Below the pieces are notes generated by a model, which was given only the letters and a program-made list of their open reading frames with translations, was not told where the DNA came from and did not search any database. A stretch of 64,000 bases of DNA. It comes from an uncultured Planctomycetota bacterium. GTDB lineage: Bacteria > Planctomycetota > Planctomycetia > Pirellulales > Thermoguttaceae. Of the stretch, positions 1 to 64,000 are shown in pieces. The stretch lies in NCBI GenBank assembly GCA_900318195.1, contig ONJR01000035.1, positions 1 through 64,000 of the forward strand, written 5' to 3'. The position numbers were made by a program, and so were the translations under genes. Within the stretch, counting starts at the first letter, position 1, and each line of letters begins with the position of its first letter.

Positions 1-658
1 ACGGTTGCCGATCGCTCCTTTCGAGCCCCGGAGCCCAGCGCATCCAGCATATCGGTCGTCCCCAGCCGTCGACGAACTCCTTGAGTCCGTTATTATCGAC
101 GTCGGCGACCTCACGCTCAGCAAAGGAGCCGCGCGACTCCGGGGAAACGTTCGTCAGGACGAGGTACAGCAGTTCGGCGTTGGCAATATCAGGATTGGAG
201 CTAAGCGAACCGGTCTTGCTACGGCTAATTTCACTCTGATACGCCGCTTGCAAAGGAGTCGCGTCTACGGACGCCACGCCCGCAGGGGCCGTATCGGTGA
301 GTTCATTGGGCGTGCAAGGAAAATCGCGTCTCACAAGATCGCGCAACTTTTGAACACGAACAAGCGCGCGCTGACGAGTGGATAGGTTGTAATAGTTATC
401 GATTTCAAATCTTCGATACTGATACTTCTCATACGCGGCTGTCATAACGGAGTCGAGCTTTGCGATCGTTGTTCTCGTCTGCGTTTCCTTCGCGCTCTGA
501 ATAGCGGCTCGCACGGTCGTAATCGAGATAGCGCTGAGCATCCCGATAATGGTAATCACCGTCAGTAGCTCGACGAGGGTAAACCCGGAGCGTCTCGCCA
601 AAGAACGACGTTCGCCGTAGCGTTTCGCGTCTCGCGCGTGAGTTGTTTTATCTTTCAT
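1..658 (-). CDS. Prepilin-type N-terminal methylation protein (pseudopilin), 3' end cut by window edge
   Basis: About 219 residues are visible and the frame is still open at base 1, so the C-terminus lies outside the window. After a basic leader of about 24 residues comes RSGFTLVELLTVITIIGM, the classic type III (prepilin) signal: Gly at -1, Phe at +1, Glu at +5, then a hydrophobic helix. Such proteins are cleaved and N-methylated by prepilin peptidase and assembled into a pilus or type II secretion pseudopilus in the inner membrane. A strong GAGGAG ribosome site sits just before the ATG at 658. It is the last visible gene of a same-strand block with a second prepilin, GspF, two GspE/PilB ATPases and PilT. 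The exact pseudopilin class (GspG, H, I or other) cannot be told. Confidence 0.85.
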   Translation of the reverse strand, partial: MKDKTTHARDAKRYGERRSLARRSGFTLVELLTVITIIGMLSAISITTVRAAIQSAKETQTRTTIAKLDSVMTAAYEKYQYRRFEIDNYYNLSTRQRALVRVQKLRDLVRRDFPCTPNELTDTAPAGVASVDATPLQAAYQSEISRSKTGSLSSNPDIANAELLYLVLTNVSPESRGSFAEREVADVDNNGLKEFVDGWGRPICWMRWAPGLERSDRQP

Positions 659-727
659 TAGCTCCTCGCAGGTTTGTCCTCTGTAATACGTCGCTTGCGC
701 GACCGTCCTATATTTTGCGACCTCAGG

Positions 728-1597
728 TTACTCTATCTCAGAATCAAGCGTAGCGCCGTTCGAGAAGTTCGTTATATTATCGCGATCCGCCTGGCTGATT
801 TGGTCGCCGCTCGCCAAATCGCGCGGAACGTAATCTTCTTCATGTTGCTCATGGTCTTCGTCGGCTTCATCCGCGCCGTAGGCGTCTAAGCCAAAGTCGC
901 CGTCTTCGCCGGCGTAAACCAACTGGAACGAGTCTGGATTGTACCAAACGCCGTTCTTCATGTAGGGCGCGGCGACCCCGTTGCCATGAGTATGCTTTTC
1001 CTTACCGAAGTAACCGTCCTTACCTTCAGCGCGGAAGTAAATGATCGGGCTATTTTTGTACATGAGCCCCATTTCATTGTAATTTCCACCACCGGTACCG
1101 TCGGAGTCATAGGTCAGCTCGATAACTGGCTGCTCGCGCGGTTCACTGTCGTCAACGTCGGCGGGATCAAAGATCGGCTCGCGATCGTCAGCATAAAAGC
1201 CGTCGCGCGTACCGCCGACGTCTGGACCAGCGAGCCAAAAGAGCAACGCAGAGCCAGAACCTCGCTCCATTTCCGCGCGCGCGATCATTACCATTTCCTT
1301 TACTTTACCCGACTTCAGCGCGTTCGGCCATCGTTTCAAGATGTGCTTCTGAATATCTGAGTCTGAGGCGGAGCAGTCGGGCGGATACTCTCCGTACTTC
1401 TGCTTATAGATCTCGACGCACTGAGCGATATCGTCCAATCGCTGTCGCACGACGGCGGCGCCGGTAAAGGTGCGCGCGGCGCGCAAAGCGACGAGCGAGA
1501 TTCCGGCAACTAGACCTATAATGACAATTACAATGAGCAATTCGATCATTGTAAAAGCGTCGCGACTGCGACTGAGCGGATTACGGTTAGCTCGCAT
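728..1597 (-). CDS. Prepilin-like protein (pseudopilin) with Ala at the -1 cleavage position
   Basis: 289 residues. The N-terminus reads RDAFTMIELLIVIVIIGLVA, a prepilin leader and hydrophobic stalk with Glu at +5. The residue before the cleavage site is Ala instead of the usual Gly. A GGGGA ribosome site precedes the ATG at 1597; an in-frame ATG at 1621 has no such site, so the shorter start is chosen. The remainder is a soluble Asp/Glu/Gly-rich domain with fragments such as FWLAGPDVGGTRDGFYADD and a C-terminal acidic tail, resembling the DUF1559/GspG-like prepilins abundant in planctomycetes, though family assignment is inference. It lies between the gspF-like gene and another prepilin on the same strand, so it probably feeds the same pilus/pseudopilus machine. 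Confidence 0.85.
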   Translation of the reverse strand: MRANRNPLSRSRDAFTMIELLIVIVIIGLVAGISLVALRAARTFTGAAVVRQRLDDIAQCVEIYKQKYGEYPPDCSASDSDIQKHILKRWPNALKSGKVKEMVMIARAEMERGSGSALLFWLAGPDVGGTRDGFYADDREPIFDPADVDDSEPREQPVIELTYDSDGTGGGNYNEMGLMYKNSPIIYFRAEGKDGYFGKEKHTHGNGVAAPYMKNGVWYNPDSFQLVYAGEDGDFGLDAYGADEADEDHEQHEEDYVPRDLASGDQISQADRDNITNFSNGATLDSEIE

Positions 1598-1702
1598 ATT
1601 ATTATCCCCATATCGCCGCATGGCGCGCGCCGCCTTACGACTCTTTATATAACAATGAGTTAGAAGCGCGACGCGCGGAAAAGTTCCATTTCGGCGGATT
1701 TG

Positions 1703-3031
1703 TCAATTGGAGAGGTTCTCAATCATCTTAATCATTGGCAGGAAGAGCGCGATAACGATCGTACCAACCATGACGCCGAGGAACATAATGAGCAACGGCT
1801 CAATCATACTCATGAGCGCCTCCGTATAGACCGCGACTTCGTCGTCGAATACGTCCGCGACCTTATACAACATTGCGTCGAGTTCGCCCGTCTCCTCGCC
1901 TACGTCGACCATATTCACTACGATGTCGCCCAGAATCTTATTCTGCAACTTCGTCATGTAAATAAGGCAACCGATCGGACCCGCTAGGAAGACGAAGAAG
2001 TAGAACAGGCACGCCGGGTGGAAACCGGGTCGCGAGTACATCTTCATCGGATTGGCGATCGTATCGCCGTCGCGAATCGCGTCGAGGATCTTTTGCCACA
2101 TATTCTCGAAGACCGCGTTGTTCGCCGTCTCCTTCGTAATATGAATCGCTTCCAAGATTGGAACGCCAGACTGCACCAGAGTTCCTAACGTACGCGTTGT
2201 ACGGGCAACGACCGTCTTCTCGAACAGGATACCGAAAATTGGCACGCGCAGGAGGAACAAGTGCCAACCGTACCTCATGTACGAAAAGCTCGTTGTTATC
2301 TTAATAAACAACCATATGCCAAACGGAATACCCGGGAGCAGATACCAGTAGGTCATTACGTTGTGCGACGTATTCATGAGCCACTGGGTCAAAGCGGGCA
2401 ACTCCATATCGAAGTCGGCGAAAATCTCCTCGAACTTCGGCACGATGTTCGTCATAATGAAGATGAGGATACCAGTCGCGAAGAAGACGACCGCGACCGG
2501 GTACGTCATCGCCGACTTAATCTTCGCCTTCAACTGCTCGGAACGTTCGAGGAATTCCGCAAGACGTTGCAGAATGATTTCGAGCGCGCCGCCCGCCTCG
2601 CCTGCCTTGATCATGTTCACATAAAGTCGATTGAACGCCTTCGGCGATTTCGCCATCGCTTCAGACAAACTCGACCCGGACTCAATCTCGGCACAGACGT
2701 CGATCAAGCAGTTGCGCAACGCGCCGGGCTTCGACTGCGTCTGCAGAATGTTCAAGCTTCTCAAGATGGGAAGACCAGCGTCCTGCAGAATCGAGAGGTT
2801 ACGCGTAAAGTCGCGCAAGATTTTCGGCTTTACCCTACCGAACGAGAAGGTCTTTCCGTTCTGCGCCGCCTTCTTCTTCACCGCCTTACGATCTTTGTGG
2901 AGAGCGATCTTGGTAACCATGTACCCGCTTTCCTTCAGCGTTGCGGTAACCTCCTCTTCGGTCGACGCTTCAATGACGTCGGTAACGCCCTTACCGGAGG
3001 CGTCGACCATCTCTACTTTGAATTTCGGCAT
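1703..3031 (-). CDS. gspF: Type II secretion / type IV pilus inner-membrane platform protein (GspF/PilC family)
   Basis: 442 residues, a normal family length. An N-terminal cytoplasmic region contains a short modified-peptide-like start (MPKFKVEMVDASGKGVTDVIEA), then two repeated T2SSF domains. The first carries the helical motif FTRNLSILQDAGLPILRSLNIL, the second TRTLGTLVQSGVPILEAIHI, each followed by hydrophobic segments (TYPVAVVFFATGILIFIMTN; the C-terminal LLIMFLGVMVGTIVIALFLP). GspF/PilC forms the membrane platform on which the hexameric assembly ATPase acts. The ATG has an AAGG site about 8 bases upstream. It follows the gspE-like gene and precedes two prepilin genes, matching the usual ATPase-platform-pilin arrangement. 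No other gspC-N gene is visible, so pilus versus secretion use is open. Confidence 0.95.
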   Translation of the reverse strand: MPKFKVEMVDASGKGVTDVIEASTEEEVTATLKESGYMVTKIALHKDRKAVKKKAAQNGKTFSFGRVKPKILRDFTRNLSILQDAGLPILRSLNILQTQSKPGALRNCLIDVCAEIESGSSLSEAMAKSPKAFNRLYVNMIKAGEAGGALEIILQRLAEFLERSEQLKAKIKSAMTYPVAVVFFATGILIFIMTNIVPKFEEIFADFDMELPALTQWLMNTSHNVMTYWYLLPGIPFGIWLFIKITTSFSYMRYGWHLFLLRVPIFGILFEKTVVARTTRTLGTLVQSGVPILEAIHITKETANNAVFENMWQKILDAIRDGDTIANPMKMYSRPGFHPACLFYFFVFLAGPIGCLIYMTKLQNKILGDIVVNMVDVGEETGELDAMLYKVADVFDDEVAVYTEALMSMIEPLLIMFLGVMVGTIVIALFLPMIKMIENLSN

Positions 3032-3229
3032 GGGAATACCTTTTACTTGTATATTATTAACGTCAGGGGCGATCCTTTGCGCAACCTACTCGTCCATCTC
3101 GCGCGCAACCGGCGCATATAATAAGTATACCGTAAAATTTGCGCAATTTCAACGCCCTGGGGTTAAAATCTTTTCAAAAAGACGTCGCCGCCGATCAACA
3201 GATCGCTGACGTCTCGTTTCCGGAGCGGA

Positions 3230-4936
3230 TTACGCGTCGAGCACCGTCTCACGCACGACTTCTTCGATCGTTGTAACGCCTTCGAAGATCTTAGCAAGTC
3301 CCGCTTCTCGCAACGGAGTCATTCCATTACGACACGCCGCGTCGCGCATCTCGCCAACAGACCCATTGCGAAGGATTATATTGCGAATCTCTTCGTTTAC
3401 TGTGAGGAACTCGTGAATCGCAGTTCGACCCTTGTAGCCCGTATTATTGCACGTAACGCATCCAGCGCCCTGATAAAAATGCTTGCCGACGACATCTTGC
3501 GGCGTGAGTCCCAGTTCGGCGATCTGCTCTTCTGACGGATGAATCTCCGTTCGGCAGTCCTTGCAAATACGCCGCACAAGACGTTGCGCAAGGATCGCCT
3601 GCAGTGTCGCGGTAATAAGAAACTCAGGGATGCCCATATCTTTCAGACGCGTGATCGTACTAGGCGCGTCGTTCGTGTGGAGCGTACTGAAGACCAAGTG
3701 CCCCGTAAGAGACGCTTGAACTGCAATTTGAGCGGTTTCACGGTCGCGAATCTCACCGACGAGGATTTTATCAGGGTCTTGTCGCAAAATCGACCTCAAG
3801 CATTGCGCGAACGTATTGCCAATTTCAGCGTCGATCGGCATCTGAATAATCCCGTCGATGTCGTACTCGACAGGGTCTTCGGTCGTCATGAGCTTATCGG
3901 TAATCACGTTGAGCTCGGAAAGCGCGGCGTACAGGGTCGTCGTCTTACCGGACCCGGTAGGACCCGTAACGAGGATAATTCCATTCGGCAACTCGATCAC
4001 TTCGCGGAACCTTCGGATCAGATCCTGGGACATACCGACGTTATTGAGATCGAGCGAAATAACGGACTTGTCGAGAATTCGACAGACGACGCTTTCGCCA
4101 AACATCGTCGGTAGAACGCTCACACGGAAGTCAATCGGATTGCCGGCTACCATGAGTCGAATACGACCGTCTTGCGGCAAACGCTTCTCGGCGATATCGA
4201 GGTTAGCGAGCACCTTAATACGGGTCGTAATCGCGCTCGCAAGGTGCCGCGGCGGCGGCACCATTTCGTAGAGCGTTCCATCCGCTTTAATACGGATCTT
4301 GAACTCGTCTTCAAAGGGTTCGAAGTGCAAGTCGCTCGCGTGATCCTTAATACCGAGTAGAAAGACCATGTTGAGCAACTTGCGCACGGGCGCGCTCTCG
4401 GCAAGCGCTTCTGCGCTAGTAAGATCTTCCGTATCGCCTTCAAGGAGTTCCTGGATCTCTTTATCGTTCTCCATGTCCTTGATGATCGACTCCACGCTCT
4501 CGCCCTGCTCCGTCGCGTAATATCGTTCTAGCGCGACTTCGATTTCCTTCGGAATCGTCACGACGGTTCGTATCTGATAGCCAAGGAAGTTTCGCAACTC
4601 GTCGAGCACTTCGATCTTCTGCGGCTCGGCGGTCGCGATTGTTAGCACGTCGTTCCGGAAGCTCAGCGGAATCACGCGATACAGGTTCGCCATTGGCTCG
4701 GTAAGGTGCTGGAGCACCTCGGGCGGAATCGTCAAATCGGAAACGGCGACCACTTGAAGTCCAAACTGCTCGGCGAGCGCCTGAGCAACCTGATCCTCGG
4801 TGATCATGTTCATACTGATCGCAATCTGCCCCAGCAGGTCGTTCGGACGTTGAACCTGTTCCTCGCGCAACAAGTCCAATTGCTCGTCGTCGATAAAACC
4901 TAGGTCGACAAGGATCTGACCAAAACTTCGCGCCAT
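3230..4936 (-). CDS. gspE: Type II secretion / type IV pilus assembly ATPase (GspE/PilB family), copy 1
   Basis: 568 residues. The N-terminal MshEN/T2SSE_N domain (about 1-150) is followed by the secretion ATPase domain. Visible motifs are Walker A GPTGSGKTTT near residue 325, an Asp-box ITTRIKVLANLDIAEKRLPQDGRIR, Walker B ILVGEIRDRET near 391, a His-box TGHLVFSTLHTND, and the zinc-binding tetracysteine loop with Cys pairs at 458/461 and 493/496. The tetracysteine loop separates GspE/PilB from PilT retraction ATPases. It should power pseudopilin or pilin polymerisation at the inner membrane. A GAGGG site precedes the ATG. A second, clearly diverged copy lies at 6442-8157, with pilT between them. 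Confidence 0.95.
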   Translation of the reverse strand: MARSFGQILVDLGFIDDEQLDLLREEQVQRPNDLLGQIAISMNMITEDQVAQALAEQFGLQVVAVSDLTIPPEVLQHLTEPMANLYRVIPLSFRNDVLTIATAEPQKIEVLDELRNFLGYQIRTVVTIPKEIEVALERYYATEQGESVESIIKDMENDKEIQELLEGDTEDLTSAEALAESAPVRKLLNMVFLLGIKDHASDLHFEPFEDEFKIRIKADGTLYEMVPPPRHLASAITTRIKVLANLDIAEKRLPQDGRIRLMVAGNPIDFRVSVLPTMFGESVVCRILDKSVISLDLNNVGMSQDLIRRFREVIELPNGIILVTGPTGSGKTTTLYAALSELNVITDKLMTTEDPVEYDIDGIIQMPIDAEIGNTFAQCLRSILRQDPDKILVGEIRDRETAQIAVQASLTGHLVFSTLHTNDAPSTITRLKDMGIPEFLITATLQAILAQRLVRRICKDCRTEIHPSEEQIAELGLTPQDVVGKHFYQGAGCVTCNNTGYKGRTAIHEFLTVNEEIRNIILRNGSVGEMRDAACRNGMTPLREAGLAKIFEGVTTIEEVVRETVLDA

Positions 4937-5252
4937 GAATGTGCCCTCGTGTCAGTAAAATTACTCGTTATAGCTTTCGTAGTAAGCGCCGCGCCACGCG
5001 CAAACTTATTACGCGTCGCGCGCAACGAAAAGTTGAAAAAAGTTCTTCCTTTTCCAACCGGCGCCGTTCGCCGTTCAAAGCGTTCCCATGCCGATTGCGC
5101 GCGCGTTCCTTGACGTGTATTGAAACGCGGCGCCAAACGTACCGTTTTGAAACAGCAACGCGCGATTTTAATCGAGTAAAACACCGACGCGTCGGTCTGT
5201 TGGTATAGTAGGCAAATTTGGCGCCAAGAGCGCGCGAGCGCTTGACGGGAAT
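4937..5252. other. Intergenic region between pilT and gspE copy 1
   Basis: 316 bases without a convincing gene. The open frames here have unlike-family, Arg-rich translations and no ribosome sites. Reading the minus strand, a TACTAT hexamer near 5205 could be a -10 element for the downstream gspE copy, but no good -35 is at the right distance. No hairpin with a T-run was found. Confidence 0.4.
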
Positions 5253-6362
5253 CTATTCCTCGTCCTCTTCCTCCTCCTGCTGCGCGCCCAACCCCATTTC
5301 CCAGCGTCGCATTTTCTCGGCCAGCTGTTCGGGAAAGTTCGACTTAGTGAGCGCGTCTTGCTTCGTTACCGTCTGATCCTTCCAGAGTCGGAAAAGATGA
5401 TCGTCTAGCAGTTGCATACCGAGTTTGTGCCCGGTCTGAATCGAGGAGTTAATACGGAACGTCTTGTTTTCACGAATCAGGTTCGCAATTGCGGACGTAA
5501 CGACAAGCATTTCGTACGCAGCAATACGCCCGCCCTGAATACGCGGAAGGAGCTGCTGCGACAGAATGCCGATGATTGAGGTCGACAACTGCGTTCGAAT
5601 CTGCTCTTGCTGGTTCGTGGGGAACACGTCGATGATACGGTTGACCGTACCTTGCGCGCCCGTCGTGTGCAACGTTCCAAAAACAACGTGCCCCGTTTCA
5701 GCCGCCGTAATCGCCGCTTCGATCGTTTCCAAGTCGCGCATTTCACCGACCAGAATGACGTCAGGGTCTTGACGCAACGCGCCGCGGATCGCGTCCGCAA
5801 AGGACATGACGTCGACTCCTACTTCGCGCTGGTTCACCGTCGACTTCTTATGGTGATGATAGAACTCGATCGGGTCTTCGATCGTAATAATATGGTGGTC
5901 CACGTTCGTATTGAGCCAGTCGATACACGCGGCGAGCGTCGTCGATTTACCCGAACCGGTTGGTCCAGTTACCAAAATCATACCGCGCGGACGCTGAATG
6001 AGATCCTTCATGACGGGTGGCGTGCCCAACTGCTCCATCGACAACAGATCGTTAGGAATCTGACGAAGAACCATACCCGTGTTGCCCTTCTGCTTAAAGA
6101 CGGAAACACGGAAACGCGCCTTATCGCCGAACGCAAACCCGAAGTCGGTGCCGCCGCGCTCCTGCAACTCCTGTTGGCATCGACCCGGCGTGATACTCTT
6201 CATGAGCGAGACCGTGTCGGCCGGCTCAAGGGACTTCGTTTCGAGGCGGACAAGTCGCCCGTGCAATCGCAAGACGGGCGGTTGTCCAACCGCAATGTGC
6301 AAGTCGGAGGCGCCGCGCACGACGACCGTCTCCAAAAGTTTGTCAATAAGGATTGTTCCCAT
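5253..6362 (-). CDS. pilT: Twitching motility / pilus retraction ATPase PilT
   Basis: 369 residues. It has the PAS-like N-terminal domain ([19 protein letters not shown]), Walker [11 protein letters not shown] near residue 133, the Asp-box, Walker [14 protein letters not shown], the His-box [18 protein letters not shown] and the C-terminal PilT signature AIANLIRE (normally AIRNLIRE). It lacks the tetracysteine loop of GspE/PilB. PilT hexamers depolymerise type IV pili, driving twitching. Its presence argues that the neighbouring ATPases, platform protein and prepilins make a dynamic pilus, not only a secretion pseudopilus. The C-terminus ends in an acidic run (QQEEEEDEE). An AGGA site lies about 9 bases before the ATG, and the gene is 79 bases downstream of the second PilB on the same strand. 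Confidence 0.95.
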
Positions 6363-6441
6363 ACGTCAATATCCTAATAAAGCATAAACTTGATGTTGCC
6401 AAAATCTCTCTAATATTTTCTCATGCGCGCGCGACCGCCAA

Positions 6442-8157
6442 TCAATCGTCTTCCAAGCGCGCGACGCGCATGACTTCTTCGATCGTTGTAATGCCCTTCA
6501 TCGCCTTGACGATCCCGTCCTCAAAGAGCACGTGCATCCCTTCGCTACGCGCCAACTGCCGAATTTTCGACGTCGATTCGCCTTTAAACGTCATTTCACG
6601 GACGCGCGGCGACATATACATGAGCTCAAAAATGGCGCGACGACCGCGATAGCCCGTCTTATTGCAGTTCACGCACCCCTTGCCTTTCATGAAAGTCGCC
6701 TTAGCCGCCATTTCAGGCGTAATCTGTGCGGCGCGCAGTTCCGCTTCGCTTGGCGTGTATGGACGTTTACACTTCGGACACACCATTCGTACGAGGCGCT
6801 GCGCCATAATGCCGATAACGGAGCTCGCCACCATATATCCCGGCACGCCCATGTCGACGAGACGTGTAATTGCAGAAGGCGCGTCGTTCGTGTGAAGCGT
6901 GCTAAAGACCAAGTGTCCCGTCAAAGACGCTTGAATACCCATCGACGCCGTTTCCAAGTCGCGCATCTCGCCGACGAGAATAACGTTCGGCGCCTGACGC
7001 AACATAGAACGAATAACAGCGGCAAAGTCGAGACCGATCTGGTGCTTGATTTCCACCTGATTGATACCGGGTAGATAGTATTCCACAGGGTCTTCCGCCG
7101 TGATAATCTTGCGGGTCGGCGTATTGAGTTCGTTGAGCGCCGCGTACAAAGAAGTCGTCTTACCCGAACCAGTCGGACCGGTAACGAGAATAATGCCGTT
7201 AGGACGCGCAATCAATTGAGTAAAACGTTTATAGTCGCGCTCGCTAAATCCGAGTTGAACGAGACTGACGCGAATATTGTCCTTATCCAAGATACGCATG
7301 ACGATCGACTGTCCGTGATTCGTCGGAATAACGGAAACGCGCAAGTCGAGTTCCTTTTCGCCAAGCGTCAGTTTAATACGTCCGTCTTGCGTACGCCGTC
7401 TTTCGGCAATGTCGAGTTTTGCAAGAATCTTGAAACGCGACATCAACGCGCCTTGGAAACGTTTCGGCAGAGCTTCACGCTCTACCAGCTTGCCGTCGAT
7501 ACGATAGCGAATGCGCACGCGATCTTCAAAGGGTTCGATATGAATATCGGACGCGCGCAACTGCACCGCTTCCGCAATAATCTGATCGCACAAGCGAACG
7601 ATAGGCGCGTCGCTTTCCGTACTATTGCCTGCTTGATCCGCGTCGGCGCCGCCGCTCTCAACCTCAGTAAAGTTGATTGCCGTGTCGGTCATTTCCTGAA
7701 TCATTGAGTCTGCAGACTCGCCGACGTTCTGTCCATAATGCAGATTGACCGCCTCCTGAATAGCTTCGCGCGAAGAAATAACCGCTTCGATCGGACGTTG
7801 GAGAATAAAGCGTAATTTCTCAAAGACCTCAACGTCGTCGGGATCGCTCACAACCACCACGAGCGCGTCGCCGTCTTCTTCATAGGGCAAGACGCAGTTT
7901 TCACGCGCAATCGATTCGGAAATAAGTTCGACGATCGCCGGTCGAATTGCCACGTCCTTAAGATCGACGTAGCGTTTACCGTGCTCCTGCGCGACCGCTT
8001 GCGCTATCTGTTCGCTCGTAACATAACCAAGTTGCTTGAGCGCTTCCTGAATAGAGACGTTCGTTTTCGCGGCTAGCTCTTTCGCTTCCTTTGCCTGATT
8101 GACGCTAAGTAATCCCTTCTGGTTCAAAATTCCGAGGTAATTTAGTCGTTTCGCCAT
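6442..8157 (-). CDS. pilB: Type IV pilus / type II secretion assembly ATPase (PilB/GspE family), copy 2
   Basis: 571 residues from the ATG at 8157, which has AAGGGA upstream; an in-frame extension to 8238 has no ribosome site and an unlike-family sequence. It has an N-terminal MshEN domain (1-150), an Asp/Ser-rich linker around 165-185, Walker A GPTGSGKTTS near 327, Walker [13 protein letters not shown] near 392, and a zinc loop with CPKC and CVNC pairs. The residue before Walker B is Ala (RQAPNV) where most family members have Asp. It is the first gene of the minus-strand run pilB-pilT-gspE-gspF-prepilins and follows a good promoter at 8304-8332. Sequence differs widely from copy 1, so it is not a recent duplicate. 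Confidence 0.93.
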   Translation of the reverse strand: MAKRLNYLGILNQKGLLSVNQAKEAKELAAKTNVSIQEALKQLGYVTSEQIAQAVAQEHGKRYVDLKDVAIRPAIVELISESIARENCVLPYEEDGDALVVVVSDPDDVEVFEKLRFILQRPIEAVISSREAIQEAVNLHYGQNVGESADSMIQEMTDTAINFTEVESGGADADQAGNSTESDAPIVRLCDQIIAEAVQLRASDIHIEPFEDRVRIRYRIDGKLVEREALPKRFQGALMSRFKILAKLDIAERRRTQDGRIKLTLGEKELDLRVSVIPTNHGQSIVMRILDKDNIRVSLVQLGFSERDYKRFTQLIARPNGIILVTGPTGSGKTTSLYAALNELNTPTRKIITAEDPVEYYLPGINQVEIKHQIGLDFAAVIRSMLRQAPNVILVGEMRDLETASMGIQASLTGHLVFSTLHTNDAPSAITRLVDMGVPGYMVASSVIGIMAQRLVRMVCPKCKRPYTPSEAELRAAQITPEMAAKATFMKGKGCVNCNKTGYRGRRAIFELMYMSPRVREMTFKGESTSKIRQLARSEGMHVLFEDGIVKAMKGITTIEEVMRVARLEDD

Positions 8158-8303
8158 ATAAGTTCCCTTATCGTCGTAATCATAATTTCCGGCAATTCCA
8201 GCGCGACGAACCACACGCCAACGCATTCCAATGCGCAATCGTCCGAGGATGAACCGCGCTTCAATCCTTATCGGCTATCCACGCTACAGAATAGACCTTT
8301 CCT

Positions 8304-8332
8304 AGTTTAATCGGATCATCGGGAAAAATCAA
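8304..8332 (-). promoter_or_regulatory. Sigma-70-type promoter for the pilB-pilT-gspE-gspF block
   Basis: Reading the minus strand, -35 TTGATT (8327-8332) and -10 TAAACT (8304-8309) are separated by exactly 17 bases. It lies about 147 bases upstream of the pilB ATG. Confidence 0.6.
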
Positions 8333-8446
8333 GTTTTTTTTCAAATTACCGCCATCTTTACCCCATTTTAACCTTGATATTGTTAACAAGCGTAAAAAGA
8401 GGCAAAATTAGCGCGCCTAGAATAAACGATATTTCGCCGTCGCATG

Positions 8447-8473
8447 AAAAAAGCCGCCCCGATGAGAGCGGCT
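8447..8473 (-). terminator. Intrinsic terminator of pheA
   Basis: On the minus strand, AGCCGC and GCGGCT (8468-8473 and 852-57 of the 8400 block) form a 6-bp stem with a 10-base loop. A run of six T follows directly (8447-8452). It starts about 40 bases after the pheA stop codon. Confidence 0.8.
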
Positions 8474-8512
8474 CTCTTGCGCATAGCGCTTCGTCGTCGC
8501 GTTGTGTCAGAT

Positions 8513-9655
8513 TTAGATCACTTCGCTATAGCTACCGAGGTACGTAAAGGTCTCGCAAACGCCTCTGAGTTCGCCCATGAGTTGAATAAAACGAGGCGAA
8601 TAGACCGGCGCGTCGAGGTCGAAGTAGAACATGAATTCGAAATCGCGATCGGGCAACGGTCGGCTTTCGAGCTTGATTAAGTTGACGCCGAGCGCATAGA
8701 AACGTGCGAGTAACTTATAGAGCGAACCCGGCTCATGCGACAGACTCGCCATAAGACTTGTGCGATTAGCGCCGGGGAAAATTTCGAGATCTTTTGAGAT
8801 GCAGATAAAACGCGTGTAATTGTTGTCCTTGTCTTGCACAGACGCCTTGAGACACTCGAGTCCGTACAATTTAATGCAGGAGCGCGACGCCAACGCCGCA
8901 ATATCGCGACGTTCCGACGTAGAAACGCGTTCTGCGGCAATCGCCGTGTTCTCGCAGGGAATGATCTTAACGTCTTTGAGTCCGTTAAGGAACTCCGCGC
9001 ACTGGCTAATCGCATGCTGATGCGAGTAGATTTCGCGAACTTCCGACAATTTCACGCCGGGCTTCACGAGAAGATTGTGGTCGATCTTCTGACGAATGCT
9101 CCGCACAATGTAGAATTGGTGCCGTTGCATGAGATCGTAGACCTGGTTCACCGAGCCAGCAAGACTGTTCTCAAGAGGAATGACGCCGTACTTGCAGAAC
9201 CCCTTCTCGATCGCGCTGAAAACGCCCTCGAAATTCGAGAAGTACATAATCTTGGCGCCGTTAATGAGACGATCGCACGCAATCTGTGAATTCGCGCCCT
9301 CGACTCCCTGGCACGCGGCGGAAATGTGGGACGGAAACAGCTTCGGCGTGTTCTCGACCGCCTCTTGGATTCGTCGCGTCAGCTCGCTACCAACCCCCAA
9401 CAAACTGTATTGGTAGCTCCGACTCAACTCCAACATGAGCGAATAAAGGAGCGGAACGTACTCCTGAATATTCTCCGGCGAGTTCTCGACAATACAGTGC
9501 AACTTGTCGCGCTCTCGCTTCATGTCGACGATGGGTAGGTTGTGTTCCTGTTTGAATCGAGCAATTTCGTCCGACATAGTCATTCTTTGTGCGAACAGCT
9601 TTACGATCTGATCGTCGATAGAGTCAATTTGACTCCGATAGTCAGTAAGATCCAT
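8513..9655 (-). CDS. pheA: Bifunctional chorismate mutase / prephenate dehydratase (P-protein)
   Basis: 380 residues in the family's usual three-part order. Chorismate mutase type II helix bundle is at 1-85 (YRSQIDSIDDQIVKLFAQR). Prephenate dehydratase is at about 110-280, with CQGVEGANSQIAC, FEGVFSAIEKG and GVIPLENSLAGSVNQVYDLM. The ACT domain is at about 290-370, with GSLYKLL and ESRPLP, the Phe-binding motifs. It converts chorismate via prephenate to phenylpyruvate in cytoplasmic Phe synthesis, and the ESRP motif implies feedback inhibition by Phe. A GGGAG site lies about 11 bases before the ATG. Upstream lies a Phe-rich leader peptide and terminator (9696-9844), so transcription attenuation by Phe-tRNA is likely as well. 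Confidence 0.96.
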   Translation of the reverse strand: MDLTDYRSQIDSIDDQIVKLFAQRMTMSDEIARFKQEHNLPIVDMKRERDKLHCIVENSPENIQEYVPLLYSLMLELSRSYQYSLLGVGSELTRRIQEAVENTPKLFPSHISAACQGVEGANSQIACDRLINGAKIMYFSNFEGVFSAIEKGFCKYGVIPLENSLAGSVNQVYDLMQRHQFYIVRSIRQKIDHNLLVKPGVKLSEVREIYSHQHAISQCAEFLNGLKDVKIIPCENTAIAAERVSTSERRDIAALASRSCIKLYGLECLKASVQDKDNNYTRFICISKDLEIFPGANRTSLMASLSHEPGSLYKLLARFYALGVNLIKLESRPLPDRDFEFMFYFDLDAPVYSPRFIQLMGELRGVCETFTYLGSYSEVI

Positions 9656-9695
9656 TTATTTTAGACTCCCAACATAGCGGCGCGCATCAGCGCGC

Positions 9696-9735
9696 AAAAA
9701 AAAGGACGCGTTGCAAGCATAACCTGCAACGCGTC
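9696..9735 (-). terminator. Attenuator (leader terminator) upstream of pheA
   Basis: On the minus strand a perfect 11-bp stem, GACGCGTTGCA pairing with TGCAACGCGTC around a 9-base loop (9705-9735), is followed by CC and eight T (9696-9703). It stands between the leader peptide stop (46 bases upstream) and the pheA start (40 bases downstream). It would therefore stop transcription before pheA unless overridden. Confidence 0.85.
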
Positions 9736-9781
9736 GATTAGCGATCCGCTTTACGTTTCGTTTTTGCATTACAAATTACGC

Positions 9782-9844
9782 TCATACCACGACAGACATG
9801 GTAAAGCTAAACCAAAAACGTTGCGCAAAGCTAAAGTATTTCAT
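9782..9844 (-). CDS. pheA leader peptide (Phe-rich, 20 residues)
   Basis: A short frame reading MKYFSFAQRFWFSF followed by TMSVVV and TGA. Five of the first 13 residues are Phe (all TTT), plus one Tyr and one Trp. A purine-rich AGAAGAG site lies just before the ATG. It sits between a promoter (9927-9956) and an intrinsic terminator (9696-9735) directly upstream of pheA. This is the layout of the enterobacterial pheL leader (established: ribosome stalling at Phe codons prevents terminator folding), although sequence is not otherwise like pheL. Segments inside the frame (CGTTTTTG, GCTTTAC) are complementary to segments after the stop (CAAAAACG, GTAAAGC), giving mutually exclusive pairings. Function is inferred. 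Confidence 0.72.
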   Translation of the reverse strand: MKYFSFAQRFWFSFTMSVVV

Positions 9845-9926
9845 TTTTCTCTTCTACTGAATCTGATGAATTCAAGTCCGACGTCCGTTACCGACGTGAT
9901 CGCGTGAATTAGCTCCACGTCAACCT

Positions 9927-9956
9927 ATAATGTATCGAGAAACAAAAATTCGTCAA
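9927..9956 (-). promoter_or_regulatory. Promoter of the pheA leader transcript
   Basis: On the minus strand, -35 TTGACG (9951-9956) and -10 CATTAT (9927-9932) are separated by 18 bases. Transcription would begin near 9920, about 75 bases before the leader peptide start and about 265 bases before pheA. Confidence 0.55.
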
Positions 9957-10002
9957 CGCCAGCCTAGGTTTTTTTCTCTTAAAAAATTTCGTTCCTTGAA
10001 AT

Positions 10003-11046
10003 CTATTGTCCTTCAGACCTGCGCGCTCTCAAATGTAGATTCTTTATTTCAAGGGTCGACTCGTACACCCCCGGAGTCTCCCAGCCGAAATTGAAGTGCG
10101 CGATCACAAAATCGTCGGGTTCTGAATGAGTCAGTAGTCCCCTCTTCTGAGCCGCCGCCAGCGCCTCAGGGAGATAGCGCTTCAAATCGAATTCTATATG
10201 CGCCCAATCGCCGGAATAAGGATTAACGCCTCCCAAAATCGTATCAATCGTTTTCTGATCGCCAAGGCGATAGATCAACTTTCCGGTTCCAATCGTCTTG
10301 GGATCGCCGTCCAGCGCTACGTAGGAACTCTGAACTTCATAACGATCGTCGAAGAAGGAGACGCCAAACCATATATAGTCGTCCAAGTCTTCCGAGCCAG
10401 GCTTACCGTTCGGAATCGCAAAGTAGACTGACGCCTGAGTCGCATGAATGTTGGAATCATAGCTCTCGACCGATTGCAAACGCTTCCAATCGGCAACTCG
10501 CGCGTCGCAAGAGAAAATCAACGAGTCGACGTCCTTAAATGCGACGCGATTCTGTTTAGGAAAATCGTACGTTAGCAAAAGGTGAATCCACGGTTCGTTA
10601 GCGCGCCTCGGCGACGCGTACTCTTGATCTGTGGAAACGCGCAACGTCAAAACGTTTTCGCCTAAAACGTTTGTCGAAAGCGCTACGCGTTGACTCGGAG
10701 TCTCGACAAATCGCGCGGAGCCTTCCGACCGTACGTCGCAACGCGTCAAATCGTATTTCGAATTATGCTGCGCCAACCCCCACGCGGGAGCGCCGGACGC
10801 ATCGTCCTCGTCTTTCATTGGCTCGGTCAAATTAAGCGTTCCGAGCGCTCGGGGCTTCCTAGCAATATCGATTATCTTAAACCCGCGCTCAAAGCGCAAA
10901 TCGTCGAATAATTCACGATCTTCCTCGCTCTGCTTCTGAGCGTCGTGGTCGTTGTCAGCGCCCTGCGCAGAAGCAATGTAAAGAAACAACGTCGTCAAGG
11001 GTATTGCCAACGCTACGATCAACCAATAATTCCAACTTCTCTTCAC
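10003..11046 (-). CDS. Secreted protein of unknown function
   Basis: 347 residues starting at GTG with AAGGAG about 9 bases upstream. The N-terminus is a signal peptide or anchor (KRSWNYWLIVALAIPLTTLFLYIASAQGA). The mature part has many alternating hydrophobic strands and aromatic residues (DDYIWFGVSFFDDRYEVQSSY, SGDWAHIEFDLKRYLPEAL, FVIAHFNFGWETPGVYESTLEIKNLHLR). This would suit a beta-sandwich, perhaps carbohydrate-binding, but no catalytic motif is recognised and the family is unknown to me. It lies 33 bases downstream of an HtrA-like protease gene on the same strand, so the two are probably co-transcribed. It could be a protease substrate or partner in the periplasm, which is only inference. 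Confidence 0.7.
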   Translation of the reverse strand: MKRSWNYWLIVALAIPLTTLFLYIASAQGADNDHDAQKQSEEDRELFDDLRFERGFKIIDIARKPRALGTLNLTEPMKDEDDASGAPAWGLAQHNSKYDLTRCDVRSEGSARFVETPSQRVALSTNVLGENVLTLRVSTDQEYASPRRANEPWIHLLLTYDFPKQNRVAFKDVDSLIFSCDARVADWKRLQSVESYDSNIHATQASVYFAIPNGKPGSEDLDDYIWFGVSFFDDRYEVQSSYVALDGDPKTIGTGKLIYRLGDQKTIDTILGGVNPYSGDWAHIEFDLKRYLPEALAAAQKRGLLTHSEPDDFVIAHFNFGWETPGVYESTLEIKNLHLRARRSEGQ

Positions 11047-11079
11047 CGTTGCGCGCTCCTTTCACAAGCCTTAGCAAAC

Positions 11080-11982
11080 TTAGTGAGTCGCCTGACGCAA
11101 AATGCGGTCATAGGTTTCGCGCACGCGCTTACTAGGAAGAGCAAAGCTGATACCCTGATATTGACCGCCATAAATCGCCGTATTGATTCCGACCAATCGA
11201 CCTTGATCGTCGACGAGCGCGCCGCCGCTATTACCGGGGTTGACCGCCGCGTCCGTCTGCAGAAATTCCTGGCTAATAACGCCGCGCTCGTTGTATATAA
11301 AACGCTCTTTCGCGCTGACAATACCCTCGGTTACCGTCTTTGCTAGACCGTAGGGATTACCGAGCGCTAAGACAGGATCGCCTACTTCGAGCGCGTCGCT
11401 GTCGCCCCACTCGATCGGCGTCAACCCGGACGCTTCCAGCTTTAAGACGGCAAGATCCATCTCCTCGTCAAAACCAACCAGAAAGACGCCCTCCGAGATC
11501 GAACGACCGTCGCTCAGAACAATTTCTACTCCGTCGACTAAGCGTCCTTTTTCGCATATGACGTGAAAATTCGTTACGATAAGCCCCGACGCGTCGACAA
11601 TGACGCCGGAGCCTTGACCTTCGGCTATCGCCGTATCGCCCCACATTCCACGACGCACTGTGTTCGTCTTTATACCAACGACGCTCGATCCTACCAGCTT
11701 GACAACATACGGAATCCGCCCTTTATCGGCGGCGTCAGGATGATCTTTCAGGAAACTTTCAGCCGCGTCGCGCTTTGCTCGTTCTACTCCCCTTTGATGA
11801 GAATAGGCTATTCGCTCCGCCAAGGAGGGAAGCGCGACTATCGCGAGCAAAACGCATAAGCAAATGATCCACCAAGTCAGTCGCTTCGCCGCAAACTCGC
11901 GGCGTTGCTCTTCAATGAGCTTTTCAGCGTTACCGGCGTTCCCATTTGTGAAAACATATTCCGTTCCGTAATCTCTTTCCAT
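11080..11982 (-). CDS. Membrane-anchored trypsin-like serine protease (HtrA/DegP S1C family), no PDZ domain
   Basis: 300 residues from the ATG at 11982, which has AAGGAAG 6 bases upstream; a GTG two codons earlier is too close to that site. After a short cytoplasmic tail there is one transmembrane helix (about 35-53), then a trypsin fold. The catalytic triad is visible: His140 in TNFHVIC, Asp176 in EMDLAVLKL and Ser252 in NPGNSGGALVDD. The protein ends shortly after the last strand (GISFALPSKRVRETYDRIL), so the PDZ domains usual for DegP/DegS are missing. It would cleave misfolded or signalling proteins on the outer face of the inner membrane. It is followed closely by a secreted unknown. Confidence 0.88.
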   Translation of the reverse strand: MERDYGTEYVFTNGNAGNAEKLIEEQRREFAAKRLTWWIICLCVLLAIVALPSLAERIAYSHQRGVERAKRDAAESFLKDHPDAADKGRIPYVVKLVGSSVVGIKTNTVRRGMWGDTAIAEGQGSGVIVDASGLIVTNFHVICEKGRLVDGVEIVLSDGRSISEGVFLVGFDEEMDLAVLKLEASGLTPIEWGDSDALEVGDPVLALGNPYGLAKTVTEGIVSAKERFIYNERGVISQEFLQTDAAVNPGNSGGALVDDQGRLVGINTAIYGGQYQGISFALPSKRVRETYDRILRQATH

Positions 11983-12060
11983 TATCACTTCCTTAATAAC
12001 GCCGCTCTACGAGGCGCGACAAATGCAACTGAATTATACGTTGTTGAAAGACGCGCTCCT

Positions 12061-12999
12061 TTACCGTCCGTCGGAATTGTCCGTCTTGATCGCGTCGGTT
12101 TTGCGCGTGAGGATGAGCAAGACGCGAGTGCCAATTGGTGGAATTTTCTCGGTATTTGGCGTGTAAAACAGATTCGAGTAATCGCTGGGACTTTCAAATG
12201 GAACGTCCAAAACAGAGCCGGGAAAATTTGAGACGCCAAAAACTTCGCCCGTTACGTTAGCCAAGTAATATCTTTTACCGTCCGGATCGACGCCAAAAAG
12301 TCCACCGGTGAAAACCCAGTCGGCGCGCATCGTCTCTTTCGATTCATTTTCCGATATTAGCTCCTGAGCGCGAATCTTGCGTTTAACGCCCGAACGCTCG
12401 TCGAACCAACGCACCTCGATCTCTATCGCGTCTCCAGTGGGCGGCACAAACACTGGATCAAATTTCGCCGGCGTGCCCTGCTTGGCGCCGATCGCAAGGA
12501 GCGCTGCGTGAATCAGGTGCGGAGGCGTGTCGAGCGCTATAATAGACTCGTAATCCTTCGTATTGCGTTTACAGGCAAAAAACTCGAGCGCGCCCTCGCG
12601 TAGACATATCTCGCCTCCCAATGCGACACGTTTACGATCAGAAGAACACCATATTGGCGACGTCTTATCGAGTTTCTTGAGCTTGTCCGGCTCGTCGTCC
12701 AATTGCGCGTAATCGAAAGGCGGACGCTCCGTCGACTCGGAGGGAGGGTTTGAAGTCGGCAATTCAGAATCACCGGCTACCGCTTTCGGAACAACGCTTG
12801 TAACATTCGGCGCAGGATCGATCGCGTCAAGTCCGCGTTCAGCCGGAACCGCAGAGTCATCGCCGTCCTGCCGCAAAACGACGGTAAAATTGCGCGTATC
12901 CGCGAACGCGCTCGGCACGAACGAGCCAATCGTGAGTAGCGTCAGAATCAGGAGAGTTCTTATTATCCTTGTCACTTTTGTAGCCGATCCACTATCCAA
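12061..12999 (-). CDS. Secreted YdjY-domain protein
   Basis: 312 residues, with a signal peptide (RTLLILTLLTIGSFVPSAFA). The open frame begins at TTG (12999); a GTG at 12975 just before the hydrophobic segment is an alternative, and neither has a strong ribosome site. After a Pro/Asp-rich linker the C-terminal half (about 130-290) has the YdjY-type pattern: EICLREGALEFFACKRNTKD, DTPPHLIHAALLAIGAKQGTP, VPPTGDAIEIEVRWFDERSG, ADWVFTGGLF, YYLANVTGEVFGVSNFPGSV. The biochemical role of this domain, common in planctomycetes, is not known to me. It is probably periplasmic. Confidence 0.75.
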   Translation of the reverse strand: MDSGSATKVTRIIRTLLILTLLTIGSFVPSAFADTRNFTVVLRQDGDDSAVPAERGLDAIDPAPNVTSVVPKAVAGDSELPTSNPPSESTERPPFDYAQLDDEPDKLKKLDKTSPIWCSSDRKRVALGGEICLREGALEFFACKRNTKDYESIIALDTPPHLIHAALLAIGAKQGTPAKFDPVFVPPTGDAIEIEVRWFDERSGVKRKIRAQELISENESKETMRADWVFTGGLFGVDPDGKRYYLANVTGEVFGVSNFPGSVLDVPFESPSDYSNLFYTPNTEKIPPIGTRVLLILTRKTDAIKTDNSDGR

Positions 13000-13067
13000 G
13001 ACGTTAATACTATAGCTATAGCGCTACGCGCATAACGACGAACGCCTAACACATCCAATATGCGTTA

Positions 13068-14825
13068 TTATATCATGATTGCAATTACGTCGAGAACCCC
13101 CAGTAGTCGTGAAACATGATCGCTCGTTTCCTCGTCGTCGGTTCCCATTCTCTTCCTGTTGAGATAAGACAGATAGATCCCGCGAACACGCAGAATGAAA
13201 TCGTCGTCCTGAGACGCGCGAAGCTCATTCCAGAACGCGGTCAAGTCGTCCTTTGCGCCTCCGTCGCGAGCAATAACGCGCGAAACAAGCGTGTCGAGCT
13301 TGCGAAGAAGAACGTCTCGTTCAGGAAATTCTCCTGTCAACAATGCAAAAGGCGCAAGATTCAAGCCCACAATACGCGGCGTCGACTCAGACTCGACTTG
13401 ATTAGAGCCGCCTGACGTCTGTCCGCGAGGCGTCAAAAGGGACGACAGTCCTTGAGCGTCGCGCTCGATCTGGCGTTGAATCTCGTCAGCAGAGACGCTC
13501 GTCGTCGGGACGACGTTCTTTTGGCCTATCGACGCGTCTTCCTGCTCGTCCTGTCGGTTTGATTCGTTAGAAGTCGTTTGAACTTCCTCGTCGGAAGGCT
13601 CTGATGGGTTGGGATAGACTATAATTATCCTAATATCGTTGGCGTCTGAAGAACGTAAAACTTTCCATCCGTCCTGCGTAGCCTGGGACTCCTCCAGAAA
13701 ATCCGTATAGTCGTCTGGCAACCCTTCTTTCCATTCCTCTCCGTCTTTCTCACGTTCAAAGTCGTTCCACGGCGTGTCGAGAGTAAATTCGTCGTCATTA
13801 TCGTCTCCCACTTCCAAATCCGCCGCTTCGTCCTGCTGCGTCCGGTCAAAGACGTCGCCATAGAAATCTTCCATGTTGATCGCTTCAAACTGATTACTGT
13901 AATCCTGCAACCAACGCCGTCCCAGTTCAACAACCTCCTCGTTCGTCATTATGGGATACGGCTCGTCGGAACGCGCCTGCGCGTAGGCGACAAATTCCTC
14001 GCTTAGACGAAGCGCAAAACGTTCTAGTTCGTCCGACAATAATACTCTCTCGATAAGGGCGCCCCAAGCGTTTTCCGGTGGGTAATCGCCGCCATGAGCC
14101 GTCGTGTCGCGAACGTCTATAAAGGAGTCCGCCTCAACCGAAAACACGCACTGCGACTCAAGTCGACGTGGTATTGTCGCGCCTACTAATCTCATATTCG
14201 GTTCGTTTCGGAACCGCATTCCAACGGCAAAAGTCAGCGCGCGGCGAGCATGGAGAGGAAGAAGACTGAAAACGCAGCCGAGAAGGAAGTAAGCGTTGTA
14301 ATTAGCGACGAAAAACGTCTGTCGGTTCTCTAAGACCGCTTGTGTCAGCGCGACAAGCGACCGCGCGCCAACATGCCTCATTGCAAGACGCAGATCGCTT
14401 ACTTTGACGCTCGCTCCACCCTCAATCAACGGAAAACTCAACAGCGTCTTGCCAGGCGAGTACAAGGCAAAACGCATGGTATTGAGCGCCAGGTGAATGA
14501 TCGTCGACGGGTTCGCGCCGGCGTGATAAAATGTCTCGGGCGTAATAACAAGACACTGAAAATACAGTTCGTCCACAGACCTCTCCGCATTGCGCCTCGG
14601 TGTAATACGACCAATAGCGGCTCGCTCGGAGGGAAGCGTAAAACTGAATATATTATTGGCGTCAAATCGGCGGTTCAGTAATTCCACGCGCGCGGCGTAA
14701 TCCAGCATAGCCTCCAAGTCGGCTTCATTAACCCCTGACGTCGCGTCTATCAGCTCGACTTCATTCGATTCAGCGCCAAGCCGCACAGAAGCAACCGTCT
14801 GATCGACAAGATACGAGGAATTCAT
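13068..14825 (-). CDS. Large protein of unknown function, possibly GAP1 (GTPase-associated protein 1) N-terminal-like
   Basis: 585 residues from the ATG at 14825, which has AGGAG 7 bases upstream; the in-frame extension to 14879 is rejected. The first 260 residues are globular (FSFTLPSERAAIGRITPRR, LYFQCLVITPETFY, YFLLGCVFSLLPLHARRAL), weakly recalling the GAP1-N2/GAP1-M domains of bacterial GTPase-associated proteins. The middle (about 320-500) is a low-complexity Asp/Glu/Ser/Gln linker, and a small helical C-terminal domain follows (LLRKLDTLVSRVIARDGGAKD). No signal peptide or membrane segment is seen, so it is cytoplasmic. No GTPase gene is adjacent, which weakens the GAP1 reading. Confidence 0.65.
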   Translation of the reverse strand: MNSSYLVDQTVASVRLGAESNEVELIDATSGVNEADLEAMLDYAARVELLNRRFDANNIFSFTLPSERAAIGRITPRRNAERSVDELYFQCLVITPETFYHAGANPSTIIHLALNTMRFALYSPGKTLLSFPLIEGGASVKVSDLRLAMRHVGARSLVALTQAVLENRQTFFVANYNAYFLLGCVFSLLPLHARRALTFAVGMRFRNEPNMRLVGATIPRRLESQCVFSVEADSFIDVRDTTAHGGDYPPENAWGALIERVLLSDELERFALRLSEEFVAYAQARSDEPYPIMTNEEVVELGRRWLQDYSNQFEAINMEDFYGDVFDRTQQDEAADLEVGDDNDDEFTLDTPWNDFEREKDGEEWKEGLPDDYTDFLEESQATQDGWKVLRSSDANDIRIIIVYPNPSEPSDEEVQTTSNESNRQDEQEDASIGQKNVVPTTSVSADEIQRQIERDAQGLSSLLTPRGQTSGGSNQVESESTPRIVGLNLAPFALLTGEFPERDVLLRKLDTLVSRVIARDGGAKDDLTAFWNELRASQDDDFILRVRGIYLSYLNRKRMGTDDEETSDHVSRLLGVLDVIAIMI

Positions 14826-15603
14826 TTGCGTTCTCCTACGTTCCGCGCGCCAAACACACCTTCGCGCGCCACATTTCATAGCTACGCCGACACACGGTCG
14901 TATGTCGAAGCAACCTTATCCAATATACCTATTTTACTAAAATCTTTCTCGCTTTCCATATGTGAGGCGTTCATCTTAAGATTTTCCTGTGGAAATTACC
15001 GATCATTCCCTCATTTTCCTCATAACCTCCGCATACGGAGTATGCCCAATATATACGTTACATCGTTCCAATTCCCAAAAACCGATTAAAGTTGATTGTC
15101 AGAACTAACCGATATTTCGTTTGCAAAGGCGCTAGCGGAATTCCTCGGAGCCGCTAAACGCTAGCGCAAGGGAGTTCGTCGCCTACGCGGCGTCGTTACC
15201 GTTGAGAAGCTGCGCCCCAGACGGCGCTATGCGTACATCGCAAGCGTCTCAAAGAAAATTTCCGACATCTTTTTTGTTTTCGTTTATGTCGCACAGTCGA
15301 AATAACCGACAATCAAAAAGTCAACGGAAATAATTCCAACGCGCGCCGTCGTTGCGAACAACAGTTCGCGCGTGCAAGAGCGTCGTGAGCGTTGTAATAA
15401 CGTGAACGCTCGTGAAATTATGATTACATCGAGCGTCGCTTCCTTATAAATACGACATTATTTTTCGTTAGCCTCAAATCAACACCGTTGATCTGCGCGC
15501 CGCGAAGGAGAGTAGCGCGCTAATCGACGTAGGCATAAGTTTCCGCACAGGAGCGGAAGCTTCGTTGGATAACCATTGCGTATTATTTATCGGAGAGCCT
15601 GAA
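14826..15603. other. Long intergenic region between divergent genes
   Basis: About 780 bases with no convincing coding frame. It contains a 9-bp perfect inverted repeat, GCGCTAGCG/CGCTAGCGC (15129-15137 and 15159-15167, 21-base loop), not followed by a T-run. AT-rich stretches near 14930 and 15450 probably hold the promoters of the flanking divergent genes, but I cannot fix their elements. Confidence 0.5.
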
Positions 15604-16176
15604 ATGAAGGTTTTTACAACTGGCCAGGTCGCTAAGATCTGTAAAGTCGCCCCTCGAACTGTTAGCAAGTGGTTCGATTCCGGTCGGCTCAAGGGATATC
15701 GTATCCCGGGTTCGCAAGATCGCCGAATCCCTCGCGAGTGTCTGATCAAGTTCCTTAAGGAGCATGGCATGCCTCTAGGCGAGTTGGTCGACGAAACCTT
15801 GGCCAAAGTCTTGATCGTCGCGCAAGACCAAGTTTTGATCGAAAGCGTCAAACGCGAATTGCCGATCGACAAGGCGTTCCGCGTTGCCGTCGCTTCCAGT
15901 GGTTTTGACGCAGGAATTCAAGCGGAAAGCTTCCATCCCGACTGCATTATCGTCGACTTTTCAATCGGTCGTTCTGAAGCCGTGCAGATTTGTCAAAATC
16001 TACGACACAACCCAGAATTCGCCGACGTCATCCTGATCGCGCTTCTGCCAGACGACGGTAGCAACGTTAGCTTTGACCGCTCATGCATCAACGAAACATT
16101 CCGCAAACCGTTCGACTCGGCGTTGCTCGCTGAACGTCTGAAATCGCTTGTCGGTTCGAAAAAAGAGCTCGTTTGA
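15604..16176 (+). CDS. Response-regulator-like protein: N-terminal excisionase/MerR-type HTH fused to REC domain
   Basis: 190 residues from the ATG at 15604 (GGAG 8 bases upstream; an in-frame start at 15565 has none). Residues 1-55 match an excisionase-type winged helix-turn-helix (FTTGQVAKICKVAPRTVSKWFDSG then YRIPGSQDRRIP). Residues 68-185 form a receiver domain with the phospho-acceptor Asp118 in CIIVDFS and the conserved Lys168 in FRKPF. The switch Thr/Ser is replaced by Ala (LIALLPDD) and the acidic pair is reduced to one Asp (IVAQDQ). Phosphorylation-dependent switching may therefore be unusual. The order HTH-then-REC is the reverse of OmpR/NarL regulators. It likely binds DNA in the cytoplasm. 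No kinase gene is adjacent. Confidence 0.85.
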   Translation: MKVFTTGQVAKICKVAPRTVSKWFDSGRLKGYRIPGSQDRRIPRECLIKFLKEHGMPLGELVDETLAKVLIVAQDQVLIESVKRELPIDKAFRVAVASSGFDAGIQAESFHPDCIIVDFSIGRSEAVQICQNLRHNPEFADVILIALLPDDGSNVSFDRSCINETFRKPFDSALLAERLKSLVGSKKELV

Positions 16177-16281
16177 CGTCTTCGTCCGTAATCGGAATGG
16201 AAACGGATTGACATTCCTCGCTCTTCGTTCTTAGCTGACGCAGAGTTGTTATTCCGACGAAAACGAAAAATGAAATTAACT

Positions 16282-16313
16282 AAGCCGATCGGCGCGTCGC
16301 GTCGATCGGCTTT
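16282..16313 (+). terminator. Hairpin terminator after the HTH-REC gene
   Basis: AAGCCGATC and GATCGGCTT pair perfectly (9 bp) around a GC-rich 13-base loop, ending in TTT. It lies about 105 bases after the HTH-REC stop codon and before dtd. Confidence 0.6.
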
Positions 16314-16369
16314 ACTGTAATTGAACGCAAGAAACCGTGTTTACATGATGTTGCAAGAAAGGCGACGTT

Positions 16370-16843
16370 ATGAGAGCTTGTATTCAACGCACGCTCCAAG
16401 CAAGCGTGCAATTGCTCGACGAGGATAACCGCGTCGTTAGTCAGATTGGTCGAGGGTTACTTATCCTCCTTGGCGTGGGTCAGGAAGATAGCGAAGAAGA
16501 CGCGCGGCGTCTAGCTCAGAAGATTAGTAAATTACGAATCTTTGACGACGGCGCAGGTAAGATGAATCTAGACGTTCATGACGTAGGCGGCGAAATTCTC
16601 GTGGTGAGTCAGTTCACGCTCTACGCAAACAGCGTCAAAGGGAATCGTCCTAGCTTTACCGACGCCGCACCGCCAGACAAAGCCAAAGAGCTCTATCGTT
16701 CTTTTGTCTGCGAATTGGCAAGTTTGGGACTCAGCGTGAAAGAAGGCGTATTTCGCGCCAATATGGGCGTCGCTCTTGTCAATGACGGACCTGTTACAAT
16801 CTGGCTCGATACGGTCGACTTATTCGGCAATAAACGATCATAA
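16370..16843 (+). CDS. dtd: D-aminoacyl-tRNA deacylase
   Basis: 157 residues, slightly longer than the usual 145-150. It has the N-terminal MRACIQRTLQASV, the active-site motif SQFTLYA and the Gly-Pro motif NDGPVTIWLDT that closes the partner subunit's site. DTD is a cytoplasmic homodimer that hydrolyses D-amino acids (and Gly from tRNA-Ala) off tRNA, a translation proofreading step. An AAAGGCGACGTT stretch precedes the ATG. It stands alone between a terminator hairpin and a 300-base gap. Confidence 0.95.
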   Translation: MRACIQRTLQASVQLLDEDNRVVSQIGRGLLILLGVGQEDSEEDARRLAQKISKLRIFDDGAGKMNLDVHDVGGEILVVSQFTLYANSVKGNRPSFTDAAPPDKAKELYRSFVCELASLGLSVKEGVFRANMGVALVNDGPVTIWLDTVDLFGNKRS

Positions 16844-17147
16844 CGGGCTGAGAGCGCTCAACGAGTTAGTCGCTTGCGTTTCGTCGGCATATTAAGTCCT
16901 TTTTGTTGGAAAAACGCAACTTTTCATCGTCTCGCCCAATCCAAGACGGAGGGAGTCGTCTCGTTGTCGACAAAAAACAAAAAACTCGCGTCCTCTCGGT
17001 ACCGTGTTTAGCCTAATTGCGTATAATAAACGGGTGAGCGCACAGCGTTTTTAGTCGTCACATTTAACGCGTTAGTCCGGGCGCGCATGAACCGATTCAT
17101 GGGTAGCGCGTACAATTGGAGCCGTTTTGAAGGCAAAGGAGAAAAGA
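16844..17147 (+). promoter_or_regulatory. Intergenic region with -10 element for the Pmp-repeat protein gene
   Basis: About 300 bases without a gene. A consensus TATAAT at 17022-17027 (context GCGTATAATAAACG) suits a -10 element about 115 bases before the downstream ATG; the -35 is poor. AT-rich runs (ACAAAAAACAAAAAAC) lie just upstream. Confidence 0.45.
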
Positions 17148-20100
17148 ATGCATTTCCCGAAACCTTTCACTTTCCGCAAGTCCTCGAGCACACGTGTAGC
17201 GGAGACGTCGGATTCTATCCGTACGCGAGTATGCCGCTTTGAAAGTCTTGAAACGCGCGATCTTCTTTCGCTCTCGCCTTCGAGCGCCGACTATCAAGCG
17301 CTTGTCGCCGCGTCGTCTTTCGAATCTGCCGAGCGACAATCCGCAATTTGGGTAACTTCACTTGACGACGTAACAAACGCGTCAGACGGGAAAATAACGC
17401 TCCGCGAAGCGCTTGACTACGCCGGTCAAGATTTGCGCGCGGGTGTTGTCTCGTCCACGATACGCTTTACAGTAGGCGGTTCAATCACGTTGTCAACCAC
17501 CAATCAATCGCTCAAACTCTCAGGTAAGAGCGTCGTCATAGACGCGTCCGACGTCGGCAACGTAACAATCAAAGCGCAAAACTCCCTCGTTTTCTACGCG
17601 TACGGTGGAACAGAATTGATTCCGACGAATCTCAGTCTCCACAATATTACGGTTACCGGCGGCACGACTAGTTCGTCGCGCGGCGCCGGCATTCAGCTCG
17701 CCTCGTACTGTAATCTCGCGACGTACGATTGCGTCATCGAAAACAATACGTCGTCGACAGCGTCAGGAGCCGGCGTATACGCGGCGTCAGGAACGCTTCG
17801 CTTCATCGACACCGTTTTCTCGAATAATGGAAATACCGCGAGCAAGACAAGTAAGGGAGGCGCCGTTTTTTTGAACGCAGGATCACTAACAGCGCTCAAT
17901 ACGACGTTTCTCAGCAATCGTTCTGGCGACGGGGGCGCAATATATGTCAAAGACGGCGCCGCAACGTTTACCAATTGTCTCTTTGACTCTAATCAGTCGA
18001 CGTCGGGCAACGGCGGCGCGATAGCCTCCGACGCGCCGATAACACTGAGCAACGTTGGGTTGCGTAATAATTCCAGCGCGGGATACGGCGGCGCAATCTA
18101 CCTTTATGGAGACGGCGAGTCTGTTTTAACGGAAGTCGCCTTTTTAAAGAACAGCGCAATAAGCGGCGGGGCGCTTTATCAAGATTCCCAGGCTGTTTCG
18201 ATCAAGGACACGAGCTTTTCGGGTAATATTGCCAGCGCCTCAGGAGGCGCCGTCTACGTGTCAGACGCGGCCAGCGTCCAAATTTCCAATTCGGCGTTTT
18301 CCAACAATTCCGCTAATGACGGAGGCGCGATTTTTAACACCGGTTCGCTTGCAACGTCTCAAAGCGAGTTTTTTTTCAACAACGCAGTCAACAACGGCGG
18401 CGCTCTCAATTCGACGTCAGGCTTTTTCGAGATTCGCGGAGTGTACTTCGATTCAAACTCCGCTCAGAACAAAGGCGGCGCCATTTATATGCAAGGCGGA
18501 CTGCTTTCATGGCTCCTTTCCTCGCAAATTACTAACTCCTCGGCGTACGAAGGCGCGGGAATAGTCAATGCAGGCAGTCTCAATGTCGCAGATTCTCAAA
18601 TATCAAGTAATGTGTCAAGCACCAGTGGAGGAGGTTTTGTCAATCAAGGAACCGCGTTTATCACGCGTTCCAATCTATCGGGAAACCAGGCGCAAGGCTC
18701 CAACGGCGCGGGCGGTGGAATTCTCAATTATGTAGACGCAACGCTTACTATTGTCGACACGACCCTTTGCAACAACAAGTCAACTTACGGCGAAGGCGGC
18801 GCAATTGCGAATAACGGTTCCGCATCCCTTTTTAGTTCGACCATCGTCGGCAACAGCGCTGGCACGTTCGGAGGCGGCGTGCGCAATCTGTCGACTTTTA
18901 ACGCGCAGTATACAACGTTCCTAGCGAATCAAGCTAGAAATGGAGGCGCTGTGTCAGACTCGTTTGGCAGTGTCTCAACCTTCCACTATTCGACGCTGTG
19001 GGGTAACGAAGCTGCTGAGCTCGGAGGCGCGCTCTATTCTTACGGCGCACCGAACTTTCAAAATTGCGCGCTCAGACAAAACGTCGCGTCAAGCGCCGAC
19101 GTTGCCGCTTACTATTCTTCCGACTCTGCGTCCTCTAAGCCGACCTTTTCCTCGACTGCAATCGAATCAAACTACGCACAGGCAGACGTCTCTCACTTAG
19201 TTGCGAACGACAAGATTGTTATTATTGACGCAGATCTTCAATCGCCGCTCGCCAACAATCATTTGTGTCTTGACGATTTCGCCGTCAATAGCGGTTCAGT
19301 CTCGAAGACGCTCAAAATAACAAACTATGGCGGGTCCAATATTAGACTTTCCAATTTTTCCGACAACAGCGTCATTCCCTCAGGAATTCTTTCATATAAG
19401 CTCACGACGGAACATGGCGACGAAATAGACGTCGGCAACTCCTTCACCCTTGGAAGCGACGAGTCAATCTACTTGACTTTCACAATTAATCCCAAATCGC
19501 TGGGGGCTCATGTTGTCGACTGGACGTGGCAAACGGACGAATTAACCTCTTCTGGCGCTGCGGTGGCAGGCAGCGCTCGCGCGTTGTCTCTCACTTCGGC
19601 TATCAATGTTGCGCGCGCCGCGTCAGCGCGAACCTCTATTGAAACGCTCGACGACTCCTCTGATTACAATATTTCAGTCAATCAGAACGGCTCGTTCACC
19701 ATTTCATTATCGACTGCGCCCTCTGGAACGAAAATCGTCTTTTTAAAGAGTTCTACTGACGCCGCCGTTCTTTCGACTGACGTCCTAATGTTCGACCAGA
19801 ACAATTACCAAACGGCGCAAACCGTCAGCGTCTCCATCGATTCCGATAAACTCCTTGAGAATGGCAAACTTGACAAGATCATCGTTTCGCCCCAATTCCT
19901 CGGAAGCGACGCAAATTTCAACGGCGTCGCCTTTACTGAAATTGAGTTGAACGTTGCCGATTATGTCGCATTGCAACCTGGTTCGGCCGTCGACGTTAAC
20001 GAGTTGGTTCCAGCTGGAACAACGAGGTGGGATTTTGACGGCGACGGCGATATTGACGCGATCACCTATGGAACGCCGTATTGGGTTGATCCTACTCAGA

Positions 20101-20606
20101 TCGTCGGAAATACGTTGTCATACCTGCGCACGCGCAACGGCGTCACAACGACCACCACGATCGACGTAGCGAACGTCAACGCGCCGCCGCAAGCGCAAGC
20201 TGAAATAGCACAGTTTAAAGAATCGCCTGGACTGGTGCGTATCGCTTTGGAAGCGTTGACCAATTCAATTACGCGTTGGCGAGTAAATTGGGGAGACGGA
20301 TCGCCCTGTACCGTTTGCGACGGCTTGTCCAGTCATGCGTACGTCGCGCACGCGTATTCAGAAGACGGACGCTACCCCATCTCGATCGAACTAATAGACG
20401 GCGACGGCAAGGGCGAAGGTCTTTGGACGCTTATAGCGCTACAAGAGGTTTCAGGCGTCAACACCATTTCAGCGGCTATTGTTGACGCATTCTCTGAAAA
20501 CGCCGACGACTTGGATGAATTGACGCAAGAAGACTATCATTTCGTCGCGTGCGCTATCGTCGCAGAACAGGAAAAACTTCGTAAAGAACGAATGAATACG
20601 CTATGA
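17148..20606 (+). CDS. Giant Pmp-repeat / parallel beta-helix surface protein with LEPR-XLL-like N-terminus and PKD-like domain
   Basis: 1,152 residues from the ATG at 17148, which has AAAGGAG 6 bases upstream; a TTG seven codons earlier overlaps that site. Near residue 35 it has RFESLETRDLLSLS, a planctomycete LEPR-XLL-type motif of exported giant proteins. Residues about 165-630 hold some 16 repeats with GGA(I/V/L) plus FxxN (such as FSNNSANDGGAIF and FDSNSAQNKGGAIY), the signature of chlamydial polymorphic outer-membrane proteins, expected to fold as a beta-helix. Residues about 705-795 look like an ASH/choice-of-anchor strand domain. A DFDGDGDIDA stretch near 962 may bind calcium. Residues about 1024-1098 look like a PKD domain (NWGDGSP, HAYSEDGRYPISIELIDGDG). 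No autotransporter barrel is present. Role: probable adhesin or cell-surface protein. Confidence 0.85.
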   Translation: MHFPKPFTFRKSSSTRVAETSDSIRTRVCRFESLETRDLLSLSPSSADYQALVAASSFESAERQSAIWVTSLDDVTNASDGKITLREALDYAGQDLRAGVVSSTIRFTVGGSITLSTTNQSLKLSGKSVVIDASDVGNVTIKAQNSLVFYAYGGTELIPTNLSLHNITVTGGTTSSSRGAGIQLASYCNLATYDCVIENNTSSTASGAGVYAASGTLRFIDTVFSNNGNTASKTSKGGAVFLNAGSLTALNTTFLSNRSGDGGAIYVKDGAATFTNCLFDSNQSTSGNGGAIASDAPITLSNVGLRNNSSAGYGGAIYLYGDGESVLTEVAFLKNSAISGGALYQDSQAVSIKDTSFSGNIASASGGAVYVSDAASVQISNSAFSNNSANDGGAIFNTGSLATSQSEFFFNNAVNNGGALNSTSGFFEIRGVYFDSNSAQNKGGAIYMQGGLLSWLLSSQITNSSAYEGAGIVNAGSLNVADSQISSNVSSTSGGGFVNQGTAFITRSNLSGNQAQGSNGAGGGILNYVDATLTIVDTTLCNNKSTYGEGGAIANNGSASLFSSTIVGNSAGTFGGGVRNLSTFNAQYTTFLANQARNGGAVSDSFGSVSTFHYSTLWGNEAAELGGALYSYGAPNFQNCALRQNVASSADVAAYYSSDSASSKPTFSSTAIESNYAQADVSHLVANDKIVIIDADLQSPLANNHLCLDDFAVNSGSVSKTLKITNYGGSNIRLSNFSDNSVIPSGILSYKLTTEHGDEIDVGNSFTLGSDESIYLTFTINPKSLGAHVVDWTWQTDELTSSGAAVAGSARALSLTSAINVARAASARTSIETLDDSSDYNISVNQNGSFTISLSTAPSGTKIVFLKSSTDAAVLSTDVLMFDQNNYQTAQTVSVSIDSDKLLENGKLDKIIVSPQFLGSDANFNGVAFTEIELNVADYVALQPGSAVDVNELVPAGTTRWDFDGDGDIDAITYGTPYWVDPTQIVGNTLSYLRTRNGVTTTTTIDVANVNAPPQAQAEIAQFKESPGLVRIALEALTNSITRWRVNWGDGSPCTVCDGLSSHAYVAHAYSEDGRYPISIELIDGDGKGEGLWTLIALQEVSGVNTISAAIVDAFSENADDLDELTQEDYHFVACAIVAEQEKLRKERMNTL

Positions 20607-20637
20607 TAAAGATCAAGTTGTAGCGTTGTCATGAAGC

Positions 20638-20671
20638 GAGGCGCCATGAGAATCCTATCTCGTAGCGCCTC
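20638..20671. terminator. Bidirectional hairpin between convergent genes
   Basis: GAGGCGC-C-ATGAGA pairs with TCTCGT-A-GCGCCTC around ATCCTA, giving a 13-bp stem with one mismatch. It lies between the stop codons of the plus-strand Pmp-repeat gene (20606) and the minus-strand glycoside-hydrolase-like gene (20703). Confidence 0.65.
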
Positions 20672-20702
20672 TGTCGATTCAATACGACTTTTCGCAAACC
20701 TT

Positions 20703-22292
20703 TTACTTACAGTTCCAGCGTTTAGCGTACTCTAATGTAACTCGGTATTTCGGGGAATCCTCCGGCATTTCAGTCGCGTACTCGATCAAGCCCCATGACC
20801 CCCATTTCGTCCACTTGCCAACAGACGAAAAGTGGCAAAGGGTTCCACCGCCTAGTTCTTCCCAAGCACGATAGTAACGATCGTACAGTTCGCCCATTCG
20901 CTCGCTACGGTTGACCGACATGAGAATTCTGTTAAGTTCTTCCGAATCGTTAGCTCCCCACAGTCCAACTAAATGCTGACCTGCTTCGTAACAGACCAGC
21001 TTCAGACCGTATCGATCAGCCACCTCCTTCTGTTTCTTAATTGCGTCAATCGTCTCAGGCAGGATTTCTTTCTCGAGCTTTTTGAGCATTCCGTCAACGC
21101 CAAGCGCAATTACTTCGTCCACATCTTCCTTCGGTACGCTCATACCAAAATATGGCGCGATCGCGAGCGCGTCGGCATGACGCCACGCGTCGTCAAACTG
21201 CAGAATCTGTTCGCTAACAAATGGATTCACCGCCTGCGTCGGCAACACTCTGACCAATCGATCCGTCGACCCCCAAACCTCTTCAAATATGGTAAAGATC
21301 TCAATCGAACGCCGAGCCGTATAATGCCACGCCGCCTCCCAATCTGATTCGCCGATCTTGAGCGCTTTACCTTTTTCCGACGCTCGGCGACTCTGTTCAA
21401 AAGAGGAATTCCAAACTTCGTTTGAATACTCAAGGTAGATTAGTTTCTCTGAATTCACTTGCTCTTTGAGAAGTTGCGCCGTTCGTCTTACGAAGTCGTC
21501 GTCCGCTTGATCCGGGATACAAAACCAGAGGTCGGCGTCCGTGCGATTGATAAAATCACAGATGATTTCGATAGGAAGTCCTGATTTCGTATACGTCGCG
21601 TCTTCGACTTGCGGACGATCGCTCCACTTTCGGAGCTTAGAACCGTTCGTCGCCTGCCAGTCCATCGTTCTGAAAACCTTCATTGATTTCCAGCGTTCAA
21701 GAAAATCTGGATTCCAAATTCCGTTCTCCGCGCGCAAATCAGACGAGCCAAAGTTCGGAAGGTATACATGAATATTACGGATGTAATCAGACGGATCAGT
21801 AGCCGTAATCCGAAGCCAAAACGCTCCGTGCTGGGAGTCAACGTCAATCAGCGTCGTCCCTTGTTTCTCCGAAACGACGCGCGCGCCATTAAACGCCAAT
21901 TGTCCTTTGCCCTCGTACGTTACAGTGTATATCCCAGACGGATAGTTGCCACCGTCAATAGTGCAAAGGGGAACTTCGACCCAACATCCGTCCTCCAAAT
22001 GTCGAACCCAACCGCGTTCGTCAAGCTCCAATTCTGGTCCCTCGCCCCAGGATTTGCCCTCTTGTTGACTTATCCATCTTCGTGTTTCCAGAAACACGTC
22101 AACGAACGGCAACTCGGTGTTCCAGTCGCATACGCCAGCCAGGTTGAGTCCGAGCTTGGACTCGTTCCCAAGTTTACGCAGAACCTGCTCGCGATTCCGT
22201 GCTACAGCGCTCGATGAATCATCGAACGCAAAAACATCTAGCCTGACAGAAAACACAAAAATCACGCAAAGAAAATATATCAGAGACCTCAT
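20703..22292 (-). CDS. Secreted glycoside-hydrolase-like TIM-barrel protein
   Basis: 529 residues from the ATG at 22292, which has GGAGGG 7 bases upstream; the extension to 22334 is rejected. A signal peptide (MRSLIYFLCVIFVFSVRLDVFAFD) leads to a first domain with LGLNLAGVCDWNTELPFVDVF and strand-rich segments. A likely (beta/alpha)8 barrel follows, containing LIYLEYSNEVWNSSF. The NE pair after a beta-strand is the typical acid/base position of clan GH-A glycosidases. A second candidate Glu is in KLVCYEAGQHL. Family is not identified precisely. It is presumably exported to cleave a polysaccharide. It is transcribed towards the Pmp-repeat gene and separated from it by a hairpin terminator. Confidence 0.72.
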   Translation of the reverse strand: MRSLIYFLCVIFVFSVRLDVFAFDDSSSAVARNREQVLRKLGNESKLGLNLAGVCDWNTELPFVDVFLETRRWISQQEGKSWGEGPELELDERGWVRHLEDGCWVEVPLCTIDGGNYPSGIYTVTYEGKGQLAFNGARVVSEKQGTTLIDVDSQHGAFWLRITATDPSDYIRNIHVYLPNFGSSDLRAENGIWNPDFLERWKSMKVFRTMDWQATNGSKLRKWSDRPQVEDATYTKSGLPIEIICDFINRTDADLWFCIPDQADDDFVRRTAQLLKEQVNSEKLIYLEYSNEVWNSSFEQSRRASEKGKALKIGESDWEAAWHYTARRSIEIFTIFEEVWGSTDRLVRVLPTQAVNPFVSEQILQFDDAWRHADALAIAPYFGMSVPKEDVDEVIALGVDGMLKKLEKEILPETIDAIKKQKEVADRYGLKLVCYEAGQHLVGLWGANDSEELNRILMSVNRSERMGELYDRYYRAWEELGGGTLCHFSSVGKWTKWGSWGLIEYATEMPEDSPKYRVTLEYAKRWNCK

Positions 22293-22407
22293 ACGACGCC
22301 CTCCAAGACGCACTGTCAATTCCACCCTTTCCAAGACGACTGATAGAGAAGAAGACGATTACGAAAAACCAGTCGCGTAATAATGAAGCTTCCTCTGGAA
22401 GTCACAC

Positions 22408-22938
22408 TCAGTTTTGCTTGACCGTGCGTATCATGAGCGTGTGAGAAGGCACGTCGTAAAAATATGAATCGCCGTCTTTCAGCTTCGGAAGATTAATCAT
22501 GTTCGCCTTGATAATTCGCTCCATGAATTCCTCCTCTGAATTAGGATAACGCCCCTCAGACGCTTGAAAAAGATTCATCGCTTGAGGAATTTGCATATCG
22601 AAAACCGTCTTCTCTTGTGCAAAGAAGTACGTCGAAATGGGCGTCGTAATGATCGACATAGGCTGCTCGGAAGTTACGCCATACTGTCCCTTTCCAGTCG
22701 CGCCAACGCCAGCACGTTTAACGTCGTACTCCTCGTCCGGCGCTTCCGCTTCGCCCCCTGCCGGAGTCTTCGCTTCTTCCTGTTCTAACGCGGAAGCGTC
22801 TTGTTCAGAAACGCCGCTTTCAACGGACGTCGATCCAGAAAACTCCATTTCGACCGACTCGGTGCATCCCGAAACGAAAAAGATAAGCGTTCCGAGGCAC
22901 ACGTAAGCCCCTACAGCACGAAAAGTAAAATGTTTCAT
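22408..22938 (-). CDS. Lipoprotein of unknown function
   Basis: 176 residues from the ATG at 22938 (GAGG 8 bases upstream; the frame also opens at TTG 22959). The N-terminus MKHFTFRAVGAYVCLGTLIFFVSGC ends in a lipobox (FVSGC), so the mature Cys would be lipidated. An acidic Glu/Ala-rich linker follows. The C-terminal half has a small conserved-looking domain (FDMQIPQAMNLFQASEGRYPNSEEEF, MINLPKLKDGDSYFYDVPSHTLMI) like the pseudopilin-like small lipoprotein domains seen in planctomycetes. Function is unknown. It lies between the glycoside-hydrolase-like gene and a methylase gene on the same strand. Confidence 0.75.
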   Translation of the reverse strand: MKHFTFRAVGAYVCLGTLIFFVSGCTESVEMEFSGSTSVESGVSEQDASALEQEEAKTPAGGEAEAPDEEYDVKRAGVGATGKGQYGVTSEQPMSIITTPISTYFFAQEKTVFDMQIPQAMNLFQASEGRYPNSEEEFMERIIKANMINLPKLKDGDSYFYDVPSHTLMIRTVKQN

Positions 22939-23138
22939 CTTAGTAGCCTCACCCTTCAATATATGTTCTTTCGAAAGAATGATAAGTCAAACAGCCACCG
23001 CGCATCCTATGCGTCTGACTCCCAATGGGGTCGAAGCGCCAGCGCACTTTTGAACGTTCTTTCTCAAAAAAGCCACGTCGACGACTATTAAACAAAAGCG
23101 ATTGTCTCTTGTCAACAGCGGCTTCTCTCGAAACAATT

Positions 23139-24050
23139 TCACGAACGAACCCACCGATTGAATTCGTATAGACATATACCTACCGACGTTCCCAGATTCA
23201 GGGAATCGACGTCGTTGCGCATCGGAATGATCACCTTATGATCGCAGAGATTGATCATTTGTTGATCCAGCCCGTAGTACTCGTTACCGAATAGAAAAAC
23301 AAATCCCGTTTCTTCATCAAACCTGTCGTTAAAAAACTCTGTCAGAGGCAAAGACTCAGGGGCAAGTAACGTCGCAACGCATACGATAGGGCGCCGTTTC
23401 TTTGCAGAATCGAGCTCTTTCGCAAGATTCTCCGCCTGAAAAATAGGAACCTGAAGGACGCCTCCCATCGACACACGCAATGCGCGTCGCGAAAATGGAT
23501 CGCAGCACGTCTCTCCCAATATAACGCCCTCGGCGTCAAGCGCCGCCGCGCAACGAAATACAAGACCTAGGTTGTCCGGCTTCGTCGCGTCTGGTAAAAC
23601 AACCCAACATCGATTCGCTCGTGTTCTCGTGGACGCAAAACGGACGTCCTCGACACGTCTCTGTAGCGCAGAACCATAGTTACGCGCAAAGGCGTCCTCA
23701 ACCTTAGGAAAAGAATTGGGACGTCGACCGATCGCAAGTATGCCCTGGTGGAAATCAAAACCGACAATACGATTCATTATGTCGCGTTCAGGCACGCAAT
23801 ATATGGGCGTGGATTCGGGCGTCATTGAAATGAGAACGTCGGTTATTCTTGACGGAATCGTTAAAATCGATTCAACCGAATAATCCGAACAAAGGAGTCG
23901 CTCGACCACAAGCGCACCCTCGGCTATAAAAAGCGATTCGCCACGCAGCGTGCGCTCTCGTAAATTCAAAAAGGGCTGCAGACGCGGGTCGTCCAGAGAG
24001 TCGATGGCAATCAGCCGATTACTCAAGTCACTTGCATTCATTGTGTTCAT
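23139..24050 (-). CDS. TrmH/SpoU-family RNA 2'-O-methyltransferase
   Basis: 303 residues. The N-terminal substrate-binding part (DPRLQPFLNLRERTLRGESLFIAEGALVVERLL) is followed by the SPOUT catalytic domain. Its three motifs are visible: motif 1 in KPDNLGLVFRCAAALDAEGVIL, motif 2 in FLFGNEYYGLDQQMI, and motif 3 in VIIPMRNDVDSLNLGTSVGICLYE, which forms the trefoil knot binding S-adenosylmethionine. Such enzymes methylate a ribose in tRNA or 23S rRNA. Which site is modified cannot be said from sequence alone. An AAGGA site lies 8 bases before the ATG. The next gene upstream, a TPR protein, is 29 bases away and may be in the same operon. Confidence 0.9.
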   Translation of the reverse strand: MNTMNASDLSNRLIAIDSLDDPRLQPFLNLRERTLRGESLFIAEGALVVERLLCSDYSVESILTIPSRITDVLISMTPESTPIYCVPERDIMNRIVGFDFHQGILAIGRRPNSFPKVEDAFARNYGSALQRRVEDVRFASTRTRANRCWVVLPDATKPDNLGLVFRCAAALDAEGVILGETCCDPFSRRALRVSMGGVLQVPIFQAENLAKELDSAKKRRPIVCVATLLAPESLPLTEFFNDRFDEETGFVFLFGNEYYGLDQQMINLCDHKVIIPMRNDVDSLNLGTSVGICLYEFNRWVRS

Positions 24051-24078
24051 TTTCTGATCCTTTCATTTGCGAAAAGTC

Positions 24079-24984
24079 TTAGGAGACGCTATCGGACAAA
24101 CCCAATATTGCCTGTTCTATTCGTTCCAATGCGCGCACAAAAAACCTGTCTTTCCGACACGCGTCGTCGTTCTGGCTCTCGGCAATTATATGTTGACTCT
24201 TGGCTAAATCTCGTTCACTCTCTTGACACGCGCCTATTCGGCGATTCGCCACGCCGCGATAGTAGTAAGCGATCGCGCAACGCGGATCCGTCTTAATAAT
24301 AGCGTCGCACAACCGAACGGTCTGGCGATTCATACCGCGATGATACAAAATAGCCGCGCAATATGCGCGCGTTATGCTCGATTGGGGATCAAGGAGGTAC
24401 GAAACGTCAAGGTCAAATTCTCCCTCTTCTGTACGTCCTGTAAGAATCTTCATTATTCCCAAAATGCAGTATGCCTGCGCGCTGAGAAGATCGCCACCAT
24501 GCCGCACCAACCACTGGCAATCCCTTTCGACGTCGCGAAAACGTCGAGCCTCCAGTTCAATAGCGGCGCGCGTCAAAACCAACTCGACGGTTGGTCTTCG
24601 TGTCAGCTCGACACGATGCAAGACGTCCAAAGCGGTCGTGTATCGACCAAGAGCGCACAAAGTATCTGCACACTCATAGTAGAATTGACATTCGTCGGGT
24701 TTTAACGCAACCGCCCTCTGTAGCGCTTCTACCGAAGCGTCCAACCGTGAAGAACGACGTAGCGCTAGTGCGTAGCAAAACCAGAGGCTGCTATCTCGCG
24801 GGGAAAAGAACAACGCTCTTTTGAAACAGGCGCTAGCGACCATGAAACGTCCTTCGTTAAATCGACGCGCGCCATGTCGACGACATATGAAGGGACAAGC
24901 GTAATAAAGCGTCCAGCCGCTGAAAAGCAGAATAATCGCGAACGTAAAAAAGAACGTATTCAAATCGGAGTACGAACCGCCCAT
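24079..24984 (-). CDS. Membrane-anchored TPR protein
   Basis: 301 residues. One N-terminal transmembrane segment (FFFTFAIILLFSGWTLYYACPF) precedes about five tetratricopeptide repeats, e.g. ACFKRALFFSPRDSSLWFCYALALRR, EALQRAVALKPDECQFYYECADTLCALGRY and IAYYYRGVANRRIGACQESERDL. TPR arrays mediate protein-protein contacts. The partner is unknown. An AGAGGA site precedes the ATG. A TATAAT-type -10 element is visible at 25104-25109 on this strand, though its -35 is weak. The stop is 28 bases before the methylase start, so co-transcription is likely. Confidence 0.82.
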   Translation of the reverse strand: MGGSYSDLNTFFFTFAIILLFSGWTLYYACPFICRRHGARRFNEGRFMVASACFKRALFFSPRDSSLWFCYALALRRSSRLDASVEALQRAVALKPDECQFYYECADTLCALGRYTTALDVLHRVELTRRPTVELVLTRAAIELEARRFRDVERDCQWLVRHGGDLLSAQAYCILGIMKILTGRTEEGEFDLDVSYLLDPQSSITRAYCAAILYHRGMNRQTVRLCDAIIKTDPRCAIAYYYRGVANRRIGACQESERDLAKSQHIIAESQNDDACRKDRFFVRALERIEQAILGLSDSVS

Positions 24985-25382
24985 TCAATCCTCTTGTTAT
25001 AGTTAACTGAGGCGTCGTCAGGAATCCACGAATTAAAGAGCAACGAGCGTTCGAAGCTCGACGCTTGCCGTCTTGTTTCGACGCCATACAAGATTCGCAC
25101 GATATTATACCGAACAAACAGAAGGCGCCCACCCTAAAACGAAGCGTAGGAAAAGAACGTGAGACAAATCGTAATGAGAGGAGATGCCGTCGCGCAAAAT
25201 AACATTGTTCACAACGTTTGCCGAGAGGCGCGTGACGATAAAACCGCTACTTTTAAGAAAAGACTGAGGGAAAACTCATTGATGGACGATCAAACACCGC
25301 AGTGCGCGCTTATCATTAGCGCGACGTTTGACGTCGTTAAATTCGGTCTAGCCTTCTTCCACGAGCAAAAGGAACCTTAAGA
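24985..25382. other. Intergenic region between divergent TPR and histidine kinase genes
   Basis: About 400 bases. On the minus strand a consensus TATAAT (25104-25109) is the likely -10 of the TPR gene. On the plus strand a 73-codon frame (25159-25380, GTG start) ends 2 bases before the kinase start. It has no ribosome site and no recognisable content, so I do not call it a gene. Confidence 0.45.
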
Positions 25383-26150
25383 ATGAATCAAGACCCCCGC
25401 GACCTGCAAATTGCCGAACTCGAGGAAAAAGTTCATTGTCTGGAGGAAACGCTAACAGCGTTGCAACCGCTCGCGTCAGTCGGGGAATTGACAGGAACAA
25501 CCGCGCATGAGTTTAACAATATTCTGACGCTCACAATCAACTACGCAAGGATGGGGCTACGACGGCGCGACGACGAGACAAGAGAACAGTGTTTCACGAA
25601 AGTCCTTGAAGCGTCAAATCGCGCTGCGAAAATTGTAAGCGTTATTTTAGGACTTGCTCGCAATCGAAAGCCCGGGCGTGAACCGACAAATCTTATCGCG
25701 CTAGTCGAAGACGCGTTGCTCCTTCTCGAACGAGAGATGTCAAAGTATAGGATCGTCGTTGAAAAGCGCTTTCAGGAAGTCCCAGACGTTCTAGCAAATG
25801 GCAATCAAATCCAGCAGGTAGTCGTCAATCTATTGGTCAACGCGCGTCAGGCTAGCCCTAACGGAGGAAAAATCGTAGTCAAAATACAACCTTGCGAGGA
25901 TTCAGCAAATTTCGTAGAACTCGTGATTCGCGACTATGGGATTGGCGTGCCCCAAGAAAAAATCCGGCACATTTTTGATATGTTCTACACTACCAAAAAA
26001 GGTCCTGACGCAACAGGCAAAGGCGGATCAGGGCTAGGTCTGGCGCTCTGTAAAAAGATTATCGAAGAACATCATGGAAAAATCCGCGTAGAAAGCGCCG
26101 TTGGCAAGGGAACCTCCTTTACAATTCGACTGCCTGTTGCGAATAACTAG
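25383..26150 (+). CDS. Soluble sensor histidine kinase without a sensor domain
   Basis: 255 residues. It begins with a short coiled coil (IAELEEKVHCLEETLTAL), then HisKA with the phospho-accepting His42 in TTAHEFNNILT, and an HATPase_c domain. The N box is QIQQVVVNLLVNARQAS, the G1 box IRDYGIGVP, the F box MFYTTKKG and the G2 box GKGGSGLGLAL. There is no transmembrane segment, PAS or GAF domain, so it must receive its signal through a partner or the short coiled coil. The HEFNN H-box places it in the NtrB-like/HPK4 group. No response regulator gene is adjacent; the nearest REC protein is at 15604. An AGGA site lies 9 bases before the ATG. Confidence 0.92.
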   Translation: MNQDPRDLQIAELEEKVHCLEETLTALQPLASVGELTGTTAHEFNNILTLTINYARMGLRRRDDETREQCFTKVLEASNRAAKIVSVILGLARNRKPGREPTNLIALVEDALLLLEREMSKYRIVVEKRFQEVPDVLANGNQIQQVVVNLLVNARQASPNGGKIVVKIQPCEDSANFVELVIRDYGIGVPQEKIRHIFDMFYTTKKGPDATGKGGSGLGLALCKKIIEEHHGKIRVESAVGKGTSFTIRLPVANN

Positions 26151-26211
26151 CGCGACTAGCGTTCGCATGAGACAAATTCAAGGCAAAAACGAAAAAAAAC
26201 GCGGCGCTTAG

Positions 26212-26240
26212 TTGAAAATTTCTCCGACGTATGTTATACT
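26212..26240 (+). promoter_or_regulatory. Strong sigma-70-type promoter for the small membrane protein
   Basis: -35 TTGAAA (26212-26217) and -10 TATACT (26235-26240) are separated by exactly 17 bases. The inferred 5' untranslated region is about 155 bases and contains an AGGCG-CGCCT hairpin near 26326-26343. Confidence 0.65.
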
Positions 26241-26402
26241 ACTTTCAACTCATGTGTAACATAGTCTAGTTTCACAAGGGTTCAAGTTCCTCGCCGATTG
26301 TACGACGTCGTCTTTTTGTGGAAGTAAGGCGCTTTTGACGCCTATCTGCGAGCGCTTGTTGTGTTAGAAACTTTTCGAGGTTTAGCGACCAGGGTGTTAG
26401 TA

Positions 26403-26585
26403 ATGTCGAAGTTCCTGTGCATTTTTGCGGCGGCTATTTCAGCGGTTCTTTTCCTACTCTTTTTGCTCGATCTTATCGCCGGTATTCCGTTCAATAAGGC
26501 CAACACACTACTGGATATTATTTTCATCGTCTGTTCAGGGGGAATCGTAGCGCTGAGCGTTCTGAGCTTCCTAAAGCAGAAATAG
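26403..26585 (+). CDS. Small two-helix inner-membrane protein
   Basis: 60 residues from the ATG at 26403; the frame also opens 14 codons earlier, but the shorter form begins exactly at the membrane segment. It has two predicted transmembrane helices (FLCIFAAAISAVLFLLFLLDLI and LLDIIFIVCSGGIVALSVLSFL) joined by a short AGIPFNKAN loop, then a basic tail KQK. An AGGG stretch lies about 10 bases before the start. It has its own good promoter. Similar tiny proteins with an LLDLIxGxPF loop occur in planctomycetes, to my recollection, without known function. Confidence 0.75.
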   Translation: MSKFLCIFAAAISAVLFLLFLLDLIAGIPFNKANTLLDIIFIVCSGGIVALSVLSFLKQK

Positions 26586-27151
26586 CACGACGACGAGCCC
26601 TCCAAGAGAAGATAAAAGAAAAGAGTCTCTCCGAACAGTTGCGACCTGGAAAGAGCCGCTGCGAGACGAGCGAGCGCACAGACGGGCACCTGCACTAGTC
26701 TTGTTATGGCGCTGGCTCACGCTAAATTTGACCATCCGGGCAAAAAGTCCGGAGAGAACCCCTGTCTATATTCTACGTTCATGAACCAAAAACGCAAGGT
26801 GAAAAAAGGGCAAAAGTACATTAATTTCTAGTTAGAGCTCAGAGGTCGTTTGTCTTTCATTGCAGGCTTTGTCTTCGATCCCGAGAATCTTGATTTAAAT
26901 TCCGGAACCTCTGCTTCGAGCTCTATCCAAAACTAGAAATTCCCGCTCTGCGGGATTATTTCTGTAAAAATGGGCGATTTTTCCGATAAGAAACGAATTT
27001 GAGTGTATAATAAGCGAACGTTGGTCAGTTCGTCGTTTTGAAAGACGCCGCGCCCACGTCGCTAAAAGTCGTGAGCGTTGCTATTAGCGCGGCGTACAAG
27101 CCATTTCAACGCAATTCCTCCCTAACAGCCACAGCGCGATACTAAAATCAG
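26586..27151. other. Gene-free region holding the RNA candidate and a downstream promoter
   Basis: 566 bases without a coding frame. Besides the structured RNA, a CCGGGC/GTCCGG hairpin lies near 26732-26750. A consensus -10 TATAAT at 27006-27011 probably serves the gene at 27152; its -35 (TTCCGA, 19-base spacing) is weak. Confidence 0.5.
26823..26964 (+). ncRNA. Candidate structured non-coding RNA with intrinsic terminator
   Basis: No coding frame, but extensive nested complementarity. AATTTCTAGTT (26823-26833) pairs with AACTAGAAATT (26931-26941); AGAGCTC (26834-26840) with GAGCTCT (26918-26924); AGAGGT (26841-26846) with ACCTCT (26907-26912). These make 24 base pairs with bulges only on the 3' side and an apical region of about 60 bases. 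A CCCGC-TCT-GCGGG hairpin followed by ATTATTTCT comes directly after (26942-26964), reading as a terminator. The long rod is loosely like 6S RNA but shorter, and I cannot match it to a known family. The plus strand is chosen because of the terminator. A promoter is not clear. Confidence 0.5.
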
Positions 27152-27622
27152 ATGACTAATAATTCCCAATATGAACTAGTTGGCGCGAGCTCAATCGATG
27201 TGAGTCCAACCGCCACAATTACGCAACACGCAGATCCAAGGTCAGAGTTCTCCGACCTTATTCGTCAGCTGATCACGGTTCAAACCAAACAAAACGAGCT
27301 GCTGCAACAGGTCGTCAATCAACTCAGCGCGCCCCAGCGCCAGCGCAATAACGAGCTAGCACAGTGGAAACGCGCTAATCCAGAATTAGCTAAATCATGC
27401 AAAGTCGCCGCTGAATGCCTCGGCAAAATCCACACGGAATTCTTATCGTCGCTCGCGTTCGAAATTCATGAATCCTATGAAGACTTCCAAGACAGCGAGT
27501 ATCTGTTGAACGACTTTTTCGACAAATACGGTCCTCGCATTACTCATTTGTCCACGATTCTTCAGACTTTGTCCGTGTTAGGAAACGCGCCCGATATCTC
27601 AAGCACAGTTTCCAACTCGTGA
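27152..27622 (+). CDS. Conserved-looking cytoplasmic protein of unknown function
   Basis: 156 residues, no signal peptide and no membrane segment. A disordered Ser/Thr-rich start is followed by a helical stretch (SDLIRQLITVQTKQNELLQQVVNQLSAPQ), probably a coiled coil. A compact helical domain follows (RNNELAQWKRANPELAKSCKVAAECLGKIHTEFLSSL, then YEDFQDSEYLLNDFFDKYGPRITHLSTILQTLS). I do not recognise a named family. A -10 element at 27006-27011 gives it its own transcript. No ribosome site stronger than weak purines is visible. Confidence 0.62.
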   Translation: MTNNSQYELVGASSIDVSPTATITQHADPRSEFSDLIRQLITVQTKQNELLQQVVNQLSAPQRQRNNELAQWKRANPELAKSCKVAAECLGKIHTEFLSSLAFEIHESYEDFQDSEYLLNDFFDKYGPRITHLSTILQTLSVLGNAPDISSTVSNS

Positions 27623-27769
27623 AAGATGCGCTCGTACAGAACAATACAAGAAACCTAATATCGCGGATCAACACCAACGCAAAAGAAAAGTTTATTTTCG
27701 AGCGAAGAGACGCGCCTTCAAAATCCATGCGTTACTCCTTAAAGAAGCGGTTTCGTTCACATTCAAGCG

Positions 27770-27781
27770 TTGTTATAACAA
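27770..27781. promoter_or_regulatory. Perfect 12-bp palindrome upstream of the DUF6807 gene
   Basis: TTGTTATAACAA is a perfect inverted repeat 18 bases before the ATG at 27800. It overlaps a TATAAC that could act as a -10 element. This position would suit an operator, but no second copy was noticed in the window. Confidence 0.35.
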
Positions 27782-27799
27782 TTCGTATGGGGGTCGTTC

Positions 27800-28984
27800 A
27801 TGTCGCTATTTGGTAGTCGTTTGGTTCACAGACGCTTGTACAAAATTCGTTCCGATACGTCTGTCCTGAGTATGTTGTGTATTATAATGCTAGCTTTTCT
27901 GCTAGGAGGTTGTCTTGGTTCCGCTCAGGCTAAGGACACGGACCCACACAACGCAACCTACGTTGCTTTAGACGACGGCAGAATTCGCGTCTATTTAGGC
28001 GATGAATTCTTTGCGGAATACCGTCCCGATTTTAAGGGTTCCCCTATTATTTGGCCTATTTGCGGACCACACCAAGCGCTAGCGACACGCGCCTGGCCAA
28101 TGATAGACGTCGTTGAACCGGACAAGGAAGACGACGCGACTATGCGAGAGGTTTATCGTAACGCGGCGCTCGCAGAACGTGGAGGTGTTAAAGATCATCC
28201 GCATCATCGATCCTTATGGTTCAATCATGGCGACGTCAACGGTGGTGATTTCTGGGGAGGAACGCCGTCTACGATTCGTCAAATTAACGGTGCAAATGTT
28301 GAAGCGCACAATGGAGTCGTAACTATCACCACAGAAAACCTGTGGTACAACGATAAGCAAGGTCGCGACATATGTAGAGACGTGAGGGTTGTTTCTTTCG
28401 GGGAGCTCAAAACACCGCAGGAAATCCGCTATATCGATTTCTCTATCACGATCACCGCGCTTGAAGACAATGTTGTTTTTGGCGACACCAAAGAAGGTTC
28501 GTTTGGCATTAGAGTTCCCAGTCCGATGAACGTTACCTCGAAAAAACTCTCACCCGATTGGGGCGGCGCAATCCTCAACGATAATGGCGACAAAGACGCC
28601 GATACTTGGAGTAAACAATCGCGGTGGGTGAATTATACAGGTCCGGTCGCTTCATACCTAACCGGGCAGCAACTACAAGACGCTCTCGATGCGAAAGACG
28701 AACGATCATTTCCGCTAACAACTCTTGGAATTGCGGTTCTCGACGGTCCCAACTCTCTTGGCGCACATCCGTGGCGGCATGTGCGTGATTATGGACTATT
28801 TGCAAGCAATCCATTCGGCAGGCATGATTTTGAACCGCAAAATCCTGGAGTCAATGGCGCACAAAAGCTCAACAAGGGAGATTCGCTCACTTTCAAATTC
28901 CGGACGCTATGGCATGACGGTACCTTATTGCCATCCGAGTTGGATCAGCTCTACGAAGAATACCGCCGGAATTGCTCATTGTAA
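27800..28984 (+). CDS. Secreted DUF6807 (PmoA-like) family protein
   Basis: 394 residues. A long N-terminus ends in a signal or lipoprotein-like segment (MLCIIMLAFLLGGCLGSAQA); the Cys in LLGGCL could be a lipidation site. The mature part matches the DUF6807 family by its motifs: IRVYLGDEFFAEYRPDFKGSPIIWPICGP, the His-rich DHPHHRSLWFNHGDVNGGDFWG, WVNYTGPV, and near the end HPWRHVRDYGLFASNPFG. Members occur beside sugar-degrading enzymes in planctomycetes and Bacteroidetes. The original 'methane oxygenase PmoA' label of the Pfam entry is misleading, and true function is unknown. A GGGGG stretch lies just before the ATG. It is likely periplasmic. Confidence 0.85.
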   Translation: MSLFGSRLVHRRLYKIRSDTSVLSMLCIIMLAFLLGGCLGSAQAKDTDPHNATYVALDDGRIRVYLGDEFFAEYRPDFKGSPIIWPICGPHQALATRAWPMIDVVEPDKEDDATMREVYRNAALAERGGVKDHPHHRSLWFNHGDVNGGDFWGGTPSTIRQINGANVEAHNGVVTITTENLWYNDKQGRDICRDVRVVSFGELKTPQEIRYIDFSITITALEDNVVFGDTKEGSFGIRVPSPMNVTSKKLSPDWGGAILNDNGDKDADTWSKQSRWVNYTGPVASYLTGQQLQDALDAKDERSFPLTTLGIAVLDGPNSLGAHPWRHVRDYGLFASNPFGRHDFEPQNPGVNGAQKLNKGDSLTFKFRTLWHDGTLLPSELDQLYEEYRRNCSL

Positions 28985-29124
28985 CGCCACGTTTATTTGA
29001 GAGTCAGCTGACCGTCTAACGCCTTCGCTAGTTCGTGAAAACGGCGGTAGACGTAGAAAAATTCCCCGAAAGTTACCGTCGTTCTTTTGCTGTCACCCCA
29101 TGTCCATCGTATGGAAATCCTATA

Positions 29125-32100
29125 ATGGAACCACGAACATTCAGCGCCAGGTGCCCCTACTGTTCTACGCCCTATGAAAATATCGACATGGCGCTCGCTG
29201 GTCGTAAGGCTCGTTGCGTCCGATGTAAGAGAAACTTCATTTTGGAGTATGCAGGAAACGTAGAATGCGCCAGATCGACGGACAACGTTCATTCACCTGC
29301 ACAACGGAACGGATCAGGAATTAACTCTCAGGGCGACGTAGATCGCGCGAATCCAATCAATCAACCTTTAACAGACAGCGCGGCGCCCAATCAAGACGCC
29401 GATCTCCTTGAGGGCGAACCTGACACGCCCACGCTGGAACACAACGCCTCCAGTGAAACTAGCGGTACGCGTTCATCTTTTTCTGACTTCGACGACGAGT
29501 TTCAGAATTTTTCACTCAAGGATTTCGCGCGACAATATCCTGATCCGTTGCCGAAAGGTGTTTGGCGACCAGGCGAAATACTCCTAGACGGTCTGTGCCA
29601 AGTTTTACCTCTTGCCCATGACAAGCTCTACGCGGAGGGCGGGGTTGGATATGTGCAACGAGTACGACGTAAGGACTGGAATATTGACCTCATTATCAAG
29701 AGTCCTAAGCCAGGTTCTGTGAAGACAGAAACTGGAAAGGAGAATTTTGAAAGAGAGTGTCAAACGTGGATCGAGCTTGGCCTTCATTCCAATATTGTCT
29801 CCTGTTACTTCGTTCGACGAATAGACGGCGTTCCTCGGCTTTTCGCTGAGCTCGCGCCTGACGGCACTCTTCGCGACTGGATCGCTGACAAGCGCCTATA
29901 TAGTGGAACGTCGCAGGAGGCGCTTGCCAAACTGCTCGACGTAGCAATTCAATTTGCATGGGGATTGGAGCATGCTCACAGCCAGGGCCTACTCCATCTC
30001 GACGTCAAACCAGGCAACGTCATGGTTTCAGGTTCCACCATTAAGGTGACAGACTTTGGACTTTCAAAATTCGCATCAGAAGCAAGCGATTCCCAAAGTT
30101 CATTTGAGGGCATGACCCCGTCGTACTGCTCGCCGGAACAGTTCAACGCATACAGACTCTACCGCAAAAGGCGTGAAGAAGGCGCCGTTGACGCCAACGC
30201 CGAAAAGTCTGTCATAATAACTAAACAATCGGACATATGGTCCTGGGCAATCTCGATTCTTTCGATGTTCCACGGACGTTCGCCATGTAAGCAAGGTGGA
30301 CAAACAGCGGCTGAAGTCTTTGAAATCTTTCTTAAAAACCAGAACGGCGCCGAACGTCCGCTTATGCCTGCGAGTCTCGTTGAACTCCTTCGACGATGTT
30401 TTCAGAAGGATCCCAATAATCGACCCGAATCAATGCAGCTAGTTGCAGACGAACTTATAGGAATCTATGAGGAAGAAATTCATTCGCCATACCCTCGTCG
30501 TCAACCGCATAACGCCGCGCTCACCGCTGAGAGCTTTTCAAATAGAGCGATTTCGTTGCTTGACCTCGGTAAAACGCAAGAGGCTATTTCGCTACTGCGC
30601 AAAGCAACTCGCCGTGAGCATAATCATCCGCTAATCTCCTTCAATAAGGCGCTAGCGCTATGGCGCGCCGGTTATTACCGCGACGTCGACGCCACTGGCG
30701 AAATAGAGGAATTGGTTCAAAATTGCGCCAAAGACCCAACGGCGTTATACGTCCTCGGACTAATGAACTTTGAACGAGGGAATTTAAAAGCGAGCGTCAA
30801 CGCTTTTGAAGGCGCGCTTGACCTCGCTCCCAAACGAAGCGACGTTAGACGTTCGTTAAATGAAGCGCTACGGTTACTGCCGCTGGACTCGCAGTGCCTC
30901 ATTCAATACGTTTTGAAAAAGGCGACTGAAAAGGAGCCGCCTGTTCTTTACGTTTCAGAGGACAGCGAGTATATTCTGCTCGAACTCATTAATGATAAAC
31001 ACGTCCTCTTGAACGCGTACAACGGCGCGCCGCTCATTACTTTTATACCGTCCCAATTGCCTGAGACGCGCTCGTCCCATTCGTCGCGACCGGTAAAAAT
31101 TGCGGTCAGCGACGACTATCGTTGGAGTTTGGCACGAATAGATAAGCGCTCATTGTTAGTAGAAGCTGCGTCTTTTAAAGGCGAACAGGGACAAAACGTC
31201 AAGTTAACGCTCCACATTGTCGATTGGCACGAATGCAAAACGCGGTCAGTACGGTATAAAAAAACTCGCGCCAAAACAATAAACGGCAAAAAGGAGACAA
31301 AAGTCGAGTCGTTCGTTGTCAACTTTGAGCCACGCGAACACGGCGTCTTCGTATCAGAAAACGGCGTTGTTAAACACAATTTGGTCGATGAAACACAATC
31401 GATAACCGCATTGGCGATAACAAACGACGGTGAATGGCTAGCAACTGGAAGCGACGATTCTCAAATATGCGTGTGGAACGTTCAAGAACAGCGTTGTGTA
31501 AGAACCTTTCAAGGGCTGGGCGGCGCTGTTGAAGCGATCTGGTTCGATTCTCAAAGGCGTTACGTTGTCGCCGTTACTAAGGGAAATTTCTTTCAGTTTT
31601 TCAGCGTAAAGCTCATTTGTAGCCACTCGAATGAAATTCATGCGCCACATTTGCTCTGCTTGATTAATTCGTCGGAGGAATTAATCGAGCGACAATCTGT
31701 TTTTGAGAAACTTCTAGCAAAGGCAGTCGACTCAGATCATCGCGGAGACATTGCGACTGCGGTAGAAGCCTACTATGAAGCTCAAAGGACGGAAGGATGG
31801 GAGAGCTTCCAGGAACGATTCGAAGACGTGCTTGACCGCCGAGCAATGCGTAGTCGACTTCGCGGCGTAACGCAAAAATTGCTACTACACGCTCATGAGG
31901 GCGTTGTTTCTGCGATCCAAACGGCTTGGAATGGCGCGTTTCTCGCTACTGCCGGCAAGGATTCTACGATCCGATTATGGGCGCGCGATCCCGATGGCGC
32001 TAAGAATTCGCAGGCGCCTGACTGGACGTTGAAATATGAATTAGACGCACATTTCGACTGGATTCGTACGCTTGCGCTCTCGCCTGACAACAGATTCTTG

Positions 32101-33081
32101 GCGTCCAGTAGTTGGGATCAACGCGTCTTGCTTTGGGATTTAGCAAGCGGCAAACGAATCCGCGCTATTCCTGAAACAGTAAAGAGTCCGACTCAAACGG
32201 TATTCGCCCCCGACGGACGGACGCTCGCGCTTGCAACTGCTAATGGCGCCGTCTCACTATGGGATATGGCGCAGACGCGCAATCTACTTCGCATTCATGC
32301 TGGGCAAGGTGAAGTTCATTCTCTAACGTTTAGTCGAGACGGTCGTTTTTTTGTTACGGCGACCGACGACGGATACGTGCGTCTATGGAACGGGCGGAGC
32401 TCGCTACCGTTGAGAGAGTTGGGGCCCTTTCCTGCCTCCGTTTTAGCGACCGATCTCTCTTGCGATTCGAAACTCCTCGTAGCTGGATGTGCGAACGGTA
32501 AGATTTACACGCTTGATTTAACGACGAATCGTGAAACCGTTCTTTCCGGTCATCTCGGCGAGGTTGGAACTGTCAATTTATTCCCCGACGCCAATCTTCT
32601 GGCGTCAACTGGTAAGGATAAAATCATCCGTATTTGGAACGTTTCAGAGCAAAAAGAGATTCAAAAGATCTCTAACCCGGACGGTGAAATAACATCGTTC
32701 GATATTGATATCGTGGGAGCGCGAATCTTTATCGGGTCTGATAACGGTAATGTCAGGGGCTGGAAACTCCTATGGGATTATCAGACGCCACCAATAAACG
32801 CATTCAACAATAGAGCGCGTGCAATCGTTTCAACCCTCGCAGGTTATTACCTTACAAACGAATTTATACACAAAAATCAACTTGAGCCTCGAGATTATTT
32901 TGGGGTCGGCGTTACGCCGCTACCTGATCGATTCGCAAATGAATCGCCGATCACAAGTGAGTTAGTCGCTAAGATCGCCCTGGAATGTAGCGTTCGTGGA
33001 TTACAAAACCTAACGCGAACGAAGTTGGAGTCTGTTATTCGCGCTCTATGTAGCGAAAAGGCGCGCTTCACGGATTTTTGA
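29125..33081 (+). CDS. Ser/Thr protein kinase with zinc ribbon, TPR and WD40 repeats
   Basis: 1,318 residues from the ATG at 29125; the frame also opens at GTG 29035, but that start lacks a ribosome site. Residues 10-34 form an MJ0042-type zinc ribbon (CPYC and CVRC pairs). A Hanks-type kinase spans about 160-460: Gly loop AEGGVGYV, Lys192 in LIIKSPKP, catalytic Asp293 in HLDVKPGN (Leu in place of Arg of HRD), DFG at 310-312, SPEQF. TPR-like repeats follow (FSNRAISLLDLGKTQEAISLL). About eight WD40 blades come last (e.g. GEWLATGSDDSQICVWNV, NRFLASSSWDQRVLLWDLASGK). No membrane segment is evident. The WD40 part should form a propeller binding partners or substrates. Hairpin terminator follows. 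Confidence 0.92.
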   Translation: MEPRTFSARCPYCSTPYENIDMALAGRKARCVRCKRNFILEYAGNVECARSTDNVHSPAQRNGSGINSQGDVDRANPINQPLTDSAAPNQDADLLEGEPDTPTLEHNASSETSGTRSSFSDFDDEFQNFSLKDFARQYPDPLPKGVWRPGEILLDGLCQVLPLAHDKLYAEGGVGYVQRVRRKDWNIDLIIKSPKPGSVKTETGKENFERECQTWIELGLHSNIVSCYFVRRIDGVPRLFAELAPDGTLRDWIADKRLYSGTSQEALAKLLDVAIQFAWGLEHAHSQGLLHLDVKPGNVMVSGSTIKVTDFGLSKFASEASDSQSSFEGMTPSYCSPEQFNAYRLYRKRREEGAVDANAEKSVIITKQSDIWSWAISILSMFHGRSPCKQGGQTAAEVFEIFLKNQNGAERPLMPASLVELLRRCFQKDPNNRPESMQLVADELIGIYEEEIHSPYPRRQPHNAALTAESFSNRAISLLDLGKTQEAISLLRKATRREHNHPLISFNKALALWRAGYYRDVDATGEIEELVQNCAKDPTALYVLGLMNFERGNLKASVNAFEGALDLAPKRSDVRRSLNEALRLLPLDSQCLIQYVLKKATEKEPPVLYVSEDSEYILLELINDKHVLLNAYNGAPLITFIPSQLPETRSSHSSRPVKIAVSDDYRWSLARIDKRSLLVEAASFKGEQGQNVKLTLHIVDWHECKTRSVRYKKTRAKTINGKKETKVESFVVNFEPREHGVFVSENGVVKHNLVDETQSITALAITNDGEWLATGSDDSQICVWNVQEQRCVRTFQGLGGAVEAIWFDSQRRYVVAVTKGNFFQFFSVKLICSHSNEIHAPHLLCLINSSEELIERQSVFEKLLAKAVDSDHRGDIATAVEAYYEAQRTEGWESFQERFEDVLDRRAMRSRLRGVTQKLLLHAHEGVVSAIQTAWNGAFLATAGKDSTIRLWARDPDGAKNSQAPDWTLKYELDAHFDWIRTLALSPDNRFLASSSWDQRVLLWDLASGKRIRAIPETVKSPTQTVFAPDGRTLALATANGAVSLWDMAQTRNLLRIHAGQGEVHSLTFSRDGRFFVTATDDGYVRLWNGRSSLPLRELGPFPASVLATDLSCDSKLLVAGCANGKIYTLDLTTNRETVLSGHLGEVGTVNLFPDANLLASTGKDKIIRIWNVSEQKEIQKISNPDGEITSFDIDIVGARIFIGSDNGNVRGWKLLWDYQTPPINAFNNRARAIVSTLAGYYLTNEFIHKNQLEPRDYFGVGVTPLPDRFANESPITSELVAKIALECSVRGLQNLTRTKLESVIRALCSEKARFTDF

Positions 33082-33099
33082 CTCTGAATGGCGTTCCTG

Positions 33100-33128
33100 G
33101 ACGCACCGCCTATGGCGTCTTATTTTTT
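33100..33128 (+). terminator. Terminator of the WD40 kinase gene
   Basis: GACGC (33100-33104) pairs with GCGTC (33115-33119), with an alternative inner CGCC-TAT-GGCG stem, followed by TTATTTTTT. It overlaps the 3' end of the convergent acetyltransferase gene. Confidence 0.65.
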
Positions 33129-33737
33129 CAGCTCAGTTTTCCGTTCCGAAACTTCAAGTATTCGGTTCACCAATGAAACAGGTAAGTCGGCAATTGAAAC
33201 GGGCTCCTCCGGCGTTCTGCCAAATGGACGAAGTTGTAGCTCGTACCATACGACGTCAAGCCACCTCCCTGCCTTCCAGCCAGTTGTTCTGAAGAGAGCC
33301 ATTTCTTTGAACCCCATCCTCTCATGAAAAAAGCAACTTTCTACGTTTTCCTTAACGATCACGGCATATAGATTGTAAAAACCAAGTTCTCTGCACAACT
33401 CGATAAGCGCGCCATAAAGAATGTGTCCTATGCCGTGTCCTTTTGATTCTCGCGCTAGGTAAATCGTTGTTTCAAGACTCCATCGATATGCCGCGCGTTC
33501 AAAACAAGGATGCGCGTAAGCAAATCCCTCTATAACGCCGTCTTGTTGATAGACGATATAGGGGTAATTCTCAGATATAGCGACAACTCGTCGCCTAAAT
33601 TCCTCGTAATTGGGAGCAACTGTCTCGAACGAAACCACCGTTTCTGAATTCTCGACATAATACGCATAAATATCGCTAAGACGTTCAGCGTCCTCAATTC
33701 GTACCAAACGCAATCCAGAGTCGTTGTTTTGCGTCAT
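33120..33737 (-). CDS. GNAT N-acetyltransferase, phosphinothricin/methionine-sulfoximine acetyltransferase type
   Basis: 205 residues. The GNAT fold is clear: LRLVRIEDAERLSDIYAYYVENS at the start, FETVAPNYEEFRRRV, then the acetyl-CoA binding motif A (ARESKGHGIGHILYGALIELC; the ExKGHGIG loop) and motif B (YAVIVKENVESCFFHERMGFKEM). It ends with FRTTGWKAGRWLDVVWYELQL, characteristic of the Pat/MnaT subgroup that acetylates amino-acid analogues such as methionine sulfoximine. The true substrate is not known. A promoter with -35 TTGTTA and -10 TACAAT lies about 85 bases upstream. It is convergent with the kinase gene, and their ends nearly touch. Confidence 0.9.
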   Translation of the reverse strand: MTQNNDSGLRLVRIEDAERLSDIYAYYVENSETVVSFETVAPNYEEFRRRVVAISENYPYIVYQQDGVIEGFAYAHPCFERAAYRWSLETTIYLARESKGHGIGHILYGALIELCRELGFYNLYAVIVKENVESCFFHERMGFKEMALFRTTGWKAGRWLDVVWYELQLRPFGRTPEEPVSIADLPVSLVNRILEVSERKTELKK

Positions 33738-33818
33738 TCTCCTGCCTATTGAACTCGATGAAAATCATTCCCCTTAACATAAAGCGCTAGTATCGACCCG
33801 ATAGTCGAAACCGAGTGT

Positions 33819-33846
33819 ATTGTAGCGCTTTTAACGATTTTAACAA
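33819..33846 (-). promoter_or_regulatory. Promoter of the acetyltransferase gene
   Basis: On the minus strand, -35 TTGTTA (33841-33846) and -10 TACAAT (33819-33824) are 16 bases apart. The region also holds a 9-bp inverted repeat, AAAGCGCTA/TAGCGCTTT (33781-33789 and 33822-33830), overlapping the -10, a possible operator. Confidence 0.5.
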
Positions 33847-33980
33847 GAAGCTCCTACAGGAAGTTGCACACCGCTTGAAATAAGAAAATGCAAATGTAGA
33901 ATGAAACCAATGCGCGCCTCTATTGACAACGTAGTTCGTCGTCGGTTCGCAGAGCAACTATCATCAGCAAGGAACAGACA

Positions 33981-35006
33981 ATGCTTTTAACACGATTTCA
34001 CCTAATCCTTCTAACAGCGCTCGTATTCATCGCAGCGACAACGTCCAACACTTCTGACAATGCGCAAACAAATGCCAAGGAAGCGAACGTATCGCAATCT
34101 ATGGGTCCCGGCGTTCCCTCGGGTTATTACCTTTTCTGTTACTTCAAGGGGGATGGACTTGACGGCGTACATTATGCCGTCAGCCGCGACGGCTATAAGT
34201 GGACGGCGCTGAATAACGACGTAGCAGTTTTTCCTGCGCCCATAGGCAAAAACGCAAAGAGAACACGAGATCCTAGTATCGTGAGAGGACCAGACGGAAT
34301 TTATCACATGGTCTGGACAGTCGCATGGGATGGTCGCTCCTTCGGTTACGCGTGTAGCGACGATCTCATTGAATGGCGCGACGTGAAAGTAGTTCCTGCA
34401 ATGGAAGACGAACCGACAACTCGTAATACTTGGGCGCCTGAAGTTTTCTACGACGCTAAAACCGAACAATTCTATATCATCTGGTCGTCAACGATTCCTG
34501 ATCGTTTTTCACCAGCCGACAAAGGGACGAGTGAATCGAAATATGACCATCGCGTTTATTTCACCACAACTAAAGATTTTCAATCGTTTGCGCCAACCCG
34601 GCTTTACTTTGATCCGGGGCACAACGTCATCGACGCCTTTTTAGCGGAAAAGAACGGCGTTTACCACCTATACTACAAAGACGAAACGCTCTTCCCTGAA
34701 GAGAAGAAGATCATTCTTGAAGCGACAGGCGAATCTGCGGAAGGTCCCTTCACAAACGGCAAGCAGATTTCTGCACAGAATTGGGTAGAGGGTCCTAGCG
34801 CTTTGATGATTGGCGCCAACTGGATTGTCTACTACGATTGCTATCGCGACAATAAATACGGAGCCGTTCGTTTTCATAACGGCGCTGAATGGGAGAATAT
34901 CGCCAACCTAATTTCGTTCCCACAAGGCGCGCGCCACGGAACGGCGATCAGAATTGAAAGGGAACAATACGAGAAGCTCGTCGAAAAATACGGGCTGGCC
35001 AAGTGA
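33981..35006 (+). CDS. Secreted GH43-like glycosidase (five-bladed beta-propeller)
   Basis: 341 residues with a signal peptide (MLLTRFHLILLTALVFIAATTS). The propeller pattern of clan GH-F/J is visible: HYAVSRDGYKWTAL, RDPSIVRGPDGIYHMVWT, GYACSDDLIEWRDVKVV, NTWAPEVFYDAKTEQFYIIWSS, YHLYYKDE and NWIVYYDCYRDNKYG. Candidate catalytic residues are Asp97 in RDPSI (base), Asp218 in VIDAFL (pKa modulator) and Glu270 in VEGPS (acid), the usual GH43 arrangement. The substrate could be arabinan or xylan fragments or a host glycan; this is not decidable. AAGGAACA lies before the ATG. A strong hairpin terminator follows at 35048. It acts outside the cytoplasm. Confidence 0.88.
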   Translation: MLLTRFHLILLTALVFIAATTSNTSDNAQTNAKEANVSQSMGPGVPSGYYLFCYFKGDGLDGVHYAVSRDGYKWTALNNDVAVFPAPIGKNAKRTRDPSIVRGPDGIYHMVWTVAWDGRSFGYACSDDLIEWRDVKVVPAMEDEPTTRNTWAPEVFYDAKTEQFYIIWSSTIPDRFSPADKGTSESKYDHRVYFTTTKDFQSFAPTRLYFDPGHNVIDAFLAEKNGVYHLYYKDETLFPEEKKIILEATGESAEGPFTNGKQISAQNWVEGPSALMIGANWIVYYDCYRDNKYGAVRFHNGAEWENIANLISFPQGARHGTAIRIEREQYEKLVEKYGLAK

Positions 35007-35047
35007 GCCCATTTTATCTTCATTACCTACTGCGCTAGGTTCAAAAT

Positions 35048-35083
35048 AACGCGTTGCCGAGAACCTCGACAACGCGTTTTCTC
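35048..35083. terminator. Strong hairpin terminator between convergent genes
   Basis: AACGCGTTG pairs with CAACGCGTT (35048-35056 and 35070-35078), with an inner CGAG/CTCG extension. It is followed by TTTTCTCT on the plus strand and preceded by an AT-rich stretch for the minus strand. It separates the GH43 gene from the convergent gene at 35103. Confidence 0.8.
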
Positions 35084-35102
35084 TATTTCTTCTTCGATCA
35101 AC

Positions 35103-36389
35103 TTACTTCGCTTCCTCTATGAGCAACAGAACGTCATAATATATCGTTTTTGGCGAAACAAGATTTGAAACACTCTCAACAAATCCAGCGCTTTCACCTC
35201 CTTTATTCGGCAAGATAATGGGTATTAATCCCAAGTCGATAATAGCGCTTTTCGATCTCGGAAAGGCAATTTTACCGCGAAAATCGCATGACACAATCAT
35301 AGGTTTTTCGACGTTCAATTGCTGGCGCGGCTGAGTTGGAGTCGGAACCTTCATACTGAATGTCTTACTGCGCTCAACAACGGTGGCTCGGTATCGGAAT
35401 AGAATCTCGACTACCTCGCCGGTCGTCGACAGTAGCGGAGTTGTCTCGATCTTGAAACCTTCGTCTACGGAAGCCTTGTCGGTCGAATAACCTGACGGTT
35501 GTGTCGTGTCAACTTGATAATCCCTATTAAACTCCTTCTGTGGCGCGACCGCCGCCCAACCAAATGTTTCGCCATTGGGCACAACATTTTTGACGGCGTT
35601 GAGCAAAACATAGTCGGCTCGCCGTTCCAGTTCCGACGCTATTTTGGTCATATTAGAAGGTTCAACAAGCCAACTCTGCACGTCGGCGCCTGTGCCGGAA
35701 ACTGTCGTCGGCAACACGCCAAGATACTGAGAGGCGCGTGCGCGCCAATCAGGGGATTGTATCGCAACCATCTTGATAGAAAAGCCCGAATTGCGCTTGA
35801 GAGGATCAATAAAACGATCAACTATGTTTGCAACATAGCGCTGGACGTTACTAGTGTGGTACACATAGAGCCGATTGCGATTCGCGGTTAAGACAGAAAA
35901 CGGTTCCTTGCGCCAAAAATTATCGCCTGAATCGAAGAGTATCCACTCGACCAGTGAATCCTGAGGACTAGATAAATTGGGAAACCTCTCTGTATACGGC
36001 TCTATATCGTACACAACCCAAAATTGACCGTCAGAATCGGGTAACTTTGTCAATTCAAGAGAATACCTCGTCATTGTCGGTCCCTTGAATACTCCGGGCG
36101 CGGCTGAGGAATCTGATTCATTTGTTGTCGACATTTCCTCACGAATCGCACTGTTTGACTCACCAGTATCAGCTGGAGTTCGTTCCAATTCATCTGCGTC
36201 GCGCCAGGTGGCGCCTTTCTGATCAGCAGTCTGCGTCGACTGATTAGTTTCCTGCGCCAAGACGGCGATCAGACTCGCTAATTGTAACGTTATAGCCAAA
36301 AAGAATAGAGATGACATTAAAACGAAATGCTTCAGTTTCCATTCGCTTTTAATGCAACTTCGTATGGATTTGAGAGTCTCTTTGACCAT
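35103..36389 (-). CDS. Membrane-anchored protein of unknown function
   Basis: 428 residues. One N-terminal transmembrane segment (FVLMSSLFFLAITLQLASLIAVLA) is followed by a Ser/Thr/Glu/Gln-rich linker (about 47-105) and then a large extracytoplasmic domain. That domain has strand-rich segments (YSLELTKLPDSDGQFWVVYDIEPYTERFP, SIKMVAIQSPDWRARASQYL, ERRADYVLLNAVKNVVPNGETFGW). A C-terminal piece reads LGLIPIILPNKGGESAGFVESVSNLV. I recognise no family; it resembles nothing catalytic. It stands alone between a terminator and a long upstream gap, so it is probably monocistronic. Confidence 0.65.
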   Translation of the reverse strand: MVKETLKSIRSCIKSEWKLKHFVLMSSLFFLAITLQLASLIAVLAQETNQSTQTADQKGATWRDADELERTPADTGESNSAIREEMSTTNESDSSAAPGVFKGPTMTRYSLELTKLPDSDGQFWVVYDIEPYTERFPNLSSPQDSLVEWILFDSGDNFWRKEPFSVLTANRNRLYVYHTSNVQRYVANIVDRFIDPLKRNSGFSIKMVAIQSPDWRARASQYLGVLPTTVSGTGADVQSWLVEPSNMTKIASELERRADYVLLNAVKNVVPNGETFGWAAVAPQKEFNRDYQVDTTQPSGYSTDKASVDEGFKIETTPLLSTTGEVVEILFRYRATVVERSKTFSMKVPTPTQPRQQLNVEKPMIVSCDFRGKIAFPRSKSAIIDLGLIPIILPNKGGESAGFVESVSNLVSPKTIYYDVLLLIEEAK

Positions 36390-36737
36390 ATTTCCAACCC
36401 CGAAACCTTCCCCTACCCTACCAATTCAAAGTGATATCCAACGGTCTCGAATCTTAAATGAATTTCCATCTGCGCCATCGTCAAGACAATGCGACGGAAC
36501 ATTATAAACTTTTAACCAACGATCCACAAGATGAAACTCTTGGAACGTAAAAAACAGACTTGACGCTTAGAATGAACAACGTCCACATAAAAAACCACGC
36601 TTTTAAAAAAGTTCTTTCATTTAATCCTTTTCTTTTCATCAGGAGTATGTAGAATAGTCCGATAGTGTTTTTATTCCGCATTTGTTGTGGAATGCGGATC
36701 CGTTTTTTGGGGGCGTTTTTTGGGCAAGAGGTAAAAA
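36390..36737 (+). promoter_or_regulatory. Leader region of the polyamine gene with terminator-like hairpin
   Basis: About 350 bases without a gene. A -10-like TAGAAT lies near 36651. TCCGCATT (36675-36682) pairs with AATGCGGA (36691-36698), and a run of six T follows after four bases (36703-36708). The hairpin stands 30-60 bases before the dehydrogenase ATG, so it may act as an attenuator in its leader, or simply end a short transcript. Confidence 0.4.
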
Positions 36738-37940
36738 ATGAACCGCATCTTGATCATTGGCGCTGGTGGCGTTGGGCGTGTCGTATTACACAAATGCGCT
36801 CAGCATCCAGAGATTTTCAACGAGATTGTCTTTGCTAGTCGAACGGTTTCTAAATGCGACGCTATTGTCGCCGACTTCAAAGACTTTCCTAAAACCATTC
36901 CAACCGAATCCGTCGACGCCGACAATGTGGACTCGCTCGTGGATCTGTTCGAAAGGAGACGACCGGACATTGTCGTCAATGTCGCTCTGCCGTATCAAGA
37001 TCTCACGATTATGGAGGCCTGTCTCAAAACTGGCGTTAACTATCTGGACACCGCCAACTACGAGCATCCTGACGTCCCTAAGTTCTGTTACGCTCCACAA
37101 TGGGAAATGCACGAACGCTTCCGGGACGCTGGATTGACCGCTATTCTAGGTTGCGGTTTTGACCCCGGAATGACGAACGTCTACGTCGCGTACGCTAGAA
37201 AACGCCTCTTTGATCGTATTAAAACAGTCGATATCATTGATTGTAACGCTGGCGATCACGGATATCCTTTCGCCACGAATTTCAATCCGGAGATTAATAT
37301 CCGGGAAGTCTCCGCAAACGGGAGATATTTCGATCAAGGGAAGTGGATCGAGACGAGACCAATGGAATTCAAGCGCGTTTTCAATTTCCCAGACGGTATC
37401 GGCGACAGGGACATTTACCTACTATATCACGAGGAAATGGAGTCCCTGACAAAACACTATCCTGAAATTGAACGCATGAGATTCTGGATGACTTTCGGTC
37501 AATCCTACCTCACTCACTTGCGCGTGCTGGAAAATGTCGGCATGACAAGCGTCAAACCAGTTCTGTACGACGGCAAGGAAATCGTTCCGTTACAGTTCCT
37601 CAAGGCTTTGTTACCAGACCCTGCCTCGCTCGGACCGAGAACTGTCGGGAAAACGTGCATTGGAATCTGGGCGGTCGGCGAAAAAGACGGCGTTCCTACG
37701 ACCAAGTATCTCTACAACATTTGCGACCACCAAGCGTCTTACAGAGAAGTTGGAGCCCAGGCTGTTAGTTATACAACCGGTGTGCCTGCCGCATTAGGCG
37801 CGAAAATGTTTCTCTCTGGTCAATGGCAAGGGCACGGCGTTTTTAACGTAGAAGAATTCGATCCTGATCCCTTTATGAACGAAATTGGTTCATGGGGGTT
37901 ACCATGGGTTGTTGAAACGCCTGACGTAGCTTTTGAATGA
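36738..37940 (+). CDS. Carboxynorspermidine (carboxyspermidine) dehydrogenase, saccharopine dehydrogenase family
   Basis: 400 residues. The N-terminal Rossmann motif is ILIIGAGGVGRVVLHKCAQHPEIF, then VFASRTVSKCDAI, VDADNVDSLVDLFERRRPDIVVNVALPYQDL, and the family motif GFDPGMTNVYVAYA. The C-terminal domain carries FNPEINIREVSANGRYF and KEIVPLQFLKALLPDPASLG. The enzyme condenses a diamine (putrescine or diaminopropane) with aspartate semialdehyde and reduces it with NADPH to carboxy(nor)spermidine. The next plus-strand gene is the matching decarboxylase, giving the alternative spermidine pathway independent of S-adenosylmethionine decarboxylase. An AGAGG site precedes the ATG. It is cytoplasmic. 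Confidence 0.93.
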   Translation: MNRILIIGAGGVGRVVLHKCAQHPEIFNEIVFASRTVSKCDAIVADFKDFPKTIPTESVDADNVDSLVDLFERRRPDIVVNVALPYQDLTIMEACLKTGVNYLDTANYEHPDVPKFCYAPQWEMHERFRDAGLTAILGCGFDPGMTNVYVAYARKRLFDRIKTVDIIDCNAGDHGYPFATNFNPEINIREVSANGRYFDQGKWIETRPMEFKRVFNFPDGIGDRDIYLLYHEEMESLTKHYPEIERMRFWMTFGQSYLTHLRVLENVGMTSVKPVLYDGKEIVPLQFLKALLPDPASLGPRTVGKTCIGIWAVGEKDGVPTTKYLYNICDHQASYREVGAQAVSYTTGVPAALGAKMFLSGQWQGHGVFNVEEFDPDPFMNEIGSWGLPWVVETPDVAFE

Positions 37941-38035
37941 AGGCGACGTTATTTTAAGTAACACAGTCATGTTGTTCCATTAGCCATATTGACGTTTATA
38001 TTCTGCGACGTTTCGTTCATGCACTAGCGTGAAAA

Positions 38036-38064
38036 GCCCAGCGCTATCGTTATTAGCGCTGGGC
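38036..38064 (+). terminator. Perfect hairpin between the two polyamine genes
   Basis: GCCCAGCGCTA pairs with TAGCGCTGGGC (11 bp, 7-base loop). No T-run follows, so it may be a partial terminator, a processing site or RNA stabiliser separating the dehydrogenase and decarboxylase messages. Confidence 0.5.
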
Positions 38065-38157
38065 GCTACGCGCGGTTGGTTGTTCTGAGCTTACGCGCAG
38101 GTAAATGTATGCGCCTTTTCCGAGACACTCTATTTGCGCGTTTGCGTATAGAAAAGA

Positions 38158-39375
38158 ATGAATCCGATTTTCCCCTACCCGCCCTTTGATTACTCGTCGG
38201 CGCCTTATCCGACTCCCTATTATCTCGTTGATCGTGCGTTAATTCGTCGCAATATGCATATCCTGAAGGAAGTTCAGGAGCGCGCCAATTGTCGTATTCT
38301 ATTAGCGTTGAAAGCGTTCTCTACTTGGGGCGTTTTTGACGAAATGGAACCTTACCTTGCCGGAGTCGCAGCAAGTAGTCTCAATGAGGCTCGACTCGGT
38401 TTCGAACATTTCAGCCGCGAAAAAGAAGTCCACGTCTACTCGCCAGCTTACTCCGAAGACGAAATGCATGAACTTTGCAAAGTTGCCAATCACGTGGTTT
38501 TCAATTCGTTGCAGCAGTGGCAAAAGTTCCGTCCAATTATAGAACGGTGCGGACGAAAGATTCAGGTTGGCTTGCGCATCAACCCTGAGTACTCAGAAGT
38601 CGCGTTAGAAATCTACAATCCCTGTACAACACGTTCGCGATTCGGAGTGCGCCTAGAAAATCTTCTCGACGCCGGCGACAACGCATTGGACGGAATTGAC
38701 GGCTTCCACTTTCACACGATGTGCCAACAGGGCGCTGACGTTTTGCAACGAACGCTTGAAGTCGTTTGCGAACGCTTTGAACGCTTTTTTCCACGTATCA
38801 AGTGGATTAATTTCGGTGGTGGACACCATATTACTCGCGCCGGTTACAATGTTGAACATCTGATCCAGATTGTCCGGCAATTCCGCGAAAAATACGGGTT
38901 AGAGGTCATTCTCGAACCGGGAGAAACACACGTCTTGCACACGGGATTTCTCGTTTCTACTGTACTCGACGTAATAGAAAATCCCAATGGAATTGACGTC
39001 GCCATTATTGACGCCTCTGCATCTGCTCATATGCCAGACGTACTTGAAATGCCCTATACGCCCGAAATTCTGGGAGCGCGTCGCGCAATTGAAGACACGG
39101 AGGCTCCTTTGGAAGAAGGGAGATTCAAATATATTGTCGGGTGTAAAACTTGTCTGTCAGGGGACGTGGTTGGCGAATATCAATTCGCGCGTCCATTAGC
39201 GATTGGCGATCGGTTATGTCTGGAGGATATGTCGCAGTATACGATGGTAAAGAATACTACGTTTAACGGCGTTCAACTTCCTTCTATCGTGTCATGCGAT
39301 TCCGACGTCGACGGAGGTTCGTTCCGTCTTTTACGTCATTTCGACTACGACGATTTCCGCAGTCGACTCTCTTAA
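38158..39375 (+). CDS. nspC: Carboxynorspermidine (carboxyspermidine) decarboxylase
   Basis: 405 residues. It is a fold-III PLP enzyme (alanine racemase/ornithine decarboxylase group). The start is YLVDRALIRRNMHILKEVQERANCRILLALKAFSTWGVF, where the Lys in LALKAFS is the expected PLP Schiff-base residue. Further motifs are AASSLNEARLG, HFHTMCQQGAD (His contact), NFGGGHHITRAGYN (Gly loop for the phosphate), LEPGETHVLHTGFL and KTCLSGDVVGEY (active-site Cys from the partner subunit). It releases CO2 from carboxy(nor)spermidine to give (nor)spermidine in the cytoplasm. It pairs with the dehydrogenase 218 bases upstream. Only weak purines precede the ATG. A terminator follows at 39402. Confidence 0.94.
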   Translation: MNPIFPYPPFDYSSAPYPTPYYLVDRALIRRNMHILKEVQERANCRILLALKAFSTWGVFDEMEPYLAGVAASSLNEARLGFEHFSREKEVHVYSPAYSEDEMHELCKVANHVVFNSLQQWQKFRPIIERCGRKIQVGLRINPEYSEVALEIYNPCTTRSRFGVRLENLLDAGDNALDGIDGFHFHTMCQQGADVLQRTLEVVCERFERFFPRIKWINFGGGHHITRAGYNVEHLIQIVRQFREKYGLEVILEPGETHVLHTGFLVSTVLDVIENPNGIDVAIIDASASAHMPDVLEMPYTPEILGARRAIEDTEAPLEEGRFKYIVGCKTCLSGDVVGEYQFARPLAIGDRLCLEDMSQYTMVKNTTFNGVQLPSIVSCDSDVDGGSFRLLRHFDYDDFRSRLS

Positions 39376-39401
39376 CGAGGTTCCATAGTCTTTTTGATTT
39401 A

Positions 39402-39442
39402 GCGGCGCCGCGCACGACGTTTCGCTCGCTGCGCCGCGTTTT
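39402..39442 (+). terminator. Terminator of nspC
   Basis: GCGGCGC (39402-39408) pairs with GCGCCGC (39431-39437) around a 22-base loop, followed by GTTTTT. The next gene's ribosome site starts directly after it. Confidence 0.7.
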
Positions 39443-39460
39443 TAAAAAAGAGGCTCTCAA

Positions 39461-39874
39461 CTGAAACAAAACGTCGATAAAAAAGTCAGTAAGCCGACAG
39501 AGGTAGAGTCGGCGTCCGAAGATCCAACACGTTTGCCTCCACATAGGCGCACGCCATTTTCTCAACTTCCTACGCGAACTAAGCTAGGTTGGATTCTACT
39601 CGTAATGACGATCGTCATGATCTACGGCGTCTTTCGTTATTACACTGTGGACGACAAAACGTTGTTTGAGATGAATCGCACATACGTCGTCGTGCTTCTA
39701 CTGTGGATCGCATGGCCAGAGCTGGAAGCGTTGCCTCGATGGTTTCTCTCGCTCGTCGCTCTCGTCGGGCTCGTCTGCGCGTGGCGACCTCAATACTTAG
39801 TTTTTGCTATTCCAGCCTTCTTTCTATATCTCCTATTCCGTCCTTCGCCCAAACGGAAAAAAAAGAAGCGTTAA
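39461..39874 (+). CDS. Small membrane protein, probable CTG start
   Basis: 137 residues if started at CTG 39461. That codon has AAAGAGG exactly 7 bases upstream and opens a natural-looking Lys/Glu-rich N-terminus (KQNVDKKVSKPTEVESASED). The frame has no ATG before 39605, which lies inside the first membrane helix, and TTG 39533 has no ribosome site. Three hydrophobic segments are visible: LGWILLVMTIVMIYGVF, TYVVVLLLWIAWPELEALP and WFLSLVALVGLVCAW/YLVFAIPAFFLYLLF, then a basic tail (PSPKRKKKKR). No family is recognised. It begins only about 20 bases after the nspC terminator, so it may depend on readthrough or its own promoter. Confidence 0.65.
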   Translation: MKQNVDKKVSKPTEVESASEDPTRLPPHRRTPFSQLPTRTKLGWILLVMTIVMIYGVFRYYTVDDKTLFEMNRTYVVVLLLWIAWPELEALPRWFLSLVALVGLVCAWRPQYLVFAIPAFFLYLLFRPSPKRKKKKR

Positions 39875-39933
39875 CGAAATTTCGCTAACACTTCTCTTAC
39901 AAGGCGACAACTCGATTTCAGCGTAAAGAGCTG

Positions 39934-40923
39934 TTATCTACTATTCAGAACGCTACGCATTTTGTCAAGGCTTATGCGCGACTGTTCGACCGCAGTGTAC
40001 TTATCGCGATAGTCTCGATTAAAGACCTCGTAGGACAATGCGCCAGAAAACCCGTTTTTAGCTAGCGTCGACATAATAGCACGCCAAGGAGCAACGCCGT
40101 CGCCAGGAAAGACACGATCTGCGTCGGTAAGACGTTCGCGTTCGGGCTTAGAAGGATAGTCGTTCATGTGGAGAATTGGCAATGCGGAGCCCGCGATCAA
40201 TGAAAGAGCGGCGAACGAATTACCACCGCGATAAAGATGATAGACGTCGAGTAGGAGAGCCGCTTCCTCTCGTCCCGTTGCGGCGCATATCGCAAGACAA
40301 TCGGACAGCTTGCCCAAAGTCGACGACATTCCCCACAATTCAAGCAGGGGCGTGACACCGAAGGGTTCGCACAGTTCTATTATTGCTCGATAACGCTCAG
40401 CAATCTTCTCATGTCCTTCTATTCTATGATCGGCGCCAGACGCAGGCGCCGCAAGATAGGGGGCGTCCAACACAGCAAGCGCTTCCGCCTGAGATTTAAG
40501 TTCTTCGAGTCCAGCGATTCGTCGCGCGGCGTCGTCGACTATCCACGTCGCAAACCCTATCGCGCCTTCAACACGCAACCCTTCGCCGTCGAGAAATTTT
40601 TTTAATTCGCGAAGTTTCTCCAACGAGAACCCCCTACCGTTATCAGCGCGCGCATAGCCGGCTAACCGATCAAACCAGATTTCAACCGAGTGAAAACCTG
40701 CGTCGCGCGCAACTTCCAGCTCTTGAATAAGGTCCAAGTTATAATGTCGTAGCGAACCAAGGTTCAGACAGAAGCGTACTTTACCAGGATCGAGACAGAA
40801 ACTGTCGTTTACGCTCAGTTCCTCATTTTCACGAGCAATTACGTTTTGGACGCCTGCGCACAAAGTCGCCGCGCCCAATAGCCCAGCTGATAATAAGCTA
40901 CGCCTGGAAACTATGTTAGTCAT
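39934..40923 (-). CDS. Tat-exported sugar isomerase/epimerase-like TIM-barrel protein
   Basis: 329 residues. The N-terminus NIVSRRSLLSAGLLGAATLCAGVQNVIA carries the twin-arginine motif (RRSLL) and an Ala-x-Ala-type end, so export in a folded state by Tat is predicted. The rest matches the xylose isomerase-like AP endonuclease family 2 barrel: FCLNLGSLRHYNLDLIQELEVARDAGFHSVEIWFD, YRAIIELCEPFGVTPLLELWG, AALLLDVYHLYRGG, PILHMNDYPSKP, DRVFPGDGVAPWRAIMSTL and YEVFNRDYRDK. Conserved Glu, Asp and His residues (LELWG, LLLDVYH, LHMND) suit a divalent metal site. The substrate is unknown, presumably a sugar. The stop lies about 60 bases from the converging small membrane protein. Confidence 0.87.
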   Translation of the reverse strand: MTNIVSRRSLLSAGLLGAATLCAGVQNVIARENEELSVNDSFCLDPGKVRFCLNLGSLRHYNLDLIQELEVARDAGFHSVEIWFDRLAGYARADNGRGFSLEKLRELKKFLDGEGLRVEGAIGFATWIVDDAARRIAGLEELKSQAEALAVLDAPYLAAPASGADHRIEGHEKIAERYRAIIELCEPFGVTPLLELWGMSSTLGKLSDCLAICAATGREEAALLLDVYHLYRGGNSFAALSLIAGSALPILHMNDYPSKPERERLTDADRVFPGDGVAPWRAIMSTLAKNGFSGALSYEVFNRDYRDKYTAVEQSRISLDKMRSVLNSR

Positions 40924-40985
40924 AAGAACACCTTCTTCGATAAACGAAATCTATACTAGCTAACGCTACGACGCCCAAAAGTAGG

Positions 40986-42305
40986 TTATTCGAGTTTATC
41001 CCATCCTTCCATTTTACCTGCTCGTAACGCCAAATAACTTTCATAACGACGAGCGTCTAGACGACCGTCGGCAACAGAATCTTTGACAGCACAGCCGCCT
41101 TCGTTAATATGGGCGCAGTCGGGAAAACGACATGAATTCTCGTAGGGTCGCAGATCGCGATAATAGCCGACTACTTCATTAGGCTCGATGTCCCACAACA
41201 TGAATTGCCGTACACCCGGCGTGTCAACAACGTACCCGCCAAAGGAAAGCTTCATTAATCGAGCTGTCGTCGTCGTATGTCTTCCCTTCTCATTTTCGCG
41301 ACTAACCTCATTAACGCGCAAATTGAGGCTTGGGTCAAGCGCGTTTAAAGCCGAAGACTTGCCAACGCCGCTCTGTCCTACAACTACGCTCTCGCGTCCT
41401 AGCAATACGCGACGAAGACGCTCAAGATTAAAACCGGTTCGAGCGCTGAAGAGGATCGTTCGATAGCCCATCCTAGAATATACGCCAACAAGAGGCTGTA
41501 GAGACGTCGGATCGACCAGATCGATTTTATTAACACATATTATAGGCGTTATCGACGAACGCTCACAAGTAACCAAAAGTCGATCTATTAAATTCGGCTT
41601 GATACGCGGCTCAGCTGCGCTTGTCATGATAAGAGCCTGTTCGACATTGGCGACAACGATATGTTTACGTTTCCAACTGGCTCGACTCAGCGCGCCATAG
41701 CGAGGTTCAACGCTTTCGATTATTCCTTCATGACGACCGTCCGGAAGTTGTGCGTCCCGAAAGTAGACCCGATCGCCAGCAACGACAACTTGACGCTGAT
41801 TCGTCGCCAACGTCTTGAGTATTCGACGAGTAACACAAGTGAATACCCGACCGCGCTCGTCCTCTACGTAGGAATAAAGTCCATGGACGCTAAGTACGCG
41901 ACCCTTCAGACACAAACCGTAATCTACCTCCGGTACGAAATTAAAATCACCAAATTCACCAGAAGGATTTTCAGCCCCGACAAACGCGCCGATAATTGTC
42001 CGCTTGCGGGCTATCTCTCCTTTCGCTTGCACTCGCTCGCGATTCACTGCGTCGTAAACGTCAACGTCAAACGCGCGACGCTTTGGTCCTTTGAGCGCTG
42101 ACGAGGAGGTTGCGCGCGCGCTACTGTGCTCCGGAACGGCGGCGCTGGACGCCGTCTCGATTGATACCTGTTGATCAAACTCGGACGAATTCTCTGCATT
42201 GTCAAGATAGCGACGCGTCCAATCAACCGAGCGCGTCTTAGAACTGCGATTCCTCTTGAATTCAACCCGAATTTTACCAGCGCGTCCTTTTTTATTACTA
42301 CCCAA
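40986..42305 (-). CDS. rsgA: Ribosome small-subunit-dependent GTPase A
   Basis: 439 residues from a TTG at 42305 with GAGG 5 bases upstream; the ATG at 42365 would overlap accD and has no such site. The N-terminus GSNKKGRAGKIRVEFKRNR matches planctomycete RsgA starts. A disordered Ser/Ala-rich insert (about 35-110) makes it longer than the usual 300-350. An OB domain spans about 131-205. The GTPase is circularly permuted: NKID (259-262) precedes the P-loop GQSGVGKSS (310-318), the HTTTT switch and DTPG (361-364). The zinc-binding end is CRFPDCAHINEGGC. It helps mature the 30S subunit. It lies 47 bases after accD on the same strand. Confidence 0.94.
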   Translation of the reverse strand: MGSNKKGRAGKIRVEFKRNRSSKTRSVDWTRRYLDNAENSSEFDQQVSIETASSAAVPEHSSARATSSSALKGPKRRAFDVDVYDAVNRERVQAKGEIARKRTIIGAFVGAENPSGEFGDFNFVPEVDYGLCLKGRVLSVHGLYSYVEDERGRVFTCVTRRILKTLATNQRQVVVAGDRVYFRDAQLPDGRHEGIIESVEPRYGALSRASWKRKHIVVANVEQALIMTSAAEPRIKPNLIDRLLVTCERSSITPIICVNKIDLVDPTSLQPLVGVYSRMGYRTILFSARTGFNLERLRRVLLGRESVVVGQSGVGKSSALNALDPSLNLRVNEVSRENEKGRHTTTTARLMKLSFGGYVVDTPGVRQFMLWDIEPNEVVGYYRDLRPYENSCRFPDCAHINEGGCAVKDSVADGRLDARRYESYLALRAGKMEGWDKLE

Positions 42306-42352
42306 GTAAACCTCAAATCTTTCGAAAGAACGACAAATCAAACTAGCGAACG

Positions 42353-43180
42353 CTACTTCTTGCAATAATCGATCGCACGCGCCAATTCGCTCTTCATATC
42401 CTGACGCTTGACAATCCGATCAATGAAACCATGCTCAAGGAGAAACTCGCTCGTCTGGAAACCCTTGGGCAATTCGATATTAATCGTAGCTTTAATCGTA
42501 CGGGGACCTGCAAAGCCAATAAGAGCGCGCGGCTCAGCAAAGACTACGTCGCCCAGAGAAGCAAAACTAGCCGCAACACCGCCCATAGTCGGGTTCGTCA
42601 AGACGGAAATAAAAAGACCTCCATGCTCGTGAAAACGCGCCAATGCCGCCGACGTCTTCGCCATCTGCATAAGTGAAATAATACCCTCATGCATACGCGC
42701 GCCGCCACCGGAACCTGAAACAATAATCAGAGGTAGATCCTGATCTTGAGCTCGCTCGATCGCTCGAACTAATTTCTCACCCACAACCGAACCCATACTC
42801 CCCATAATGAACCTAGAGTCAGTAACTGCAAAGGCGACTTTACGCGCGCGTACACGACCGCAGCCAGTAACGGCGGCGTCTTTCAATCCCGTCGCTAACC
42901 GATCGTCGCGAAGCCGCTCCTTATACGGCTTGCGATCGCAGAAATTCAAAGGATCAAGCGCTATCAGATCGGAGTCCCATTCCTCAAAGGTTCCTTCGTC
43001 CAAAGTTTGCGCGATGCGCTCCTGCGCTGTAAGAGCCCAATGATAATTGCATTCGGGACACGTGCCCAAACGTCGTTGCGCTTCTTTACGAAATACGGTC
43101 GCCTGACAGCCGGGACAACGCATCCAGAGTCCTTCGGGGACGCCACGCTTACGTTTCGATTCATCTACGTTCCAACTCAT
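42353..43180 (-). CDS. accD: Acetyl-CoA carboxylase carboxyltransferase subunit beta
   Basis: 275 residues. It has the N-terminal four-Cys zinc ribbon (Cys22/25/41/44 in RCPGC and TCPEC) and the carboxyltransferase core with [84 protein letters not shown] and [21 protein letters not shown]. With AccA it transfers CO2 from carboxybiotin to acetyl-CoA, the first step of fatty acid synthesis, in the cytoplasm. AGGAG lies 8 bases before the ATG. It sits 11 bases after rpe and before rsgA, apparently one operon; accA is not in the window. Confidence 0.97.
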
Positions 43181-43191
43181 TGCTATTGCTC

Positions 43192-43938
43192 CTACGCATT
43201 CCTCGTTTCAAACGCTTCCGGGTCGCTTTTCAGAGCGTTCTCCCTGAGGAGCGCTCTCAGAGCGTTCTCCTTAAGGGTTCTCATTCGCTTGCCATAATCG
43301 TCCGCCTTAAAAATGCTCGTACCCGAGACAAAAACGTTCACGCCTGCAACCGCTGCTTCCTCAACCGTCTCGTCGTCTATACCTCCGTCTATTTCAATTA
43401 GAGTCTGGACGCTCGTTGCGCGACGTAACACACGAACAGCGTCAAGGACGTCGGCGTGAAATTTCTGACCGCCAAAACCGGCTGGCACGCTCATGACTAA
43501 AAGAAGGTCGACAAGTCTAGCAAAGGGTAGAATCCGCTCGACAGGCGTGCCACAATTTAAAACAAGCCCAGGAACAACCGCGTGTTCGCGAATCCGATCG
43601 ATAACCTTGTCAGGTTCGCTCGTCGCTTCAACATGGAAGGAAAGAAGGTCGGCGCCTGCATTACAGAACATATCGACATACCTAATAGGATCGACGATCA
43701 TCAGATGAACGTCTAATTTCAGGGTCGTTACCTTTCTTAACGCTTCGACCACAGGAGGTCCGACGCTTATATTAGGAACAAAAACGCCGTCCATAACGTC
43801 CACGTGGAGGATCTCCGCGCCGCCGTCTTCTAAACGTCGAACTTCACTCTCTAGATTCGCAAAATTGGACGCTAGGAGAGAAGGAGCTATCACGACGCGC
43901 TCGTGCGCTAAACGTGCAATCCAGTTGTCTGTACACAA
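43192..43938 (-). CDS. rpe: Ribulose-phosphate 3-epimerase
   Basis: 248 residues from a TTG start with AAAGGGAC 7 bases upstream. TIM-barrel motifs are [52 protein letters not shown] (beta-1 Ser, beta-2 His and Asp), [49 protein letters not shown] (catalytic loop, with Ala in place of the more usual Asn/Glu-Pro start), and [28 protein letters not shown]. It interconverts ribulose- and xylulose-5-phosphate in the pentose phosphate pathway. A good promoter lies about 85 bases upstream, making it the first gene of rpe-accD-rsgA. Confidence 0.96.
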
Positions 43939-44493
43939 GACCAGTCCCTTTCAATTTCGTATGTCAGATTCGGCGTTTGGGATACCGAACGTCGCTACGG
44001 ACGTTCGATTCACCGGATAAGTATATCAAACACTCCAAGAAAGTCAAAGAGACCCCCGTAAGAGAAATACGACACACCCAGAAAGACGGCGCCACAAAAT
44101 ATTCAGAGCCCAAACATGAGAGTCCGCGTGTCATATTAACGCAGACTCTGCGTATTCAAGCTCAGCTAGTTAATATTCAGAAGACCTACATATTGCGCAA
44201 AAGCGAGAGAAATATAAGAAAAAAACGACCAACCTAATCTTCCTCTCTTGACAAAATTCAGCTCAGGGGTAAGAAATTAAAAGGTTCGGGTCTCCACATG
44301 AACGTCCCGAACACGGTTCGCTAGTATACCGCGCTAGTAGTCCTCGAGCATCGTCAGTATGCAGGCGTCAATTGCCTCTTGACGTTATGGCTTTGGCGCG
44401 TTAATATCGGTCGAAACGTTTTTATACGCCGTGTTCCCGGGCGCCGCCCGTTCGTTACGTTTTAACACAGACACATATGACGCCAAAGTTACA
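43939..44493. other. Intergenic region between rpe and topA
   Basis: 555 bases without a gene. It holds the rpe promoter and, on the plus strand, a consensus -35 TTGACA (44248-44253) with a poor -10 (TAAGAA at 44270). A GTTCGGG/CCCGAAC hairpin (44284-44290 and 44306-44312) follows, and may belong to the topA leader. Confidence 0.45.
44020..44047 (-). promoter_or_regulatory. Promoter of the rpe-accD-rsgA operon
   Basis: On the minus strand, -35 TTGACT (44042-44047) and -10 TATACT (44020-44025) are 16 bases apart. It lies about 82 bases upstream of the rpe start. Confidence 0.65.
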
Positions 44494-47331
44494 ATGAGTC
44501 AATCAAGCAAAGAGTCATCCGGTTTCGCTCTGGTTATTGTAGAATCTCCAGCCAAGGCGAAAACAATCGAAAAATATCTCGGTCCAGGGTACGTTGTCGA
44601 AGCTAGCGTTGGACATATTCGCGACTTACCCAAAGGCGCCGCTGAAATACCCGAAAAATATCGCAAAGAAGAGTGGGCGCGTCTAGGCGTCAACGTGGAC
44701 GATAACTTTGAACCAATCTACGTTGTTCCACCCGAAAAATCCAAGCAGATAACCAAACTCAAGAACCTCTTAAAAAAAGCGTCGACGCTCTATCTCGCGA
44801 CGGATGAGGATCGCGAGGGCGAAGCTATTAGTTGGCACCTACTGGAAACGCTCCAGCCTAAGGTTCCAGTCAAGCGTTTAGTTTTCCATGAAATCACGAA
44901 AACCGCCATTCTCGACGCGCTCGCACACCCTCGCAACGTCGATTACAATCTTGTCGCCGCACAAGAAGCGCGGCGCGTTTTAGACAGACTCTACGGCTAC
45001 GAAGCCTCACCTATCCTCTGGTATAAAATCAGAAATAATTTATCTGCCGGACGTGTGCAGAGCGTTGCCGTTCGACTGATTGTCGATCGCGAACGAGAAA
45101 GGATCAGATTTAAATCCGCTATTTATTGGGACATTTTAGGAGAGTTCCTTTCTCTCGATGAAAAACGCTTCAGCGCTTCCCTCATTTCAGTAGATGGAAA
45201 AGCTATCCCTGCTGGTAAAGACTTTGATCCGGCGACGGGAACGCTTGTAAAGCCTGAAAAATTCCTACTTTTGGACGAAGCGGCAACTCACGCGCTCATT
45301 GAAAGAATTCAAACCTCGACGCCAACCGTTAACTCAGTCGAAGAGAAACCCTATACGACGCGTCCGTATGCGCCTTTTACGACAAGCGCGCTCCAGCAGG
45401 AAGCGAACCGTAAACTCAACTTCACTGCCAAAAGAACAATGAGCGTCGCTCAGAGTCTGTACGAAAACGGATGGATTACTTATATGCGTACAGACTCGAC
45501 CAATCTATCGCAAGAAGCGCTCCAGGCTGCGCGTAGACTTGTTAAGGAGCATTATGGAGACGCCTACCTACCGGAAAAACCCAGAATCTATACAACAAAG
45601 GTCAAAAACGCTCAGGAGGCGCATGAAGCTATAAGACCAGCTGGTAGTGAATTTCCCCTACCTGAACGATTGAAAAATCAGCTCTCAGCCGACGAATATC
45701 GCCTTTACGATCTCATTTGGAAACGCACCGTAGCTAGTCAAATGACAGACGCGCGCGGGAAACGCAAGACGATCGTTGTCGCTATGGACGACGCGCTCTT
45801 CCATATTAGCGGTAAAACGATCGAATTCCCCGGTTATTTACGCGCATATGTCGAGGGCAAAGACGATCCGACGGCGGAACTTGCCGATCAGGAAACAATA
45901 CTACCCGACGTTAAAGCCGGCGATTCGCTCACATGCTCGACGCTCAAGCCGCAGGAGCACGCGACGGCGCCGCCGCCAAGATATTCGGAAGCGTCTCTCA
46001 CCCATATGCTAGAAGAAAAAGGCATCGGACGTCCCAGTACCTACGCCTCGATTATTGACGTCATTCTTAATCGACACTATGTCTTCAAAAAGAGCGGAGC
46101 GCTTGTGCCGACTTGGACGGCGTTTGCTGTTTGCAACCTTCTCGAAACACACTTTGCCGACCTTGTCGATTACGGTTTTACTGCTGACATGGAAAACGCG
46201 CTCGACGACGTCAGCACGGGCACGCTTGACAAAAACAATTATCTTCGCGCGTTCTACTTTGGCGACGCTAACGCCGGACACAATGAGAACGGTGAAATAA
46301 CTACGTCGGCAGAGTTTCCATTTCCGGCGACTTTCGCGCTCGGTTTAAAGACCCTGATTAATAACAAAAAAGACGAAATCGACGCTCGTGAGATAAGTAA
46401 ATTCCCCATTGCATCCTCCGATAAGTCTCTCGATCCGCCAATCTACTTACGCGTTGGAAGGTACGGACCATTCGTTGAACAAGGAGACGTTCAGGCTAAC
46501 GTGCCAGACGAGTTGCCTCCGGATGAACTCACTGCTGAAAGAGCCCTAGAGTTGCTTCAATCAACTAAGGTCGCCGATTCGCCTATCGGATTATGTCCTG
46601 AAACTGGAAAGCCTATTTACGTCAAGCATGGGCGCTACGGATGGTATGTACAACGTGGAGAACTCGGAGAAGGAGATGAAAAGCCACAGAACGCCTCGCT
46701 ATTGCCTGGCATGAATGAAAAAGACGTTACCTTGGAAATCGCTGTTGCGCTACTAAGCTTACCGAGAACGCTTGGCAACGATCCCGCAACTTCTGAACCA
46801 GTGATCGCAGCAAACGGAAGATTCGGACCATATATTAAACGTGGCGACGATTCGCGCTCCGTACCTGCTAACCTCTCGGTTTTATCCATAACCTTGGACG
46901 AAGCCTTAGAACTCCTGGCTAAACCCAAATATGGCGGAAGAGCGTCTACCAAAAAGATCGAGCCTTTGAAGACGTTCAGCGCGTCAACTGAAATGGGACA
47001 AGAGATCAAGCTCATGCCAGGACGATATGGCCCGTACGTTACTGACGGCACAACTAACGCCTCGTTACCGAAGGGACTCTCGCCAGACGACCTAACGGAA
47101 GAACGTGCGCGCGAACTACTCGCCGCGCGAGCCGCCAAAGGAGCCGTCGGCAGAACTAAGCGCTCTACAAAGAAAACAACTGTGAAGAAGACCGTTAAAA
47201 AAACCGTCAAAAAGAGCGCTGTCAAAAAAGCTGACAAGTCGACGACTAAAAAGTCGACGAAAACCGTATCGCGAAAGAAAACCAAACCAGAAACTACGAG
47301 CGAAACGCCGTCCTTAGACGCGCCCTTTTAA
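44494..47331 (+). CDS. topA: DNA topoisomerase I with Lys-rich C-terminal tail
   Basis: 945 residues from the ATG at 44494; the frame also opens at GTG 44431 with no ribosome site or family-like sequence. The Toprim domain begins at LVIVESPAKAKTIEKYLG and includes TDEDREGEAISWHL. The nucleophile is Tyr330 in GWITYMRTDSTNLS. The core continues with ARGKRKTIVV and THMLEEKGIGRPSTYASII. The C-terminus has four repeats around GRYGPF/GRYGWY/GRFGPY/GRYGPY (no zinc Cys clusters), then a tail of about 50 residues dominated by KK(T/S)VKK units, like histone H1-type tails. It relaxes negative supercoils. A perfect terminator follows. Confidence 0.97.
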   Translation: MSQSSKESSGFALVIVESPAKAKTIEKYLGPGYVVEASVGHIRDLPKGAAEIPEKYRKEEWARLGVNVDDNFEPIYVVPPEKSKQITKLKNLLKKASTLYLATDEDREGEAISWHLLETLQPKVPVKRLVFHEITKTAILDALAHPRNVDYNLVAAQEARRVLDRLYGYEASPILWYKIRNNLSAGRVQSVAVRLIVDRERERIRFKSAIYWDILGEFLSLDEKRFSASLISVDGKAIPAGKDFDPATGTLVKPEKFLLLDEAATHALIERIQTSTPTVNSVEEKPYTTRPYAPFTTSALQQEANRKLNFTAKRTMSVAQSLYENGWITYMRTDSTNLSQEALQAARRLVKEHYGDAYLPEKPRIYTTKVKNAQEAHEAIRPAGSEFPLPERLKNQLSADEYRLYDLIWKRTVASQMTDARGKRKTIVVAMDDALFHISGKTIEFPGYLRAYVEGKDDPTAELADQETILPDVKAGDSLTCSTLKPQEHATAPPPRYSEASLTHMLEEKGIGRPSTYASIIDVILNRHYVFKKSGALVPTWTAFAVCNLLETHFADLVDYGFTADMENALDDVSTGTLDKNNYLRAFYFGDANAGHNENGEITTSAEFPFPATFALGLKTLINNKKDEIDAREISKFPIASSDKSLDPPIYLRVGRYGPFVEQGDVQANVPDELPPDELTAERALELLQSTKVADSPIGLCPETGKPIYVKHGRYGWYVQRGELGEGDEKPQNASLLPGMNEKDVTLEIAVALLSLPRTLGNDPATSEPVIAANGRFGPYIKRGDDSRSVPANLSVLSITLDEALELLAKPKYGGRASTKKIEPLKTFSASTEMGQEIKLMPGRYGPYVTDGTTNASLPKGLSPDDLTEERARELLAARAAKGAVGRTKRSTKKTTVKKTVKKTVKKSAVKKADKSTTKKSTKTVSRKKTKPETTSETPSLDAPF

Positions 47332-47350
47332 ATAAATTTCGCCAAATGGA

Positions 47351-47394
47351 AACAGCTTGAACGGAGAAAACTCGCCGTTCAAGCTGTTCTTTTG
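47351..47394 (+). terminator. Terminator of topA
   Basis: AACAGCTTGAACGG (47351-47364) pairs perfectly with CCGTTCAAGCTGTT (47375-47388), 14 bp with a 10-base loop, followed by CTTTTGT. Confidence 0.85.
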
Positions 47395-47415
47395 TGTCAT
47401 GCGCCCGAAAAAGAA

Positions 47416-47443
47416 CATAAAAAAACGCGGAACCAACCGCGTT
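47416..47443 (-). terminator. Terminator of the tRNA operon
   Basis: On the minus strand, AACGCGG pairs with CCGCGTT (47437-47443 and 47424-47430) around a 6-base loop, followed by a T-run. It is placed directly after tRNA-Val. Confidence 0.8.
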
Positions 47444-47448
47444 AAAAA

Positions 47449-47522
47449 TGGGCGGCAACAGATTCGAACTGTTGACCTCCGCCGTGTGAAAGCGGCGCTC
47501 TAACCAGCTGAGCTAGTCGCCC
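47449..47522 (-). tRNA. tRNA-Val (anticodon CAC)
   Basis: 74 bases folding as a full cloverleaf: acceptor GGGCGAC with GCCGCCC (one A-C mismatch), D arm GCTCAGCTGGTTAGAGC, anticodon stem CCGCT/GGCGG with loop TTCACAC (anticodon CAC), T arm AACAG-TTCGAAT-CTGTT, discriminator A. No CCA is encoded. It lies 28 bases downstream of tRNA-Ala. Confidence 0.88.
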
Positions 47523-47550
47523 CAAAGCCGAATCAAAGAACCGGCACAAG

Positions 47551-47623
47551 TGGAGAGTAAGGGAGTCGAACCCTCGACCTCGACATTGCGAACGTCGCGC
47601 TCTCCCAACTGAGCTAACTCCCC
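47551..47623 (-). tRNA. tRNA-Ala (anticodon CGC)
   Basis: 73 bases. Acceptor GGGGAGT pairs with ACTCTCC, including the G3-U70 wobble that identifies alanine tRNAs. D arm GCTCAGTTGGGAGAGC, anticodon stem CGACG/TGTCG with loop TTCGCAA (anticodon CGC), T arm with loop TTCGACT. No CCA is encoded. It is the first tRNA of the pair. Confidence 0.9.
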
Positions 47624-47666
47624 GAAGGATTCATCGTCTCTGACTCGCATCAAAAACGACATCGAT

Positions 47667-47694
47667 ATTTTACACGATTATCTAATTCCGTCAA
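47667..47694 (-). promoter_or_regulatory. Promoter of the tRNA-Ala/tRNA-Val operon
   Basis: On the minus strand, -35 TTGACG (47689-47694) and -10 TAAAAT (47667-47672) are 16 bases apart, about 44 bases upstream of the tRNA-Ala 5' end. Confidence 0.65.
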
Positions 47695-47717
47695 CGGGTG
47701 TTTCAAAAAAGATAGGC

Positions 47718-47751
47718 AAAAAAGACCGCCTCATCAAATAACAAGGCGGTC
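47718..47751 (-). terminator. Terminator of the autotransporter gene
   Basis: On the minus strand, GACCGCCT pairs with AGGCGGTC (47744-47751 and 47724-47731), followed by a run of six T. It lies about 55 bases after the autotransporter stop codon. Confidence 0.8.
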
Positions 47752-47805
47752 ATGATCTCTATGTTGATCTAGCAATTACCCGGAGTCTATAAATCGACAC
47801 TCTTC

Positions 47806-50800
47806 CTACCACACATATTTCATTCCAACGTGCCCGTTGACATATGTCGTATAATCGTTGACTTGCGTGTCGGCGCCACCGAAAATCGTAAACGCATCTG
47901 TCATGTGTAAAGTTCCACCGAGACCTGCGTAGATCCAGTCGCGACCGACGCCGTTGCCAATAACGCGTATCGTCCCAGAATCTTTACCTACGATCGCGAC
48001 CTTTCCCTCGGCGTTCGCGTCTAGGAACTCATGCGTCCAGTTCGTATATGCCGTCAGGTCAAACTGACGCACGCCCAGGATTGTTGATTTCAACCAACGG
48101 ATACCAAGCACGCCCTCAAGGCTATTATATTCGGTATCGGTCGTCATAAGATTCAACGTTCCAAGAGAGCCGCCTTCGGTAAAGCCGTCGGCGCGGAGAT
48201 GCGTGTATTGCAACCCGCCATAGGGCTGCAGGTCGGACGCTGGGAGCGAGAACGTCATACCTCGTTCGAGGTAGGCGCTACCAGACCAACCGTCTGTCTT
48301 GCCAGTATAGCGTAGCGTCGGGTAGCTCGATAGCGTAACCGCGCGGTTCAACTCATAATCAGAAATACCTATCGACCCGGTCGCGAACGTATATCCCCAA
48401 TCATCGCTCAGGCGCAAGTAAAGACCAAACTGATTGTCGTTCAGTTTACCATTCCCCATCGCATTCTGAGCGTCGACTTGGAGATTGCTGTAGCTGAAAT
48501 AGAATCCAAACTGATTCGTCTCATTGCGTCCTAACTCGACGCCAAAGATTCCACCCAGAAGATCGAAATCATACCCGCTCGTACCTTTGCGCCCCTTAGC
48601 GTCGCCAAAGGCGCCGTACGCGCTACCCCAGCCGCCTAATCCTTCACTCTCTTCGTAACCTGATTGACCGCGAAGCGCCGATACGCCTGTAACAATTCCA
48701 GATCGAGGCGGTGGCAATACGTTTTGAGTTAACGTTTGGCGAATAAGGTTACGCGCCTGAACCTGGGCGTTTAGCATCGAGAAACGCATCTCGCCGGTCA
48801 GTTGATTTAGCACGTGCGGATTCGTATTGGCGTCATTTTCAAGTTCGCCCAAGAAATCCTTTGTATCAGGATCGGTTACTCCACTATCAACCCAATCGTC
48901 GAGCTTTCCGGCTATCTCCTTCTCGTTCTGCGTCGTTGCAAGATCAGAGAAATTCGACTCTTTTAAGACCAGGTTAAAGAGTCCGTTCGCTATTTCGTCG
49001 CTGTCAATGACAAATCGTTTACCTACGATATCGTCATAAATTGTGTAATTTGATTTATCCGCCGAAAGATTGCCTTGTTCGGTTTGTACTACGGTCAAAG
49101 TATCGCCGGTCTTTAGAACCTTCGACGCGTCGTCAACGTAAATAGCGCCACCGTTCATTGCAACCTTAGCCGTCGTATCCGTCGTCTTAAAACTCGTATA
49201 ATTCTCTTGATCTTGAACCGTAACGTAGAGCGTGCCGCCGTTCATTGTGAACGCTGAACCGCTACCTGTCAGGTTGACGACGCTAGGATTAAGAACGTTC
49301 ACCACGCCAGAATTGAGTTGAAGCGTTCCCAAAGCCTCTGTCCACCCCGCCAAGGTTCCGCCATTTACCAAAACCGACGACGCGGCGAGCTGTTCGTTTG
49401 GCGAAGTCGCGCTAGAACCGAGTTGCAAAATCCCAGAAGAAACAGTAACGTTAGAAAAATCGCCTTCCCCGTCGAGAATCAATTTACCGTTTCCTTGCTT
49501 TTTCAAGGAGCCCAGTCCCTGAATCGCGCTATGCAATGTTACCGTTGTATTGTCTACGGTAAACGTCAAGACGTCTTCAGCTGCGCCAGAGCCTGAAAAA
49601 CTGAGCTCGTCGCTAATATCGACATTCCCTTGATAGTAACTGTAATTGCCGTTAGCGTCTGGAAGCAATTTCGTAATATCTTTAACGGTAATCGCCGCCT
49701 GTCCGTCTATATTGATCTTGGAACCCCACAAAGAGGTCCAAACTCCGTCCAGCCCTTCGTTGGAATAGTCCATGACGAGCGTAGCGCCGTCCGTCAGCGT
49801 CAAATCGCGGCGCGTCGCGCCATAATCCATATTAGCGCGATTATCGCCGTTGAGGTACAGCGTGGTTCCGTTATTGACTAGCGTCTTACCATAATAACCA
49901 TGCGCAGAGCCTCCATTGAGCGTCAGAACGCCGCCGCCTGTGATCGTCGTTACCGAGTCGTCGAGCCAGAGAACGTTGCTTGTCAAACCGTTCAACGTGA
50001 GCGTTCGACCAGAGACAATACCGATCGTCGCATTATTATCAAAGTCCAATGCGCCTAGAACTGTTGATTCGGTCGCATTCAAGACGCTGTGCGCGCCGAG
50101 ACTAATCGTCGAAGTCGACGAACCTGCGCCGTTCGACGCCAACGTTACAGCGGAATTGTTCTCGCGAGCGGCTATAGTACCCTGCCAGTTAGAATTGTTC
50201 CCACTAATTATCCAAGGCGCAACGTTCCCGTTAGAGTCCGTTACATTCTCCAGAGAAATCCACCCTGAACCGACCAAATCAGCCGCTAGTGTCGTCGAAG
50301 TATTATCTTTGCTGAGTACAAGCTCGTCCTTCTCGCCAATCTCCACCACGCCGCCAGGCGTTGACGCTACAAAATTATTCAACTTCAGCGTCGCGCCGTT
50401 CGTCGTCGCGAGTTTGAACGCACCTTGCGACCACACCTCGACTTTGAAATCATTACTCGGATACAAACCGCTTTCAAAATGGTTCTCACCGAGCGAGAAA
50501 ACGCCGTCGACGACCTCTACCGCTTCAACCTTAGAGTCGGAGCTAAGATTCAACGTCCATGCGCCGTCTCCATCCTTGAAGATCGTTGCGCCATTTCCAT
50601 CAGCGGTTATCTTACCGTCGAAAAGCACGTCGCCATTGTCGAAGCTGACCTGAACGTCCTTAGAGCCAGCTTGCAAGACGCCGTTGCCGCCAGAAGAAAG
50701 TTCGCCTAACGCGACTACGTCAGATTCGACGCCCGAAATATCTAACGCGCCGGACTCAATATCCGTCTTACCATGGTTCAGGACTCCGGTGGCAAACACT

Positions 50801-53109
50801 GTTGCGCCACCGCCAACGTTAATACGAAGACCGCCGTTTCCGCTCGTGTTACCGGCGTAATAAATATTCTTGACGCTCTCAGAGCTCTCGCTCAGCGTAA
50901 CAGGATCTATCGTCAACCATCCCGATTCAAGAGTCAATGCATTCGCAAAGAAGAGTCCTTCGGTAACGTCGTCTGTATCAAGTTCAAAGAATAGCGAATT
51001 ACTGCCAGCGTTCGTAATTTTGCCGGAACCGACGGCATTGTACCAATACCGCGTTTCGACGTCGCCCGATTTTTCGGTAAAAGAATCGACTTTGACTTTA
51101 AGATTACCCGTATTCAGACGATATTCGCCAATCGTATTGTAACGTCCGTTGGATGCGCGAGCGCCGGAAGCGTCTGTATCAACGCTCGTGTTCGAAAGAG
51201 TGAGAGTCGAACCTGCGTTTAAATCGACGTCAAATTCATTCGATTGCGATTGAGCGGCAACTAAACGCCCAGTAAGGGTCGCGGACTCGCCAGAAACTTT
51301 AAATGGAACAGAATTCTCGCTAAGGTAAATATCGTTGTCGATCGAGACCTCAGCCCCAAAGTCTAAGGCTGCCGTTCGATCGTTGGCGTCGGTTCTCGTA
51401 TATAGAACGTCCCCTTGTCCAAGCGCGCCGTCGTTTGATACCTGGATCGTGCCCCCACGAATCTCTGTATTGAAATGACCGTCCTCACTATTATCGCCAG
51501 AAAGTCCTAACGTGCCCGTGCCGTCTTTAAGAAGGAGTCCGTCTCCCTTAAGCTGACCGGCATAGGTCGCCGCATTGTCGCCGGTAACCTGTAATACCTG
51601 ACCATTAAGGTCAACGACGCCGTCAACCCCGCCTTTGAGATTCTTGACGCTTTGATCAGCAGTTAACTGAAGTTCGCCGCGTTTCACATTCAGATTAGAG
51701 TAAGAACTAATTGCGCCTTCTGCTTCCGCGACTACTTTACCGCCGTTTAATACTGTATCGCCGGCGTAAGAAGCATTCTCGCCCTGTAAATATAACGTGC
51801 CTTCGCCAGTCTTCGTTAGTCCGCTCATATTGGCATAGTCGCCGTTCGCGTCCGGTTGAACATTAACAGACCCTGCGTAGCCGCCAATGCTGTCGGCAAG
51901 AGTGTAAACGCCGCCTTTCGCGACCTCGATTGTCAAGTCGTTCAAAATAAACAGACCGCTCCCGATAGCCTCGCCGTCCTGCGCCGTACCGCCGCCGCTA
52001 ACGCCGCCTTGCACGCGGTTGTCGTAAACGCTACTTTGCACATTTTCATTGATCGTAATCGTTACATTCGCGTCGCTACCAACAAAGATCGCCGCGCCTA
52101 GCCCTGCGCCGCCGCCACCGACGCCGCCGCCCTGGGTATCGCTGAACTGCTCGCTCGTCACTGTTTCGACATATCCGCCGCTACCTGCGCCAAAGCCGCC
52201 CAGACCTGCTGTCGTCTCCGAAGCTCCACCGGCGCCGCCGCCACCAAAACCGCCCGCGCCGCCTTCTACGCCGCCGGCGCCACCGCCACCGCCAAAACCG
52301 CCCGCGCCGCCGACCGCAGTCGAACCACCGCCGCCGCCGCCGGCAAGAGAATTGCCGCCAACAGGCGTTGTTTTATCTACGTAATGCGCGAACGACTCCG
52401 GATCAGAACTTGAAGTTACTCCACCGTCGCCAGCCGAGCGGGTCTCTTTAGACGACGCCCCCGCGTCAATAATGCCGCCGCCGTCCGCAGCGCCGGTTTC
52501 ACCGACAACGCCAGAACCGCCCGCGCCGCCAATACCGCCGCCACCGCCGTAAGATTGCGATTCCTGAAGTACAGTTCCACCTGCGCCGCCAATCGCAGAG
52601 TTGTTATACGCCGTAACGTCCTGAAGTTTGACTTCACCGCTGAAAGCATAAATCGCAGCGCCTGCGCCCATACCACCGCCACCGCCGCTCGCCCCGGCGC
52701 CGCCCGCGCCGCCTACTGCTACGCAATTGGCGAAGTTTATATTCGTCACGCCAATAGTAGAGCCAGACTCTTGTGAATCAATAATGAGACCGCGATATGA
52801 ATTGGCGCCGTCTAAGACGTAATTATTGCCCACGATCTCAAGGGAGCCACTACTTGCGCCAACGAGCTCGGCATTGCCCGTGATCACGGGAAGAGCGCCC
52901 GTCAACGTTATGTTGTTCTTTAATAGAATTTGGTAATCGACGCCCGGATTGGCGTTGAATTCAGAAATAGCGGCTTTCAATTCGTCGAAATTCGAAACAT
53001 AGCGTGTTTCTGCGCCGAAAGCCAGTGGCGCGACTCCGAAAAGAGCCAAGGAAATAAGCGCGCAACGCCATTTCTTGGACTTCTTAGTCATCCTTCTTGA
53101 AAAACTCAT
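47806..53109 (-). CDS. Giant autotransporter (type V secretion) with glycine-rich insert and C-terminal beta-barrel
   Basis: 1,767 residues. A signal peptide with basic start (KKSKKWRCALISLALFGVAPLAFG) is followed by a beta-helix-like start (FDELKAAISEFNANPGVDYQILLKNNITLTG). A Gly-rich tract spans about 132-345, with many GGAGG/GGGGG units. A very long passenger follows, with autotransporter-associated strand repeats such as GTLYLQGENASYAGDTVLNGG and GKLILDGEGDFSNVTVSSG. The last 270 residues form the barrel (GGWGSAYGAFGD, NQFGFYFSYSNLQVDAQN, GYTFATGSIGISDYELN, TAYTNWTHEFLDANAEG), ending with aromatic W (HVGMKYVW), as outer-membrane barrels do. It would secrete its own passenger to the surface; likely adhesin. 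AAGGA precedes the ATG. It is monocistronic. Confidence 0.93.
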   Translation of the reverse strand: MSFSRRMTKKSKKWRCALISLALFGVAPLAFGAETRYVSNFDELKAAISEFNANPGVDYQILLKNNITLTGALPVITGNAELVGASSGSLEIVGNNYVLDGANSYRGLIIDSQESGSTIGVTNINFANCVAVGGAGGAGASGGGGGMGAGAAIYAFSGEVKLQDVTAYNNSAIGGAGGTVLQESQSYGGGGGIGGAGGSGVVGETGAADGGGIIDAGASSKETRSAGDGGVTSSSDPESFAHYVDKTTPVGGNSLAGGGGGGSTAVGGAGGFGGGGGAGGVEGGAGGFGGGGAGGASETTAGLGGFGAGSGGYVETVTSEQFSDTQGGGVGGGGAGLGAAIFVGSDANVTITINENVQSSVYDNRVQGGVSGGGTAQDGEAIGSGLFILNDLTIEVAKGGVYTLADSIGGYAGSVNVQPDANGDYANMSGLTKTGEGTLYLQGENASYAGDTVLNGGKVVAEAEGAISSYSNLNVKRGELQLTADQSVKNLKGGVDGVVDLNGQVLQVTGDNAATYAGQLKGDGLLLKDGTGTLGLSGDNSEDGHFNTEIRGGTIQVSNDGALGQGDVLYTRTDANDRTAALDFGAEVSIDNDIYLSENSVPFKVSGESATLTGRLVAAQSQSNEFDVDLNAGSTLTLSNTSVDTDASGARASNGRYNTIGEYRLNTGNLKVKVDSFTEKSGDVETRYWYNAVGSGKITNAGSNSLFFELDTDDVTEGLFFANALTLESGWLTIDPVTLSESSESVKNIYYAGNTSGNGGLRINVGGGATVFATGVLNHGKTDIESGALDISGVESDVVALGELSSGGNGVLQAGSKDVQVSFDNGDVLFDGKITADGNGATIFKDGDGAWTLNLSSDSKVEAVEVVDGVFSLGENHFESGLYPSNDFKVEVWSQGAFKLATTNGATLKLNNFVASTPGGVVEIGEKDELVLSKDNTSTTLAADLVGSGWISLENVTDSNGNVAPWIISGNNSNWQGTIAARENNSAVTLASNGAGSSTSTISLGAHSVLNATESTVLGALDFDNNATIGIVSGRTLTLNGLTSNVLWLDDSVTTITGGGVLTLNGGSAHGYYGKTLVNNGTTLYLNGDNRANMDYGATRRDLTLTDGATLVMDYSNEGLDGVWTSLWGSKINIDGQAAITVKDITKLLPDANGNYSYYQGNVDISDELSFSGSGAAEDVLTFTVDNTTVTLHSAIQGLGSLKKQGNGKLILDGEGDFSNVTVSSGILQLGSSATSPNEQLAASSVLVNGGTLAGWTEALGTLQLNSGVVNVLNPSVVNLTGSGSAFTMNGGTLYVTVQDQENYTSFKTTDTTAKVAMNGGAIYVDDASKVLKTGDTLTVVQTEQGNLSADKSNYTIYDDIVGKRFVIDSDEIANGLFNLVLKESNFSDLATTQNEKEIAGKLDDWVDSGVTDPDTKDFLGELENDANTNPHVLNQLTGEMRFSMLNAQVQARNLIRQTLTQNVLPPPRSGIVTGVSALRGQSGYEESEGLGGWGSAYGAFGDAKGRKGTSGYDFDLLGGIFGVELGRNETNQFGFYFSYSNLQVDAQNAMGNGKLNDNQFGLYLRLSDDWGYTFATGSIGISDYELNRAVTLSSYPTLRYTGKTDGWSGSAYLERGMTFSLPASDLQPYGGLQYTHLRADGFTEGGSLGTLNLMTTDTEYNSLEGVLGIRWLKSTILGVRQFDLTAYTNWTHEFLDANAEGKVAIVGKDSGTIRVIGNGVGRDWIYAGLGGTLHMTDAFTIFGGADTQVNDYTTYVNGHVGMKYVW
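52075..52716 (-). repeat. Glycine-codon-rich low-complexity tract inside the autotransporter
   Basis: On the plus strand this reads as repeated CCGCC/GCCGCC units, encoding runs of Gly and Ala (residues about 132-345 of the autotransporter). Local GC is clearly above that of the flanks. Such tracts are prone to slippage and length variation. Confidence 0.75.
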
Positions 53110-54014
53110 GGTATTCCTTCCCTGAAATCCGCGGCTTTGGATGGTAAACGACGTTTTTTCCGATCATCCCGAGGAATCTCGAAAAGTCGCGCACGTTCCT
53201 ACTTCTTTGCGTCAATGCATTCCGTTTCTAACGCCGCTCGTGGGCAAACTCCATTTCGCCCAGCGACAACCTACGCTAGATTAGCTATATTCCATTCGAC
53301 GTATAGACGTCGACGCCTACGCAGGCGTTGTTACTTAGTATCGACCAAAAGTAGACAACACTTTTGCTCTTCACGCGTATTTTTGGCAAATCTTTCAAAT
53401 CCGATCCAAACCGCTCTACCGCAATAAAAGGCGTTTCGTCTACGACCGGAGGAGTCGTCGGACTTGTCACCTCAGTTTTTCTAATCCTCACAAACTACCA
53501 TTTCAACAGTTTCTGCCTTCTACGTAGCCTTAAAGTATGATGCGAAGACTTGTACAAATTCAGATTGAGCACATCACCACGCCTTAACATTTACTCAAAA
53601 GCCATAGACTAGCTACAGTAGTTATACTTTGCATATTACCCAATTTTAAAATATCGCAAAAATTTAAAGTTTCTAGTCCTATCGGGCAAATCTATCTTGA
53701 CGGGAAGCTACCTTTTCGAGTACTATCGATACGCTTCGCTGATGCGGCGACGCGTTAAACTTGACCGTTTAGACTGGAAATACTCGCGCGTGGTTTTAAC
53801 GCTCGACTTTTTTCGCGCTTTTTGGTCAAGTTTATGAGAAAAGTTCCACCAAGCGTGCGTACTTGCTATTGTTCGTTTTCAGCATACCGCTGAAAATGAC
53901 GGCAACGCCAATCCCGAGCAGTTGGCAACTTCACGCTACCTCCGTTCAAACACGCGTTCAACGCTGAATATGTAGAGAACGTCGCGCCTTTCCCCCTATA
54001 TTAATTGCAGTACG
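53110..54014. other. Long gene-free region between autotransporter and esterase-like genes
   Basis: 905 bases. No frame here has a ribosome site or family-like content. The stretch 53560-53700 is AT-rich. An 11-bp perfect inverted repeat TAAACTTGACC/GGTCAAGTTTA lies at 53756-53766 and 53824-53834. An 8-bp hairpin TTTTCAGC-ATACC-GCTGAAAA lies at 53876-53896... to the 54015 gene there is a TATATT at 53997-54002 that may be a -10 element. Confidence 0.5.
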
Positions 54015-54872
54015 ATGACAAAAGTAAAAACGCCTTCGCAAGATTCTATTGTCGCTACCAATAACTCCTCCCTTCGATTTGAATCGACGGTCGAAAAACT
54101 TTCTACACGTCGTCGTCCTAGCGAACGTTCGCATACTTTCCAACATATCGTTGCCTCACCTATTCATTATGAGCCCAACTACGCCTATCCGTTGCTTGTG
54201 TGGCTCCATAGTTCCGAGAAAAACGAAAAAGAAGTCTGCGAAGTGGCGCCCAAGATTTCCGCGCAAAATTATGTCGCCGTCGCTCCTCGTGGACTACTAC
54301 GTCAGAAACGTCGCGTCATTCGCAGTTGCGTCAATAATAGGCTCGTCGACGAAAAAAGCTGGATGGAATCTTATTACGACTGGTCGGAAGACGAAGCGTC
54401 TGTATCGGAGGCAGAAAACCTCGTTTTCGATTCGATCGAGCAGGCAAGCATAAAATTCAACATCAATCCTCGCCGCATTTTTATCTTGGGGCGAGGCGCA
54501 GGCGGCACAATGGCGCTTCGCGTCGGGCTCAGAAATCCACGAGAATTCGCCGGAATTGTCTCGATCGACGGCGCGTTCCCATCTTTCGACAATCTTCCTC
54601 TACGGTGTTGGCGCGCAGCGCGTGATCTACCCATACTCATGACGACCGGAAGTGAAAATTCAACCAGTATTCCACGTCTTTCTAATCGTCGTCTTCGTCT
54701 TTTCCATACAGCTGGTATGACAGTTGTCATCCGGCAGTATAACGACAAATCAAACTCTCCTCAGTCAGCACAACAGCGAATGAATCGTATACTTTCCGAC
54801 GTCAACAAGTGGACGATGGAACGTGCGCTCAATCCGCATATGACTACGTCGGAGCTCTATGGTAGTTTTTAA
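54015..54872 (+). CDS. Degenerate esterase-like alpha/beta-hydrolase (catalytic triad lost)
   Basis: 285 residues. It resembles phospholipase/carboxylesterase or PHB-depolymerase-type esterases: YAYPLLVWLHSSEKNEKEVCEVAPKISAQNYVAVAPRGL, then INPRRIFILGRGAGGTMALRVGLRNPREFAGIVSIDGAFP. The nucleophile elbow reads G-R-G-A-G-G, so Gly161 replaces the catalytic Ser of GxSxGG. The usual acid region (GxxDxxxP) reads GSENSTSIP, and the catalytic His near the C-terminus is not visible. The fold is kept but hydrolysis is unlikely; it may bind a ligand or partner. No signal peptide is seen. There is no ribosome site, and a TATATT 12-18 bases before the ATG suggests a leaderless or very short-leader message. 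Confidence 0.78.
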   Translation: MTKVKTPSQDSIVATNNSSLRFESTVEKLSTRRRPSERSHTFQHIVASPIHYEPNYAYPLLVWLHSSEKNEKEVCEVAPKISAQNYVAVAPRGLLRQKRRVIRSCVNNRLVDEKSWMESYYDWSEDEASVSEAENLVFDSIEQASIKFNINPRRIFILGRGAGGTMALRVGLRNPREFAGIVSIDGAFPSFDNLPLRCWRAARDLPILMTTGSENSTSIPRLSNRRLRLFHTAGMTVVIRQYNDKSNSPQSAQQRMNRILSDVNKWTMERALNPHMTTSELYGSF

Positions 54873-54977
54873 TTGGGCTTGACAACGTAGGCGCTATAAT
54901 GTTCCTTTTTGGGAAAGTCGCTTGAACCGTAGATAGACGCAAACTATAAGACGTTCAGAGATCCGTCAGAAAAGAGT

Positions 54978-55343
54978 ATGCCGTACTTATCGCTAGATTT
55001 TGATCAACTTGAAAAGCAGTTTTCGCGTGTTTTCGAGCAAGCAGAGACTCGACTGAATCGCCTGCTTGATAACAGCGCCTCTACTTCGATCGCTGGATTA
55101 GACGATTTCGTCAATTCAACAATTTCGCGCGAAGTCGTCGAGTACGAACTGCAACTCGGTTCTACCCGGCTGTCTCTCGAAGAAATTAACGCGCTCCAAA
55201 TTGGAACAATCCTTCCCCTAATCAGTTCAGAGCAGGGACACGTTTCGATCGTCTCTAATGGAAAAGTGTGCGGAAAAGGCGTATTGCTTGTCGTCGACGG
55301 AAAGTTAGCTTTGCGAGTTGAATCGATAGAAACAGCGTCATAG
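54978..55343 (+). CDS. Orphan SpoA (FliM/FliN C-terminal) domain protein
   Basis: 121 residues. A helical N-terminus (FDQLEKQFSRVFEQAETRLNRLLDN) is followed by a complete SpoA domain: YELQLGSTRLSLEEINALQIGTILPL, GHVSIVSNGKVCGKGVLLVVDGKLALRVESI. This domain builds the C-ring of flagellar motors (FliN/FliM) and of type III secretion sorting platforms. No flagellar or type III gene is present in the window. A TATAAT (near 54896) lies upstream with TTGACA only 10 bases away, so the promoter is unclear. AAAAGAG precedes the ATG. Either the remaining motor genes are elsewhere or this is a stand-alone use of the domain. Confidence 0.82.
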   Translation: MPYLSLDFDQLEKQFSRVFEQAETRLNRLLDNSASTSIAGLDDFVNSTISREVVEYELQLGSTRLSLEEINALQIGTILPLISSEQGHVSIVSNGKVCGKGVLLVVDGKLALRVESIETAS

Positions 55344-55447
55344 CGCGACCAAAAGAAATCAATTTCAAGGGCAAGATCGAACGCTCGATCATGCCCTTTT
55401 TCTTTTGTTGTACAGATACTCGTCACGCAGAAGAGCATATATTTTTT

Positions 55448-56302
55448 TCAATAGCAAAAGTCTGCAGGTTGAAGCTCTGTAATGTAGAGTTCCTTGAACC
55501 ACACTTGACAATTATGATCTTGCAGGAAAATACGTCCAATCTTCGTGACGCCAAATTCCTTGACGTCCTTAAATTTGCTCTTTTCCACCGCCTTGTTCCA
55601 TTCGTCAGAGCCCACGTCAACGGAGACAATTAGCTCGTCGTTAAGATAGTGCTCAATGTGGTCGCCAAGCACAATGATCTTACCCTTATTGAACTCTCCC
55701 ATCTTGATCTTACTCGTCCCTTCACGCGGCACAATAACGTCGTAAAGAGACGCTGTTTGATATTTGGGGGGATTCTTAGCGTCGTTGATATCGTCGTAAA
55801 TTTGGTATTCACACCCCAGACCAAAACCTTCCGTGTTCCAAGAACGATACTTAACGCCGCTATTGCCCTTTTCACTGATCTTGAATTCAAACTCGAGAAT
55901 AAAGTTTTCAAACTTACCGTCGACGTAAAGATCGCCCGAGTTTGATTCACGGAAAATCATTCCGTCAACAACCTTCCAGCCAGAGCCAGGCGCTTCGCCT
56001 TTTACATTTGTCCAACCGGTCAAGTCCGATCCGTTAAAAAGCGAACGGCGCGTGCCAACGTAAGAGGGATAGGGAGTATATAAGGTTCCGTTGTCGCAAT
56101 CACACGAGCCAACCCCACTCCAAACGTCGTATTCAAACGTTATGTCGCAAGGATCGCAATTGAACGCAGAGGAACAATAGTCGTTCGGCGTTGCATTCCA
56201 ACGATGCGGATTGGAAAAAAACTGCCCAAAACACAGTTCGGAGCAGGTCAAAAACACCAGCGTTATCGTACCGACGCATGTGTAAAACGTTTTCTTAAAC
56301 AC
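55448..56302 (-). CDS. Secreted DUF1080 (3-keto-disaccharide hydrolase-like) protein
   Basis: 284 residues from GTG at 56302, chosen because GGAG lies 6 bases before it but directly abuts the ATG at 56308. The signal peptide is FKKTFYTCVGTITLVFLTCSELCFGQ. A Cys-rich stretch (CSSAFNCDPCDITFEYDVWSGVGSCDC) follows, then the DUF1080 concanavalin-like sandwich: RSLFNGSDLTGWTNVKG, WKVVDGMIFRE, FILEFEFKISEKGNSGVKYRS, LGCEYQIYDD, ILGDHIEHYLNDELIVSVDVGS and GRIFLQDHNCQVWFKELYI. Members hydrolyse 3-keto-glycosides, a step in planctomycete sugar breakdown. It has a near-consensus promoter at 56413. Confidence 0.9.
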   Translation of the reverse strand: MFKKTFYTCVGTITLVFLTCSELCFGQFFSNPHRWNATPNDYCSSAFNCDPCDITFEYDVWSGVGSCDCDNGTLYTPYPSYVGTRRSLFNGSDLTGWTNVKGEAPGSGWKVVDGMIFRESNSGDLYVDGKFENFILEFEFKISEKGNSGVKYRSWNTEGFGLGCEYQIYDDINDAKNPPKYQTASLYDVIVPREGTSKIKMGEFNKGKIIVLGDHIEHYLNDELIVSVDVGSDEWNKAVEKSKFKDVKEFGVTKIGRIFLQDHNCQVWFKELYITELQPADFCY

Positions 56303-56412
56303 AGTCATCTCCGTTTATCGTAGAAGCCAAGTTTCCCTGAAATAATGGGGAGCAGGATCGTTTTCAAATACACGTTTCACTAAACGACCCAAATCATTCC
56401 ATCACGCTAAAC

Positions 56413-56441
56413 ATTATACATTGCCCATAACTCCGAATCAA
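56413..56441 (-). promoter_or_regulatory. Promoter of the DUF1080 gene
   Basis: On the minus strand, -35 TTGATT (56436-56441) and consensus -10 TATAAT (56413-56418) are 17 bases apart, about 110 bases upstream of the start codon. Confidence 0.7.
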
Positions 56442-56631
56442 GGTAATTTTTCAATTGTGTTCCTTTTACATAGGCAATTAGCGGTGAAAAATTTAATCAA
56501 TACGATTCTTTGGACGATAACGATAGTAGCGGATAGTCCTACCGGACTAACGTGCACTTTGGATGTGATGCGCGTGATTCGTAGCAAAGCCGCGTGGAGT
56601 TCTCTTTTTCGCGAAAATGCAGAAAATGCTA

Positions 56632-56661
56632 TTGCACTTCAAACGGTTTCTTGCATATAAT
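56632..56661 (+). promoter_or_regulatory. Promoter of the PPIase-tilS operon
   Basis: -35 TTGCAC (56632-56637) and consensus -10 TATAAT (56656-56661) are 18 bases apart, about 73 bases upstream of the ATG at 56734. The rest of the 425-base gap 56309-56733 shows no gene. Confidence 0.65.
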
Positions 56662-56733
56662 CAGCGACGCGTCGTAACGCTTTTTTGCGAACGCCGAGGG
56701 TCATTAGCTGGACGGAAGGTTGTAAGGAAACCA

Positions 56734-58023
56734 ATGGGTAATTCTTGTAAGTTTGCAGACGAATCGTTTAGAAGTCGCGTCAGGGATGCGCGACTCCCAT
56801 TACGAGGAGCATTCTCTGCTTGGCTTGTGTCGGGAATATGCGCCTTTGCCTTTCTTATCGGATACACGGACGCTCAAGAGCTCAAGCGGGAGACAACCGC
56901 GCCTGCGGCTAATATCAATTTGGCGTCGCGAACGTACTACGACGGCGCAGAAACGCTAGGTCGAGTTGGACACGTAGCTATTCTCCGACGCGATATTCTG
57001 CATCAAATAAAAAAACTTGCTAATATCCAGTACCTGACGGAAATCGAGAAATTACCGGTAGAGGAAAGGGAAGAACATCGTCAGGAAATCAAAGACGGGA
57101 TTCTCAACGGCTATCTCAATAGTAGCGTTGTCTATTCTCAGGTGCTAGACGAGCACATTCGCCTTCTACTCTTCTATAACGATTACGTAGTAAGCCGACC
57201 TAAGGATCAAGTCAAAGAACAATCGAATCAGTTGTTGTCTGAATTCAACGCCAAGGTTGTTCCAGATCTTATGGAGCAGTTCCACTGTAAAACGGTAAAA
57301 GAGCTCGAAGAATACTATGAGCGGGAAATTCAAAGCGATTTTGAGCAGGAGAAAAGGATTTTCGTTCAGCAACAACTCGCGTTACTTTGGATGCAATACA
57401 ATCTCGGCGAAGAGGACTTTACTCCGACTCTTGTCGATCTCAGAAGGTATTACGACGCCAATTTAGAAGATTTCGCGCTCGAGCCCAAGATTAAATGGCA
57501 GGGGATGACTGTCTATTTCGGTTCTAACAGATCGAAAGAAGAAGCGCGCAAAAAAATCGCTCATATGGGAAACGCAGTGCAGAGCGTGCCAGAAGGCGAC
57601 CAAGAGAAAATGTTTGCTGAAGTATGTCGCGTCGACTCAGAAGATTCGTTTGCTCAAAATGGAGGCTATCGCACGTCCTCGGAGCGAGGATCAATCAAAT
57701 CCCAGCAGGTCGAAGACGCTGTCTTCGGTAGCAATTTACCTGTTGGCGCCATGAGTAAGATTATCGAGGAGGGTTCATATTTCACAATTATTCGTGTCGC
57801 AGAACGTGAGGAGCGTCGAATTCAGAGTTTCACTGAAGTTCAGGAAGAAGTTCGGAAACAACTCGTCGCGGAAAGAACGGAGGCGATGAAAAAGAAGTAT
57901 GAAAATCGTCTAAGCTCCCGATTCTCAATTGAGATCTACTCGTTAAGTCAGGAAGATCGTGAAACCTACCTCAGAACCGTAAATCGAGAGGATCAATCTG
58001 CAACCGGACGGCAACGGCTATGA
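56734..58023 (+). CDS. Membrane-anchored or periplasmic parvulin-type peptidyl-prolyl isomerase (SurA/PrsA-like)
   Basis: 429 residues from the ATG at 56734 (AAGGAAACCA upstream); the frame opens at 56617, before the promoter -10, so that start is excluded. One hydrophobic segment (GAFSAWLVSGICAFAFLIGYTDA) acts as signal or anchor. A helical SurA_N-like region follows (about 80-250, LPVEEREEHRQEIKDGILNGYLNSSVVYSQVLDEHIRLLLFYN). The rotamase domain spans about 250-380 with KWQGMTVYFGSNRSKEEARKKI, FAEVCRVDSEDSFAQNGGYR and PVGAMSKIIEEGSYFTIIRVAERE. It should aid folding of exported or outer-membrane proteins such as the autotransporter. tilS begins 15 bases later. Confidence 0.88.
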   Translation: MGNSCKFADESFRSRVRDARLPLRGAFSAWLVSGICAFAFLIGYTDAQELKRETTAPAANINLASRTYYDGAETLGRVGHVAILRRDILHQIKKLANIQYLTEIEKLPVEEREEHRQEIKDGILNGYLNSSVVYSQVLDEHIRLLLFYNDYVVSRPKDQVKEQSNQLLSEFNAKVVPDLMEQFHCKTVKELEEYYEREIQSDFEQEKRIFVQQQLALLWMQYNLGEEDFTPTLVDLRRYYDANLEDFALEPKIKWQGMTVYFGSNRSKEEARKKIAHMGNAVQSVPEGDQEKMFAEVCRVDSEDSFAQNGGYRTSSERGSIKSQQVEDAVFGSNLPVGAMSKIIEEGSYFTIIRVAEREERRIQSFTEVQEEVRKQLVAERTEAMKKKYENRLSSRFSIEIYSLSQEDRETYLRTVNREDQSATGRQRL

Positions 58024-58038
58024 CATTAGCTATTCAGA

Positions 58039-59175
58039 TTGAAACAATCATTTGAACTCGTGATCGTCGAGTGTGTCATCTTGTCTGTTTTATACCTGGA
58101 AGAAAAAATCTGCGAACTCTTTCCCGTGAGGATATGGGAAAAGTTTCGCGTCTGTTTGGCAATCTCAGGCGGATCCGACAGCGTTGCGCTATTGCGGGCA
58201 ATGTCGGCAATCGCAGAACGTCATCGACTACGTGATAATCTGTGCGTCGTAACTATCAATCACAAATTGAGAGGAGAAGAGTCAGACGAAGAAGCGCGTT
58301 TTGTCCAGAAATTAGCCCGAAATCTTGGTATTTCTGCCGTCGTAAAGAACGTCGACCACGTCGCAATGGCAGAAGAGGCACAACGCGTTAAAAGTCTCGA
58401 AAGCGCCGCGCGCAATGCACGATATCGTCTTTTACTCGAAGAAGCAGAACGTAGGGGCGCACGCTACCTTCTGACGGCGCACCACGTCGACGATCAATTA
58501 GAAACGATACTATTCCGTCTCATGCGAGGAGTCGGCTTAGACGGCGCCTATGGAATGTCCGTTTTCAGACCACTGAACGACGCTACTGTCTTGGCGCGAC
58601 CTATGCTAAAGGTTACGCGCGACGAAGTCCTCGAATACCTAGCCATTCTTAGGCAGGACTATAGAACCGACTCCTCTAACGCCTCAAATAAATTCGTTCG
58701 CAATCGAATACGAAACGAACTCGTGCCGACTCTCAACTCTATCTTTCCCAAACAGTGGCAAAAGTCCCTCCTTCGTCATGTTGAAATATGCAAAAACGCG
58801 CAAGAGGCGCTCGATCAGGAGTCATTCAAGTTAGAGCAAGAAATCTTGCAGGAAGAGCGTCGAAACGCTCTTTTCCTGCAAACGCTGAACGCACTAGACG
58901 CCGTTCATAACCAAGAAGCGACTAACGTGTCGCTTCCGCACAAATCGATTGCTTTTCCCCTAGCGATTTTACAACAAAGATCGGAAGAAGTCTTGCGCGT
59001 GTTTTTCCGAAGAGTTTGGCGCAATCAAGCATGGTCTGTTATCGATATGGGCGACGACGAATGGCGTCGCTTGGCGGCTTCGACCAAAAGAGGAACAACA
59101 ACGAATCAATTCCCTGGAAATATCGTGCTAACCTATCACAAAGGTTGCGTCGCTATTCTCACTCAAATGGACTAA
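58039..59175 (+). CDS. tilS: tRNA(Ile)-lysidine synthase
   Basis: 378 residues. The PP-loop ATP-binding motif SGGSDSVALLRA is at 43-54. Further motifs of the N-type ATP pyrophosphatase are CVVTINHKLRGEESDEEARFV, SLESAARNARYRLLLEEAERRGARYLLTAHHVDDQLETILFRLMRGVGLDG and RRDYRTDSSN-like RQDYRTDSSNASNKFVRNRIRNELVP. It ligates lysine to C34 of tRNA-Ile(CAU), changing its codon specificity from AUG to AUA; it is essential. The start is uncertain: the frame opens with TTG at 58039, and internal GTG/TTG codons are alternatives; none has a good ribosome site, suggesting coupling to the upstream PPIase. It is cytoplasmic. Confidence 0.94.
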   Translation: MKQSFELVIVECVILSVLYLEEKICELFPVRIWEKFRVCLAISGGSDSVALLRAMSAIAERHRLRDNLCVVTINHKLRGEESDEEARFVQKLARNLGISAVVKNVDHVAMAEEAQRVKSLESAARNARYRLLLEEAERRGARYLLTAHHVDDQLETILFRLMRGVGLDGAYGMSVFRPLNDATVLARPMLKVTRDEVLEYLAILRQDYRTDSSNASNKFVRNRIRNELVPTLNSIFPKQWQKSLLRHVEICKNAQEALDQESFKLEQEILQEERRNALFLQTLNALDAVHNQEATNVSLPHKSIAFPLAILQQRSEEVLRVFFRRVWRNQAWSVIDMGDDEWRRLAASTKRGTTTNQFPGNIVLTYHKGCVAILTQMD

Positions 59176-59215
59176 ATTCTACTCGTCATGTAACACTCTC
59201 GCGCATAGAAAGCTG

Positions 59216-60538
59216 TTACAGCGTGTCGCCAATTATCAAAATCGAACCAAACCAAACGTTTCTTCCGTGATACTTAGGGGCGGCAAGTTCTTTTGCTGGA
59301 TCGGTCAAACGAAATGCAACCGGTTGTCGACTAGGTTCTTCTTCTGAAATTTCAATCGTCGCAGTGTGCTCGACTGCGGGATCAAGGTCGGAAGCAATCG
59401 CCAGCGTCGCAAGGCGCCAGTATGTGCAGAAACTATCAAAACGCGGAACGGGCTTCGTTCGTCTTTCCCCGTCTACGGTAACCCATACCTGCCCGCCGTT
59501 GGGTCCTAAGACGTCGTAGACAGCAAGATACGAACCTTTAAACCGAATAGTAAGTTTCGCGCCGGGTGTGTCAGAGGTATAAACAGAATCTCCAACGCGC
59601 TCCTTAATCCAAGAAAGGTGCGAATCTGGCGGTAGAGGGCTCCATTTCCCTACGAGTTGAGCTGGATTAATCGGAACCATTTTGGCGTTTTCATAGTTAT
59701 CGTCAACGAGAGAATTGTTAAGCTTTTCGACGCGCGCCTCTGATCGCGGATAAGGTGATTGAGAATCTAGTAAGCGCATCTTTTCTAAGAAGTTCATTAC
59801 AACGTCGGCATAGACTTCATGCCCCTTCGTAAGAGGGTGAACCCCATCAGTTGAGAAAAGAATCTTACCCTCTTCTTCAGTATCAGCCTGAAAGGTCAAC
59901 TTTCCTTTCTTTTCAAGCTCTACAACCGGCACGTTCAGGTCAATGGAAGGAATACCGTAGAAGTCTGCGACCATTTCTGATGCGGAAACTGCGACTGGAG
60001 TTTTATTAGCCCGGTAATCATTCTCGCGTCCGACACAGAACGTGTATACGAAAATAATATCCGTTGTCGCGTCATTTTCCCAGATCTGTCGGACAATTCC
60101 CTCGATTTGTTTTAGAATTCGGTCGTACGACATGCCGTTGTCATTTACAGTGAATTCGACAAAAACCAAGTCTGGATCATATTGCAGTACGTCGTGTCGC
60201 AACCGAAACACGCCCAAATCGCTCCCGACCCCTCCGATTGCCGCGTTAATCTCTCGAAAATCGACTTGCGGATGCGCTTCCTTGAGACGTTTAAACGTCA
60301 TCGGGCGCCATCCGTCAGCCGCTGTAATAGATCCGCCGAAGTAGGCTATTCTAGTCTGCTCACCTTTTGCGATTTTCTCGAGAAAATGTGGCGCGCCGAG
60401 TCGAAAACGCTCCATTTTCGGCTCGCTAGGCTTAAACGCTATCGTTTCAGCAAACGCAACGCCTAGCGAATCGCCTAGAAACAAACTTATAACGATCAGC
60501 GCTATTACAGAGTGTAAGAAATAGTTCAACCGATTCAT
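59216..60538 (-). CDS. Secreted SGNH/GDSL-type hydrolase with C-terminal beta-domain
   Basis: 440 residues with a signal peptide (LHSVIALIVISLFLGDSLGVAFA). The SGNH blocks are clear: block I YFGGSITAADGW (Ser70 nucleophile), block II GGVGSD (Gly), block III VNDNGMS (Asn), block V STDGVHPLTKGHEVYADVV (Asp and His). The C-terminal 170 residues look like a strand-rich accessory domain (PGAKLTIRFKGSYLAVYDVLGPNGGQVWVTVDG). Such enzymes remove acyl groups, often acetyl esters from polysaccharides, outside the cytoplasm. GAGGG precedes the ATG. It is convergent with tilS. Confidence 0.9.
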   Translation of the reverse strand: MNRLNYFLHSVIALIVISLFLGDSLGVAFAETIAFKPSEPKMERFRLGAPHFLEKIAKGEQTRIAYFGGSITAADGWRPMTFKRLKEAHPQVDFREINAAIGGVGSDLGVFRLRHDVLQYDPDLVFVEFTVNDNGMSYDRILKQIEGIVRQIWENDATTDIIFVYTFCVGRENDYRANKTPVAVSASEMVADFYGIPSIDLNVPVVELEKKGKLTFQADTEEEGKILFSTDGVHPLTKGHEVYADVVMNFLEKMRLLDSQSPYPRSEARVEKLNNSLVDDNYENAKMVPINPAQLVGKWSPLPPDSHLSWIKERVGDSVYTSDTPGAKLTIRFKGSYLAVYDVLGPNGGQVWVTVDGERRTKPVPRFDSFCTYWRLATLAIASDLDPAVEHTATIEISEEEPSRQPVAFRLTDPAKELAAPKYHGRNVWFGSILIIGDTL

Positions 60539-60561
60539 GCCTACCCTCGAATAAAAGAATA

Positions 60562-61167
60562 TTAGATCCGATAAAGATTGTGGGCGTCAATATACTCAAT
60601 CACAGAGTCAGGCGTCATAAAACGAACGCTACGACCTTGTGCAATACGCTTCCGAATCATCGTCGATGACAAGCCTATTAGCGGCGAATCTACGACTTGA
60701 TTCTTAAACACCTCGAGCCTCTCCGGCGCAACGATTCCATCGAAGGCGCTAAAATTAGGTGAAGAATAACCTGCTCTGCGTGCGATAACCAACGACGCCA
60801 AACAACACACTTGCTCTGGACGGTACCAATTAGGCATATCATTAAAGGTTTCAGAACTCACAATAAAGAAGAGTTCGTCCTTAGGGCGTTCCATGCGAAT
60901 GCGCTGTAACGTTCGCGCCGTATAACTCGTCTCAACAGAATCCAACTCGAGACGAGAAATAGTAAAGTCAGAATACGATGAAATCGCCCTGACAAGCATT
61001 TGAAAGCGATCTTCACCGCTAGTGCGCAAGTTTTTACAGTGAGGAGGAACGCCAAGAGGCAAAAAGACGACTTGATCCAACCGCATTTCTTCTCTAGCCG
61101 TTTCTACCGTCAATAAATGACCGTAATGGACGGGGTCAAAAGAACCGCCAAAGATCCCAACCCTCAT
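60562..61167 (-). CDS. nadD: Nicotinate-nucleotide adenylyltransferase
   Basis: 201 residues, the normal length. The nucleotidyltransferase start MRVGIFGGSFDPVHYGHLLTVETARE contains the GxFDPxHxGH motif. Further motifs are DQVVFLPLGVPPHC, RFQMLVRAI, YTARTLQRIRMERPKDELFFIVSSETFNDMPNWYRPEQVC and the C-terminal SSTMIRKRIAQGRSVRFMTPDSVIEYI (ISxTxIR block). It adenylates nicotinate mononucleotide in NAD synthesis, in the cytoplasm. In place of the usual IxGxD it has IVSSE. It stands 23 bases after the SGNH hydrolase start, on the same strand and transcribed first; a hairpin lies upstream. Confidence 0.95.
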   Translation of the reverse strand: MRVGIFGGSFDPVHYGHLLTVETAREEMRLDQVVFLPLGVPPHCKNLRTSGEDRFQMLVRAISSYSDFTISRLELDSVETSYTARTLQRIRMERPKDELFFIVSSETFNDMPNWYRPEQVCCLASLVIARRAGYSSPNFSAFDGIVAPERLEVFKNQVVDSPLIGLSSTMIRKRIAQGRSVRFMTPDSVIEYIDAHNLYRI

Positions 61168-61242
61168 TGCAAACTGCTCCCACTTGTCCGATAAAATGCT
61201 CGATTAAAGCTAATACCAACCTATGCGCCCAACACACGCACT

Positions 61243-61285
61243 CGAAAGTATAGAAGCTGAATACGGTTCACCTTCTATACTTTCG
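61243..61285. repeat. 14-bp perfect inverted repeat upstream of nadD
   Basis: CGAAAGTATAGAAG (61243-61256) pairs perfectly with CTTCTATACTTTCG (61272-61285), 15-base loop. It has no T-run, and lies between the stop of the SEC-C/TPR gene (61320) and nadD start (61167). It could be a terminator, RNA processing site or operator. Confidence 0.5.
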
Positions 61286-61319
61286 CGCTTCAGTTCATCG
61301 TCCAAACTTGCTTACAACA

Positions 61320-63566
61320 CTAGTCTGGTATCCAAAGTTTTGAACCGCCGTTTGAATCTGCGTTGCCATTGGCGTTGTCAGGCGTCCACAAGCGAGAACC
61401 GGTCTGCTCCGCGCCTGACGACGTCGAGTTGCCGCCTTGTCCTTGCGTTCCAGTAAAAGCAGAAGTCGGCTCGTGCGCTGCAGAAGACGCCGCATTTGAA
61501 GAAGGCGCGGCGCGTAGCGCTTCTAAATACTGTCGTTGTAGTTGTGCCTGTGCGTTCAGTTCTGCAAAGAAACTTTGAAGCATCTGAATAGCTTCTTTGT
61601 CGTCTTGGTAATCGCGAAAAACTCGTTCGGCAAGCGTTCGTACCTTTTCAAACTCCTGACGACGGAAGCGAGTAATGACCTCCAGAGCTTTCCACTGACC
61701 GTCCGACTGACCAATACTTTTAGCATATTCGCCGGCCTCTGCAATTAACTCTAGCGCCTTGTCCGTATTCATTTCTATCATGGCGGCGTCGACTAAAATC
61801 GAGTACGCTTTACCGCGATCAGCATACTGAACGTCGCCAACTGGACGCGCTATCAACTCGCGTGCGAACTTCTCGCGCACCTCGCGTGGAGCGACTAAAT
61901 CCGCAACTCTGAAGAGTTCAATGAGCGCGCTCGACTTCATGTTTTCAATGACCAAACGCCCCCATCGCCAAATCGGAGTCTTGCGGAAGAAGTCAGACAT
62001 TTCCTCGGGCGAGGCAAAATTCTCCGGCGCAGTTATTGGCGGAGGCGTAGGCAAATTCGCCAACCCACGTAGAAGGGCGGCAATCTTTTCACGGTGGTCG
62101 CTAGCAAACTGCCCCACGACAACTCGAATAAAGGCTTCGACCTTGCGCTTGCCTTGCGGCGTGGCTAAAACGCCTTTCGGCGATTGATCGCCTAGGTACT
62201 TGTAGGGATGATTGAACCATTTTACTGCAAACGCAGCGAAGAAGTCGTCGACCAGCTTCGTCAAAGTTTCTGCTGTTAGTTTTGACGGATCCTTGAATTG
62301 AAAACGCGGGGAAGACAAACTATTAGTCCAGGAGATCGGTTGATCTTGTAGAATTTCCTTCTCCTCGCAAGCAGGGACGTCGCCCAAGACGTCGGCTAGA
62401 ATCTTCTCCGCTTGCTCAATATACGAGGTTTGCGCATACAACTCGAGTCTCGCTTCCCGCGTCGTTTGACGACCGAAGGCAAAAAGAAAACCCAATTGTG
62501 AGGCAACGTCGTCCAAAGACAAGTCAATTGTCTTATCACACGGCGCGCGATCCAAGACAATAAAAGCATTTTTGGGTCGAATCCCGGATGGAGTTGGAGG
62601 TTGCAGTCTTGGGTTGACTAATAGAGTCTTCGCAGAAAGTAACTTTTCAAACGTCGTATCGAACTCATGGATCGTGTAGACACGCTTCTCGAGATATTCC
62701 AAATCGTCCCAGGTAGGATCGGCAAGCAGAGCCATGAGTTGTTCGCAATCAATAGCGTCTTCAGGGTCAATCCCATCTGACGCAAGATAACGCTTGAAAT
62801 ACTCCCTTCCCTCGTTCTCGTTGACGAACCACATTTCGACAACGCCTAGATTGCGGTACAGATTCGGCCATTTTTCGGCGTAAGGAAGAATAGCAACCAG
62901 AATGTCGCGTCCACGCTTCCACTGTCCATGAATTAAGAAAGCGACCGCTTGTTCGTATTCGCTCTTCTTCTCAAAAGAGTCTGGAGCCGTCATATCGAAG
63001 ACCTGCTCTTTAAGCATTAGGGGGATGCTTTCAGAACCAAGGCATCGATAGAGGAACGCATTGGTCGCCTGATCCTGCGGTGCAAACGCCTGGAGCTGCT
63101 TGGCGATCGCTACCGCAGGAAAGATCATACCGCCTTCCAAAAGCGCAAGTCCCACCGTCAACATTGCTTGTATCACAGCGACGGGGAATTGATCGCCTTC
63201 AATGTTCTCAATCGCGTCGACCAGTCGAGAAACGCCTTCTTGAGGTTTGTCAGTAAGCGCTGCGGCGGTTGCTAATTCCGTTAGCGCCATAACGTTCTTC
63301 GGCTCGCGTTCGACGAATTTGGTCGCCGTTTCATACGCATCTTCCCAGAGCCCAATCATACGCTGAAACATACACTTTGCCTCTGTCAGACAAGCGCAGT
63401 TCGGGTTAGTTTTCTCAAGGTTCTCAACAAAGGCAAGACCTGCGGCATACTGCTCGCCTTCAAGCATACGATCTATTTGCTCCAGCTCCTTAATGTGATC
63501 CGGGCAACAGAACTGAATCTTTTTACCGCGACCGCCGGGACAAAGTGAATATGAATCAATCGCCAT
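61320..63566 (-). CDS. SEC-C-like plus TPR protein of unknown function
   Basis: 748 residues from the ATG at 63566, which has GAGAG 6 bases upstream; the ATG at 63581 is less likely. The first 25 residues have a SEC-C-like metal-binding motif (SYSLCPGGRGKKIQFCC). About 500 residues of helical repeats follow, including TPR-like stretches (GLAFVENLEKTNPNCACLTEAKCMFQRM, ATKFVEREPKNVMALTELATAA, NLYRNLGVVEMWFVNENEGREYFKRYLA). A second helical block is at 440-680. The C-terminus is a Gly/Ser/Asn-rich low-complexity tail ending SKLWIPD, with an internal SRLWTPD copy. No signal peptide is present, so it is cytoplasmic. Function unknown; the pattern is familiar from planctomycetes. Confidence 0.8.
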   Translation of the reverse strand: MAIDSYSLCPGGRGKKIQFCCPDHIKELEQIDRMLEGEQYAAGLAFVENLEKTNPNCACLTEAKCMFQRMIGLWEDAYETATKFVEREPKNVMALTELATAAALTDKPQEGVSRLVDAIENIEGDQFPVAVIQAMLTVGLALLEGGMIFPAVAIAKQLQAFAPQDQATNAFLYRCLGSESIPLMLKEQVFDMTAPDSFEKKSEYEQAVAFLIHGQWKRGRDILVAILPYAEKWPNLYRNLGVVEMWFVNENEGREYFKRYLASDGIDPEDAIDCEQLMALLADPTWDDLEYLEKRVYTIHEFDTTFEKLLSAKTLLVNPRLQPPTPSGIRPKNAFIVLDRAPCDKTIDLSLDDVASQLGFLFAFGRQTTREARLELYAQTSYIEQAEKILADVLGDVPACEEKEILQDQPISWTNSLSSPRFQFKDPSKLTAETLTKLVDDFFAAFAVKWFNHPYKYLGDQSPKGVLATPQGKRKVEAFIRVVVGQFASDHREKIAALLRGLANLPTPPPITAPENFASPEEMSDFFRKTPIWRWGRLVIENMKSSALIELFRVADLVAPREVREKFARELIARPVGDVQYADRGKAYSILVDAAMIEMNTDKALELIAEAGEYAKSIGQSDGQWKALEVITRFRRQEFEKVRTLAERVFRDYQDDKEAIQMLQSFFAELNAQAQLQRQYLEALRAAPSSNAASSAAHEPTSAFTGTQGQGGNSTSSGAEQTGSRLWTPDNANGNADSNGGSKLWIPD

Positions 63567-63724
63567 AGCGAACTCTCTCATTAGTGTTTCAAAAGTTAAC
63601 CTTCACGCTCATAAGCGTGCAAACAATTTTGGCGCAAGGCGGCTTTCAAGTAAAGGAGAAAATTGGTCTCATTTCAATCCGACTTCAAATCCGCAACGAC
63701 AACGTTGCGCCAACTCCAATACCA

Positions 63725-64000
63725 TTATTCCAACGCTCCAAGATCCACATAGGTAGAATCCAACGCCGCAAGACACATTGAAAGCAACTTGTCGCCACGT
63801 CGAACGTGGAATTTAACTTCTTTCTCCTCTGGATTCCAAATATACACGGCATTGACGTCCGGATACCATGCCAGGACGATTGGAATTTCTTCCTCGACAT
63901 ATGGTATCTTCCCCTTTTGCAGGTCGACAAGAATCGATCTTCTAAACTGGAAAAGAGAATCGAAATCTTCCGACAACTTCTGGAATCGTCCCGCACCAGA
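63725..64000 (-). CDS. Unknown protein, 5' end outside the window
   Basis: 91 residues are visible and the frame stays open to the right edge, so the start is outside. The sequence has an acidic start (KLSEDFDSLFQFRRSILVDLQKGKIPYVEEEIP), then IVLAWYPDVNAVYIWNPEEKEVKFHVRRGDKLLSMCLAALDSTYVDLG. It looks like a genuine small domain by composition. I do not recognise it. It ends 158 bases before the SEC-C/TPR gene on the same strand. Confidence 0.55.
   Translation of the reverse strand, partial: SGAGRFQKLSEDFDSLFQFRRSILVDLQKGKIPYVEEEIPIVLAWYPDVNAVYIWNPEEKEVKFHVRRGDKLLSMCLAALDSTYVDLGALE

Follow-up and report, generated by a model that had tools for sequence, protein, structure and literature searches.

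The region ahead of pheA in this planctomycete genome very probably contains a ribosome-mediated transcription attenuator that controls the gene through the charging of Phe-tRNA, in support of the interpretation given in a preliminary description of the same DNA. The window analyzed here is the whole 64,000-nucleotide stretch of an uncultured Planctomycetota bacterium in which this region lies. As in attenuators of the trp/phe type, a leader ORF is located between promoter and gene, codons for the amino acid that the pathway makes are clustered in the leader, and an intrinsic terminator follows. When Phe is plentiful, a ribosome would reach the leader stop codon and cover GCGUAAUUUGUAAUGC, allowing the terminator to fold and transcription to end near 9696. 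When Phe is scarce, the ribosome would stall at a UUU codon and leave GCGUAAUUUGUAAUGC free to pair with the emerging 5′ arm of the terminator, and RNA polymerase would read into pheA. With no ribosome at all, the leader would pair with the region after its stop codon and the terminator would form, giving basal repression. We infer this behavior in the cell from what can be read in the DNA, namely a predicted promoter, a Phe-rich leader, an antiterminator and terminator predicted to be mutually exclusive, the conservation of this arrangement in six species, and homology to clostridial elements.

Table 1. Positions in the window of the features that make up the putative pheA attenuator
Feature	Position	Strand	Evidence or remark
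-35 hexamer TTGACG	9951..9956	-	TTGAC[G/C], same relative place in 6/6 species
-10 hexamer TACATT, 16-nt spacer	9929..9934	-	N16 spacing common to 6/6 species
Leader ORF MKYFSFAQRFWFSFTMSVVV and stop TGA	9782..9844	-	Phe-rich leader also in five relatives
Antiterminator 5′ strand GCGTAATTTGTAATGC	9766..9781	-	Directly abuts leader stop; pairs with 9717-9732
Antiterminator 3′ strand GCGTTGCAGGTTATGC	9717..9732	-	Terminator 5′ arm and loop
Terminator hairpin, stem GACGCGTTGCA/TGCAACGCGTC	9705..9735	-	11 perfect bp, about -22.8 kcal/mol
Terminator T8 tract	9696..9703	-	Direct sequence reading
Whole element, match to covariance model R1	9701..9799	-	30.2 bits, E 1.3e-4 in window
pheA, bifunctional (fused) chorismate mutase-prephenate dehydratase, 380 aa, regulated gene	8513..9655	-	Pfam CM_2, PDT

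The control region occupies 9956-9655 of the minus strand, where the promoter is followed in order by a leader of 20 codons, five of them TTT, and by the terminator and pheA. The leader begins with ATG at 9844 and ends with TGA at 9784-9782, and its regulatory Phe codons, all TTT, are codons 4, 6, 10, 12 and 14; the five had been announced within the first 13 codons, but the last falls just beyond. Besides Phe, MKYFSFAQRFWFSFTMSVVV has two further aromatic residues, with one Trp and one Tyr codon, and its Shine-Dalgarno sequence (AGAAGAG) is weak. The promoter proposed earlier, TTGACG-N18-CATTAT, is present, but the overlapping N16-TACATT scores equally and is the version kept in all six species, and we prefer it. 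The perfect 11-bp hairpin and its eight T were likewise there as reported, except that one C separates the stem from the T8 tract; RNAfold gives a stem of 14 bp with a 3-nt loop. The distance of 46 nt from stop codon to hairpin was confirmed, as was the placing of the pheA ATG (9655) 40 nt past the T8 tract, and the identity of pheA is backed by Pfam matches of its product (CM_2, 3.6e-18; PDT, 7.1e-56).

Several neighboring features were seen in passing. A second perfect hairpin, GCGCGC-TGAT-GCGCGC, lies directly after the T8 tract at 9695-9680 in the pheA 5′ UTR and was not seen in relative L003. Upstream is a 347-aa ORF (10003-11046, minus strand) with no Pfam match, and two adjoining genes for pilus/type II secretion ATPase-like proteins lie at 5253-6362 and 6442-8238 (minus strand); the 598-aa ATPase-like protein matches T2SSE and MshEN, and the adjoining gene was judged by eye.

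Comparison with close relatives, named in the preliminary description as the test on which its reading would fall, bore it out. Searching 119 genomes from the organism's family at the protein level yielded five planctomycetes of the same genus (L003-L007; the compared sequences are metagenome-assembled genomes, MAGs) with PheA 74-82% identical to that of the window. All five of these orthologous pheA genes are preceded by a promoter, a Phe-rich leader, an antiterminator and a terminator. The leader peptides (MKNFYFAGRFEFSFTGGNRV, MTTNVFSFTEFFWFSFTMTP, MNRLFSFIPFFDFIFTGGSR, MINVFSFSSFFNFISADVGRRRS and MINVFSFASFFSFTFTAVGRRGRS) drift elsewhere, and each of the six, including that of the window, keeps 5-6 Phe and 0-1 Tyr. 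Each of the six species also has a terminator, with a hairpin of -18.5 to -23.9 kcal/mol and T7-8. No convincing Phe leader was found ahead of the resident pheA of about 40 other genomes of the family, and a search of viral contigs returned no relatives.

The antiterminator pairing, which the preliminary description had not resolved by eye, can now be assigned. By direct reading, GCGUAAUUUGUAAUGC (9781-9766), immediately after the UGA, forms 16 continuous pairs, G-U included, with GCGUUGCAGGUUAUGC (9732-9717), and RNAduplex places the best duplex between the stop-codon region and the terminator 5′ arm in this same register in all six species. Compared with 1000 shuffles for each species, its strength gave p 0.10 in the window, a modest value for that sequence alone, and 0.055, 0.004, 0.045, 0.002 and 0.021 in the others. 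Fourteen of the 16 pairs were scored across species (12 are in the clostridial model described below) and counted with a script after manual removal of a one-base bulge from L006 and L007; all 14 are kept in five species and 12 in one. The helices are of two types, one in the window, L003 and L004 and the other in L006 and L007, and strands form 13-14 pairs with a partner of their own type against 10-11 with the other, while L005 forms 12 with any partner.

The calculated response to ribosome position agrees with the proposed switch. We masked 15 nt downstream of the A site and scored the helix before the terminator 3′ arm emerges. In the window, the antiterminator has a probability of 0.94-1.00 with the ribosome at any Phe codon and 0.14 with it at the stop codon; folding of the leader with and without a stalled ribosome had been put forward as a check. 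The corresponding values are 0.65-1.00 and at most 0.01 in L003, L005, L006 and L007. In L004 they are 0.93-1.00 and 0.48, so that the calculated exclusion of the antiterminator by a ribosome at the stop codon, a further trait of trp/phe-type attenuators, is only partial there. In L006 and L007 the minimum-energy fold is itself the antiterminator in the stalled state and the terminator in the stop state. The full-length minimum-energy fold of the window always holds the terminator (-22.8 against -16.0 kcal/mol); since the terminator wins at equilibrium, antitermination must be kinetic, as in classical attenuators. The complementary segments pointed out earlier, CGTTTTTG/CAAAAACG and GCTTTAC/GTAAAGC, are present, and both form pairs when the leader is folded with no ribosome on it, leaving the terminator free to form.

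The closest PheA sequences outside these planctomycetes are from Ruminococcus, Oscillospiraceae and Lachnospiraceae (69% identity and down), and most other pheA products of the family are only about 30% identical to that of the window. A tree, whose direction is not rooted, places planctomycete groups g1A and g34 among clostridial sequences. A Treponema MAG (L086, L316) also has a clostridial-type PheA, together with three copies of DAHP synthase (DAHPS), the one examined having no convincing leader ahead of it. Clostridial pheA has no leader directly upstream, which had suggested an origin of the attenuator within planctomycetes following transfer of pheA; that idea was abandoned when leaders were found before clostridial DAHPS. 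Of 38 readable genomes from outside the planctomycetes, nearly all clostridial, 34 have an aromatic-rich leader ORF ahead of DAHPS (for example MLRNYFYNAYYFYFTTIYKL and MKNFVFASYYFYFTASSGKGNL), and a strict scan found a terminator in 23 of 35 cases. Their antiterminators covary, as in GGGUAAUUUGUG/CACAGGUUAUCC and GCGUUUUCUGC/GCAGAGAACGC; across 15 aligned sequences, 91.5% of cells are paired, against 31-53% when the strands are slid, and four pairs have changed on both sides.

From 15 clostridial leaders, with no planctomycete sequence among them and the antiterminator as sole structure, we built the covariance model R1. It has one significant match in the window, the pheA element, with all 12 model pairs intact and standard, and this is also its only match across the organism's own assembly (E 0.008). 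Among relatives it matches L004 (E 3.3e-6), L003 (E 0.0026; missed in the strict genome scan) and five g34 genomes; L005-L007, which have diverged further, were unmatched throughout. A match in G048 contig 7 was judged false, since neither a leader nor an aromatic gene was seen next to it. On this sequence evidence the window element and the clostridial leaders are homologous RNAs, sharing a GTAATTTGT-ATGC core, the terminator loop CAGGTTA and all 12 pairs. They differ in that the clostridial leaders mix Phe and Tyr and stand before a DAHPS operon, whereas the window element stands before pheA alone.

Genus g34 of the planctomycete family has the gene order DAHPS-tyrA-aroB-aroC-pheA behind the leader MKAFAFSFVYYYYFTPPRA or one like it, with an aromatic leader before DAHPS in all five g34 operons read; the genes were named from a reading of the proteins, not from profiles. 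An aromatic operon with a mixed Phe/Tyr attenuator appears to be shared with gut Clostridia, the order being that read in g34 and the clostridial operon being presumed. Because Clostridia carry mixed Phe/Tyr leaders before the DAHP-synthase operon, the switch probably arrived with horizontally acquired aromatic genes, and transfer from Clostridia to planctomycetes is likelier than the reverse, although the tree is unrooted.

A sister element precedes the solitary DAHP synthase of the same genome (contig C113, about 19496-19394; L222), where the Tyr-rich leader MTATSTEFTRYYFYSYYCFWRYVAVACCRMGKS is accompanied by a strong terminator and by the promoter TTGACA-N16-CATAAT. Tyr-rich DAHPS leaders with a terminator are found in the same five relatives (L227-L231), one of them containing eight consecutive Tyr. 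Tyr, at 4-8 per leader, predominates in the DAHPS leaders without being exclusive. The motif GCGTATTGTCGC near their end is kept while the reading frame shifts (AYCR or RIVA), which argues for a role as RNA; by direct reading, pairing with UGCGACAA of the DAHPS terminator is possible, and duplex tests of this pairing were mixed (p 0.004-0.70). Five other species of the genus have DAHPS and pheA adjacent behind a mixed leader, MASFTYYYNAKSYGFNYAFLFTG... Leader Phe:Tyr counts are 33:2 before pheA alone, 24:37 before DAHPS alone and 21:25 before the DAHPS-pheA pair, and the first two differ by Fisher's test at 3e-8, in species that are not independent of each other. No leader was found by the criteria used upstream of the genome's own pheS, trpE, second DAHPS or tyrA. 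The operon seems to have split in this genus, the codons of each leader agreeing with its downstream gene (Tyr-rich for DAHPS, Phe for pheA, mixed for DAHPS-pheA). We consider it likely that an ancestral clostridial Phe/Tyr leader entered gut planctomycetes with the operon, and that breakup of the operon partitioned its codons into Phe attenuators for pheA and Tyr-dominant attenuators for DAHPS.

Other explanations of the locus need to be weighed against attenuation by Phe-tRNA charging. The terminator could merely end the transcript of the upstream ORF (10003-11046), which is on the same strand, or mark an sRNA, the Phe frame being accidental. Of the ATG-initiated ORFs of 8-30 codons in the window, only the leader has 5 or more Phe within 14 codons, and a strong terminator lies downstream of it; 60 simulated first-order Markov windows contained a mean of 0.87 such ORFs, so about one per window is expected by chance. 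Nor is the bare codon pattern F-x-F-x3-F-x-F-x-F rare genome-wide. We searched for it in 119 genomes and dropped it as evidence, since the organism's own genome did no better than its reversed control (11 matches against 12); the case for the attenuator rests on position, terminator and conservation. Against this, the combination of frame and terminator occurred in 0 of the 60 simulated windows, the clostridial model finds the locus, all six species retain the frame together with its spacing, antiterminator and terminator, and a conserved promoter separates the upstream ORF from the leader. We regard this explanation as highly improbable.

Sensing by a T-box or another tRNA- or ligand-binding riboswitch, with the leader ORF incidental, would be in keeping with the clostridial relatives of the element, as T-boxes regulate many clostridial amino-acid genes. 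However, neither a T-box nor any other Rfam family matched the window element, the clostridial leaders or the DAHPS leaders, the antiterminator strand directly adjoins the stop codon of the leader, and the leader codons follow the downstream gene; we give a riboswitch almost no credence. The leader might also sense aromatic amino acids generally, or its nascent peptide might arrest the ribosome, rather than its Phe codons being read as such. This leader does encode Tyr and Trp, mixed Phe/Tyr leaders look ancestral, and a Phe-Thr motif is common to many leaders across genera. These readings fit poorly with the 33 Phe and 2 Tyr of the six pheA-only leaders and with the residues between Phe codons, which vary among the species; we hold either to be unlikely.

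The kind of mechanism, classical attenuation, is old. The window element has the layout of the enterobacterial attenuators of pheA (pheL) and pheST, Rfam RF01859, from which it differs in that its antiterminator is one direct helix from stop codon to terminator arm. A Phe-rich leader, a terminator, a mutually exclusive fold and pheA downstream are the layout described for these enterobacterial attenuators (PMC11802643). The window gave no match to RF01859 Phe_leader at E up to 10, nor any score at its gathering threshold, and one clostridial relative scored 24 bits (gathering 55; E 4.1), which is chance level. No known RNA family in Rfam 15, T-box included, was found at the window site. The Corynebacterium glutamicum AroR-aroF attenuator, according to the account in PMC11802643 of Neshat et al. 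2014, has an aromatic leader before a DAHP synthase operon, as do the sister DAHPS leaders; in that account AroR carries no more than Phe-Tyr-Phe and answers to Phe but not to Tyr, whereas the sister leaders have 4-8 Tyr each. The uORFC-13-1 motif, as described in the parts of PMC8632094 consulted, is a computationally predicted uORF with Phe codons and a terminator ahead of aroF in Acholeplasma, with 24 representatives from Acholeplasma and environmental sequences only. It resembles the present elements in having such a uORF and terminator upstream of DAHP synthase; going by that description, Tyr-rich leaders, pheA and planctomycetes are all missing from it, and no such family was matched in Rfam 15. 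The freely accessible literature searched yielded no published tyrosine attenuator, and the Tyr-dominant version appears undescribed. As far as this literature and Rfam 15 show, the presence of such an element in planctomycetes, the clostridial Phe/Tyr family and its apparent transfer are new.

Transcription-translation coupling has been questioned in planctomycetes, and the pheA element would give this phylum a definite example of regulation that depends on close coupling. For Clostridia, in which control of this sort is usually attributed to T-boxes, leader-peptide attenuation would be an addition; the family is common there (34/38 genomes), is unmatched in Rfam 15, and could be modeled and searched for. 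That a single RNA switch should carry Phe codons, Tyr codons or a mixture, depending on which gene it precedes, offers a natural experiment on the evolution of sensor specificity.

Further aromatic leaders were observed elsewhere in the planctomycete family. In genus g32, whose PheA is distant (about 29%), the four genomes examined (L113, L114, L115 and L117) have Phe/Tyr leaders, for example MFNQAANKFVFMFFFAYYYFSNGR, with a longer, his-like series of alternative hairpins, possibly an independent attenuator. In genera g39 and g40, a conserved FYW leader, GFYRFYWYFTNNAPVG, precedes a DAHPS-chorismate mutase fusion in 7 of 18 regions (L258, L259, L260, L261, L264, L266 and L271).
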